A DNA stretch of 36,408 nt from the NCBI GenBank assembly GCA_029786595.1, contig JAFLXO010000008.1:1-36408 (forward strand), in the 5' to 3' direction. A model generated the notes under the pieces. It had not been told where the DNA came from. It was given only the letters and a program-made list of their open reading frames with translations, and made no database searches. Of the stretch, positions 1 to 36,408 are shown one piece after another. This stretch comes from Nitrososphaerota archaeon (GTDB lineage Archaea; Thermoproteota; Nitrososphaeria; Conexivisphaerales; UBA164). The translations under genes were made by a program, and so were the position numbers. The stretch's first letter is position 1. Every line of letters starts with the position of its first letter.

Positions 1-2
1 AC

Positions 3-470
3 ATAACCTGCGACATATCCAACCACCTGATAACAAGCGTGCAGGTAACAGATGAGCATGAATCTGACGGGAAAGAGTTCGGCAAGCTTGTTGACGGTGC
101 AAAGGATACTGTTGGAAAGGTAAGCAGGGTTTTTGGCGATTCGGCATACGATTCAAGGGCCATCTTCAATTACGCTGCAGGCGTAGGTCCCGAACCTGTT
201 ATCAAGCCAAGGATGAATTCCACAGGCAGGTCCAGAGGATCTTATGTAAGTGCGCAGACAGTGAGGGAGTTCCTATCGGACCCGCAGGCATGGAAGGAGA
301 AACACAGGTACGGCCAGAGGTGGCAGGTAGAGACTGTGTTTTCCTCTTTAAAGAGGATGCTGGGGGAATACTTCACATCAGTGCTAAATATTGGAATATA
401 CAATGAAATCATGTCCAAGGTGTTCACGTATAACATCGTGGAGGCCAACAGAAATGCGTGCAAGTTGTAG
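3..470 (+). CDS. IS4/IS5-type DDE transposase, C-terminal part (5' end outside window)
   Basis: C-terminal half of a DDE transposase that cuts and joins DNA at the ends of its own insertion sequence. The frame is open from base 3, upstream of the GTG used by the ORF track, so the gene enters from outside the window. 'VFGDSAYDS' carries the second catalytic Asp. 'YGQRWQVETVFSSLK' fits the IS4-type signature Y-(2)-R-(3)-E-(6)-K and carries the catalytic Glu. The reading frame is intact to its stop codon. No partner gene is visible. Whether the upstream half is intact cannot be judged. Family assignment to DDE_Tnp_1 is secure; the exact IS name is not. Confidence 0.85.
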   Translation: MTCDISNHLITSVQVTDEHESDGKEFGKLVDGAKDTVGKVSRVFGDSAYDSRAIFNYAAGVGPEPVIKPRMNSTGRSRGSYVSAQTVREFLSDPQAWKEKHRYGQRWQVETVFSSLKRMLGEYFTSVLNIGIYNEIMSKVFTYNIVEANRNACKL

Positions 471-478
471 GGAACAGA

Positions 479-496
479 CGCTAAAGATCGTTAGCG
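479..496. repeat. Small inverted repeat after the transposase
   Basis: CGCTAA and TTAGCG form a 6-bp stem with a 6-nt loop just after the transposase stop. It lies where the right end of the insertion sequence would be expected. The left terminal repeat is outside the window, so it cannot be confirmed as the element boundary. Confidence 0.3.
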
Positions 497-552
497 GACC
501 TCTTTGATGCAATAAAACGGAAGACTCAATTTATGCAACAAAGGAGGATATA

Positions 553-566
553 GAAAATATTTATTA
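553..566 (+). promoter_or_regulatory. TATA box of nitroreductase gene
   Basis: The A/T-only stretch in 'gaaaatatttatta' is centred about 27 nt before the ATG at 589. That spacing predicts a transcript starting at or very near the start codon (leaderless), as is common in Thermoplasmatales. Confidence 0.5.
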
Positions 567-588
567 AGAATCAAGTCCAATCTATATT

Positions 589-1101
589 ATGGATACATTA
601 GAAGTTATAAAGGGAAAGATAGAAGTAAGAGAGTTCTCTGATGCAGAAATTCCATTTGAAGACCAAATCAAGGTGCTCGAAGCTGGCAGGTTTGCAGCTA
701 GCGCCTATAACAAACAGGAATGGCGGTTCATTCTTATAAATGATAAGGGCCTATTGAAAAAGGTCGGCGACCTAGCACCAACAGGTCCATACATATCTAC
801 CGCAGCTTTTGCAATAGCCGTCTATCTCGACAAAGACGTGTCACTTGCCACGATTGATGGTACTAGAGCAGTTCAGAATATGATGCTTGCAGGATGGTAC
901 CTGGGCTTGGGTTCGTGCTGGGTTGATGGCCTGAAGAGGGATGATATCTCTAAGTTGTTAGGGGCGCCGGACAGCATGCGTTTATTCACAGTGATTCCTT
1001 TCGGAAAACCGAAGAAGAAGCTTCTAGGCAAGAAAACTAGGAAACCACTAGAAGAAATAGCGTACGTTAACAGATTTGGGAATAAATTAGGGGCATACTA
1101 G
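589..1101 (+). CDS. Nitroreductase family FMN protein
   Basis: Small flavin oxidoreductase of the nitroreductase fold (170 aa; family usually 160-220). These FMN enzymes use NAD(P)H to reduce nitro compounds, quinones or other acceptors; the substrate cannot be told here. The N-terminal 'IEVREFSD' matches the family's R-x-F flavin phosphate motif. 'AGRFAASAYNKQEWRFI' matches the A-P-S-x-x-N-x-Q-P-W-x-F segment, with Ala-Tyr replacing the usual Pro/Ser. 'LAGWYLGLGSCWVDG' is the conserved helix over the isoalloxazine ring. It is transcribed from its own TATA box and converges on the FAH-family gene with 22 bp between them. A second member of the family lies at 2439. Confidence 0.85.
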   Translation: MDTLEVIKGKIEVREFSDAEIPFEDQIKVLEAGRFAASAYNKQEWRFILINDKGLLKKVGDLAPTGPYISTAAFAIAVYLDKDVSLATIDGTRAVQNMMLAGWYLGLGSCWVDGLKRDDISKLLGAPDSMRLFTVIPFGKPKKKLLGKKTRKPLEEIAYVNRFGNKLGAY

Positions 1102-1123
1102 CCCCGCCTATTTTTATCCCGGC

Positions 1124-1945
1124 TTAGCAGGTAAGTGGCTTGGATTTCGTATTGAAGGTGCGGATCTTATTTTCAATATACCCCAATTCGTCAATTTCAA
1201 CCCTTACAACATCACCATCCTTCATAAATGACCTTGGAACACTAAAATACCCTGATCCGGCTGGGGTCCCCGTCATAATAAGGTCACCTGGCTCCAACGT
1301 CATTATATAGCTGATTTCTGATACGATTGTCGGGACATCAAGGATCATCTCGCTTGTTTTGCTATCCTGTTTTAACTGACCATTAACCCAAGTACGTAGC
1401 CTGAGGTTCGAAGCATCACCTACCTCATCGACCGATACTATCCAGGGACCAACTGGCGCAAAGCTATCGAGACCCTTTCCACGAGTCCATTGATAGTCTC
1501 CAAACTGAAGCTCTCGAGCAGATAGGTCATTGACTATGCAGTACCCCATTATGTAATTTAGTGCGTCAGTTGGTTCTATAAACTTCCCCTTTTTACCCAT
1601 AACTATTCCTAGTTCTCCTTCAAAATCAACGTCCTTAACAAAATCGGGAACAGGAATATCATCAAAAGGCCCAGCTATGGCAGAATACGGTTTCAGAAAT
1701 ATGGTCATCCTGTTATACTTCCTGTTTCTTTTTCGGTGGGTTTTGTAATTATAGCCCAACCCTATAACCTTTGGCCTTTCAGGCAATGGAGCAAGAAAGT
1801 TTAGGCTATTCAATGGAACTCCTTTTCCCTTAAGAGGCAACGCATTAAGTAATGAGTTAAAATCTGAAGCAACCGGTATCACACTTTCGTCATATGATAC
1901 GCCCCAAATGGCTTGGCCATCCATCGTGAACTTGACCAATCTCAT
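1124..1945 (-). CDS. Fumarylacetoacetate hydrolase (FAH) family protein
   Basis: Metal-dependent enzyme of the FAH fold (273 aa). Members hydrolyse acylpyruvates or fumarylacetoacetate, isomerise or decarboxylate 2-oxo-diacids, or act on sugar-derived 2-keto-3-deoxy acids. The metal ligands are visible as the two Glu of 'DFEGELGIVMGKKGKFI' and an Asp in 'GYCIVNDLSARELQ'. The 'GKGLDSFAPVGPWIV' and 'IMTGTPAGSGYF' segments are the standard substrate and C-terminal motifs. The N-terminal 100 residues form the usual small lid domain ('FLAPLPERPKVIGLGYNY'). No aromatic degradation genes are nearby, so a role in central or sugar-acid metabolism is as likely. Substrate unassigned. Confidence 0.88.
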   Translation of the reverse strand: MRLVKFTMDGQAIWGVSYDESVIPVASDFNSLLNALPLKGKGVPLNSLNFLAPLPERPKVIGLGYNYKTHRKRNRKYNRMTIFLKPYSAIAGPFDDIPVPDFVKDVDFEGELGIVMGKKGKFIEPTDALNYIMGYCIVNDLSARELQFGDYQWTRGKGLDSFAPVGPWIVSVDEVGDASNLRLRTWVNGQLKQDSKTSEMILDVPTIVSEISYIMTLEPGDLIMTGTPAGSGYFSVPRSFMKDGDVVRVEIDELGYIENKIRTFNTKSKPLTC

Positions 1946-2438
1946 GATAGGGGTTTATAAAATGAGCTATTAAGACTTCGCGATAAAACTAATAACCTAT
2001 GAGGAATTATTGGGTGTATACCAAAATGTCGACGATTTAGATGAGAAAGTATTTACAAGTCATAATATCCCCTTCATCACCCAAAAAATGGGCGGTGAGC
2101 ATTTCTTTTGTCTTTATCCTACCGCTGAACACACCAATCGGTCTCTTCAGCTTTTAATAGCGCGCTAGTATGCGATTTCGTCAGGTCACCAATTAAGTTA
2201 AATGACTACCTACGGCTTAGATTCGCTGTGTCACGGATATCCGCCAGCTGGTCAACTTCTCCTTACACCGCATCATACGCCCAACTTCCACTCACCTAGC
2301 GCGCAGCCCATAACATATAGCAAGCTAGGAGCAAGTTTATTTAAGTAGCTGACGCAATTAAAAAGGAACAATCACCATATAAGATAATAATTTTCACATT
2401 TATAAAGGAATAATAAGAGGCTAACAAAAAGGTAAACC
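1946..2438. other. Long intergenic gap with palindrome-rich segment
   Basis: No convincing intact gene occupies this 493-bp gap. Its centre (about 2090-2310) is richer in G+C and in palindromes than its surroundings. GCGCGCTAG at 2160-2168 is the exact inverse of CTAGCGCGC at 2296-2304. CGGATATCCG (2234-2243) and CCAGCTGG (2244-2251) lie between them. On the minus strand, broken stretches such as 'LKRPIGVFSGRIKTKEMLTA' can be read between stops. It may be a structured RNA, a small mobile-element remnant or a decayed gene. The 3' part (about 2340-2438) is A/T-rich and carries the promoter of the next gene. Confidence 0.45.
2160..2304. repeat. 9-bp inverted repeat bounding a palindrome-rich 145-bp segment
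   Basis: The two 9-bp arms are perfect inverses, separated by 127 bp, with two internal perfect palindromes of 10 and 8 bp. A further 5-bp pairing (ATGCG at 2170, CGCAT at 2269) would extend the closing stem after an internal loop. No flanking target-site duplication is obvious. It could be a MITE-like remnant or a folded RNA. Confidence 0.35.
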
Positions 2439-3011
2439 ATGGACTTAATCCAGGCTATAATGGGAAGGCGAAGCATCAGATCATTTTCAAACTCCCGCGT
2501 CCCCATTAGCATAATTGAGCAGTTGCTGGGATGCGCTACAGCGGCGCCAAATCCTCACAATAGCAGACCTTGGCATTTTATAGCTATAGATGATGAAGGA
2601 ATGAAAGAGCGCTTGGCATCATCCCTCGTTAACAGTTATAGGGAAAGCGGCCAGGAAGATAAAGCAATTCTTGAATCGGCTCGTTTAAAGACCATTGCTC
2701 CCCCCCTAACCATCATAGGATGTGTAGACAAAAGGATGCTAAAAAAGGATACTGATTTAGAATACATGATGGCCACCCAAGGTCTAGCCGCTGCTGCCGA
2801 AAACATTTTATTGGCGGCAACGGCGCTGGGGTTATGCGGATACTGGAGGGCAGCCCCTCTTACCTGTATGCCAGCGGTAAGAAATGCATTGGCTATACCT
2901 GACTATGTGGATCCCCAATGGATGCTTCATATAGGGTTTGCAGGAGAGGCTTCAAAGAAGGCCAGAGTCAACGAGCCAAAAGAAAATGCAATCCATTACA
3001 ACGGTTGGTAA
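2439..3011 (+). CDS. Nitroreductase family FMN protein (F420 ligase C-domain-like)
   Basis: FMN-dependent oxidoreductase of the nitroreductase superfamily, 190 aa. 'MGRRSIRSFSNSRVP' is the classical R-R-S-x-R-x-F flavin motif. 'AAPNPHNSRPWHFIAI' is the conserved A-P-N/S-x-x-N-x-Q/R-P-W-x-F segment. 'AAAENILLAATALGLCGYW' packs over the flavin. The layout resembles stand-alone proteins related to the C-terminal domain of FbiB and to dehydropsilocin-like or BluB-like reductases; which of these is unclear. It is more canonical than the copy at 589, so the two are old paralogues and not a recent duplication. An upstream 'catttataaagg' about 35 nt before the ATG is the probable TATA box, and 'aaaaagg' may act as a weak ribosome site. 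The MFS gene starts 44 bp downstream. Confidence 0.87.
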   Translation: MDLIQAIMGRRSIRSFSNSRVPISIIEQLLGCATAAPNPHNSRPWHFIAIDDEGMKERLASSLVNSYRESGQEDKAILESARLKTIAPPLTIIGCVDKRMLKKDTDLEYMMATQGLAAAAENILLAATALGLCGYWRAAPLTCMPAVRNALAIPDYVDPQWMLHIGFAGEASKKARVNEPKENAIHYNGW

Positions 3012-3055
3012 AATAAGGAGTCTTAATTTGTTAATATCTTAGGTGTATCTATAAT

Positions 3056-4246
3056 ATGAAAAAAAGCGATTCTATCACATTTATTTCCTTCGCACTTGGA
3101 TTAATGATCGCATCATTCAGTTTTAGTTTGGCTCCCCTTATATCTACATGGTATAGGTTACCGCTTTTCCTGGTCACCTTACTGGTTGCGTGGGGGGCTA
3201 TATGGCAGACTACGGGCTCTCTTTTAAGCGGAAGGATATCGGATAAGTTTGGAAGAAGGGGTTCGTACCGGTTCGACATCATATCTATGCTGATAGGCAT
3301 AACGGTATTTATAATTTCACGCGATGTAGATCTAGCGCTCCTGGGTCTAGCCTTTATTCTAGTGGGCACAGGCGGTGAATACTCAGCGATTTCAGCTGCC
3401 ACACATGAAATGTTCTCTTCAAGATTTCGCGGAACAGCTATGCTGCTTGAGCTCGATTTCGTTAACATCGGAGGTACACTTTCTGCGCTTACGCTGATAT
3501 TGTTGGTGGGGGCGTCCATAGTGTTTCAACGCCTTATCATATCTGTATTCATACTCGCCGTTGTAGCATTTATAGTGGTAAGCCGATTGCGAGTCAGTGA
3601 ATCCGGCCTATGGGTTATGGCTAGGGAAAGCAAATCTGAACTTAGTGGTCCTACCATAAGGTATAGGTTATTCACCGCCATTGCCATAGGTATTTCTGAG
3701 GCGCTTGGATTCAACCTCATAGTTTATGGGCTTGGGCCATACTATTTCCCTGGGCTTACTTTGTGGATAATCTTCATTGGTAATTTAACTGAGGCCGTAG
3801 TGGGATTGACGGGCTTCTTTTTGGATAGATTCTCCAGGAAGCTTTTCCTGATGCTAGGGACTGGCGGATCCCTTTTTATTTTCGTCGTGATGTTTCTGAC
3901 CAGCAACGTATGGATTTCAGACCCTGAACTATTTTGGGTGCCCTTTATAATATATAATGGATTCATAGCTGTGATCTTCATGACTACATATACGTTTAAC
4001 GGAGAACTCTGGCCCACCAAGAAACGGGGTTCATATACCTCCATAGTTAATTCCACTGTCTGGGCCTCCCTAATACCAGCGGAGTTGATCCTTCCATATT
4101 TCTCAAGGTCTATATATATGATTGTTATCGCGGCGGGGTGGGTTATCGGATTCTCTTCGGCACTAGTCTGGAATAAGCGAGGCATAGAAACTGCAGGCAG
4201 AAAGGGCGCATTAGAGGCCTCTGGTGAAAAGTTTAAATCCTCTTAA
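3056..4246 (+). CDS. MFS transporter
   Basis: Cytoplasmic-membrane secondary transporter of the major facilitator superfamily, 396 aa with about 12 hydrophobic segments. The loop 2-3 signature is 'GRISDKFGRRGSY', a good match to G-x-L-x-D-R-x-G-R-R. The second half carries a degenerate repeat, 'GFFLDRFSRKLF'. 'GGEYSAISAATHEMF' in the fourth or fifth helix resembles the sugar/metabolite:H+ symporter branch, where the G-E-x-x pattern and a following helper Arg are usual. Substrate is not predictable; organic acids or sugars would fit. Its stop overlaps the stop of the convergent adenosyltransferase gene by 4 bp. A possible TATA element 'gttaatatctta' lies about 20 nt upstream of the start. Confidence 0.85.
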   Translation: MKKSDSITFISFALGLMIASFSFSLAPLISTWYRLPLFLVTLLVAWGAIWQTTGSLLSGRISDKFGRRGSYRFDIISMLIGITVFIISRDVDLALLGLAFILVGTGGEYSAISAATHEMFSSRFRGTAMLLELDFVNIGGTLSALTLILLVGASIVFQRLIISVFILAVVAFIVVSRLRVSESGLWVMARESKSELSGPTIRYRLFTAIAIGISEALGFNLIVYGLGPYYFPGLTLWIIFIGNLTEAVVGLTGFFLDRFSRKLFLMLGTGGSLFIFVVMFLTSNVWISDPELFWVPFIIYNGFIAVIFMTTYTFNGELWPTKKRGSYTSIVNSTVWASLIPAELILPYFSRSIYMIVIAAGWVIGFSSALVWNKRGIETAGRKGALEASGEKFKSS

Positions 4247-4791
4247 AAGTCGATGCCGAGCTTCGCAAGATACCCAAGATCATAAATATGTTTAACCTTC
4301 TTCATTTCGGTTACAATATCGGAGATTTCTATGATCTCGGGATAGGCTCTCACGCCTGTAAGCACTATGCTTGTTCTCTCATTTTTGGCCTTCAGTAAAT
4401 CCATTACCTGCTCCACCTTGATCAAATTCCAATCAATAGCATTAAGCAGTTCATCGAGGATTACTACATAGTAGTCGCCAGATGACGCGAGTCGCTTGGC
4501 AAACGCTAGGGCCTCCACTGCAGCCGAAACGTGCTCATCCCTATCACGTCTATCGTTCATTATTCCTACGAAACCTATGCCCTTCAAATAGACTTCCATA
4601 TACGGGGAGAGCATTTTCGTAGCTCGAACTTCACCAGAATGTGAGTTTGATTTGATGAATTGAACCACGCCGACCTTAAAATGATGCCCAGCCGCGCGCA
4701 TGCCTAATCCGAACGCAGCTTCTGTCTTGCCCTTCCCATCACCATAGTAAACTATGATAAGGCCTCTCCTTATTGATTTCTTGTTCTGCAT
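4243..4791 (-). CDS. cobO: Corrinoid (cob(I)alamin) adenosyltransferase, CobA/CobO/BtuR type
   Basis: Transfers the 5'-deoxyadenosyl group of ATP to cobalt(I) corrinoids, a late step of coenzyme B12 synthesis or salvage; cytoplasmic. The P-loop is 'YYGDGKGKTEAAFGLGMRAAG', the hallmark G-x-G-K-G-K-T of this family, with Glu where the second Thr/Ser usually stands. 'VVQFIKS' follows, and 'VVILDELLNAIDW' is the Walker B-like strand. The C-terminus 'VTEMKKVKHIYDLGYLAKLGIDF' matches the family's T-E-M-x-x-x-K-H-x-x-x-x-G-x-x-A-x-x-G-I-D-F. Length (182 aa) is normal. No other B12 genes are in the window. It is convergent with the MFS gene and probably transcribed alone. Confidence 0.93.
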   Translation of the reverse strand: MQNKKSIRRGLIIVYYGDGKGKTEAAFGLGMRAAGHHFKVGVVQFIKSNSHSGEVRATKMLSPYMEVYLKGIGFVGIMNDRRDRDEHVSAAVEALAFAKRLASSGDYYVVILDELLNAIDWNLIKVEQVMDLLKAKNERTSIVLTGVRAYPEIIEISDIVTEMKKVKHIYDLGYLAKLGIDF

Positions 4792-4853
4792 TAATTTTTA
4801 TATAATATCGCCTTAAATAAATCTTCATAGCTAAATACCACATTTAATACGAT

Positions 4854-5441
4854 CTATAGCATTAACAACCAGATGATTACACCTATTATGCTTCCAAGTG
4901 CAACATATCCAGCCAATGGCAACCCATAGCTTTCCTCTACTATAGATTGCGGGTTTTCCCACTTTGCAAGCGTTTCGTAAGCTGATTCAGGTGGTCCATT
5001 TAACTTCACTCCATCTATGCTTTCGGGTATCCAGCAATTTTCTCGCCTAGCCTGCTCGACGCTAACACTTTTCTTGAACTTCCACCCCTGTACTAGGCCC
5101 AGATATACCATATGGGCCAGAGTAACGGCCGCCATAGAAATGGCGATATAGGGCATTGCGTAGATCATTGTGGAAATCAACGGAATGGTCATCACGTCCC
5201 CCTGAGCGATCATACCGTATCTATATAGTATATATCCGATGGCCAACAGAACTATCAGCATCAAAGTGCCAATGCTAGCCAACCGATAATTGTAGAAAGC
5301 AAGTATAAATAATCCAACGGCCGGAAAACTAAGGACAAGATCGCTTACTTCCCTTTTAGAAAAATCCTGGTACGATATTATCGCCATGCCAGCACAGATT
5401 ATAGTGATGCTCAGCAGCAACAGGGGGGTATCGGGCACCAT
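4854..5441 (-). CDS. A24 family prepilin/preflagellin peptidase
   Basis: Integral-membrane aspartyl protease that would remove class III signal peptides from archaeal pilins or archaellins. There are about five or six hydrophobic segments in 195 aa. The first active-site Asp is in 'DFSKREVSD' (around residue 26), matching the D-x-x-x-R-x-I-P/S-D pattern. The second is in 'AQGDVMTIPLIS', at the place of the family's G-x-G-D/G-A-D motif. A soluble loop of about 65 residues between the fourth and last helices is longer than in typical PibD or FlaK. 'YGLPLAGYV' before the last helix resembles the conserved C-terminal Pro motif. No pilin or archaellum genes are nearby. Could be a general membrane A24 peptidase. 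Confidence 0.75.
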   Translation of the reverse strand: MVPDTPLLLLSITIICAGMAIISYQDFSKREVSDLVLSFPAVGLFILAFYNYRLASIGTLMLIVLLAIGYILYRYGMIAQGDVMTIPLISTMIYAMPYIAISMAAVTLAHMVYLGLVQGWKFKKSVSVEQARRENCWIPESIDGVKLNGPPESAYETLAKWENPQSIVEESYGLPLAGYVALGSIIGVIIWLLML

Positions 5442-5544
5442 GATAAGGCTAGTTTATGCAAGCAAGTTAAAAGGATTTCTTCAATCCAGTTCATTAGGTC
5501 ATTCAAAACTTTTTTATGTATCAATATTGATATATAGGAATCAT

Positions 5545-6366
5545 TTGAAAATAGCAGCGCACCTTAATTTTATCAGGGACGGACTTATGAAGGTTCATGA
5601 AGAAATTTACAGGCCAGAAAATATTTACAGGTGGAATGACCCTGCGGGCAGGGCATATTATGGCGACGAAAGCGTTTACATAGACAGGGTGGCCGATAGG
5701 ACCTTAATGAAGCTAGTCAAGGAAAGATACGACAGATACACCTACATAAGTGAAGAGAGTGGAATAGAAGTAGCCGGAAATAATGGGTTCCATATACTGG
5801 TCGATCCCATAGACGGTTCAACTAACGCAAGAAGGGGGGTTCCCCTCTTCGCTACTACCATAGCGGTGGCTTCGGGCAACCGATATCAGGATATATTTGC
5901 TGCTGGATTGATGTATCATACTACCGGCGACCTAATATGGGGATATAAGGCAAACGCATTCTTCAACTGGAGGAAGATTAAGTTCCGCGATGATTCAAAT
6001 GTGCACATGACCATGATAGGGTTCACAGCAAATATGAGAGGTGGCAGGGTGGAGCTGTTCAAGCTCATTCAGGAGGTGGGTTATCCTCGCATTTTCGGGG
6101 CTACGGCCGTAGAAATAGCTTTGATTCTTAATCAATCCATGGATGCCTACGTATCTTATCCTGTGGGCACTAGGCCATTTGACTTCATGCCATCCTTATT
6201 TCTGGTTCAGCAGGCAGGTGGCAAGGCCATCAGCCTTTCTAAATACCCCATTTCTGACATTCCGCTGGATGCAATGGGGAGATTCCCTCTTATTGTTGCA
6301 CTAAATCTGGCAACGCTGAACAGATTGTTAGACATTCTAAAGGTGAAAGGGAAACCAGGCTTCTAG
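5545..6366 (+). CDS. Inositol monophosphatase family protein (IMPase/archaeal FBPase-like)
   Basis: Mg-dependent sugar phosphatase; archaeal homologues dephosphorylate myo-inositol-1-phosphate and often fructose-1,6-bisphosphate. Motif A is 'VDPIDGSTNARRGVP' and the preceding metal Glu pair is in 'YISEESG'. Motif B is 'RPFDFMPSLFLVQQAGGK', with Phe where W-D-x-A-A-G usually begins but with the Asp kept. The ORF track opens at 5386 inside the divergent peptidase gene. I prefer the TTG at 5545: it gives 273 aa, fits the N-terminal helix of relatives such as MJ0109, and sits about 30 nt after 'cttttttatgt', a TATA-like box. The ATG at 5587 (259 aa) would cut into that helix. The 3' end overlaps the convergent Trm112-like gene by 30 bp. 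Confidence 0.85.
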   Translation: MKIAAHLNFIRDGLMKVHEEIYRPENIYRWNDPAGRAYYGDESVYIDRVADRTLMKLVKERYDRYTYISEESGIEVAGNNGFHILVDPIDGSTNARRGVPLFATTIAVASGNRYQDIFAAGLMYHTTGDLIWGYKANAFFNWRKIKFRDDSNVHMTMIGFTANMRGGRVELFKLIQEVGYPRIFGATAVEIALILNQSMDAYVSYPVGTRPFDFMPSLFLVQQAGGKAISLSKYPISDIPLDAMGRFPLIVALNLATLNRLLDILKVKGKPGF

Positions 6367-6708
6367 TATATCATTATCGATCTCCGACCTGTGCTTTAAA
6401 AGGAAGTTTACATCGCTATCCTTATCCCTTAGATGATCCGGGAGCAAAATGGGCAATGAGTCGGTTATTTTGTACCACCTCCTGCAGGCGTGGCAGAGAA
6501 GAATGCCCTCAATTACATCGGTAGCCGTACATGAGTCACATTCATACACCAAGGCATCATCTATCATGCCTTTTTTATACCCACAGTAGTATTCGCAGCG
6601 TGCTACCGGGGTTCCAGTTCGAACATATTCAATCTTGAAAGTGATAAGGCTCAAAGGGAAGCTTTTGCAAATGGGGCATGCAAGGACGTCCATTAACCGA
6701 TAAAGCAA
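6337..6708 (-). CDS. Trm112-like zinc-binding protein
   Basis: Small protein (123 aa) of the Trm112 family. In archaea and eukaryotes Trm112 is the activating partner of several tRNA, rRNA and protein methyltransferases; related YcaR-like bacterial proteins exist. The N-terminus 'LMDVLACPICKSFPL' and the late 'ILLCHACRRWYKITDSLPIL' are the two conserved halves (L-x-x-x-x-C-P-x-C and C-x-x-C-x-R-x-Y-x-I-x-x-x-I-P). A Cys-rich insert between them (residues about 38-62, 'CEYYCGY' and 'CDSCTA') may hold extra zinc. No methyltransferase is adjacent. Its coding end runs 30 bp into the end of the phosphatase gene on the other strand. Confidence 0.78.
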   Translation of the reverse strand: MLYRLMDVLACPICKSFPLSLITFKIEYVRTGTPVARCEYYCGYKKGMIDDALVYECDSCTATDVIEGILLCHACRRWYKITDSLPILLPDHLRDKDSDVNFLLKHRSEIDNDILEAWFPFHL

Positions 6709-6861
6709 AATTCAACCGATGATGGATCACGTGCAACCTATTTAACAATTGCCCTCTTTTGCGGGAAATGCTACCGCCCAAAGATCAATATCTCTTATGC
6801 TTCTTGCCCTATTGTGGTGTTTAAGGTAGGAGCAAAGGGGTCCAGTTTATAAGGATAAAAC

Positions 6862-6870
6862 ACTTATATC
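6862..6870 (+). promoter_or_regulatory. TATA-like box of the tyrA-ROK-GPN operon
   Basis: 'acttatatc' is centred about 34 nt before the ATG at 6900. It is the best promoter candidate in this 190-bp gap and would give a very short leader. Confidence 0.4.
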
Positions 6871-6899
6871 TATGACGCACTTCATTAAAGGCGAGCCTG

Positions 6900-7805
6900 A
6901 TGATAACAATGAATGAAATTAGCAAGCCTAGAACAGGTAAAAAAAGGGCGTTGCTCATAATTGGGGCTGGTAATATGGGGAAGTGGTTCGCCAACTATTT
7001 TAAGGATAAGTTTGACGTCTACATCAATGATATAGATCAAAAGAAGTTATCATCTTTAAATGCGATAAAGGGGGTCCAACCTGTAAAGAGTTATGAAAAA
7101 AATATACAGCAATTTGAAATAGTAATTAATGCCGTCAGCCTCAGTTCGGCCGAACGAGTGCTTAGAGGGATAAAGGAAAACGGTTTTGCAGGAACAGTTA
7201 TTGATATTTCAACCTTGAAAATATCGGTAAACGACATCTTAAGGTCAATAGAAGGGGCAATTTCTATACATCCCTTCTTTGGGCCAGGGGCTAACTCGAT
7301 CAACGGTAAGACAATCGCTCTTACGCCTCTTGTCGATAAGGATAAAGAATTAAAAACCGCTAGGAAGCTTTTTCCAAAGGCGAAGGTCTTTCCAATGAAT
7401 GAAAAAGTTCATGATCGTCTGGTCTGCTACTCAATAGAACTGCCTCAACTTCTATCATTGATTGCGATCGATGTTCTTTCTGGGGATATGGCGGATATAG
7501 CTAACATAGAAGGAACGAGCTATAAAGCATTGAAAATGCTTATTGCGACTTCACTGTACGGATCAGAAAGGCTTGCAAGAGATATAATTATATCGAATGT
7601 TTATACCGATCAACTATTGGCCAAGCTGGCAAATGCTATAGCCAAAGTTAAGGTTGTATCCATAAAAGAAGTACTGGAGAAAACGGCCTCTTTCAAGCAG
7701 GACTATGGGGAATTTTATTCCTTGCTGGAGGAAGGGCAGCCCAAAACCGGTTTAAAAAGACATGGAGAAGGCTATACTACTGACACTCATGAAAATAAAC
7801 GTTAA
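6900..7805 (+). CDS. tyrA: Prephenate dehydrogenase-like protein (TyrA)
   Basis: NAD(P)-dependent oxidative decarboxylation of prephenate (or arogenate) in tyrosine synthesis; cytoplasmic. The Rossmann motif 'LIIGAGNMGKWFANYF' lies at about residues 19-34, with the acidic residue of 'YINDID' ending the second strand and favouring NAD. 'SIHPFFGPGANSINGK' matches the TyrA H-P-M-F-G-P substrate motif. The C-terminal half is helical ('IELPQLLSLIAIDVL'), as in the dimerisation domain. 301 aa is a single-domain TyrA with no fused chorismate mutase. An in-frame ATG at 6906 is an alternative start. The ROK kinase begins 6 bp after its stop, so co-transcription is very likely, although the functional link is not obvious. 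No other aromatic pathway genes are in the window. Confidence 0.85.
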   Translation: MITMNEISKPRTGKKRALLIIGAGNMGKWFANYFKDKFDVYINDIDQKKLSSLNAIKGVQPVKSYEKNIQQFEIVINAVSLSSAERVLRGIKENGFAGTVIDISTLKISVNDILRSIEGAISIHPFFGPGANSINGKTIALTPLVDKDKELKTARKLFPKAKVFPMNEKVHDRLVCYSIELPQLLSLIAIDVLSGDMADIANIEGTSYKALKMLIATSLYGSERLARDIIISNVYTDQLLAKLANAIAKVKVVSIKEVLEKTASFKQDYGEFYSLLEEGQPKTGLKRHGEGYTTDTHENKR

Positions 7806-7811
7806 ATATGG

Positions 7812-8762
7812 ATGGCGAACAGAAATATTATGGCCGATGCTTTTGTGATTGGTGTTGACATAGGCGCCACGAACATAAGAGTTGCCCGCAGCGATTTGCT
7901 CGGAAAAGTGCTCAAGATGATTAAGGTTAAGAATAAAGCCATTGAAAATCCTCCTATACTTCCGTTACTGGTAGCAGATCTTATAAGGGAAGTCGGTGAA
8001 GAAGGAGTTAGAGCTATAGGTGTGGGTAGCATTGGTCCGCTCCGCGTTTCCGATGGCTCGATAATCCCTCCAAATTTGGGAAATAGACCGATTAAGATCA
8101 AGCCCGAACTAGAAAGGATATTTGACATACCGGTATTCCTTACGAATGACTGCATTTCGGCGGTGATAGCCGAAAAGCTCTTGGGAGAAGGGAAAAACTA
8201 TGATAACCTAGTATATATCACCTTCAGTACAGGGATAGGTGCTGGGGTAATTGTTGATGGAAAGATCCTCAGTGGCAAGGACGGTAACGCTCATGAGGTC
8301 GGTCATTTGGTGCTTGATGTAGACGATCGGGTTCGTTGTAAATGTGGGGGGTACTCCCATTGGGAGGCCTTCTGTTCTGGTTCTAGCATTGTTCCTTATG
8401 CCAGTTTTTTGAGCGATAAACTTCATCTCCCTGAGCTGGGCGCTAAAACCCCCGAAGCTCTCTTCAAATTGGCCAGAGAAGGCAATCAGATCGCCCGAAT
8501 CGTAACCGAACGCTGCGCATTAATAAACGCCGCTGGCATAGCTTCAGTAATAAATGCCTATGACCCATCCCTGGTAACTATAGGCGGGTCGTTGGCTCTA
8601 TTGAACCCCGATTTTTATGAACCAATGTTGGATAATTTGCAGCAATTTTTAACCAACAGGATGCCAAAGGCTTATCTGACGCATCTGGGGGAAGATATAG
8701 TGCTCAAAGGGGCTCTTGAGATCGCCAAGGACCCGGAAATAATACAGAGGGGCTTTAACTAA
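7812..8762 (+). CDS. ROK family sugar kinase (probable glucokinase)
   Basis: ATP-dependent hexokinase of the ROK family, 316 aa; archaeal members phosphorylate glucose and related sugars. The N-terminal phosphate loop is 'VIGVDIGATNIRVARSD'. 'VFLTNDCISAVIAEK' contains the catalytic Asp. 'YITFSTGIGAGVIVDGK' is the adenosine-phosphate motif, and 'GNAHEVGHLVLD' carries the sugar/zinc His. The zinc loop reads 'CKCGGYSHWEAFCSG' where most ROK proteins have C-x-C-G-x-x-G-C-x-E, so the third Cys is absent and His or a later Cys may replace it. 'LVTIGGSLAL' is the C-terminal G-G motif. An internal ATG at 7830 is a possible start. It lies between TyrA and the GPN GTPase. Confidence 0.87.
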   Translation: MANRNIMADAFVIGVDIGATNIRVARSDLLGKVLKMIKVKNKAIENPPILPLLVADLIREVGEEGVRAIGVGSIGPLRVSDGSIIPPNLGNRPIKIKPELERIFDIPVFLTNDCISAVIAEKLLGEGKNYDNLVYITFSTGIGAGVIVDGKILSGKDGNAHEVGHLVLDVDDRVRCKCGGYSHWEAFCSGSSIVPYASFLSDKLHLPELGAKTPEALFKLAREGNQIARIVTERCALINAAGIASVINAYDPSLVTIGGSLALLNPDFYEPMLDNLQQFLTNRMPKAYLTHLGEDIVLKGALEIAKDPEIIQRGFN

Positions 8763-8795
8763 TGCTTAAAATACACCATAATTTGAATCAATGAT

Positions 8796-9545
8796 ATGTA
8801 CATTATATTTGTTACGGGAATGGCCGGATCAGGCAAAAGCCTTTTCTCAAAAACCCTTTCGGAGTCCCTTGATAAAAATGGATGGACCACTGGAATTTTG
8901 AATACTGATGCAGCCACCATTAATCTACCGTATGAACCAGTGTCCGATGTAAGAAATTTTATAGACATCCATGCTATTAGTGAACAATATGGATTGGGAT
9001 CAAACGGTACCATGATATTTGCAGCTGATCTCCTTGCATCATTTCTCCCAAAAATTCAGGAAGAGTTAGACGCGTTACAGCTTGATTATCTGATAGTAGA
9101 TACGCCAGGGCAGATGGAGCTATTCGCTTACAGAGAGAGCGGAAAGTACCTAATTGATAACCTACAGTGCGATGGTAAGATGTCAATCTTTATATCTGAC
9201 TCCTTTATGATGTCCACACCGCTGAACTTCTTGAGCATTAAGGTATTGGCCCTTTCAGTGATGTTAAGGCTAGGCACATACTCTATACACATCCTTAATA
9301 AAGTGGATATGGACCCGGAGAGGGCTGCTCGCGTCATTGGATGGGACAAATCCATCGCGTCAATTGAATCTGAATTAGGCGACCAAGAACACGCCATTTC
9401 CTACATGAAGCTCTATAGGGAACTCAGGAAAAACGGCCTTATGAAGGATTTGTTGCCCGTATCGGCCCTAACTGGAGAGGGTTTGAACTCGGTAACCACT
9501 CTAATAGCTGATCAATTTACATCAGGAGAGGAAATCAAACAGTAA
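8796..9545 (+). CDS. GPN-loop GTPase with GSN in place of GPN
   Basis: Homodimeric GTPase of the GPN/XAB1 family (249 aa), known in archaea from PAB0955. Eukaryotic relatives help assemble or import RNA polymerase II; the archaeal role is unsettled. The P-loop is 'VTGMAGSGKS' (residues 7-16), G3 is 'DTPGQMELFAYRESG', and 'NKVDMD' is G4. 'SALTGEGL' is G5. The defining loop reads 'YGLGSNGTMIFA' at residues 66-75, so the invariant Pro is Ser while Gly, Asn and the following Gly remain. It is the third gene of a likely operon, 33 bp after the ROK kinase. Confidence 0.92.
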   Translation: MYIIFVTGMAGSGKSLFSKTLSESLDKNGWTTGILNTDAATINLPYEPVSDVRNFIDIHAISEQYGLGSNGTMIFAADLLASFLPKIQEELDALQLDYLIVDTPGQMELFAYRESGKYLIDNLQCDGKMSIFISDSFMMSTPLNFLSIKVLALSVMLRLGTYSIHILNKVDMDPERAARVIGWDKSIASIESELGDQEHAISYMKLYRELRKNGLMKDLLPVSALTGEGLNSVTTLIADQFTSGEEIKQ

Positions 9546-9610
9546 GTTCTTCATATCAGAATCTAGATAAATTCAGTTCACTGGAGATAACGTTATAATG
9601 CGCAATTAAG

Positions 9611-9616
9611 AAGGAG
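9611..9616 (+). promoter_or_regulatory. Strong Shine-Dalgarno before a short ORF
   Basis: AAGGAG lies 5 nt before the ATG at 9622, an ideal spacing for ribosome binding. It points to translation of the short leader ORF, not directly of the flavoprotein gene at 9671. Confidence 0.5.
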
Positions 9617-9621
9617 ATGTG

Positions 9622-9678
9622 ATGGGTTTCGATGCGTGGAGCCTAGTCTACATCGGGAGTAGGGAGCAATTTGTTTAA
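9622..9678 (+). CDS. Possible 18-aa leader peptide (uORF) before the NfnA-like gene
   Basis: The ORF encodes MGFDAWSLVYIGSREQFV and is too short for the ORF track. It has a near-perfect Shine-Dalgarno (AAGGAG, 5-nt spacer), while the downstream gene starts at a TTG. Its TAA at 9676-9678 lies just past that TTG (9671), in a different frame, so ribosomes finishing the leader could re-initiate on the flavoprotein. It may be a coupling or regulatory leader. Alternatively it is the N-terminus of the main protein separated by a frameshift, although homologues normally begin near the TTG. Confidence 0.35.
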   Translation: MGFDAWSLVYIGSREQFV

Positions 9679-10510
9679 AGTTAATGAAATACTTATGAAA
9701 CGACAGCTAGCTAGCGGAGTAAAGGAGATTATAATATTTGCACCTATGGTGTCAAGGGCGGCTAAGGCAGGCCAGTTCATAACCATTATGACCGACGAAA
9801 AAGGGGAGAGAGTGCCGATGACGTTGGTGGATTGGAGTGCAACTGAGGGCTGGATAAAGATCGTAATCTCGGAGGTAGGACTAACCACATTAAAGCTGGG
9901 GTCCAAGGAGGTCGGTGAAACTCTTTATTATCTGGCAGGGCCATTTGGCAATCCAGTCAGCGAACTCAATTCTAGCACAATCATATTGGTGGGAGGTGGA
10001 GTAGGTGTACCAGCAATTTATCCAATAGCACGCTCTCTCTCACGCAATAACACGGTAATATCGATCATAGGATACAAAAACGCGAACTCAATTTTATACG
10101 AAAGGGAAATCGGGGAGGTCAGCGACGAAGTGATTATCGCCACGGACGATGGATCGAAGGGGCAGAAGGGGTTCACTTCGGACGCGTTGCGGGAGCTTCT
10201 TGATTCGGGGCGAAAGGCGGATGCCGTCTGGGTAATAGGACCGGCCATGATGATGAAGGCCTGTAGCGAGGTCACTAGGCCTTATGCGATCAAGACCTTT
10301 GCTAGTTTGAATTCCATAACGGTGTGCGGAAGCGGTATGTGTGGTGCGTGCAGAGTGTCGGTTGGCGGTAAAACGAAGTACACATGTATGGATGGACCCG
10401 AATTTGATGCGCACGAGGTAAACTGGGATGAATTGATCCTCAGATTGGGAGCCTACAAGGAAGAGGAGAAGAGGGCTCTTGGCAGATATATACTAAGGTC
10501 AGCCAATTGA
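9671..10510 (+). CDS. NfnA/SudB-like ferredoxin-NADP reductase subunit
   Basis: FAD and [2Fe-2S] subunit of an NADPH:ferredoxin oxidoreductase of the Nfn/sulfide-dehydrogenase type; related to PyrK, the electron-transfer subunit of dihydroorotate dehydrogenase. 279 aa. The N-terminal beta-barrel ends in 'AAKAGQFITIMTDEKGERVP', where R-V-P-M-T-L-x-D is typical of FAD binding. 'IILVGGGVGVPAIYPIA' is the NAD(P) site. The iron-sulfur Cys set is 'CGSGMCGACRVSVGGK' plus the later 'YTCMDGPEFDAHEVNW', a hallmark of this branch. The start is TTG at 9671 with GGGAG just upstream; in-frame TAG codons rule out a longer start. The catalytic subunit follows 15 bp later. An electron-bifurcating activity is possible but not shown by sequence. 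Confidence 0.88.
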   Translation: MFKVNEILMKRQLASGVKEIIIFAPMVSRAAKAGQFITIMTDEKGERVPMTLVDWSATEGWIKIVISEVGLTTLKLGSKEVGETLYYLAGPFGNPVSELNSSTIILVGGGVGVPAIYPIARSLSRNNTVISIIGYKNANSILYEREIGEVSDEVIIATDDGSKGQKGFTSDALRELLDSGRKADAVWVIGPAMMMKACSEVTRPYAIKTFASLNSITVCGSGMCGACRVSVGGKTKYTCMDGPEFDAHEVNWDELILRLGAYKEEEKRALGRYILRSAN

Positions 10511-10525
10511 GGTGAAAGAAATACA

Positions 10526-11905
10526 ATGAAACAATTGACCGAAAGGGAGAGGATGGCAAAGCGTCTTCCGACCTACAGGATAAGAGATTTTGATGAAGTG
10601 GAACTGGGGTTCACGGAGGATCAGGCTATTCGAGAGGCGAGTCGTGACATAAGGTTCTGCAAGGCTTCGTGCATGCTGGGGTGTCCGGTGGGGGTAAACA
10701 TACCGGAAATGCTTAGATTAGTAGCCGAAGGCAATTATGAAGAGGCCTACCGCCGGCTAATAAAAAAATCCCCTTTCCCAGCTATAACAGGAAGGGTTTG
10801 CCCTCAGGAAAGGCAGTGCGAGATGTTTTGTGTTCTTGCAAAGGCTGGTAAGCCTATATCAATAGGGGCGATCGAGAGGTTCGTTGGTGATTGGGCCTTA
10901 GCTAACAATGTAAAGGAGGAAGCCACCATAAAACCAAACGGTTTAAAGGTGGCCGTTGTAGGCTCAGGCCCTGCGAGCATAGTAGTAGCATCAGATTTAG
11001 CTAGATTGGGTTATTCGATCGATATGTTTGAGGAATCTCACATGGCTGGTGGCGTGCTTGTATATGGAATACCGGAATTTAGGTTGCCAAAGGAAATAGT
11101 GCGGAAGGAGGTTCATCGCTTAAAAGAGCTGGGGGTAAACATCAGGCTAGGTGTACCAGTTGGTACGGCCATTACCATAGGCGAGCTTGCAAGGGAGTAT
11201 GACGCGGTTTTCCTAGGAGTAGGGGCAGGCCATCCCAAATTTCTTAATGTGCCTGGTGAGAACCTTCTTAATGTGTACACCGCAAACGAATTCTTGACCA
11301 GAGCAAATCTAATGAAGGGGTATAGATTTCCTGAGTATGATACACCTTTGCGTGTGGGGAAGAGGGTTGCGGTCATTGGTGCAGGCAACACAGCAATGGA
11401 TTCCGTGAGGACAGCTAAAAGGTTAGGCGCAGAAGAAGCTATCGTGGTGTACAGGCGCAGCAGGCAGGAAATGCCAGCCAGGGCTGAAGAAGTGTTAAAC
11501 GCAGAAGAGGAGGGGATTAAATTTGAGTTCCTATTAGAGCCGATAGAGCTGCTTTCAAATGATAAAAGGACGGTAAGCGGGATCAAGCTTATGAAAATGA
11601 AACTCATCGAATCCAGTAACTGTGAGCGCAAGGCGGTGGTTCCAACTGGTGATACGACCAAGCTCGATGTAGATACTGTGATCACCGCCGTAGGATTCAA
11701 TCCAAACCCCTCCTTGAAAATAGGAACCAATGGCCTTGATACTGATGATATGGGTAGAATTAAAGTGGATGGGCAGGGCAGGACCAGTCTTAAAGGAGTA
11801 TACGCGGGAGGCGACATAGTTACAGGTGAGGGCACTGTGATTGAAGCTATGGGTTGGGGTAGAAGGGCATCAACCGCTATAAATGAAGACCTTTCGGTTA
11901 GATGA
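10526..11905 (+). CDS. NfnB/SudA-like (glutamate synthase small-chain family) oxidoreductase
   Basis: 459-aa flavoprotein of the GltD family; with the preceding subunit it forms an NADPH:ferredoxin oxidoreductase, or in some organisms a sulfide dehydrogenase. The N-terminal 100 residues hold the two [4Fe-4S] cluster Cys groups, 'CKASCMLGCPVGVNIPEM' and 'GRVCPQERQCEMFCVL'. The FAD motif is 'VAVVGSGPASIVVASDLARLG'-like and the NADPH motif 'VAVIGAGNTAMDSVRTAKRLG'-like. 'VYAGGDIVTGEGTVIEAMGWG' is the C-terminal FAD contact. There is no glutamate synthase large subunit nearby, which favours Nfn/Sud over nitrogen assimilation. It ends 36 bp from the convergent htpX gene. Confidence 0.9.
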   Translation: MKQLTERERMAKRLPTYRIRDFDEVELGFTEDQAIREASRDIRFCKASCMLGCPVGVNIPEMLRLVAEGNYEEAYRRLIKKSPFPAITGRVCPQERQCEMFCVLAKAGKPISIGAIERFVGDWALANNVKEEATIKPNGLKVAVVGSGPASIVVASDLARLGYSIDMFEESHMAGGVLVYGIPEFRLPKEIVRKEVHRLKELGVNIRLGVPVGTAITIGELAREYDAVFLGVGAGHPKFLNVPGENLLNVYTANEFLTRANLMKGYRFPEYDTPLRVGKRVAVIGAGNTAMDSVRTAKRLGAEEAIVVYRRSRQEMPARAEEVLNAEEEGIKFEFLLEPIELLSNDKRTVSGIKLMKMKLIESSNCERKAVVPTGDTTKLDVDTVITAVGFNPNPSLKIGTNGLDTDDMGRIKVDGQGRTSLKGVYAGGDIVTGEGTVIEAMGWGRRASTAINEDLSVR

Positions 11906-11941
11906 TGATCACTAAGAAATTTGAAGTAACTATCAAAGATT

Positions 11942-12898
11942 CTATTTGTAACTCTCTAAGATCCTGATTCTCTTTATTATATTTGGGTGTGTAGACATTA
12001 TCTCCATCAGCCTATCGGTTAAGCTCAATTTTCTGTTTACAATGGACTGGATCAGCTCTTCTCCATTTAAGGCTTTAAGATCATCTACATTTATAGAGGA
12101 TGGATCGACTATGAATAACCCCCTGAAAGAACTGTTGACATTTGGCCCCTTTTTAGCTCGATTCCTGTTTCCCATTATGGCGGAATATGTATAGATCTTA
12201 GCCAAGGCCGAGCTTAGCTTCAGTGCCCCGTTATCAACTACACTTACGCTATGCCTATCAGCATAGCTCTCTCTCATCCTGTTATATCCCAGCACGAGGA
12301 GGTTTATGATGATGTACCCAATGAAAGAGAGGATGCCTATCAGTGCTAAAAGTCCGTTATTCTGCCTTGAACCGGCCATCGAGCTGAAGAATAAAGAAAA
12401 GGAGATAAAATAAAGCACCGCAGGAAGCATGGAAACTATCATCATTATTTGCACATCACGATGTTTTAGATGTCCAAGTTCGTGGCCAAGTACAGCCTCG
12501 ATTTCATCATAATTCAATATTGATATCAAGCCTCTCGTAACTGCAACCTTATTACCGGTTAACGGGCTTCCATATGCGAAAGCATTTGGTAAATCGGTCT
12601 CTGCAATTACTAGCTTCGGTTGGCTTATGTTGGCCTTTGAAGCTATTTTAGCCACAATCTCTTTGATCTCCAGTGGATCTCCGGGACCCAGTTCTCTGGT
12701 ATTGTACATTCTATCGATCAGTTTAGGCGCAAAGAGCCATTCTAGCACGTTTATGCCGACGACCAGCAAACCTAACAGCAATATGCTTTCAACGCCCATT
12801 AGCGTCAATATTATAAGAAGTATCAGAGTAGTGGCCCCTATTATTAGAGCTAGACTTATCAGCATACTTAGCCTAAATTTTACCATGGAGAAGTTCAT
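11942..12898 (-). CDS. htpX: HtpX-like M48 family membrane zinc protease
   Basis: Membrane metalloprotease of family M48B, thought to degrade misfolded membrane proteins. 318 aa with two N-terminal hydrophobic helices (residues about 10-60), the catalytic domain, then two further helices (around 150-210). The zinc motif is 'AVLGHELGHLKHRD' (HExxH), and the third ligand Glu is in 'RMRESYADRHSV'. 'LPNAFAYGSPLTGNKVAVT' is the conserved substrate-edge strand. The C-terminal 'LMSTHPN'-type ending is present as 'MSTHPNIIKRIRILE'. It is convergent with nfnB and divergent from the nitrilase gene. Confidence 0.93.
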   Translation of the reverse strand: MNFSMVKFRLSMLISLALIIGATTLILLIILTLMGVESILLLGLLVVGINVLEWLFAPKLIDRMYNTRELGPGDPLEIKEIVAKIASKANISQPKLVIAETDLPNAFAYGSPLTGNKVAVTRGLISILNYDEIEAVLGHELGHLKHRDVQIMMIVSMLPAVLYFISFSLFFSSMAGSRQNNGLLALIGILSFIGYIIINLLVLGYNRMRESYADRHSVSVVDNGALKLSSALAKIYTYSAIMGNRNRAKKGPNVNSSFRGLFIVDPSSINVDDLKALNGEELIQSIVNRKLSLTDRLMEIMSTHPNIIKRIRILESYK

Positions 12899-13011
12899 AA
12901 TTCGGCCTCTAGATGTGCTCTATTTAAAAGTTTCTTGGTAAAAGGGTTTGATTACAACGAGAAAACCTTATACCTTATTGTAGCCATGCATCAACTTGAA
13001 GGCAAGGAGTC

Positions 13012-13815
13012 ATGAAACTGAAATTGGATGAATTCCTTATCGCCGGAATCCAGATGGATATAAAACCTGGGGATCCTGAAAAGAATGTTCAAAGGGCCAT
13101 CGAACTTCTGGAACTAGCGGCTGATAGAGGAGCAAAATTAGCCTCTTTACCGGAACTTATGATTACCGGTTTTGATTATGACTTTATAAGGGGGCACGCA
13201 AAGCCGATACCAAACACAGAAATCCAAATACTTTGTGATAAAGCAAAGGAGCTAAAAATGTGTCTGGTGGCCGGAAGCATCGCGGAAAGGCGTACTGACG
13301 GCATCTATAACACATCTCTTTTCATAGATGATTCTGGTATGGTGTTAGGCAAATACAGCAAAGTACACCTCTTTCCATTGATGGGTGAAAACGTCCATTT
13401 TAAAGGAGGCAAAAATCCTTCTCCTATTTTTCACACGAAATACGGTAAAATAGGCATGATGATATGTTATGACCTGCGTTTTCCCGAGCTGGCCCGCAGG
13501 CTAACGCTTGAGGGAGCTGAGATTCTAGTTATTCCGTCCGAATGGCCACACCCGCGCGTCGACCATTGGATGACCTTGATAAAGGCAAGGGCTATTGAAA
13601 ACCAGATCTATGTACTTGCGGTCAACAGGGTCGGGAAGGATAAAACTGGCTCATATTTTGGCGCTACATCAATAATAGATCCATGGGGAAACCCCTTGGC
13701 CAGTTCGGGTGATGAGGAAGGAGTGGTGATGGCGCCCATAAATCTGTCAATGATCCTAAGGGTCAGATCAAAAATACCTTCCTTGAATAGTAGGGTAGAA
13801 GAAGCATATAGGTGA
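13012..13815 (+). CDS. Carbon-nitrogen hydrolase (nitrilase superfamily) amidase
   Basis: Cys-Glu-Lys amidase or omega-amidase of the nitrilase superfamily, 267 aa, which is normal. Catalytic Glu is in 'LASLPELMITGFDYD', Lys in 'LGKYSKVHLFP', and the Cys nucleophile in 'IGMMICYDLRFPELAR'. 'RAIENQIYVLAVNRVG' and 'GATSIIDPWGNPLA' are conserved later strands. The pattern is nearest to NIT2/omega-amidase and YafV-like enzymes that hydrolyse 2-oxoglutaramate or similar amides. The exact substrate is inferred only. A GGAG sequence 4 nt upstream of the ATG and a TATA-like 'ccttatacctta' about 40 nt upstream support this start. Confidence 0.9.
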   Translation: MKLKLDEFLIAGIQMDIKPGDPEKNVQRAIELLELAADRGAKLASLPELMITGFDYDFIRGHAKPIPNTEIQILCDKAKELKMCLVAGSIAERRTDGIYNTSLFIDDSGMVLGKYSKVHLFPLMGENVHFKGGKNPSPIFHTKYGKIGMMICYDLRFPELARRLTLEGAEILVIPSEWPHPRVDHWMTLIKARAIENQIYVLAVNRVGKDKTGSYFGATSIIDPWGNPLASSGDEEGVVMAPINLSMILRVRSKIPSLNSRVEEAYR

Positions 13816-13995
13816 TCAGAGGTTATGCGCTTATATGTTGCCATCGAAATATAAAATAAAGAACTGCGGGTCGTGTTGCTATAGAAAACTTATTTGACAG
13901 TCCTTATCCGTAAAACAGACTTGAGAATTGCGCCAACCATTTGTGTAATCCTAGTGGCTATACCTTACCTGTTCGCTAAAAATGAATTATCAAGT

Positions 13996-14337
13996 TTATT
14001 TCGGCTCTTTCCTCTGATCTTGAAATGCAAATCCCCACAAAGCCTTCCCATCCTCCTCTTTTAGTTGTTTCCATATGGGCCTGAGCTTACTGCCTATGGC
14101 TGGGGATTCCGTAATTATCTGCCCAAAAGCTCTTCCCCCGTTTGGAAATTCGACTATACCTAATCTTAGCGGTTTTTCGCTCACCCCAGTAGGGGTGACC
14201 CAGAGTTCCGTATATGTTAAAAGGATACATTCTTCCCCCATATCAACTGTTATAAACTCCCTAGATGTACACTCGGGACATATAGCCTTTTTAATACTAT
14301 ATACGCGACCGCACTTTGCGCATTTATAACCTTCCAT
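13996..14337 (-). CDS. DUF35 OB-fold/zinc-ribbon acyl-CoA-associated protein
   Basis: Small partner protein of archaeal thiolases (113 aa). In the methanogen thiolase/HMG-CoA synthase complex a DUF35 protein bridges the two enzymes and channels acetoacetyl-CoA. The N-terminal zinc ribbon is 'CAKCGRVYSIKKAICPEC'. An OB-fold follows, with 'ILLTYTELWVTPTGVSEKP' and 'LRLGIVEFPNGGRAFGQI'. The stop of the thiolase gene lies 2 bp upstream of its start, so both come from one mRNA. No HMG-CoA synthase gene is next to it here. Confidence 0.85.
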   Translation of the reverse strand: MEGYKCAKCGRVYSIKKAICPECTSREFITVDMGEECILLTYTELWVTPTGVSEKPLRLGIVEFPNGGRAFGQIITESPAIGSKLRPIWKQLKEEDGKALWGFAFQDQRKEPK

Positions 14338-14339
14338 CT

Positions 14340-15515
14340 TTAATCACCTCTTTTCAGGATCAATGATACGGCATTTGATCCAAATCCCCCAAGATTTACA
14401 GAAAATCCATATGTTGCACCGGGAACTTGCCGGCCTCTGGCTTCTCCTCTAAGCTGCCAGACAAGTTCAACTACTTGTGAAAGGCCTGTCGCACCCAGTG
14501 GGTGGCCTCTGGCCTTAAGGCCGCCTGAAGTATTAATGGGTAGCTTACCGCCTATTTCGGTCTGCCCTTCTCTAACCATTTTATGCGCGGTTCCTTTTTC
14601 AAAAAATCCTGCATCTTCGCTTTCTACCAGTTCAAGAATTGTAAAGGCATCATGAAGTTCTGCAACATCTATCTGATCTGGGGAGATGCCAGACATTTTA
14701 AAGGCCTGTTTTGATGCTTCCTTTACTGCATTGATATCAGTTGGTACAGGTCTCTCATGCAACGCCAATGAATCAGTGGCTTGACCGAACCCCTCAATAG
14801 TCACAGGAAGATCCGTATATTTCTTGGCTACTTCAAGCTCGGCTAGCACTACCGCCGCTCCTCCATCGGAAATTGGCGATATATCAAACCTTCTTAACGG
14901 GTCGGCAACCATAGGGTTTATTTTCTCCATTTCATTTGAATGAAGAAGGTTATCCACTGTCACCATCTTTTGCAAATGAGCATATGGATTATTTAAGGCA
15001 TTTTTATGATTTTTAACAGCAATCATTGCAAGATCCTCAGAGGTCACACCGTACTGCTTCATATATAGCCTAGCAAGCATAGCCCCTAAAGAAGGAAGCG
15101 TGGCTCCACTCATTCTTTCTACCGGATGAAGCATATAGGAAATATACTCCGATATGACCTCGGTCGCCATATGTGTCATTTTTTCGGCTCCAGCCACAAG
15201 CACCAAATCAAAAAGGCCGGACTTGATAGCTATGAATGCATCCTTAATTGCTGAAGCGCCTGCGGCTGGACCATTTTCAATTCTATCTGCTCCTATCTTT
15301 ACTCCAAGCTCGTCCGCAAGCATTGTCCCTAATGAAACCTGTTTTGTAAGTTCGCCCCCCAGCATGTTGGAAATATACAAAAGATCCAAGTCTTTTTCAC
15401 TTAATTTGGAACTTTCTATAGCGGTAAGCGACGGTTCGAGTAATAGTTCATCAAGCCCCTGTGTGAGCTTTCCAAACTTGGTCATCGTAGCGCCTAGGAT
15501 AGCCACTTTCCTCAT
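14340..15515 (-). CDS. Thiolase-family protein (SCP2/archaeal type) lacking the nucleophilic Cys
   Basis: 391-aa protein of the archaeal SCP2-like thiolase family. Active members condense two acetyl-CoA for the mevalonate pathway, or cleave beta-ketoacyl-CoA. The N-terminal active-site segment is normally E-x-x-C-A-S-G, but here it reads 'IENGPAAGASAIKDAF', with Pro at position 83 where the Cys should be. The codon reads CCA on the minus strand. Other landmarks are kept: 'LHDAFTILELVESEDAGFF', 'NTSGGLKARGHPLGATG' with the catalytic His, and 'NLGGFGSNAVSLIL' at the C-terminus. It sits 2 bp before the DUF35 partner. It may be a non-thiolytic acyl-CoA-binding or structural member, or may use other chemistry. 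Confidence 0.85.
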   Translation of the reverse strand: MRKVAILGATMTKFGKLTQGLDELLLEPSLTAIESSKLSEKDLDLLYISNMLGGELTKQVSLGTMLADELGVKIGADRIENGPAAGASAIKDAFIAIKSGLFDLVLVAGAEKMTHMATEVISEYISYMLHPVERMSGATLPSLGAMLARLYMKQYGVTSEDLAMIAVKNHKNALNNPYAHLQKMVTVDNLLHSNEMEKINPMVADPLRRFDISPISDGGAAVVLAELEVAKKYTDLPVTIEGFGQATDSLALHERPVPTDINAVKEASKQAFKMSGISPDQIDVAELHDAFTILELVESEDAGFFEKGTAHKMVREGQTEIGGKLPINTSGGLKARGHPLGATGLSQVVELVWQLRGEARGRQVPGATYGFSVNLGGFGSNAVSLILKRGD

Positions 15516-15742
15516 TCTTATTATGTTCCCCTAATAAAGGAAATTTGAGCGTTATATAAATATTTTATGGTTACAATAACTGCTGCGCAATCAGGAAGCA
15601 ATCAGGAATTTTGTACAAACTTGATCCTTTATCGAGTTATTATCAAGAAAATAAATAAGCTTGTAGGTTATAACGTAGATTACTAGAACCATAAACTTAG
15701 TAACATGTTCTTTGGGCGTCTTGGTGTATAACTGTAGAAATA

Positions 15743-15753
15743 CTTATATAAAA
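15743..15753 (+). promoter_or_regulatory. TATA box of R15P isomerase gene
   Basis: 'cttatataaaa' is centred about 24-26 nt before the ATG at 15772, a textbook archaeal TATA box for a leaderless transcript. Confidence 0.65.
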
Positions 15754-15771
15754 TTCGGTCAATAGCTGAAT

Positions 15772-16719
15772 ATGGTTGAATTTTCTGATAACCTGCAGAA
15801 GTCATTTAATAACATAAAGACGATGAAAGTTAGAGGCGCAGGACTGATTGCAAGGACAGCTGTAGAGACGCTTAAAGTAGAAATAGATCGAGAGAACGAT
15901 CGGGATGTTACTGCTTTTCTATCAAGAATGACGGAAGCTGGCGAATATCTGAAGCTGGCCAGGCCTACCGCCGTTTCCCTCCCCAATTCCATAAACAACT
16001 TTCTAAGGCAGATACAGGTAGGGGCGAAGTCGGGCTCCTCAGTAGAGGAGATTAAAGCCATTTCAAGGAAGGCCGCTGATATGTTCATAGAAGCCAGCCT
16101 TGAAGCCATCAAGAAAATAGGAGAAATTGGATCAAAGAGGATAAGCGATGGTGACGTATTACTCACACATTGCAACAGTCAGAGCGCAATAGAAGTGATC
16201 AGTATGGCTCATTCCCAAGGCAAAAACATCAAAGTGTTTGTTACAGAAACAAGGCCAAGATACCAAGGGAGGCTTACCGCGGCGGCATTAGCTGATCGCG
16301 GACTGGACATAACGCTAATCCCCGATTCGGCAGCGCGTCTCTATATGACTAAGATAGATAAGGTCATTGTAGGGGCTGATGCTATAGCCGCGAATGGAGC
16401 CGTTATAAACAAGATTGGAACGTCACAGATAGCCGCGATAGCAAAGGAATCACGCACTAGGGTGATGGTTGCTGCAGAAACCTATAAAATTAGCCCTCAA
16501 ACTTTTCTAGGTGAGCTGATAGAGATAGAGGAAAGGGATGGCTCAGAAATAGCCCCTAAGGAGTGGTTAAACCTCCATCCAAACATAAAGGTAAGGAACC
16601 CAGCATTTGACGTCACTCCGTCCGAATATATTGATATAATAATAACGGAAATGGGTTTGTTCCCTCCGCAAGGTATAATTCTGTTATTGAAGGATCTCTA
16701 CTCACTTTTGCCATCCTGA
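15772..16719 (+). CDS. Ribose-1,5-bisphosphate isomerase / eIF2B alpha-like protein
   Basis: 315-aa member of the eIF2B-alpha/beta/delta family, subgroup ribose-1,5-bisphosphate isomerase, which makes ribulose-1,5-bisphosphate in the archaeal AMP pathway. The Cys of 'LLTHCNSQSAIEV' and the Asp of 'VIVGADAIAANGAVINKIG' are the two catalytic residues in the characterised Thermococcus enzyme. 'TETRPRYQGRLTAAALAD' and 'RNPAFDVTPSEYIDIIITE' are strongly conserved in this subgroup. The N-terminal 'KVRGAGLIARTAVETL' is the substrate phosphate loop. No type III RuBisCO or AMP phosphorylase is in the window. A translation initiation factor role is the alternative, but motif detail favours the isomerase. 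Confidence 0.87.
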   Translation: MVEFSDNLQKSFNNIKTMKVRGAGLIARTAVETLKVEIDRENDRDVTAFLSRMTEAGEYLKLARPTAVSLPNSINNFLRQIQVGAKSGSSVEEIKAISRKAADMFIEASLEAIKKIGEIGSKRISDGDVLLTHCNSQSAIEVISMAHSQGKNIKVFVTETRPRYQGRLTAAALADRGLDITLIPDSAARLYMTKIDKVIVGADAIAANGAVINKIGTSQIAAIAKESRTRVMVAAETYKISPQTFLGELIEIEERDGSEIAPKEWLNLHPNIKVRNPAFDVTPSEYIDIIITEMGLFPPQGIILLLKDLYSLLPS

Positions 16720-16787
16720 AGCCCGTCGCAGGCAAGATGGGCGTACCCTTTATTACTACATTTATAGCATTGATAATTAGCACAATT

Positions 16788-17042
16788 TCATGTACCTAAA
16801 CTCTTGATATATTCTAATATGGTCCCATCAATATCATCCGCAAAAGGGGTATCAAGAACGGATATCAATGCTGCTTTGGTCCGCTCAAACTTACCCCGGT
16901 CCTTCTCAGCTCCATAAATAAGCTTGGCAAGAGCTATAAGAGCTTTCTTCTTCTCTGTACTCAGGCCTATATCGTTAAGTACAGTGGGCTCCTTGTAACC
17001 CCTGTATATTTCATCCAACAGCTCCCTTATCTGCTCATCCAA
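16788..17042 (-). CDS. Small acidic helical protein of unknown function in RecA-like unit
   Basis: 84-aa protein, not recognised. It is predicted largely helical, rich in Asp/Glu/Lys, with no Cys, signal peptide or membrane segment. 'RELLDEIYRGYKEPTVLNDIGLS' opens it and 'DDIDGTILEYIKSLGT' closes it. Its start overlaps the end of the RecA-like ATPase gene by 8 bp, so translation is probably coupled. The tight coupling suggests a binding partner or regulator of the ATPase; that is inference from context. Confidence 0.7.
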   Translation of the reverse strand: MDEQIRELLDEIYRGYKEPTVLNDIGLSTEKKKALIALAKLIYGAEKDRGKFERTKAALISVLDTPFADDIDGTILEYIKSLGT

Positions 17043-17628
17043 TCAATTTCACTCCATCCCTTCCGATCGTATAATTTATCCTTTTTCCGGTTTCTGATAT
17101 GACCAGCCTCCCAACAGCCCCAAATCGCTCCATCCTTATCCTTGTCCATATATAGGGGTCCGTAAGGGCGCTGCCAAGAGGATGCCCCATTCCAATCCCT
17201 GAAAGGCCATCGGTCATGATTACGGTTCCACCGTTTGATGCAAATATTGAAAGGTGCCTTGCGCTAAGGCCCAACATGTTCAAGAACGAGCGAGAATCAT
17301 AGAACATCTGAGAAAATCCATCTATGAAGACAGACTTATAATTAGCCTTCTTTGCTACTGATAACGTAAACTCATAGGCCATTTGTCCATCATATGGTCG
17401 TTCAACATAAAGATTCCTTAACAGAGATCGATCAGCCAACAGTTCCAGAAGTCTTTCCGGTCTGAACTTTCTCGCGCCATCTACGACCACCTGTTCATTT
17501 TCGCCACGGGTTAACGTTTCACTTATGAGCGTCAGGAGCAGCTGTGTTTTTCCAGCTCCCTCAGGTCCGAAGATCTCGATTAGCTTACTCTGCCCGGCAA
17601 AATCCATGAACCTTTCGAGGGCAGACAA
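17035..17628 (-). CDS. RadB-like RecA-superfamily ATPase
   Basis: Minimal RecA-fold ATPase, 197 aa, consisting of the core only. Walker A is 'IEIFGPEGAGKTQLLLTL' (residues about 18-35). Walker B is 'YKSVFIDGFSQMFYD' (about 97-111). 'GGTVIMTDGLSGIGMGHPLG' takes the place of the loop after sensor strand 4, and 'WTRIRMERFG' resembles the end strands of RadA/RadB. The N-terminal helix-hairpin-helix domain of RadA and the usual 'G-C-x-x-L-D' entry of KaiC/RadB are missing. The nearest known type is RadB, a recombination accessory ATPase, but no DNA-binding region is obvious. It is sandwiched between two small genes (2-bp gap and 8-bp overlap). Confidence 0.8.
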   Translation of the reverse strand: MSALERFMDFAGQSKLIEIFGPEGAGKTQLLLTLISETLTRGENEQVVVDGARKFRPERLLELLADRSLLRNLYVERPYDGQMAYEFTLSVAKKANYKSVFIDGFSQMFYDSRSFLNMLGLSARHLSIFASNGGTVIMTDGLSGIGMGHPLGSALTDPYIWTRIRMERFGAVGRLVISETGKRINYTIGRDGVKLIG

Positions 17629-17630
17629 CG

Positions 17631-17960
17631 TTATGATTCTACCGTCGACCTTGCAAATTTGATTGAGCCTGTTTCTAACGTTAGCTCATAAATATCATTG
17701 ACTTCGAAATTTATCCCTAGCTGTATGTATTCGTCATCAGTTAAGAACAGGACTATCTTGGGAGGTTGAACATCCTTGATCATCTGTAGGATACCCAGGG
17801 ACTGGAACTGATACATCACGTTGTGAAGTACGTCGTCCATAGCCCCTTGTGTATTCGCAATACCAGCCCTCCTGAATTCCGTAAGCTCTACCTGTCTTCC
17901 AGGGATACCTGTGGTAGGATTGTTCATACTGCTTATCCTGTTCACTTTAACCAACAGCAT
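17631..17960 (-). CDS. Conserved-looking small protein of unknown function, first gene of RecA-like unit
   Basis: 109 aa, function not recognised. It starts with a basic beta-like stretch, 'LVKVNRISSMNNPTTGIPGRQVEL', and continues with the helical 'GAMDDVLHNVMYQFQSLGILQ' and a strand-rich end, 'PPKIVLFLTDDEYIQLGINFEVNDIYEL'. No membrane segment or metal site is seen. It lies 2 bp upstream of the RadB-like ATPase and is clearly co-transcribed. The start may be at the codon before 'LLVKVNR' or at a later Met. It superficially resembles arcadin-type small proteins, but I cannot confirm that. Confidence 0.7.
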   Translation of the reverse strand: MLLVKVNRISSMNNPTTGIPGRQVELTEFRRAGIANTQGAMDDVLHNVMYQFQSLGILQMIKDVQPPKIVLFLTDDEYIQLGINFEVNDIYELTLETGSIKFARSTVES

Positions 17961-18098
17961 AAATCAACATCATTTCCTCCCATATTTATACTAAATGGAA
18001 GATAAATTACAAGCGTTTGTAGCAGATATAGGTGGTGCTTAAGAGATGTATATCACGCTAATTCACTAAGGCTTACAAGTTTAACCATATCGCTAGTT

Positions 18099-18332
18099 TT
18101 ATTGCACGAAATGGATTATTAATGAAATTACGATTATTATAATTGCTATAATATAAAGTACTTTTACTATCCTTTTATTGGTACCGAAGATGATCGGGAA
18201 CGGCCCTATAATGACAAAGCCGCCTCCTTCAGGTTTTCGTTCGACAGAACCATCGTTCTGTGTAAAAATAGCTAGTATAGTGAGGATAAGGCCCACGGAG
18301 ATCAACAATATCCCGATAATCAGCATTGACAC
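18099..18332 (-). CDS. DUF131/TIGR00304 family small membrane protein
   Basis: 77-aa archaeal protein with two hydrophobic helices (residues about 3-24 and 58-76) around a short loop. The loop reads 'GGGFVIIGPFPIIFGTNKR', which is the family's distinctive G-G-x-x-x-I-G-P-x-P-I-I-F-G. Function is unknown for the whole family. It stands 104 bp downstream of the SDH operon on the same strand, so it may be read through from it or have its own promoter. Confidence 0.8.
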   Translation of the reverse strand: MSMLIIGILLISVGLILTILAIFTQNDGSVERKPEGGGFVIIGPFPIIFGTNKRIVKVLYIIAIIIIVISLIIHFVQ

Positions 18333-18436
18333 AAATTTATACTTCCATCTTTAGAATTAAGTTTATCGTTTGCTTGGTCTGATACCTATTTTGTTTTATA
18401 GCAGAAACTCGTACATGGCCATTAGATATCACCGGT

Positions 18437-18790
18437 TTATAACAATACAAGCGTTAAGGTGCCAAGCGCAAGTACCATCGCCATGATTACAACGGTGATC
18501 AGATTTATCACCCATTTATATGATTTTGGATGTAACCATTCAAGGATTACGGTCCTGAGCCCTATCATTCCATGTATAGTAGCTGCGTAAAGAAGAAGCC
18601 CAAAGATGATCTGATAATAGAGCAAATTCTTACTTACATACGCAAATGATAATGCTTCTTGAAATGATAGGCCTGTCAGAGGGCTCTGAAGTAACATATG
18701 GAATGTAAGGGTAAATATAAGAATGATGGCCGTCGCATAAACGATCAACATAATCCAGGATTCCTTTAAAATAGAATTTCTCTTTGTCAT
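18437..18790 (-). CDS. sdhD: Succinate dehydrogenase membrane anchor subunit D
   Basis: 117-aa anchor with three hydrophobic helices. 'TIHGMIGLRTVILEWLHP' is the diagnostic SdhD motif (H-G-x-x-G-L-R-x-x-x-x-D/E), where the His is a candidate haem ligand. With SdhC it holds the hydrophilic A and B subunits on the inner face of the membrane and passes electrons to quinone. Last gene of the A-B-C-D operon, 10 bp after sdhC. Confidence 0.85.
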   Translation of the reverse strand: MTKRNSILKESWIMLIVYATAIILIFTLTFHMLLQSPLTGLSFQEALSFAYVSKNLLYYQIIFGLLLYAATIHGMIGLRTVILEWLHPKSYKWVINLITVVIMAMVLALGTLTLVLL

Positions 18791-18800
18791 AATACTGCAC

Positions 18801-19253
18801 CTACACTATCCCCAGGCCAGCCAATATGTACAGGCCGGCCCAGATCCATATTCCAGATACCACCGCTGTTATCGTCCAGATCGCTATCCTCTGGTTTTTT
18901 CCAAGTGAAGTAGGGGTATATGGATATACAGGCATCCTAGGCTTACCCAACAGGAGGCCAAATACCTGATTGAGCAGTAATCTCAGTCCGTTAGCTCCGT
19001 GATAGAACACACATCCGGCTATGATCCAAAGCCCAATATTCTCAAGTGGACCTAACCGGCCAAGCAGCGCTAGGGTTGCCGCCCAAGATTCCGGTCCTAA
19101 CGATATATGGAATATTTCCACCATGTGTGCTATCAAGAAAAGGATTAGAACCACCCCGGTTATCCGATGTAACGTGTAACTCCATCGTTCGATATTATAA
19201 TGACGCGGATCTAGGCTTGATATCAACCTTTTCCAGATGCTATCATTTGCCAT
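18801..19253 (-). CDS. sdhC: Succinate dehydrogenase cytochrome b-type subunit C
   Basis: 150-aa anchor with three helices. 'YTLHRITGVVLILFLIAHMVEI' is the classical SdhC signature, with Arg and a probable haem-binding His. 'FYHGANGLRLLLNQ' matches the H-x-x-N-G-x-R-H/L motif. The ORF track opens at a GTG (19265) inside sdhB; the ATG at 19253 is 1 bp after the sdhB stop and gives 'MANDSIWKRLISSLDPRHY', so I use it. Acts with SdhD in quinone reduction. Confidence 0.87.
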   Translation of the reverse strand: MANDSIWKRLISSLDPRHYNIERWSYTLHRITGVVLILFLIAHMVEIFHISLGPESWAATLALLGRLGPLENIGLWIIAGCVFYHGANGLRLLLNQVFGLLLGKPRMPVYPYTPTSLGKNQRIAIWTITAVVSGIWIWAGLYILAGLGIV

Positions 19254-19254
19254 G

Positions 19255-20079
19255 TTAATCACCACGCTTAAAGTCCAGTGGTGGGGCCGCAGTTAATTTT
19301 TCCTCAGTGAAGTGTGGTTGCAGCGGTTCAGTTATTTCAGCCCCCTTCTTACCCCTTCTTATCAGCAACCTCTTCTTTAGAAGCTCCTTCTTCATCAGTT
19401 GAATAGCTTTCGCTGGGTCAACGTCCTTTGGGCATACATAGCTACAGGCTCCTGCAAAATGGCATCTCCATATTCCATGATCATCATCGACCAACTCCAA
19501 CCTTTCAGCCCATCCCTCATCGCGAGGATCAGCTAGGTAGCGGAAGGCTTGCCCTAAGGCTTGTGGGCCCAAAAATAAAGGATCAATTGTCACAGTAGGG
19601 CATGCTGAAATACATAGGTTGCACATGATACAGTAGTCAAACTGTAGAAACTGTGTGGTCCCCTCTTGTGTCACCTCGAACTCGCGAGGCGCATAAAATA
19701 TTTCTTCCTTTTTACCTCTGATAATATATGGTTTGACCTTTTTATGGTTCTCTATGAGCGAATCTAGCCCAACCACCAGGTCCTTTATAACGGGAGAGTT
19801 GTGCATGGGCTCCACATTGACAACGCCGGCATCCAGTTCAGAAATGTTTGTTTGACACGCGAGCCTTGGCTTCCCATTTATGACCATTCCGCAGGAACCG
19901 CATGTGCCCATATGGCAACTCTGTCTGAAAGCAAGCGTATGATCCTTCTCTTCCCGCACCTTGTTAAGCAGGTCAAGCACCGAAGTTACACCGGTTAGGC
20001 CTATCTGATATGATTGCCACCATTCTCTTGTTCCATCAAACCTTCTGACTCTCAGTATGATTTCATCAGAGCCGTTCAT
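19255..20079 (-). CDS. sdhB: Succinate dehydrogenase iron-sulfur subunit B (copy 1)
   Basis: 274-aa electron-transfer subunit. The plant-type [2Fe-2S] site is 'RQSCHMGTCGSCGMVINGK' with a later Cys in 'RLACQTN'. The C-terminal domain holds the [4Fe-4S] and third cluster in 'YCIMCNLCISACP' and 'CHFAGACSYVCPKDVDP'. It passes electrons from FAD in SdhA to the membrane subunits. The gene follows sdhA with a 1-bp gap and precedes sdhC by 1 bp. The C-terminus extends about 30 residues past the last Cys group, with a Lys/Arg-rich stretch. Confidence 0.94.
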   Translation of the reverse strand: MNGSDEIILRVRRFDGTREWWQSYQIGLTGVTSVLDLLNKVREEKDHTLAFRQSCHMGTCGSCGMVINGKPRLACQTNISELDAGVVNVEPMHNSPVIKDLVVGLDSLIENHKKVKPYIIRGKKEEIFYAPREFEVTQEGTTQFLQFDYCIMCNLCISACPTVTIDPLFLGPQALGQAFRYLADPRDEGWAERLELVDDDHGIWRCHFAGACSYVCPKDVDPAKAIQLMKKELLKKRLLIRRGKKGAEITEPLQPHFTEEKLTAAPPLDFKRGD

Positions 20080-20080
20080 T

Positions 20081-21832
20081 TTAGTACACCCTCGCCACCG
20101 GCTTCCACATGGTAATATTCACTGGTATATATTTAAACTGTGGTCCTTCCGGAGTGTACCAAGCTAGCGAATGAACCAGCCAATGTTGATCGTCTCTTAC
20201 CTTATAATCTAACCTTGCATGCGCTCCCCGGCTCTCCTTACGAAGGTAGGCTCCCATTGTGACAACTTCTGCCTGTTCAAGCATAAATCCTAGTTCAAGC
20301 GCATGCTGAAGATTGTAATTAAGCGTCGGCCTGTGGTCGTCTACCCTTATATTACGGTATCTTTTCTTTAACTCTTGGATCTTAACCAACGCCGTCCTTA
20401 ACCCCTCCTCAGTTCTATAGACATGCACATTTGATTCCATAGTATCCTTGAGTTCATTCTTGATCTGATATACATCCTCGCCACCACTCTCTTTCCCTAG
20501 TATACCATTAAATATTCTATTCTCTTCCGAATCCACCCTTTCCTTTGGAAGAGCTGTATCTTTATCCCTGTGCTGTTCCAGATACTTATAAATCCCGTCC
20601 CCTACTATGGCCCCATACACGAGGCACTCGATAGTGGAATTAGATCCCAGCCTGTTTGACCCATGAACGCTAACACAGGCGGATTCTCCAGCAGCCCAGA
20701 GACCATCTACTGAACCATGGCCATCGTTTAAAACCTTCCCATCTATGTCAGTGCGTATCCCCCCCATGGTATAATGCGCAGTGGGCCTGACCGGAAGAGG
20801 TGCCTCAGCAAGGTCTATACCAAGGTTCTTGAGTCCCAATTCCCTGATCATAGGAAGCTTTTTCTCAATTTTTTCCTTTCCCAAGTGCCGAAGGTCTATC
20901 CAAAGATGGGCTAACCCGGAAACCTTATCGGTGGCAGCCCTACCTTGCGCTATTTCCATCATCTCAGCCCTAGAAACTATATCCCTTGGTGCCAACTCCA
21001 TCTTGGATGGTGCGTATCTTTTCATGAATCGCTCACCTTCGGCGTTTATCAGGTATCCGCCCTCCCCTCTTGCCGCCTCCGTTATCAAAAGTCCTTTTGG
21101 GACTAGCCCAGTTGGATGGAACTGGACGAACTCCATGTCCTCCAGCGGTAATCCTGCCATGTATGCTATACCATATCCATCGCCGGTGGTGCTGCTAGCT
21201 GTAGCTGTTATCCTCCAGAGCTGGCCATTCCCGCCTGTAGCTATGATTCCAGCTTTGCCCTTGAAGAACACCATCTTTCCGGTCTTCAATTCGATAGCTG
21301 TGAAACCTTTAAACTTGCCCCCCTCAATCACCATTGAAGTTACAAAATATTCATCGAACCTCTCCCAATTATCGTACTGTAAAAGCGTGTCATATAGGGC
21401 TCTCATCATAAAGAACCCCGATTTGTCCTGAGCATATGTTGCCCTTGGAAAGCTCAATCCGCCAAACCATCTCTGTTCTATCTTACCATCTTTCCTTCTG
21501 TTCCATGGTAATCCTATTCTTTCTAAAAGCCTTATTTCATCTGTCGCTAGATTAACGAAACGCCACACTACATCCTGGTCAGCTAGGAAATCGCTACCCT
21601 TTATCGTATCCCAGGCGTAAAGTTCCATGCTATCCCCTTCTTCAGGATACAGTACGGCCGAAGTGCCTCCTTCGGCCGATACCGAATGGCTTCTCATAAG
21701 ATAAAGCTTGGAGATAATCGCAACCCTTATGCCGAGCTTCCCTTCATCATTTTTCATGATCTGCAGGGCCGCCCTCAAACCGGCAAGGCCGCTTCCTACG
21801 ATCACCACGTCAAAATCCATTACCTCGGTCAT
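20081..21832 (-). CDS. sdhA: Succinate dehydrogenase flavoprotein subunit A (copy 1)
   Basis: 583-aa catalytic subunit that oxidises succinate to fumarate. The FAD dinucleotide motif is '[17 protein letters not shown]' at the N-terminus. The covalent-FAD His sits in '[15 protein letters not shown]'. '[24 protein letters not shown]' contains the active-site His/Thr region and catalytic Arg. '[18 protein letters not shown]' and '[18 protein letters not shown]' are the conserved substrate and FAD loops. It heads the leftward A-B-C-D operon and is expressed from a TATA box about 27 nt upstream. It is clearly paralogous to the gene at 21992, but sequences differ throughout, so the duplication is not recent. 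Confidence 0.95.
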
Positions 21833-21854
21833 TTATGATAGTGTTTTTCTTACT

Positions 21855-21864
21855 CTATATATAC
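21855..21864 (-). promoter_or_regulatory. TATA box of leftward sdhABCD operon
   Basis: 'ctatatatac' (+ strand reading) is centred about 27 nt upstream of the sdhA start at 21832 on the minus strand, consistent with a leaderless operon mRNA. Confidence 0.6.
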
Positions 21865-21958
21865 ATTTACTAGTGAGCTTGGATAATTTGGGTTTACCAA
21901 ACAGACTACAGTGCGTGCATTCAAGCTTCATGTTAAAAGTTCATAAAATTGTAGCAAG

Positions 21959-21969
21959 TTTTATAAACC
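21959..21969 (+). promoter_or_regulatory. TATA box of rightward sdh-like operon
   Basis: 'tttataaacc' is centred about 29 nt before the ATG at 21992. Together with the divergent box at 21855 it defines a shared 159-bp control region for both complexes. Confidence 0.55.
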
Positions 21970-21991
21970 AAAAACCAAAGATTGAAGTAAA

Positions 21992-23734
21992 ATGGAGACC
22001 GCTGATTACGATATCGTAATAGTCGGAAGTGGTCTGGCCGGAATGCGTGCGGCCCTGCAGGCTGCAAACTTTTCTAATAGGAAATTGAGGATTGCCATGA
22101 TATCCAAATTACATGCTATGAGGAGCCACTCGGTCTCCGCAGAAGGCGGTATTTCAGGGGTGCTTAGCCCCGGTGAGGGAGGCGATTCGATAGAACTACA
22201 TGCTATGGATACGATAAAAGGGAGCGATTATCTTGCAGATCAGGATGCAGTTGAGTTCCTAGTAAATGAAGCCCCTAAGGAAATAAGGTTATTGGATAAT
22301 ATGGGGGTTCCGTGGAATCGAAGAGAGGATGGCAGGATAGTTTTACGTGCTTTCGGCGGCATGAGCATTCCTCGTACAGTTTTCGCAGGTGATAAAACGG
22401 GATTCTTTATGTTAAGTACGTTGTACGATGCCCTTCTGGAATATCAGGATGTGGAAATATTTAATGAATATTTGGTGATTTCATTAAACATTACGCGCGG
22501 GACATTTGGAGGCCTTTTGGCCATGAATATCTCCACCGGCGAAATGAAGCTCTTCAGGGGGAAGGCGGGTGTAATAGCGACGGGCGGTTATGCAAGGATA
22601 TACGGCTTTACAACGACCGCCTTTTCGAGCACGGGGGATGGAATAGCAATGGCCTATAGGGCTGGTGTATCCTTAAAGGATATGGAATTCGTGCAGTTCC
22701 ATCCAACGGCGCTGGTCCCTAGCGGGATCCTGATAACGGAGGCGGCAAGAGGGGAGGGCGGATACCTTCTAAATTCCGAGGGAAAGAGGTTCATGGAGAA
22801 CTATGCCAAGAGCAAGATGGAGTTGGCACCAAGGGATATAGTTTCTAGGGCTATAGTAACGGAGCTTGATCAAGGGCGTGGAGTTGTACAAGAAACTACT
22901 GGTATTGAACATGTGTTTCTTGATCTTCGTCATCTAGGTGAATCAGTAATAGACGAAAGGTTGCCCATGATCAAGGAAATAACCATAAAGATGAACGGCA
23001 TAGATCCTTCAAAGGAAATGATACCGGTTAGGCCAGCAGCTCACTTTACGATGGGAGGAATTCACGTGGATATACATGGAAGGGCTCTTATAAATGATTA
23101 CGATCCAGTAACGGGCCTATGGGTAGCTGGTGAAGCTGGATGCGTCAGCGTACACGGTGCCAACAGATTGGGAAGCAACTCACTGAGCCAGTGTGTAATA
23201 TGGGGCAGGGTTGTTGGTGAAGCCGCGGCAGAGCATGCGCTTGGAAACGGTTATGGTGTTACAAACGAAGAAATGGAGAAATGGGGGGCTTTAGAAGCCT
23301 CCAGGGTAAATAATTTAATGGATCGGACCGGCACAGAAAACCCTTATTTGATTAGAAAAGAGATGCAACAAACCCTCGATAAATACGTCTACGTTTATAG
23401 GGAAACCGACGGGTTCAAAAACGCTAAGAAGGTAATCAATGACCTCAAAAGGAGATACGCTAACGTTTATGTTCAGGATAAATCAAAGGAATACAATACA
23501 AATCTTAGGGATACGCTAGAGTTAGGGAATATGCTGGAATTAGCCGATGTCGTTATCGAATGCGCTCTTGCTAGAAAGGAAAGCCGCGGAGCACATGCTA
23601 TGAAGGAATACCCTAAGAGGGACGACGTTAACTGGCTTAAGCATACTATTGTACGAATGGGGAGTGATGGGCCTGTATTATCATATATTCCTGTCACTAT
23701 AACTAAATGGCAACCTATGGAGAGGAAGTATTAG
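21992..23734 (+). CDS. sdhA: Succinate dehydrogenase/fumarate reductase flavoprotein subunit (copy 2)
   Basis: 580-aa flavoprotein with a complete SdhA/FrdA motif set. The FAD motif is '[17 protein letters not shown]', the covalent-FAD His is in '[15 protein letters not shown]', and the active-site strand is '[24 protein letters not shown]'. 'HFTMGGIHVDIHGRALIND' and 'HGANRLGSNSLSQCVIWG' follow. By sequence it could run either as succinate dehydrogenase or fumarate reductase. It is divergent from copy 1 and begins a four-gene operon (A, two small membrane proteins, B). The membrane protein gene starts 1 bp after its stop. Confidence 0.93.
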   Translation: METADYDIVIVGSGLAGMRAALQAANFSNRKLRIAMISKLHAMRSHSVSAEGGISGVLSPGEGGDSIELHAMDTIKGSDYLADQDAVEFLVNEAPKEIRLLDNMGVPWNRREDGRIVLRAFGGMSIPRTVFAGDKTGFFMLSTLYDALLEYQDVEIFNEYLVISLNITRGTFGGLLAMNISTGEMKLFRGKAGVIATGGYARIYGFTTTAFSSTGDGIAMAYRAGVSLKDMEFVQFHPTALVPSGILITEAARGEGGYLLNSEGKRFMENYAKSKMELAPRDIVSRAIVTELDQGRGVVQETTGIEHVFLDLRHLGESVIDERLPMIKEITIKMNGIDPSKEMIPVRPAAHFTMGGIHVDIHGRALINDYDPVTGLWVAGEAGCVSVHGANRLGSNSLSQCVIWGRVVGEAAAEHALGNGYGVTNEEMEKWGALEASRVNNLMDRTGTENPYLIRKEMQQTLDKYVYVYRETDGFKNAKKVINDLKRRYANVYVQDKSKEYNTNLRDTLELGNMLELADVVIECALARKESRGAHAMKEYPKRDDVNWLKHTIVRMGSDGPVLSYIPVTITKWQPMERKY

Positions 23735-23735
23735 A

Positions 23736-24149
23736 ATGAGCAGGAAGAGTCGTGATTACAGAGGGAAACAATCCAACATATTCAGGCTAAAGTCCTACTT
23801 ACCATGGGCAATAGTGCATTTGATATCCTATAGGATATTGATGCCGGTTTCTATAGCCTATGGCTTACTTACAATTTTTTCACTGCTCTTCTCTTCGCTT
23901 GGTATATACGTCAAGGGGGCAACAATTATGATATGGATTCTATTCACCCCTCAGATCTTCGCTGTAGCCAAGGGGGTGGCGCTTGCCATGTCCGATGGAT
24001 TGGCCTTCGGGCATCTTAATGATTCATATAAATATCTGATGAAAATCAGGTACCATCGAAACGTGCTAATATATATGGCCCTGCCGTATGTTGTATTGGC
24101 GCTCTGGTTAGCCGGATTTATAGCTATGCTTGTGTGGTGGCCGGTATGA
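23736..24149 (+). CDS. Membrane anchor of second SDH-like complex, larger subunit (non-canonical)
   Basis: 137-aa membrane protein with about three hydrophobic helices (residues around 24-52, 56-75, 108-135). By position it should anchor SdhA2/SdhB2. It does not show the SdhC 'R-x-T-G' plus 'H-x-x-N-G-x-R' signature. His are present in 'WAIVHLISYRI', 'FGHLNDSYKY' and 'RYHRN', so haem or quinone binding is possible but unproven. The N-terminal 20 residues are basic and cytoplasmic. It starts 1 bp after sdhA2 and overlaps the next gene by ATGA. Confidence 0.75.
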   Translation: MSRKSRDYRGKQSNIFRLKSYLPWAIVHLISYRILMPVSIAYGLLTIFSLLFSSLGIYVKGATIMIWILFTPQIFAVAKGVALAMSDGLAFGHLNDSYKYLMKIRYHRNVLIYMALPYVVLALWLAGFIAMLVWWPV

Positions 24150-24355
24150 GGGAGTCCAGCATAGCCATCCTAACTTACGTGACGATGATAGGGGTACCCG
24201 TGTTGCTCTTTGTATTGGCAGTCACTGGACCATTTATGGCCTTTCACTTCATAAGGACCGCCCTTTTGGGGTTGACAGGCATTGGCGCTATCGTATTCGG
24301 GGCAGTCGGAATAAATGAGGTGTTCATACATGGAAAAAAAGAACCAAGAAAATAG
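24146..24355 (+). CDS. Membrane anchor of second SDH-like complex, 69-aa subunit (non-canonical)
   Basis: Very small membrane protein with two hydrophobic helices: 'ILTYVTMIGVPVLLFVLAV' and 'ALLGLTGIGAIVFGAVGINEV'. The ORF track begins at a GTG (24134); the ATG at 24146 forms an ATGA overlap with the previous stop, which suits translational coupling. 'GPFMAFHFIRT' holds the single conserved-type His/Arg pair. The SdhD motif H-G-x-x-G-L-R is absent. Its tail is Lys-rich (cytoplasmic). The iron-sulfur subunit gene begins inside its last codons. Confidence 0.68.
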   Translation: MRESSIAILTYVTMIGVPVLLFVLAVTGPFMAFHFIRTALLGLTGIGAIVFGAVGINEVFIHGKKEPRK

Positions 24356-25088
24356 GAACGTAACCATAAGGGTAAAGCGGTTTGACGCCAAGGAGCGGCT
24401 GTTAAAAAGCAGCTCATTTAAGGTCAGCGCTAATAGATTTTCTACAGTATTGGGAGAACTCATAGGCATAAAGGAGGCCCAGGACCCATCCTTGTCGATT
24501 CGGTATAGCTGTAGAATGGGGATATGTGGCTCCTGCGGAATGGTCATAAATGGGAAGCCAAGGCTCGCATGCGAAACTAACGTGTTCTCCCTGGATACTG
24601 ATGAGGTGATAGTGGAGCCCATGCGTGGCCACCCAGTCCTCAAGGACCTGGTTTGCGACTTTGGTGAATTCTTCGATAACCATAGAAAGGTGATGCCCTG
24701 GCTTATAAGAAACAACATGAAGGAGAAGTTCAGGAACGATGTGGAGCACACTCAAACTAGAAGACAGCTCGACAGGTTCCTTCCATTTTCATATTGTATC
24801 AAGTGCGGCCTGTGCGTGGATGCCTGCCCCGTTGTTAACACAAACAGCGCGTTCGTCGGCCCTCAGGCCTTGGCGGCGGTCCGGCGTTATAACGAAGATT
24901 CTAGGGATCAGGGTATCAAACAGAGGTTGGCCGCAATAGATGTAAAGGATGGCGTATGGGGATGCGAGTACGCAGGCGCATGCTCGGCGGTTTGTCCCAA
25001 GGGGGTCGATCCCGCGCTTGCGATTCAGTTACTCAAGATGGATATTATGAAAAGGAAGTTCATAGGTTCGAATAAATCTAAGGAATAG
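24330..25088 (+). CDS. sdhB: Succinate dehydrogenase/fumarate reductase iron-sulfur subunit (copy 2)
   Basis: 252 aa. [2Fe-2S] site 'RYSCRMGICGSCGMVINGK' with 'RLACETN', and C-terminal clusters 'YCIKCGLCVDACP' and 'CEYAGACSAVCPKGVDP'. All Cys needed for three iron-sulfur clusters are present. I use the ATG at 24330, which is 6 nt after GAGGTG, over the ATG at 24315; it overlaps the previous gene by 26 bp. Being last in the operon (A-anchor-anchor-B) differs from copy 1 (A-B-C-D). Confidence 0.9.
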   Translation: MEKKNQENRNVTIRVKRFDAKERLLKSSSFKVSANRFSTVLGELIGIKEAQDPSLSIRYSCRMGICGSCGMVINGKPRLACETNVFSLDTDEVIVEPMRGHPVLKDLVCDFGEFFDNHRKVMPWLIRNNMKEKFRNDVEHTQTRRQLDRFLPFSYCIKCGLCVDACPVVNTNSAFVGPQALAAVRRYNEDSRDQGIKQRLAAIDVKDGVWGCEYAGACSAVCPKGVDPALAIQLLKMDIMKRKFIGSNKSKE

Positions 25089-25158
25089 GAGGAGCAATAC
25101 CCGATTTTTTACCACGGCATCCACCTAATTATTCCCCTTTGGCCTTTTATTACAATAG

Positions 25159-25170
25159 AAAATATTTATA
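25159..25170 (+). promoter_or_regulatory. TATA box of channel gene
   Basis: 'aaaatatttata' is centred about 29 nt before the ATG at 25194, indicating independent, near-leaderless transcription of the channel gene. Confidence 0.5.
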
Positions 25171-25193
25171 GCTAAAGGCTCGAGTGGGAGCGC

Positions 25194-26258
25194 ATGGAAT
25201 CTAGCAAGAAGTATAGAGAGTCAATTAACGACAGGTTTCTTAACTTTCTAGGAGATGTTATACTGCAACCATATTCAATTTTCAGACATGTCTGGAAACA
25301 GGTAATTTTGCTAGTGGCCATGATCACCTTTGGCGCATCCATTTTTATATACTATCAGTCGCTAGGTCCCCTATCAGCCATCGTAGCCTCAGTTTCAACC
25401 ATTTCGACCATAGGGTTCTATGCTCCTCCGCTAGGTTCTATGCCTTCGTTAGAAAAGGTACTTCTCATATTGATCATGATAGTCAGTGTTGGATCAGCTG
25501 CATCTATGGTACAGGGGGTGGTGACCAGCGTTGTAAAAAAGGAGCTATGGACTGAGGACTTGGACGAAATGAGGATTAAGAGGATGGATAAGCACATAAT
25601 AGTGCTCGGTTATTCCCAGATAGGCAGGTATATAGCCCAAAGGCTCATCGAAATGGGTTACAAATTTTGCGTGATAACAAGGGTCAAAGAAAACATAAAG
25701 GAACTGCAGGAACTGCGCATCCCATTTATACTTTCTGATCTAAAATCACCTGTGGACGCGCTTAACAATGCAAAAATCAACACCGCTTCTGCAATTATTA
25801 TGGCCCTAGAAAACGATGACACCAATATGCTCTTTGCGCTTACAGCAAAATTTATGAACGAAAGCATTAGGACCATAGCCATCAATAATGACCGCCTTCT
25901 TATAGAAGGTATGAAGAGGGCTGGGATAGATGTGGTTCTGCCAATTTATTCTATGGTGGGCAGCGTTGCAGCATATTCGGTGGTCTCGGATAACATACTG
26001 GGGGTTATCCATGGAGGAGATAACGCTCTGGCAGGTAGGCATATAGTACAGGTGGAAGTAAGGGACAATTCCAAGCTCGATGGTGCGTCTCTCAAGGAGG
26101 TTCAGGTTGACGTCCTGTTAATAATGCGTGATAATAAAATGATAAGGTTCCTTACACCTGATTTTAAGGTTATTCGTGGTGATAAAATGATGTGCCTGAC
26201 AGATCACGAAAGTCTAAAATACTTGAACCAAATGAATAATACAGATAATGGTCAATAG
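25194..26258 (+). CDS. RCK/TrkA-N-regulated potassium-channel-like protein
   Basis: 354-aa membrane protein: two helices with a pore loop, then a cytoplasmic RCK domain, as in MthK-type channels. The first helix is 'VILLVAMITFGASIFIYY', the pore segment is 'VASVSTISTIGFYAPPLGSM' and the second helix follows around 85-110. The RCK Rossmann motif 'IIVLGYSQIGRYIAQRLIEMG' starts near residue 131, and a TrkA-C-like domain ends the protein ('VQVEVRDNSKLDGASLKEVQ'). The selectivity filter, normally T-V-G-Y-G-D, reads T-I-G-F-Y-A, so ion selectivity is uncertain. It stands between the second SDH operon and aconitase. Confidence 0.83.
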   Translation: MESSKKYRESINDRFLNFLGDVILQPYSIFRHVWKQVILLVAMITFGASIFIYYQSLGPLSAIVASVSTISTIGFYAPPLGSMPSLEKVLLILIMIVSVGSAASMVQGVVTSVVKKELWTEDLDEMRIKRMDKHIIVLGYSQIGRYIAQRLIEMGYKFCVITRVKENIKELQELRIPFILSDLKSPVDALNNAKINTASAIIMALENDDTNMLFALTAKFMNESIRTIAINNDRLLIEGMKRAGIDVVLPIYSMVGSVAAYSVVSDNILGVIHGGDNALAGRHIVQVEVRDNSKLDGASLKEVQVDVLLIMRDNKMIRFLTPDFKVIRGDKMMCLTDHESLKYLNQMNNTDNGQ

Positions 26259-26326
26259 GGAGTAGTGACAATACCCACGGCCTATATTCTATACAATTCA
26301 AAATCCTTTAGGGGTTTGTTAGATCA

Positions 26327-26346
26327 TTTTTTTCCTAGCAAAAAAA
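26327..26346. terminator. Bidirectional terminator between channel and aconitase genes
   Basis: TTTTTTT-CCTAGC-AAAAAAA is a 7-bp palindrome with a T7 tract on each strand. It lies between two convergent genes, directly after the aconitase stop. T-tracts at gene ends are the known archaeal termination signal, so this can serve both transcripts. Confidence 0.6.
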
Positions 26347-26347
26347 G

Positions 26348-28852
26348 CTAGCGGCTGATCTCTACAATCATTTCTTGGAATATGCCGCCCTTCTTGAATG
26401 TCAGGAGTTCAGTTTCAGAATCTATCCTCGCCTTCACTTTGAAACTCTGTTTTTGGCCTTCGCCTGTTGCACTAACTGATAACTCCTTACCTACTGTTAA
26501 ATCAGCTATCCCATCGATGTCGAATGTTTCCCTGCCGGATAGTCCCAATTCCTTCCATCCGCGGTCGGTTTCCAGTGGTAGCACCCCCATATCTATAAGG
26601 TTGTTACGATGTATTCTTTCATAGCTTTCTGCAATAACGGCCCTTACACCGAGTAACCTGGTCACCTTAGCTGCCCAATCCCTTGAACTACCAGAGCCGT
26701 ACTCCTTTCCAGCAAGTATTATCAATGGGGTCCCCCTTTCCTGATATTTTAGTGCCGATCGGTATACTGATGTAATTTCTCCAGTTGGCAGGTAGACCGT
26801 GTTGCCTCCTTCTACCCCTTCATCTACCAAAAAGTTCCTAAGCCTTGTGTTGCTGAAACCGCCCCTGATCATCACTTCATGGTTTCCACGCCTTGAACCA
26901 TAGCTATTGAAATCCTTCTGTTCCACGCCTAGCGACTGCAAATACTTACCAGCTTCGCTGGAGGGCGAAATGCCTCCTGCAGGTGATATATGATCTGTAG
27001 TTATCTTATCGCCTAGCACGAGAAGCGCCCTGGCGCCCTTGATATCTGCTACTTCATCTTTCATTTCCATAAATGGCGGCCTTTTAATGTATGTTGAAGA
27101 GGAGTTCCAGCTATAGAGGAGTCCATGTCCCGTATCCAGCCGCTCCCATTCTTCCTTACCCTTGAATATATCAGAATATCTTTCCTTGAACATGTCTTGG
27201 TTTATGATTTTTGCGCTTTCCTCGATGGCCTTTTCGCTTGGCCATAGGTCTTTTAGATATATTTTCTTGCCGTTGGGATCGGTTCCTATGGGATCATTTT
27301 TAATATCCATATCGATATATCCTGCTAGAGCGTAGGCTACTACCAACGGAGGGGACATCAGATAACTAGCTTTGACCATCGGGTTAATCCTTCCCTCAAA
27401 ATTTCTATTACCGCTAAGCACGGCGACTGACCATAATCCTTTTGAGGATATTTCACTAGCAACCCGATCTGGAAGCGGCCCGCTGTTACCTATACAGGTA
27501 GTACAACCGAACCCCACTATTTGAAATCCAAGTGCTTCAAGGTAAGGAAGGAGGTTCAGTTTTCTTAGATACTCCTCTACTACAGGTGAACCGGGGGCCA
27601 GGCTTGTTTTGACCCAAGGCTTGGTTTTTAGCCCCATTTGTACCGCTGCCTTTGCAAGGAGGCCAGCTCCTATAACGACGGACGGATTTGATGTATTAGT
27701 ACAACTGGTGATAGCGGCAATCGCTATGACACCATCCCTGAGTTCCCCATCAGTTTTTTTGATATAGCTCTGGACGCTGGCTCTCACATCGCCTAGACTT
27801 ACTCTTGAATCAGGGTTCCTTGGTCCAGCAATGCTTGGTTCTATTTGTCCAAGATCTATATCCAGAAGATCGTCGTATCTGATTCCCTCAGCTTCATCAT
27901 TTGAATAGAATAGGCTATTTTCCTTTAGGTAGCTTTCAATGTAGCTATGATATCTGTTTGTCATTTTCAAGTAAGTTAGCGTTTTTTCATCAGGAGGGAA
28001 GAAGCCTATTGTCGCCCCGTACTCGGGCGTCATATTGGATACGGTGGCCCTATCTTCAACGCGCAGGCTCTTTAAACCAGGCCCAAAGAATTCTACAAAT
28101 TTACCAACTACACCCTTTTTCCTCAGCAATTCTGTGATCGTCAAAACAAGGTCGGTGGCCGTAGCGCCGCTCAAAAGGCTACCGGACAGCCTTACGCCAA
28201 CCACCTGCGGCAACGGTAGATAGTAGGGTTTACCCAGCATTAGCGCTTCTGCTTCAATGCCTCCGATACCCCATCCTAGTATACCTAAGCCTCCTATCAT
28301 CGTTGTGTGAGAATCAGTGCCCAGTACGGAATCAGGAAACAGCGATTCGCCATCCTTTATGACCAGCGAAGCCAGAAACTCTAGATTAACTTGGTGAACT
28401 ATACCTCTTCCCGGTGGAACTATCCGCAGTTTTTTAAAGGACTTCTGAGCCCATTTTAGAAGTTCATATCGTTCGATGTTCCTCTCCAGCTCCAATTCGG
28501 TGTTCAGCTGATAAGCATATGTAGTTCCAAAGAAATCAACCTGTACCGAATGATCAATTACTAAATCTGTCTGAATCTTTGGGTTCAAATCAGCAGGGTC
28601 TTTGGCCTTTTCCCTCAGCGCTGCAAGATCAACTATGGCCGGAACGCCAGTAAAGTCCTGCATAACCAGCCTGGAAGGGACAAATGGCAGTTCCACCCCA
28701 GGCCTGAGCATGGAATGGACATCAACCTTCCCACTTTGCCTCAGCACATTCTCCATTAGCATTCTAATTGAGTATGGCATAGAATCAATGTCAGGGATAG
28801 ACCTTTTAAGATCATAATAGCTACCGAAGGAGGATTTAGTCATATCTGTCAT
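26348..28852 (-). CDS. acnA: Aconitate hydratase (AcnA type)
   Basis: Interconverts citrate and isocitrate through a [4Fe-4S] cluster in the TCA cycle. 834 aa, somewhat shorter than the usual 880-900. Cluster Cys are in 'AITSCTNTSNPSV' and 'VGFGCTTCIGNSGPLP'. The swivel domain shows 'LAGKEYGSGSSRDWAAK' and 'AVIAESYERIHRNNLIDMGV', and 'VLGTDSHTTMIGGLGILGWG' is the N-terminal active-site strand. It lies next to both SDH operons; the gene is probably monocistronic, with its own TATA box and terminator. Because iron-responsive regulatory proteins are eukaryotic, I assume a plain enzyme. Confidence 0.96.
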   Translation of the reverse strand: MTDMTKSSFGSYYDLKRSIPDIDSMPYSIRMLMENVLRQSGKVDVHSMLRPGVELPFVPSRLVMQDFTGVPAIVDLAALREKAKDPADLNPKIQTDLVIDHSVQVDFFGTTYAYQLNTELELERNIERYELLKWAQKSFKKLRIVPPGRGIVHQVNLEFLASLVIKDGESLFPDSVLGTDSHTTMIGGLGILGWGIGGIEAEALMLGKPYYLPLPQVVGVRLSGSLLSGATATDLVLTITELLRKKGVVGKFVEFFGPGLKSLRVEDRATVSNMTPEYGATIGFFPPDEKTLTYLKMTNRYHSYIESYLKENSLFYSNDEAEGIRYDDLLDIDLGQIEPSIAGPRNPDSRVSLGDVRASVQSYIKKTDGELRDGVIAIAAITSCTNTSNPSVVIGAGLLAKAAVQMGLKTKPWVKTSLAPGSPVVEEYLRKLNLLPYLEALGFQIVGFGCTTCIGNSGPLPDRVASEISSKGLWSVAVLSGNRNFEGRINPMVKASYLMSPPLVVAYALAGYIDMDIKNDPIGTDPNGKKIYLKDLWPSEKAIEESAKIINQDMFKERYSDIFKGKEEWERLDTGHGLLYSWNSSSTYIKRPPFMEMKDEVADIKGARALLVLGDKITTDHISPAGGISPSSEAGKYLQSLGVEQKDFNSYGSRRGNHEVMIRGGFSNTRLRNFLVDEGVEGGNTVYLPTGEITSVYRSALKYQERGTPLIILAGKEYGSGSSRDWAAKVTRLLGVRAVIAESYERIHRNNLIDMGVLPLETDRGWKELGLSGRETFDIDGIADLTVGKELSVSATGEGQKQSFKVKARIDSETELLTFKKGGIFQEMIVEISR

Positions 28853-28874
28853 AATAGGTGAATCATATCAGGTG

Positions 28875-28885
28875 TTTATAAAAAT
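28875..28885 (-). promoter_or_regulatory. TATA box of aconitase gene
   Basis: 'tttataaaaat' on the + strand is centred about 27 nt upstream of the aconitase start at 28852 on the minus strand. Confidence 0.55.
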
Positions 28886-29040
28886 TATGCGTATATATTA
28901 TGTTTAGCACTGACATGGGTAAAGGGAGCTGTACTAAATACATATGGTTCACAGAGAGCCTGTCATATCACTCCGTTCGATGTCTGATGACTACGAAGAA
29001 CGTTCATTGAGGCAACTGACCCTTCATGAGCAGTTATCTG

Positions 29041-29853
29041 TTATCGTCTGGATATGATCTTGATGCCATCTGCACCAAATTTGTCTATGAGCTCCTTGAC
29101 CACTTGAGAAGTCACCGCCTTGGCAACTTTCATTGAGTTTGCCCTTGTTGATATAGTGATATGTATTTTGATGTCCTTACCGAAGCTTTTTGCCCTTGAC
29201 TTGATATATGTGTCGCTGTGTGCTGAAGCCACCTCTTTTAGTACCTTTGCCAAGGATGACTCATCGTTAGTGTCTACGATAATTTCCTTCTGAATATAAG
29301 CTCTCTCCTCAAACTCCTTCCTGATAATGGGAAGCAGTTGCTCTGTGAATATGGCTTTTAATTCAGCGGGAACCCCAGGAAGGGAAGCTACCAGAGACTC
29401 TTGATATCTTAAAATTATCCCCGGTGCCACTCCAACGGAATTTTTGAGCGGCGTTGAACCTTCCGGTAACCGGGCCATCTTTTCCCTTGAATCTGTAATT
29501 TTAGCGGTTCCAATACTTCCTGCCTTAGCTAACGACCGGAACTTCCTTTTAATCCATAGCAGTGCGGTCCTGTTTAATATTACCTTCCTATGCAAAGCGT
29601 TCGCCACAGCTTCAAGTGTCAGGTCATCTGCAGTTGGTCCAAGTCCTCCTGAGGTTATGATAACATCAACGCGTTCAGATAATGCATGCTCGATTTCTTT
29701 AGAGATGGCTTCAACTTCATCCCTGACGATTGCCACCCGTACTACTTCATTACCCATAGATGTTATCATATTACATAACCAGTTAGTATTAGTGTCCAAA
29801 ACGTCCCCGTTTAGGATCTCGTTTCCGGACGTAATCAATATAAATTTGGTCAT
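29041..29853 (-). CDS. CinA-type molybdopterin-binding (MoaB/Mog fold) protein
   Basis: 270-aa protein of the CinA N-terminal (COG1058) family. 'LITSGNEILNGDVLDTNTNWL' and 'VDVIITSGGLGPTADDLTLE' are the two signature segments; the latter binds phosphate or pyrophosphate in relatives. Some bacterial members hydrolyse ADP-ribose or NAD-cycle nucleotides. The C-terminal NMN deamidase (PncC) domain of bacterial CinA is absent, as is usual in archaea. Residues after about 175 form an extra alpha/beta region. No partner genes are close. The next gap holds a TnpB remnant. Confidence 0.87.
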   Translation of the reverse strand: MTKFILITSGNEILNGDVLDTNTNWLCNMITSMGNEVVRVAIVRDEVEAISKEIEHALSERVDVIITSGGLGPTADDLTLEAVANALHRKVILNRTALLWIKRKFRSLAKAGSIGTAKITDSREKMARLPEGSTPLKNSVGVAPGIILRYQESLVASLPGVPAELKAIFTEQLLPIIRKEFEERAYIQKEIIVDTNDESSLAKVLKEVASAHSDTYIKSRAKSFGKDIKIHITISTRANSMKVAKAVTSQVVKELIDKFGADGIKIISRR

Positions 29854-29959
29854 AGCGTCTTATTAGTTATAACGGTTTAAATTCTTTTGAATAAACATTT
29901 AAATTTTAATTCATTCTAAAAGCCGAAAGAAGCTTTTAAAGAATGTTAGGAGTTTAAGG

Positions 29960-29987
29960 GAAGCAGTAAATCTCAATCAGCTGCTTC
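29960..29987. repeat. Hairpin upstream of TnpB remnant
   Basis: GAAGCAG (29960-29966) and CTGCTTC (29981-29987) form a perfect 7-bp stem with a 14-nt loop, followed by 'caacgcggggggta'. Subterminal hairpins like this are used by IS200/IS605 elements, so it may be an element end left next to the tnpB fragment. Confidence 0.35.
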
Positions 29988-30052
29988 AACGCGGGGGGTA
30001 TACGGCCTTCTCTTAACATCGCCCTTAAATAGCGGTGTGGCAATAACATGAT

Positions 30053-30520
30053 ATGCTTTCGATGTTCGAGTTCGGGCTCTACCTGGACGATGAACAGAAG
30101 ATAGTTCTGAACAACCAGTTGAGGATATACATAGGGGTCGATAACAGAGCCTACCATGAAATACTTGAGCATTACCGGGAAACGGGCAGGGGCCTGACTT
30201 ATGCCGAACAGCAGAGCGCCCTGTCAGAGACCAAGGCAAACCAAGAACTGACCACCATTTATTCTCAGGTATTACGGGACGTCCTGAGGTGGATGAATGC
30301 ATCATTTAAAAACTTCTTTGGAGGAGGGGCCAATTATCCTAATGCTAAAAAATACATTTTAGGCATGACCTATCCTCCGGCGAGCCAGAAATGGATTTTC
30401 AGCATGAGCGTAGTTCTGCCTAAAATAGGTAGGAAAAGGATGGCCAAACACCGAGCAGTTAAAGGCAAGGTGAAAACAGTTACTCCCTTACCAAGGATAC
30501 CCTGCTTTTATTATGGCTAG
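30053..30520 (+). pseudogene. tnpB: Truncated IS200/IS605 TnpB (OrfB), N-terminal part
   Basis: 155 aa matching only the N-terminal domain of TnpB, the RNA-guided nuclease of IS605-type elements. 'LYLDDEQKIVLNNQLRIY', 'TTIYSQVLRDVLRWMNASFKNFF' and 'LPKIGRKRMAKHRAVKGKVKTVT' follow the family order. Homology stops at 'KTVT'; the last 12 residues are unrelated and a stop follows. The RuvC catalytic Asp/Glu and the C-terminal zinc finger are gone, so it cannot cut DNA. No TnpA transposase is visible. The deletion junction abuts the Shine-Dalgarno of the next MFS gene. Confidence 0.82.
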
Positions 30521-30524
30521 GAGG
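30519..30524 (+). promoter_or_regulatory. Shine-Dalgarno of the MFS gene at the tnpB break
   Basis: AGGAGG overlaps the TnpB-remnant stop codon and lies 9 nt before the GTG start at 30534. It sets the GTG as the start and suggests the transporter may be read from a transcript that crosses the remnant. Confidence 0.55.
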
Positions 30525-30533
30525 ACATAAGAT

Positions 30534-31691
30534 GTGAAGTCTAATATTTTCCCATTGGTTTTGATTTATGTATTTTTGGCTACCTTTCTATGGAGGGCTA
30601 CTACCAATATGTTCTATACATCTATACCTTTACTCTCTAGCTATTATCTGGGCCTTACCAGGGCTGAAATTGGTTTCGTTTCAGGGATAATCTCCTTTGC
30701 TTCCTTTATCGTTTCTTTCTATATAAACCAGAGAATAATAAATATGAAAAGATGGGTAGCCTTCTGGCTATCAATCCTCTCTTCCTTGACTATCCTAATA
30801 GCGTTCGCAAATAGCTTTGATATATGGGTTCTTGCATTTATCGCTGGAATGTCCATGGGGGCGGTTAGCCCGCAACTTGTCACTTCTGCCGGTATGATAG
30901 GCGACAGGAAATTCCAAGAGCGAGCCATCGCTATCTATACGCTGGCGCTAAGTGCCAGCCTTGTAGTAGGACCTCTGCTACAAGGTGTGTTGCTGGATAT
31001 ATTTTCGGATGACCTAAGGCTGAGCATGGCGTTATTTTTACCCCTAACCGCCGCTTCAGTATTGGTAAGCAGGCGTCTTAACCTGCCGATAAACAGAAGG
31101 ACGGCCGGAAAGACGGACCGAGGGATAATAAGGCAGCATGAGTTCTGGGCCTCCATTTCGATCAACGCTATATACACGTTACCGTTTGCTGCTATAATTA
31201 CATATGGAGGTATATTCTCCAAATCCATTTATGCTATGAACTATACATACACAATGATAACATATTCTATATTCTTTGGGACATCATTTATGATGCGCTT
31301 TTTGCTGTCAGCTAGACCTGTGAAGGACATGTTCAGGCTTGTAACCATTGGGACCTTACTTACGGTGGGAGGCCTTTCTATGATCTTCCTAAGCCCATCA
31401 ATTTTCATTTATATGCTGGGATACGCGATTTTGGGAGCTCCACACGGTATGTTCTGGCCCATTTCGTTGATTTATCTTAGGAGGTCGTTTGGTGATGAAA
31501 GAATAGCTAACGCAAATTCCTACTTTATGTCATTTAATTCACTTTTGTCAATAGCCGTTCCGTTCCTACTTGGTTTACTGACAACGGTAGTATCTCTGAG
31601 AAACCTATTTGGGCTAGTGCTTATACCTTCCATTGCTGTATATATAATATACCTTTATACGGCAAGGGCAAAAGCAACAACGCCAATTTAG
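30534..31691 (+). CDS. MFS transporter
   Basis: 385-aa membrane protein with about 11-12 hydrophobic helices, in the major facilitator superfamily. 'LGLTRAEIGFVSGIISFASF' and 'MSMGAVSPQLVTSAGMIGDR' are typical helices 2 and 4. The usual loop 2-3 G-x-x-x-D-R-x-G-R-R motif is replaced by 'INQRIINMKRW', so it is a divergent member. 'ALSASLVVGPLLQG' resembles drug/metabolite exporters (motif C-like G-P). The substrate is not predictable. The start is GTG at 30534; the ATG two bases earlier is followed at once by a stop. It is a different gene from the MFS protein at 3056. Confidence 0.82.
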   Translation: MKSNIFPLVLIYVFLATFLWRATTNMFYTSIPLLSSYYLGLTRAEIGFVSGIISFASFIVSFYINQRIINMKRWVAFWLSILSSLTILIAFANSFDIWVLAFIAGMSMGAVSPQLVTSAGMIGDRKFQERAIAIYTLALSASLVVGPLLQGVLLDIFSDDLRLSMALFLPLTAASVLVSRRLNLPINRRTAGKTDRGIIRQHEFWASISINAIYTLPFAAIITYGGIFSKSIYAMNYTYTMITYSIFFGTSFMMRFLLSARPVKDMFRLVTIGTLLTVGGLSMIFLSPSIFIYMLGYAILGAPHGMFWPISLIYLRRSFGDERIANANSYFMSFNSLLSIAVPFLLGLLTTVVSLRNLFGLVLIPSIAVYIIYLYTARAKATTPI

Positions 31692-31800
31692 GGCATCTAC
31701 TGAGATAATTTTTAGTTACAATTAGGGTCCTTCAATTGCACTTCATTGAAGAATACCGGATCTTTAACGCTTGAGAATTTCAACTCAGGTTAATTTATGG

Positions 31801-31810
31801 TTATATACTT
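31801..31810 (+). promoter_or_regulatory. TATA box of threonine synthase gene
   Basis: 'ttatatactt' is centred about 25 nt before the ATG at 31830, the expected spacing for a leaderless archaeal mRNA. Confidence 0.6.
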
Positions 31811-31829
31811 TGTCTTATCTTAGCTAAGC

Positions 31830-32888
31830 ATGGAATACAGTTTAAAATGCATGAACTGCGGGGAAATATATCCAAGTACGTATGCTTGGCAGACATGTAA
31901 GAAGTGTGATGGCATACTGGAAGTTGAATATACAGGCATACCGTCCGTACAAAGCCTAAGTAAAGACTTCTGGAGCTATGAACCGCTGTTACCTAAAGGA
32001 GTTTACAGGCATTATGAGCTGGGAAACACAACTCTCCTTAAGGCGGACGAAGATGGATTGTATCTCAAGCTCGAAATTGAGAACCCGACGAGGTCTTTTA
32101 AGGATCGGGGGTCCGTTGTCGAAATTGCAAAGGCCGTAGAATACGGCTATACCGAAGTAGCTTGCGCGTCGACCGGTAACATGGCTTATTCTATAGCTTA
32201 CTACTCTAAGCTTGCCGGGATCAAGAGCACAATCTTTGTAAGCAGAAATGCAAACTGGTTAAAGGTAAGAGATATACGGGAAACTAGGGATGCCAACATC
32301 ATCAAGGTCAATGGCGATTTTACGGAAGCTCAACGAAGGGCTATGAAATACTCTAAGAAAAAAGGCGCCTTCCTTACGGGGGATTATGGTTATAGAAAGG
32401 AGGGGCAAAAGACCATGCTCTTCGAAATCATAGCAGAGCTTCCGGATGTTGAAAATATATTTATCCCTATAGGTAATGCTACACTTTTTAGTGGAATATA
32501 TAAGGCATTGACAGAGCTGAAGAGGTATAAGCTTTCGAACGCTCATCCTCGGCTCATAGGTGTTCAGGCCCTGCTTACAGATCCAGTTGGGAAAGCTTTT
32601 AGGACAGGAGGGCCCATCGAATATCAAACCCCACTCACGGATGCGGGTGCCATTGCAGTAGGGTATCCAACTTACGGTAAACAGGCAATAGAAGGCATTA
32701 AGGCCACAAATGGAACTGTCATAGAGGTCAGCGATGATGAAATGGAAAGGGAGCGCCAAGCATTCTATAGGAGATATGGCTTGCGAGTAGAAATGGCTGG
32801 AGTTGCATCAGTGGCCGCATATAAAGAAGCCGGGCTCAAAGGAAAGAGCGTAGCCATTATAAGCGGAGGAAATACTCTAAAACCTTAA
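31830..32888 (+). CDS. thrC: Threonine synthase
   Basis: PLP enzyme converting O-phosphohomoserine to threonine, 352 aa. The N-terminal zinc-ribbon 'CMNCGEIYPSTYAWQTCKKC' is common in archaeal ThrC. The PLP Lys is in 'NPTRSFKDRGSVVEIA'. 'ACASTGNMAYSIAYYSKLAG' is the phosphate-binding Ser/Asn region, and 'VAIISGGNTLKP' closes the C-terminus with the Gly-rich PLP loop. No homoserine kinase or dehydrogenase is in the window, so it stands alone. Confidence 0.94.
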   Translation: MEYSLKCMNCGEIYPSTYAWQTCKKCDGILEVEYTGIPSVQSLSKDFWSYEPLLPKGVYRHYELGNTTLLKADEDGLYLKLEIENPTRSFKDRGSVVEIAKAVEYGYTEVACASTGNMAYSIAYYSKLAGIKSTIFVSRNANWLKVRDIRETRDANIIKVNGDFTEAQRRAMKYSKKKGAFLTGDYGYRKEGQKTMLFEIIAELPDVENIFIPIGNATLFSGIYKALTELKRYKLSNAHPRLIGVQALLTDPVGKAFRTGGPIEYQTPLTDAGAIAVGYPTYGKQAIEGIKATNGTVIEVSDDEMERERQAFYRRYGLRVEMAGVASVAAYKEAGLKGKSVAIISGGNTLKP

Positions 32889-33099
32889 TTATTCTGGCTC
32901 CGGAGACGATCTACTTAAGTCATTCAACCTTTGTCTTGGTGCAACCTAATTTTCCTAAATATAATATTATTGAGATTTACATCTAAAGGTTGCAACCATT
33001 GTTGGAGAAATCCACGCATATATTTCTACACTAAAGCTTCGAAAATTTACTGCTTTATTAAAGGCCGAAGCGTATTTGCAAACTTAGCCGATGGTTTTG

Positions 33100-34242
33100 C
33101 TATTTGTGCATAATTAATAGGGGAACTTCCTGTTCTTCCGTTGTAAGTCCTCCATGGTGACCTTTTAATGAAATATACTCCGTATCCAAGTTACCCTTGA
33201 ATTGGTAAACAAGAGATTCATTGGACGCCGGTATGGCAATTATATCACCAATTCTATCAGAGAATCGGTCGAAATTGAAATTATCTCCAAATAAGTGTTG
33301 TTCTATAGCATCTTTTTTGTAATACGTCTTAAACTTTGGAAATTTATTCTCAAAATATTTTACAACTTTTTCTTCATTATATGTCTTCATATAAACTGCC
33401 CTAGCATCCCCAAATGGAGGCATCTCCAGCATAGAAAATAGCTCCTGATCGCATATATGCGTGATTTCATTATATGATTGACCGTGATCAGCGGTTATGA
33501 CTGCAGTGTATCCTCTAATTTCTCTGAGCGTTTTGTTTATTGCCATTAGGATGTCCTTCGTGACGTTTTTTACCTCTTCACTATACGGGCCATATATGTG
33601 CGAAAGGGTGTCAACGGTTGATATATATAGTGTAATATATACTCCGTTAATGTTAGCCAATTCCTTTTTAAGTAATGACATCGCGTCCCAGATTGTATGA
33701 TATGGAATCCTAACCATACCCGAGGTTATATATGTGGAAATAGGTGTTCCTATCAGGCTTACAGGTAATATAGCCTTACTCTTTACACCCATCTCGCGCA
33801 GGCGTTCCCCTATTGGGCTAGAATTATTTCCTAAATAGGAACGGAAATCATGTTTCAGAAGAGGAAGCTGTTCTCTTTGCGATGGATGTGATAAGCTAAG
33901 CATGTTCACTATAGTTCCCAGCTCTTTAATATAAGATGTAAAACCCAATACTCCATGTTCGCCCGGGGCCATCCCCGTATAGAAGCTCAGCATGGCTGCA
34001 GCGGTGGTTGATGGAAAGACGCTTGTAATGGTATTTTTTTCATAGTATTCAACAACTTCTGAAAAAGCATTTTCAAGCGTACTTATCCCCAGAGCATCAA
34101 TAATAATGAGAACTAGCTTTTTGCCAGTTCCAAGATTGTACTTCAGCGGTCTCTTTCCGCTTCCTCCAAAGAAGGATAAAACACTATCATATATATTTAT
34201 GATGCTTTCACCGTTATATTTTGGATTAATGAATCCCATCAC
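33100..34242 (-). CDS. Alkaline-phosphatase superfamily phosphodiesterase/pyrophosphatase-like hydrolase
   Basis: 380-aa protein of the type I phosphodiesterase/nucleotide pyrophosphatase family. The metal and nucleophile residues are visible: 'LVLIIIDALGIST' (Asp), 'SVFPSTTAAAMLSFYTG' (Thr nucleophile), 'ISTVDTLSHIYG' (Asp and His), 'VITADHGQSYNEITH' (Asp-His), and 'LKGHHGGLTTEEQEVPLLI' (His). No signal peptide is seen, so it is probably cytoplasmic. Related archaeal proteins are annotated as AP-family hydrolases or phosphoglycerate mutase relatives; the substrate is unknown. Transcribed away from the ECF S gene's upstream region. Confidence 0.88.
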   Translation of the reverse strand: MMGFINPKYNGESIINIYDSVLSFFGGSGKRPLKYNLGTGKKLVLIIIDALGISTLENAFSEVVEYYEKNTITSVFPSTTAAAMLSFYTGMAPGEHGVLGFTSYIKELGTIVNMLSLSHPSQREQLPLLKHDFRSYLGNNSSPIGERLREMGVKSKAILPVSLIGTPISTYITSGMVRIPYHTIWDAMSLLKKELANINGVYITLYISTVDTLSHIYGPYSEEVKNVTKDILMAINKTLREIRGYTAVITADHGQSYNEITHICDQELFSMLEMPPFGDARAVYMKTYNEEKVVKYFENKFPKFKTYYKKDAIEQHLFGDNFNFDRFSDRIGDIIAIPASNESLVYQFKGNLDTEYISLKGHHGGLTTEEQEVPLLIMHK

Positions 34243-34382
34243 GTAAACCTTTACCCATACCTCCTCTTTTATGTTGTCCTTTTTGTATTTTGCAAGCCTA
34301 TGATTTGACTAGTTCGGTTCAGAACTGATCACGCCGTATCCGATCAAGCTTTTGAAAGGCTGTTATTTTAATAGACGTCCCA

Positions 34383-34988
34383 CTAAAGGAACCTACTGGC
34401 CCCTTTGACTCTCTTTCCTAATGCGCCCATAACAGCGTAGCTAAGAATTATAGTAATAGGTGCCGCTATCAAGTTGAACAGACTAGTTATACCTGATAGG
34501 AATAGCGCTATTTCAAATGGGTTTGAGATATGAATTCCGACTATGCTCATGGCCAAGTTAGCTGTAGGAAGATACAGGCTAGGCATTATCACAAAATATA
34601 ATGCTAGTGTTGCAAAAAGGTCTACGATAACTCTCATAGCGGTTCCCAGTAATATTATTATAATATATCTCGATTTTTTGCTCCAATTTTTAGATAAGCT
34701 TCCACCTATATACATACCAAGAAACATTGGGCTTACTGCTAAAAATTTAAAAATAGGTGAAAAAACTGTGAAAGACCCATGAGTGTATAGAATCAGGGTG
34801 TGTATCAGTAAGGTTAACAGCCCACCCGCTGGTCCCAGTAACATAAACGCCACAGTATCGGGAACTTCTGCAAGATCAAACTGTAAAAAAGGGAGAAGTG
34901 GAAATGGAAATTCAAGATGCGCTAACGTCATTGCACCGGCTGTCGCACTGAACATAGCTATAAGGGAGTAGTATTGTGTTCTATTCAT
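34383..34988 (-). CDS. ECF transporter S component, riboflavin-transporter-like
   Basis: 201-aa membrane protein with about six helices that would bind a vitamin and pair with ECF ATPase modules. 'FPFPLLPFLQFDLAEVPDTVAFMLLGPAGGLL' is close to the RibU-type pattern (F-L-x-x-D-x-x-x-x-P/A-x-x-x-x-x-x-x-G-P). The charged Asp-Glu pair before helix 2 and 'GTAMRVIVDLFATLALYF' are also family-like. No ECF T or A subunit gene is adjacent, as usual for group II S components. Substrate riboflavin is the best guess. A TATA box ('tatataaaag', 35011-35020) lies about 26 nt upstream on its strand. Confidence 0.78.
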   Translation of the reverse strand: MNRTQYYSLIAMFSATAGAMTLAHLEFPFPLLPFLQFDLAEVPDTVAFMLLGPAGGLLTLLIHTLILYTHGSFTVFSPIFKFLAVSPMFLGMYIGGSLSKNWSKKSRYIIIILLGTAMRVIVDLFATLALYFVIMPSLYLPTANLAMSIVGIHISNPFEIALFLSGITSLFNLIAAPITIILSYAVMGALGKRVKGASRFL

Positions 34989-35070
34989 TGCATCATAGCT
35001 TATCTAGAATTATATAAAAGGTTTGCTATTGTTGCAATATACTATGTTAATAATCACATAATAGTAATAC

Positions 35071-35080
35071 TAATATTTTA
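35071..35080 (+). promoter_or_regulatory. Possible TATA box for 48-aa ORF
   Basis: 'taatatttta' is centred about 23 nt before the ATG at 35098. This suits a leaderless start, although the region is so A/T-rich that chance matches are likely. Confidence 0.3.
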
Positions 35081-35097
35081 GGCTAAGAATTTAATTT

Positions 35098-35244
35098 ATG
35101 GATGTTTTACTTGAACATATGCCGTTCCATATATCGGCAGCATTAATAGTATTTTTACTTATTAATAGAACTTTTCTAATTGAGCTATTATCCATTGAAA
35201 TCTTTAAGCTAACAGAATATGGAGATGGTTCATTAAAAAATTAG
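35098..35244 (+). CDS. Possible 48-aa membrane peptide
   Basis: ORF too short for the track. It encodes MDVLLEHMPFHISAALIV followed by a hydrophobic helix ('LIVFLLINRTFLIELLSI'), then a charged tail. It has a TATA-like box at leaderless distance. I do not recognise it. Small hydrophobic peptides near recombinase genes are sometimes toxins, but nothing here supports that specifically. Conservation in relatives would decide. Confidence 0.3.
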   Translation: MDVLLEHMPFHISAALIVFLLINRTFLIELLSIEIFKLTEYGDGSLKN

Positions 35245-35456
35245 TCGCGATGATATAAAAGGGATATCAGTATGTAATATAAAATTCGGGCGCCAATTTC
35301 CATTTATTAACAAACGCGGGGATATAGCTCATGGGGTTTATTGTGCAATGACACCATGCTCTTTTTTTATAAAACTCACCAGATAAGAAGTCCCATAAAC
35401 AAAACTCTTAACCTTAGCCTGGATTAGCTGTTTAAACGGCATTATCTACGGCGGTG

Positions 35457-35470
35457 TTAGCTTTAGCTAA
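35457..35470. repeat. Palindrome TTAGCTTTAGCTAA near the 3' end of the integrase
   Basis: Arms TTAGCT and AGCTAA with a TT centre. It shares the 9-bp string TGTTAGCTT (35455-35463) with the large palindrome at 36136, so the integrase gene is flanked by two related inverted repeats in the same orientation. Confidence 0.4.
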
Positions 35471-35511
35471 ATAAAAAACTACGTTCAATTAATAACATCT
35501 TTCGTGTATAT

Positions 35512-36099
35512 CTAGAATTTCTGCAGTATATCCTCAGCGCCAGACTTCTGTGTATATGATAGTACCATGTCAAGCGTTCTATGGCCAGTAATCTTTGCGA
35601 TTAGCTGAGGGGAAATCCCTCGCCGTGCAGCCTCGGTGATCCAAGCGTACCTTAGGGAGTGGGTATTATATCCGAGCCTCCTCCTGCTCCACATTTCAAT
35701 AGCAGGAAGTTGGACGGATGCTAGGGCCCCTAGAACCCTGCTTTTGTAGCTGTAATATCTTTGGACTTCAGGTGGTATAACCATTAATCTGGTGGACTCT
35801 GTCTTCTGTTTTCTAACTCTCACTTCGACTGATGGGTTCCTATTTCTGAGCCATCCGTTCATTGCTTCTACAGCTTCTGAAACCCTTGAGCCGTTTCTCA
35901 ATTGGGTAAGCAGGACACATGAGAAGGCAAAGCCAGAATCAGCATGAATGCCCTCCTTTTCTGCGTATTCCTTTAGTAGCACAGTTAACTTTGAGTAGGT
36001 TTTTTTATAGTCGGCGCCTTTATCCCATCCGAATTGTTTCCAGGTTTTCTTAGGGTGGTTGATAGGCGGCTCAGATCCAGTTTTGTTAGAATCTAACAT
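35512..36099 (-). CDS. Tyrosine recombinase/integrase, catalytic domain only
   Basis: 195-aa site-specific recombinase of the phage-integrase/XerC family. Catalytic residues are visible: Arg in 'LRNGSRVSEAVEA', His-x-x-Arg in 'YNTHSLRYAWITEA', His in 'KITGHRTLDMVLSY' and the Tyr nucleophile in 'VLSYTQKS'. Lys in 'RKQKTESTRLM' is probably the fifth. The usual N-terminal SAM-like core-binding domain is reduced to a short basic segment, so it is a minimal member. It starts about 27 nt downstream of a TATA box and about 37 bp from a perfect palindrome. It differs from the longer XerA proteins (about 280 aa) of archaea. No att duplication at a tRNA is visible. Confidence 0.85.
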   Translation of the reverse strand: MLDSNKTGSEPPINHPKKTWKQFGWDKGADYKKTYSKLTVLLKEYAEKEGIHADSGFAFSCVLLTQLRNGSRVSEAVEAMNGWLRNRNPSVEVRVRKQKTESTRLMVIPPEVQRYYSYKSRVLGALASVQLPAIEMWSRRRLGYNTHSLRYAWITEAARRGISPQLIAKITGHRTLDMVLSYTQKSGAEDILQKF

Positions 36100-36122
36100 T
36101 GATAGGGGGTAAAGTTAACTGA

Positions 36123-36130
36123 CTATATAG
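36123..36130 (-). promoter_or_regulatory. TATA box of the integrase gene
   Basis: 'ctatatag' is centred about 27 nt upstream of the integrase start at 36099. The palindrome at 36136-36164 lies just upstream of it, where a bound protein could block or aid transcription factor binding. Confidence 0.5.
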
Positions 36131-36135
36131 GTATA

Positions 36136-36164
36136 TTGTTAGCTTCGTTAGACGAAGCTAACAA
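36136..36164. repeat. 13-bp-arm perfect palindrome beside integrase promoter
   Basis: TTGTTAGCTTCGT and ACGAAGCTAACAA are exact inverses around a 3-nt centre (TAG). The 29-bp site lies between the divergent integrase and permease promoters. It could be the recombinase core site, an operator for autoregulation, or both. Confidence 0.6.
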
Positions 36165-36186
36165 ATTGAGGAAACGCCTAGGTAAA

Positions 36187-36197
36187 GCATATATTTG
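36187..36197 (+). promoter_or_regulatory. TATA box for the leader ORF and permease
   Basis: 'gcatatatttg' is centred about 27 nt before the ATG at 36218, which would place the transcription start at the leader ORF and not at the permease start (36284). Confidence 0.4.
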
Positions 36198-36217
36198 AAG
36201 ATGGATATCGCTAAGCC

Positions 36218-36283
36218 ATGGCTGGAATGAGTCATTATAAAGGAATTAGCGGGAGTGAAGGCCCATTGACCAAAGCAAAATAA
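36218..36283 (+). CDS. Possible 21-aa leader peptide before permease
   Basis: ORF encoding MAGMSHYKGISGSEGPLTKAK, ending in TAA that is followed directly, in frame, by the permease ATG (TAAATG). The TATA box at 36187 fits leaderless translation of this ORF. It may couple translation to the permease. The short length makes chance hard to exclude. Confidence 0.28.
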   Translation: MAGMSHYKGISGSEGPLTKAK

Positions 36284-36408
36284 ATGGCCAATGATGTTAA
36301 GCCGACAGTCAAGCCTACCTCGCCATCATTAAAGAGGAATATAGGTCTATTTCAGCTGATAATGTATGGAATAGGGAACATAGTCGGCGCCGGTATCTAT
36401 GTTCTCGT
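36284..36408 (+). CDS. APC-family amino acid permease, N-terminal part (runs off window)
   Basis: First 41 residues of a membrane transporter, cut by the window edge and too short for the ORF track. 'LKRNIGLFQLIMYGIGNIVGAGIYVL' matches the first helix of APC-superfamily amino acid permeases, including the conserved G-x-G-x-I-x-G-x-G-I-Y/F substrate-binding loop. It starts with an Asn/Lys/Pro-rich cytoplasmic tail. Substrate cannot be judged from this piece. Confidence 0.8.
   Translation, partial: MANDVKPTVKPTSPSLKRNIGLFQLIMYGIGNIVGAGIYVL

Follow-up and report, generated by a model that had tools for sequence, protein, structure and literature searches.

The window analysed here, a 36,408-nucleotide stretch of DNA from a Nitrososphaerota archaeon, contains on its minus strand an open reading frame (14340..15515) for a thiolase-fold protein of 391 amino acids, which an NCBIfam model names 'thiolase domain-containing protein'. 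The protein matched PF00108 (Thiolase_N, 95 bits), PF02803 (Thiolase_C) and PF22691 (Thiolase_C_1, 161 bits) above the cut-offs. An AlphaFold2 model built from 21 clade sequences (pLDDT 82, pTM 0.89) had 6esq, 7yvy and 4yzo as its best fold matches in the PDB (TM-scores by query length of 0.80-0.89), and by fold the protein belongs to the thiolase superfamily. A DUF35-type gene (13996..14337, minus strand, 113 amino acids) starts 2 nucleotides past the thiolase stop codon, so the coupling of the two genes, claimed earlier from the sequence alone, was upheld. Its product carries a zinc ribbon (C-x2-C-x10-C-x2-C), matches the BbsA model with an E-value of 2e-10 and matches zf-ChsH2 slightly below the cut-off (E 2e-4). 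The adjacent zinc-ribbon protein typical of DUF35-associated thiolase-fold complexes is therefore encoded here as a predicted partner. A carbon-nitrogen hydrolase of the nitrilase superfamily (PF00795; 13012..13815) is encoded on the plus strand, opposite to the pair. Elsewhere in the window (16788-17960), genes for an arcadin-1 homologue (PF18653), a small RecA-like ATPase and an 84-amino-acid ORF come one after the other, apparently in a single operon.

The sequence-only reading had reported that the nucleophilic cysteine of this thiolase is replaced by proline. The alignment confirmed it: within the segment ENGPAAG (residues 80-86; 15258..15278, minus strand), Pro83 (CCA, 15267-15269) falls on the nucleophilic cysteine of 7yvy and 6esq, both of which read EAACASG. 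Thus, the position held in catalytic thiolases by the nucleophilic cysteine of the CxS/CASG loop is occupied by proline. The second, acid/base cysteine, which catalytic thiolases carry in HDCF or in the CxG loop, is also absent, the corresponding segments being HDAF (residues 288-291; 14643..14654, minus strand) and NLGGFG (residues 374-379; 14379..14396, minus strand), the latter with a Phe378 that is invariant among the proline-type proteins. The HDxF/NEAF and GHP residues of oxyanion hole 1 are in place, since His288 of HDAF and His338 of GHP (residues 337-339; 14499..14507, minus strand) are both retained and are invariant in the proline clade. The HDAF and GHP motifs had been described as intact; both are present, but the alanine of HDAF takes the place of the acid/base cysteine carried by most close Cys-type relatives. 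Of 25 non-redundant relatives with the Cys, 17 had HDCF and 7 had HDAF, and HDAF also occurs in the Cys-type 7yvy and in the mevalonate thiolase of the same genome. Relative to the HDCF proteins, both catalytic cysteines are gone. The window protein holds no cysteine whatever, nor do the other members of its family f1 (7 sequences in all), and the alignment revealed no conserved cysteine elsewhere in the active site. This supports the earlier statement that the usual acyl-enzyme cannot form, and the label 'thiolase' given by family models misstates what such a protein can do.

Relatives were gathered with contig search patterns from which the active-site segment was omitted and were thus not selected for proline; the pattern search of genome contigs and 100 relatives together formed the sample. 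Proline occupied the nucleophile position in all 49 clade members long enough to align, it was present in two other assemblies of the window's genus (L003, L004), and all four proline codons (CCA, CCG, CCT and CCC) were used across the clade. The hosts are Nitrososphaerota (family f1, which is the window's own group, and Caldarchaeum), Hadarchaeota, Methanoperedens, Promethearchaeota (Lokiarchaeota/Helarchaeota), Anaerolineae and other Chloroflexota, and one Zixibacterium, which amounts to at least five archaeal and two bacterial phyla. In a tree built without alignment columns 80-86, that is, without the active-site segment, the proline proteins formed a single group (support 96/93; 94% of bootstrap trees). 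A Cys-less clade, the existence of which had been proposed as a check, is therefore evident from both alignment and tree. Its nearest sister consists of haloarchaeal Ser-type proteins (94/82), with Sulfolobus ST0096 (4YZO) and Micrarchaeal Ser-type proteins nearby; the deeper grouping of Cys-less proteins was weak (56/88). A separate Cys-less branch with Thr or Ser (ETATSSG, ETASSSG and ESGSSSG in Acidobacteria, Leptospiraceae and Thermoplasmata; L050, L055 and L044) lies apart from the proline clade with support of 99/99. In two genomes (L169 and L170; G012 and G015) from families of the order to which the window's genome belongs, thiolase-like proteins were seen that carry His in place of the Cys (GHASG and AHASG) and GFP in place of GHP.

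The proline-type gene is under strong purifying selection, as dN/dS was 0.014-0.097 in the six clade pairs for which the synonymous distance was finite; the top two of these distances (1.3 and 3.5) were near saturation. A sequencing error, a pseudogene or a substitute nucleophile was ruled out, with a negligible residual probability, by the presence of proline in 49 of 49 proteins from independent assemblies, by dN/dS far below 1 and by the lack of any cysteine. The group is a real, conserved, cross-domain family that has hitherto been named thiolase. No report of a proline-type thiolase was found in a search of the open-access literature.

Residues were compared between 13 non-redundant proline proteins and 25 Cys proteins. 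D68, N81, G82, P83, L294, S299, F305, W353, F378 and N381 are invariant in the proline clade and rare in the Cys proteins, and E286, H288, D289, N328 and H338 are kept, with E286, H288, N328 and H338 conserved in every sequence. Among other Cys-less relatives, N81 was found in 6 of 12 and an aromatic residue at position 378 in 8 of 12; judging by the alignment, these two features tend to track with cysteine loss. Conservation of the histidines, Glu286 and Asn328 together with newly fixed invariants is the pattern expected of an active enzyme, and the proline-type protein is probably catalytic. The same observation bears on the suggestion that the protein is a dead thiolase acting as a non-catalytic, acyl-CoA-binding scaffold for DUF35 and a further enzyme. 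A scaffolding role is documented for DUF35-thiolase assemblies (PMC6996347), and in an Archaeoglobales HMG-CoA synthase-thiolase-DUF35 operon (L043, 2973-5501) an apparently dead thiolase with Asp at the nucleophile position (ENADASG) has been retained in the complex. However, active-site residues should erode in a dead scaffold, and here the catalytic His pair, Glu286, Asn328 and the active-site loops are invariant over at least seven phyla, new active-site residues have become fixed, and no HMG-CoA synthase adjoins the window gene or other members of the clade. A purely structural role is therefore considered unlikely.

The second check that had been proposed, a Cys-bearing thiolase with HMG-CoA synthase in the same genome, was answered by a complete HMG-CoA synthase-thiolase-DUF35 operon (G000:C25; L148, 570-3138), the thiolase of which reads EAACGSG. 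Because this ordinary operon is present elsewhere in the genome, the possibility that the proline-type protein is a misread mevalonate thiolase was ruled out. Other f1 genomes also carry separate Cys-type thiolases (L159, L161-L163, L165). An adjacent DUF35 gene was found at 21 of 22 non-Asgard proline loci versus 3 of 27 Asgard loci; the view that DUF35 always accompanies the proline-type gene is thus wrong, as it holds outside Asgard and fails at most Lokiarchaeal loci.

A few thiolase-fold proteins (Ltp2, Sal, TbSLP and TLP1) are already known to have lost the cysteine, but proline is special in that it also takes a backbone NH away from oxyanion hole 2. The two holes are described for human T2 thiolase, where His385 and a water held on Asn353 form oxyanion hole 1 and the main-chain nitrogens of Cys126 and Gly415 form oxyanion hole 2 (PMC6790690); PhlC has the same arrangement of hole 2, with Cys88 and Gly385 (PMC6392133). 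Since proline has no backbone NH, hole 2 loses a donor, and an acyl-Cys cannot form. By analogy, oxyanion hole 1 (the GHP histidine and the HDAF-held water), which stabilizes acyl-CoA enolates, should survive the replacement. With hole 2 and the acyl-Cys lost and the hole 1 residues kept, the active site points to non-covalent enolate chemistry: the fold must run on the enolate half-reaction alone, and the family must work differently from known thiolases. Fixation of proline over at least seven phyla alongside both catalytic histidines constitutes a clean natural experiment on the evolution of new chemistry in thiolases.

The gene neighbourhood was then considered. The proline-type gene is clustered with a recurring set of genes in Hadarchaeota (L111-L113), Chloroflexota (L114, L115) and a Nitrososphaeria relative (G039, L196), each cluster holding members of the set, not necessarily all, and some of them in places only. 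The set comprises AllF/FdrA, AllG (PF06545), AllH (PF11392), a PF04199 amidohydrolase of one subtype and a GNAT-fold protein, c6; acyl-CoA ligase (ACS) or CoA-transferase, uridine phosphorylase (in L111, TIGR01718 at 301.9 against a cut-off of 280.3), a cytosine-deaminase-like amidohydrolase and a BmpA-type nucleoside transporter; and Mo-hydroxylase, carbamate kinase and methylmalonyl-CoA mutase/epimerase. Some of the names, such as carbamate kinase, CoA-transferase and mutase, come from by-eye reading of the sequences. AllG was detected in 15 of 19 proline-thiolase genomes of the pattern-search set versus 1 of 14 controls. In the relatives set, it was detected in 18 of 41 genomes overall and in all nine with a proline-thiolase, one of which (G039) has an incomplete protein that was counted by 51% identity over its N-terminal part, with the active-site residue not covered. 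In neither set are the genomes phylogenetically independent. AllG was absent from three of the four proline-thiolase Asgard genomes examined and from Methanoperedens, and several genomes with AllG and the cyclase have no proline-thiolase.

The window's genome encodes AllF/AllG (C110), AllH (C33), the PF04199 subtype (C24), seven Mo-hydroxylase large subunits and five PF01048 proteins; AllFGH and the cyclase are dispersed on other contigs and do not lie beside the thiolase-DUF35 pair. The C24 protein is 56-71% identical to the Hadarchaeal, f1, G039 and f2 copies and 27% identical to the other PF04199 protein of its own genome. In Chloroflexota (L124, L127), too, a carbon-nitrogen hydrolase gene occurs, placed between AllF and AllG. 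The one in the window is closer (36%) to a protein encoded near Cys-type thiolases of Nitrosopumilales, and because similar neighbours flank those thiolases, its membership in the proline-thiolase system is uncertain. Genes for AllFGH and PF04199, carbamate kinase, Mo-hydroxylase and nucleoside phosphorylase were observed across L111-L113, L193-L196 and G000:C110/C33/C24, which suggests that Hadarchaeota, Nitrososphaeria and Chloroflexota catabolise nucleobases by an undescribed, energy-conserving route.

The c6 protein gave no Pfam, NCBIfam or PDB sequence match; its predicted fold is GNAT, with PA3270, Rv0998 and PatZ as the best fold matches. Copies were located at L006 (2222-2812), L021 (3312-3998), L196 (833-1507 and 9290-10018) and L192 (9549-10286), and the family has two subtypes, one encoded beside the proline-thiolase and one beside MmdA-type carboxyltransferase or Na+-pump genes. 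The occurrence of c6, with its predicted CoA-binding fold, next to the proline-thiolase in Hadarchaeota, Chloroflexota, Zixibacteria and G039 would suit a Cys-independent acyl transfer or hydrolysis, in which CoA, water or the GNAT-fold neighbour attacks acyl-CoA directly (thiolysis or thioesterase action with no acyl-enzyme), and the invariant Asn81 might stand in for the lost hydrogen-bond donor. However, proline should cripple oxyanion hole 2, which is required for the tetrahedral intermediate at the acyl carbon, and the search of the window's genome yielded subtype c6b only and no c6a, so its copy was rejected as the thiolase-linked subtype. Direct acyl transfer is accordingly regarded as improbable.

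The earlier list of functions (acyl-CoA binding, scaffolding or a Cys-free reaction) was open-ended, and the present evidence narrows it to putative Cys-free enolate chemistry in a catabolic setting. The best reading, put forward tentatively, is an enzyme that works through acyl-CoA enolates without a cysteine; its most likely role is that of a (methyl)malonyl-CoA decarboxylase in the breakdown of ureides or pyrimidines. The protein would be a catalytic thiolase fold with DUF35 as its partner; thiolase chemistry would have been given up and one half-reaction kept, in which an acyl-CoA enolate is formed and protonated with no covalent intermediate. Malonyl-CoA and/or methylmalonyl-CoA would be decarboxylated to acetyl- or propionyl-CoA, as in Cys-less KSQ-type ketosynthases, and DUF35, as the structural partner, would complete the site for CoA in the manner of the 6ESQ complex.

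The pathway is assigned from gene neighbourhood through a series of inferences. AllFGH converts oxalurate to oxamate and carbamoyl phosphate (PMC11326118), and its presence in nitrifiers has been interpreted as oxalurate degradation (PMC12625717). In the proposed pathway, a Mo-hydroxylase would act first, followed by ring opening by the PF04199 amidohydrolase. AllFGH would then move the carbamoyl group to phosphate, ureidomalonate (the barbiturate-derived analogue of oxalurate) giving malonamate and carbamoyl phosphate, from which carbamate kinase would form ATP. The malonamate- or malonate-type acid would be activated by the acyl-CoA ligase or CoA-transferase, so that deamidation and CoA activation would give malonyl-CoA from uracil or methylmalonyl-CoA from thymine, and the proline-thiolase would remove CO2. 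Purine ureides are an alternative source.

Related clusters (L193-L196, L041) have methylmalonyl-CoA mutase, MmdA-type, PrpD-like and PrpB-like genes in their vicinity, which is consistent with a (methyl)malonyl-CoA pathway. Against the decarboxylase reading count the dispersed genes of the window's genome, the Asgard and Methanoperedens genomes lacking AllG, the AllG/cyclase genomes lacking a proline-thiolase and the many Lokiarchaeal copies, a majority, lacking DUF35; in addition, the decarboxylation could be carried out by the MmdA/OadB-type enzymes encoded near related clusters in L193, L194 and L196, and the decarboxylase precedent TbSLP is very slow. That the proline-type gene is linked to AllFGH, PF04199 and genes for nucleoside uptake hints at an unrecognised route of nucleobase degradation in Hadarchaeota, Nitrososphaeria and Chloroflexota, and a search of the open-access literature found no report of a barbiturate/AllFGH pathway in archaea. 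The fullest form of the proposal, that the family forms a new, Cys-free class of acyl-CoA lyase/decarboxylase and completes an undescribed energy-conserving oxidative degradation of pyrimidines (uracil/thymine) in archaea and Chloroflexota, is doubtful.

Among characterised systems, 6ESQ (the acetoacetyl-CoA thiolase of Methanothermococcus thermolithotrophicus in its thiolase/HMGCS/DUF35 complex) and 7YVY (Pyrococcus furiosus) resemble the window protein in fold, length and the GHP and HDxF histidines, and 6ESQ shares the DUF35 partner; both have the nucleophilic cysteine, and 6ESQ is accompanied by HMG-CoA synthase, whereas the window protein has proline, no cysteine and no such neighbour. 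The benzoylsuccinyl-CoA thiolase BbsAB (7PXP) is a thiolase-DUF35 heteromer with HDAF and GHP, like the window pair, but it retains the nucleophilic cysteine (QSACSAG). ST0096 of Sulfolobus tokodaii (4YZO) and the haloarchaeal and Micrarchaeal Ser-type proteins are Cys-less, with N-x-[S/P] replacing the Cys segment and an aromatic residue at the CxG-loop position, as in the proline clade; they differ in having Ser, a possible nucleophile, and ST0096 and the Micrarchaeal proteins have HDM(A/S) instead of HDAF.

The steroid retro-aldolases Ltp2-ChsH2(DUF35) (6OK1) and Sal-Shy(DUF35) (9MYR) are characterised Cys-less, DUF35-bound thiolase-fold enzymes (PMC12329534) repurposed for acyl-CoA C-C cleavage. 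The window protein shares with them the absence of cysteine and the DUF35 partner, its model matches 9myr and 6ok1, and the enolate half-reaction is common to aldolases, so that an aldolase or retro-aldolase converting a 3-hydroxyacyl-CoA to an aldehyde or ketone and acyl-CoA may be envisaged. However, the catalytic Tyr of Ltp2 and Sal (YDHF/YDCY; PMC12329534) sits where the proline clade has the invariant His of HDAF, which leaves this assignment unsupported by motif. The model is also far closer to the acetoacetyl-CoA thiolases 6esq and 7yvy (TM 0.83-0.89, 38-39% identity) than to Ltp2, Sal and TbSLP (TM 0.78-0.82, 23-27% identity; 26-27% for Ltp2 and Sal), and no MaoC-type hydratase was recognised in the inspected flanks. 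An activity of this kind is thus unlikely.

Nearer to the decarboxylase reading is TbSLP, which has no nucleophilic cysteine and decarboxylates malonyl-CoA slowly (kcat 0.005 per s; PMC12329534); mycobacterial TLP1, with Gly for Cys, has no thiolase activity (PMC3406046). Both TbSLP (5AB6/5AB7) and TLP1 are thiolase-like and lack the nucleophilic cysteine, as does the proline clade, but TLP1 has lost all fingerprints (YSCF, GGL and NGG) and TbSLP has YDCF, whereas the clade keeps HDAF and GHP. The KSQ domains of polyketide synthases have a ketosynthase fold in which Cys is replaced by Gln and both histidines are kept, and they decarboxylate malonyl thioesters. They are ACP-dependent, have Gln and not Pro, and belong to a different subfamily. 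The proline clade shows the same combination of a replaced cysteine and two retained catalytic histidines, and its decarboxylase activity is predicted.

Follow-up and report, generated by a model that had tools for sequence, protein, structure and literature searches.

A second complex II operon with an uncatalogued, probably haem-free type of membrane anchor in a Conexivisphaerales archaeon

Described complex II enzymes and the locus in the window

In current reviews complex II is sorted into six classes by its membrane domain (PMC10238741). The canonical complex II of Nitrososphaeria and Sulfolobales, with two anchors of three transmembrane (TM) helices and four conserved histidines, resembles class A of this scheme (PMC10238741). 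The closest described systems to the locus reported here are the succinate dehydrogenases (SDH) of Micrarchaeota (ARMAN-2 and Family 1) and of Caldisphaera lagunensis, which belong to the same SdhA clade and have the same A-C-D-B operon and anchors. The SdhA of ARMAN-2 and Family 1 Micrarchaeota was found to be closest to that of Caldisphaera in a study which also cites high SDH levels in ARMAN proteomes, but which treated the flavoprotein only (PMC5864196). In Martarchaeaceae, the SDH was annotated as "two subunits" or with the anchors missing (PMC12542729). No description of the anchors, the missing haem ligands or the SdhB glutamate presented below was found in the open-access papers searched.

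The window, i.e., the whole analysed stretch of 36,408 nucleotides, originates from an assembly which is 83% complete. It contains two complex II operons, a canonical one with the order sdhA1-B1-C1-D1 and, in the opposite direction across a 159-bp gap, a second one with the order A-C-D-B, the anchors of which are here designated C2 and D2 (Table 1). The genes of the second operon are tightly packed. C2 starts one base past the sdhA2 stop, the ATG of D2 at 24146 lies within the C2 stop (ATGA overlap), and the start of sdhB2 overlaps the end of D2. The sdhB2 frame is open from an ATG at 24315 (257 aa), while the likely start is the ATG at 24330, giving 252 aa. All four open reading frames were located at the positions given in the initial annotation. 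An aconitase gene follows downstream of the operon (26348-28852).

The lineage represented by C2 and D2 fits none of the six classes cleanly. It shares with canonical archaeal complex II the gene order, A and B subunits about 54% identical (measured for SdhA) and the kinship of D2 to SdhD, but differs in that only one anchor histidine, C2 H28, is conserved, that D2 is without helix III, and that the SdhB histidine is exchanged for glutamate. Escherichia coli FrdABCD (class D) also has two hydrophobic haem-free anchors, haem-freeness being a prediction for the present complex, and a residue other than His at the position of SdhB H207; the anchors have no detectable sequence relation, the helices number 3+2 versus 3+3, and the B subunit has Glu versus Thr. 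Class E (SdhE/SdhF) likewise has atypical archaeal anchors, but these carry a cysteine-rich CCG domain, absent here, and amphipathic rather than hydrophobic TM helices. Neither class B, with its fused 5-TM cytochrome b, four His and two haems, nor class F, with a single six-helix anchor and a Rieske-type cluster, is matched by two short anchor genes of 3+2 TM helices in which these histidines and any Cys/His cluster motif are absent.

Table 1. Features of the two divergent complex II operons in the window
Feature	Position	Strand	Evidence or remark
sdhA2, flavoprotein subunit, 580 aa	21992..23734	+	Pfam FAD_binding_2 3.9e-106, Succ_DH_flav_C 5.7e-42
C2 anchor, 137 aa, 3 TM helices	23736..24149	+	no Pfam/NCBIfam match; AF2 model
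C2 His28 codon	23817..23819	+	no other His conserved in either anchor; putative quinone-site residue
D2 anchor, 69 aa, 2 TM helices	24146..24355	+	no curated family; hhalign to archaeal SdhD
sdhB2, iron-sulfur subunit, ~252 aa	24330..25088	+	Pfam Fer2_3 1.2e-27 and 4Fe-4S domains
SdhB2 Glu codon at position of E. coli SdhB His207 (CHxxxxC to CExxxxC)	24966..24968	+	alignment
Divergent intergenic region sdhA1/sdhA2, 159 bp	21833..21991	.	sequence inspection
sdhA1, neighbouring canonical operon	20081..21832	-	Pfam/NCBIfam; comparison
sdhB1, canonical, CHFAGAC motif	19255..20079	-	Pfam; comparison
sdhC1, canonical	18801..19265	-	Sdh_cyt 1.1e-11; comparison and positive control
sdhD1, canonical	18437..18790	-	weak Sdh_cyt 3.9e-5, TIGR02968 1.7e-6; comparison

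Catalytic subunits and anchor proteins

Searches of Pfam and NCBIfam gave strong matches for SdhA2 and SdhB2 and matches for the canonical anchors, and nothing credible for C2 and D2. SdhA2 is 54% identical to SdhA1 and keeps the covalent-FAD histidine together with the equivalents of H232, T244, E245, R287, H355 and R390 (E. coli FrdA numbering). All 11 cluster cysteines are present in SdhB2, as they are in 26/26 B2 sequences, and provide ligands for the [2Fe-2S], [4Fe-4S] and [3Fe-4S] clusters. The completeness of the flavin and iron-sulfur motifs, as first annotated, was thus confirmed, and the operon combines an SdhA/FrdA flavoprotein, SdhB/FrdB clusters and a membrane anchor, three features of the complex II superfamily.

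In E. coli SdhB, His207 sits beside the haem and the quinone. Of the 26 B2 sequences, 23 have Glu at this position, one has Asp and two have His, and Glu occupies it in all of another 56 Micrarchaeota operons for which the motif was scored. The residue is His in the 9/9 canonical B1 sequences aligned and Thr in the haem-free E. coli FrdB. Two operons with the order A-B-C-D and C2/D2-like anchors retain the histidine. The exchange of His for Glu in the CHxxxxC motif had been overlooked in the initial annotation.

The initial annotation had also stated that the anchors are without the SdhC (R-x-T-G, H-x-x-N-G) and SdhD (H-G-x-x-G-L-R) signatures, and this held for all 26 C2 and 25 D2 homologues. 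The Sdh_cyt model PF01127 matched 0/26 C2 and 0/25 D2 at E up to 1, while it matched the canonical neighbour. In canonical SdhC (30 sequences) the conserved histidines are H45 (28/30) and H87 (30/30), and in canonical SdhD (23 sequences) H31 (22/23) and H73 (23/23); we infer that these four could provide bis-His ligation for two b haems, in the manner of class A. All four are missing from C2 and D2. The sole conserved histidine of C2, H28 (26/26), precedes the helix I arginine and corresponds to neither of the canonical SdhC positions, whereas D2 has no conserved histidine among its 25 homologues. No conserved cysteine was observed in the same C2 and D2 sets. In a larger set of C2 (n=86, consisting of 85 homologues and the window sequence), H28 was found in 85, with one gap, and both Arg/Lys33 and Trp124 in 86/86.

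The AF2 model of C2 (pLDDT 85) has long helices at residues 22-49, 53-85 and 111-134. Foldseek comparison of this model with PDB returned chance matches alone (E >= 3.5), but short three-helix bundles are poorly served by the method, and the result was therefore not counted against kinship to SdhC or FrdC. HMM searches of PDB with C2 and D2 gave unrelated chains with weak scores, and the DNA polymerase alpha matches of one of these searches (0.0036) disappeared with a larger alignment. The AF2 model of a natural D2-SdhB fusion reached a pLDDT of 50 and was set aside.

Profile comparison by hhalign matched D2 to archaeal SdhD (72%, E 3.3e-5) over the first 23 columns, the reversed profile giving 0.33; column shuffles scored 7-9 versus 31 for the real alignment. 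When the D2 profile was run against 3067 ORFs, the best matches outside the family were SdhDs. By these profile matches D2 is a truncated SdhD homologue. Its F51-G52-A-V-G55 was aligned by eye to the H-G-x-N-G of SdhD, and it appears that the haem ligand was replaced by Phe/Tyr and the third helix lost. For C2 versus SdhC, the hhalign score was not significant (E 0.049, reversed control 0.03), although SdhCs were over-represented among the top weak matches of the C2 profile. C2 is thus only weakly SdhC-like; we regard it as putatively SdhC-like in role and do not claim membership. Clear profile matches of both small proteins to a characterised anchor family, named in the initial annotation as the result that would refute it, were not found; D2 is detectably related to archaeal SdhD, without the haem ligands.

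Distribution, gene order and ancestry

Within the order Conexivisphaerales, C2 was found in 7/20 genomes, each with SdhA2, D2 and SdhB2 as A-C-D-B. In the six genomes other than the window's own, C2 is located right behind SdhA2 (C2 38-100%, SdhA2 63-99% identity), and such recurrence indicates that the ORFs are not due to chance. The initial annotation pointed to Thermoplasmatales as the setting, which was not confirmed: the host belongs to the class Nitrososphaeria, and the closest carriers are MAGs named Nitrososphaeria archaeon and Thaumarchaeota archaeon. Search with the C2 profile recovered the same operon in a genome which we take to be Caldisphaera lagunensis and in other Thermoproteota. 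Thermoproteus tenax was considered as a carrier and rejected, having canonical His-bearing anchors. Scanning of GTDB genomes extended the list to Marsarchaeota and to MAGs labelled Micrarchaeota, Parvarchaeota and Nanoarchaeota, and in the phylum of one Micrarchaeota carrier C2 was present in 69/295 sampled genomes, i.e., about a quarter. Ten DPANN carriers had a single SdhA each, these being incomplete MAGs, and the second-type complex appears to be their only complex II.

The order A-C-D-B of the C2/D2 operon is kept across phyla. It cannot serve as the distinguishing mark that it was first taken for, since it is also common in canonical SDH operons of Nitrosopumilus-like relatives, of another family (f2) of the same order and of several Sulfolobales. 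D2 forms the N-terminal part of a fusion protein with SdhB in five of the DPANN loci identified first, and when 60 more Micrarchaeota operons were scored by script, at least 39 had this fusion; inspection of operons missed by the script added further cases. The fusion implies that D2 and SdhB act together and that both ends of D2 lie on the SdhB side. Class II fumarase (fumC) adjoins 53 of the same 60 operons, malic enzyme is located upstream in some DPANN loci, and in one Sulfolobales MAG the operon continues into sucCD. These neighbours fit a role among the C4 reactions of the TCA cycle and give no direction.

Conexivisphaerales have been divided into cox, bd and anaerobic families (PMC10833072), which broadly matches the oxidase content observed here. 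A link between the second complex and the oxidase type was considered and dropped, as the complex is present in the bd-only family as well as in the cox-oxidase family f2.

In the SdhA tree, SdhA2 was placed in a core clade of 17 rows (100/100) within a clade of 21 rows (92/78), where Conexivisphaerales, Caldisphaera, Marsarchaeota and DPANN are mixed and which adjoins Thermoproteales, while SdhA1 groups with its own family. These placements imply that SdhA2 has crossed phyla and did not arise by recent duplication of the canonical operon next to it. Horizontal transfer of the gene set among DPANN archaea and thermoacidophilic Thermoproteota is probable.

The claim in the initial annotation of an undescribed complex holds for the anchors, which belong to no curated family, but not for the flavoprotein, which had been reported from Micrarchaeota and Caldisphaera under the annotation SDH (PMC5864196). 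Judged against open-access papers, the well-known enzyme carries here an anchor type that is real, widespread and so far uncatalogued.

A haem-free complex II and its alternatives

We consider it probable that the operon encodes a complex II which is haem-free and quinone-linked, has a 3+2-helix anchor, belongs to a distinct archaeal lineage and works as SDH or fumarate reductase. Succinate/fumarate chemistry would be of the ordinary kind at the covalent FAD of SdhA2, and the electrons would pass the three SdhB2 clusters in the ordinary way, as the observed residues suggest. The three helices of C2 and two of D2 would form an anchor pair without b haem, D2 being an SdhD minus the haem-ligand His and the third helix, as judged for the first helix from the profile match and for the rest by eye. 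Electrons would be exchanged directly between the [3Fe-4S] cluster and a single quinone site on the cytoplasmic side. This site would be lined by SdhB2, with the equivalent of Pro160 and the Glu replacing His207, and probably also by His28 and Arg33 at the start of C2 helix I. As no haem wire would cross the membrane, transfer is expected to be non-electrogenic, and the enzyme might be used reversibly in either direction, like E. coli FRD. That the anchors may lack haem had been suggested in the initial annotation and is the best reading of the loss of all four conserved canonical anchor histidines. The absence of haem is deduced from the missing His alone, and non-His ligation is conceivable. 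The weak match of C2 to SdhC and the SdhB histidine kept by the two A-B-C-D operons also speak against the preferred reading.

Complex II anchors are known to be poorly conserved (PMC3750248) and D2 is recognisably SdhD-derived, which would agree with an ordinary canonical complex II with fast-evolving anchors and haem bound through other residues. However, the haem ligands are the best-conserved positions of the canonical anchors (30/30 and 23/23), no His besides C2 H28 was kept in the 26 C2 and 25 D2, and the haem-side His of SdhB is altered in parallel, which makes this explanation unlikely. Descent from class D, i.e., from anchors of the E. coli FrdCD type, would account for two anchors, the predicted lack of haem and a residue other than His at the H207 position, where FrdB has Thr. 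We find it very improbable, since searches of the genomes of the order with PF02300, the Pfam model of FrdC, yielded no C2 at E up to 10, hhalign of C2 with FrdC and of D2 with FrdD gave background, and D2 has one helix fewer than the three of the FrdCD type and is matched by archaeal SdhD. It seems improbable as well that the electron partner is another carrier or a protein instead of a membrane quinone, with the anchors serving attachment alone. Some DPANN relatives may lack quinone synthesis, as exemplified by the Micrarchaeota relative Mia14, which has no quinone genes and no SDH either (PMC5498576), and Tardisphaera strains gave no detectable quinones (PMC12542729); but helix I carries the invariant polar H28 and Arg/Lys33 at its SdhB-proximal end, where a quinone site would be expected, uptake of quinones from hosts is feasible, and the genome to which the window belongs has a bd oxidase.

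A quinol:fumarate reductase, kept alongside the canonical SDH for fermentation or for metabolism at low oxygen, is compatible with the haem-free complex II preferred here, and is a possibility to which we give some weight, though less than an even chance. Haem-free anchors occur in E. coli FRD (class D, PMC10238741), fumC is adjacent in Micrarchaeota, malic enzyme is near in some loci, and among PDB entries SdhB2 is matched best by FrdB (191.5 bits, compared with 137.2 for SdhB). The last point was dropped as a sign of fumarate reductase, since the canonical SdhB1 likewise matches FrdB best. The position at which E. coli SdhA and FrdA differ as Gln and Glu (E49/Q50) does not discriminate, both SdhAs in the window having Glu. 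Against this direction are also the presence of the second complex in genomes of family f2 with a cox-type oxidase and the continuation of one operon into sucCD.

Whether the haem-free complex II forms a seventh class seems to us evenly balanced. Such a class would be archaeal and haem-free, with a split 3+2-helix anchor, a quinone site of C2 H28 and the SdhB Glu, and D2 often fused to SdhB; it would be the sole complex II of many Micrarchaeota and would have passed between DPANN and thermoacidophilic Thermoproteota. With the anchors recognised, the only complex II found in the DPANN genomes searched would be attached to the membrane and linked to quinones, a point that matters for possible respiration in such tiny archaea. 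The purpose of haem in complex II also becomes a testable question, as a natural, putatively haem-less enzyme occurs beside its His-rich paralogue in one genome.

A minor observation concerns the divergent intergenic region. TATA-like elements, TTTATAAA (~21960) and TATATATA (~21856), were each found ~27 bp from their own start codon, and this spacing suggests leaderless mRNAs from both operons.

Anchor and A/B modules in Thermoproteaceae-like operons

Two Thermoproteaceae-like loci, L078 (G340) and L079 (G260), had the gene order A-B-C-D and anchors resembling C2 and D2, the 137-aa and 69-aa anchors of the second complex II. Both retained the SdhB His (CHxxxxC motif), and their SdhA was of the Thermoproteales type. 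The anchors of the sister T. tenax, in contrast, are canonical and His-bearing. This pattern suggests that the anchor module has been swapped relative to the A/B module. In the Micrarchaeota phylum sample, three operons (L176-L178) were of the unfused type and were without the usual neighbouring fumarase.

Additional SdhA copies

In a T. tenax-like genome (L153) and a relative (L155), a second SdhA adjoins a gene whose product (100-112 aa) corresponds to the 2Fe-2S half of SdhB alone. No 4Fe-4S/3Fe-4S domain or anchors were seen beside it, and the pair is possibly a soluble fumarate reductase. Caldisphaera-like G313 carried a third, orphan SdhA (L159, C1, about 330411-332144) with B and anchor genes absent from its neighbourhood; this protein is a close relative of the genome's canonical SdhA. 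A very divergent SdhA-like protein (39% identity, long branch) was found at L049 (G018, C100).

Other genes in the window

The TrkA_N gene occupies the same position in the two same-genus genomes.

Further features of the window
Feature	Position	Remarks
NfnAB/glutamate-synthase-like pair	9671-11905	DHODB Fe-S domain protein and Fer4_20/Pyr_redox protein
TM domain and TrkA_N protein	25194-26258	immediately downstream of sdhB2; probable potassium channel
Short phage-integrase-like ORF	35512-36099	close to contig end
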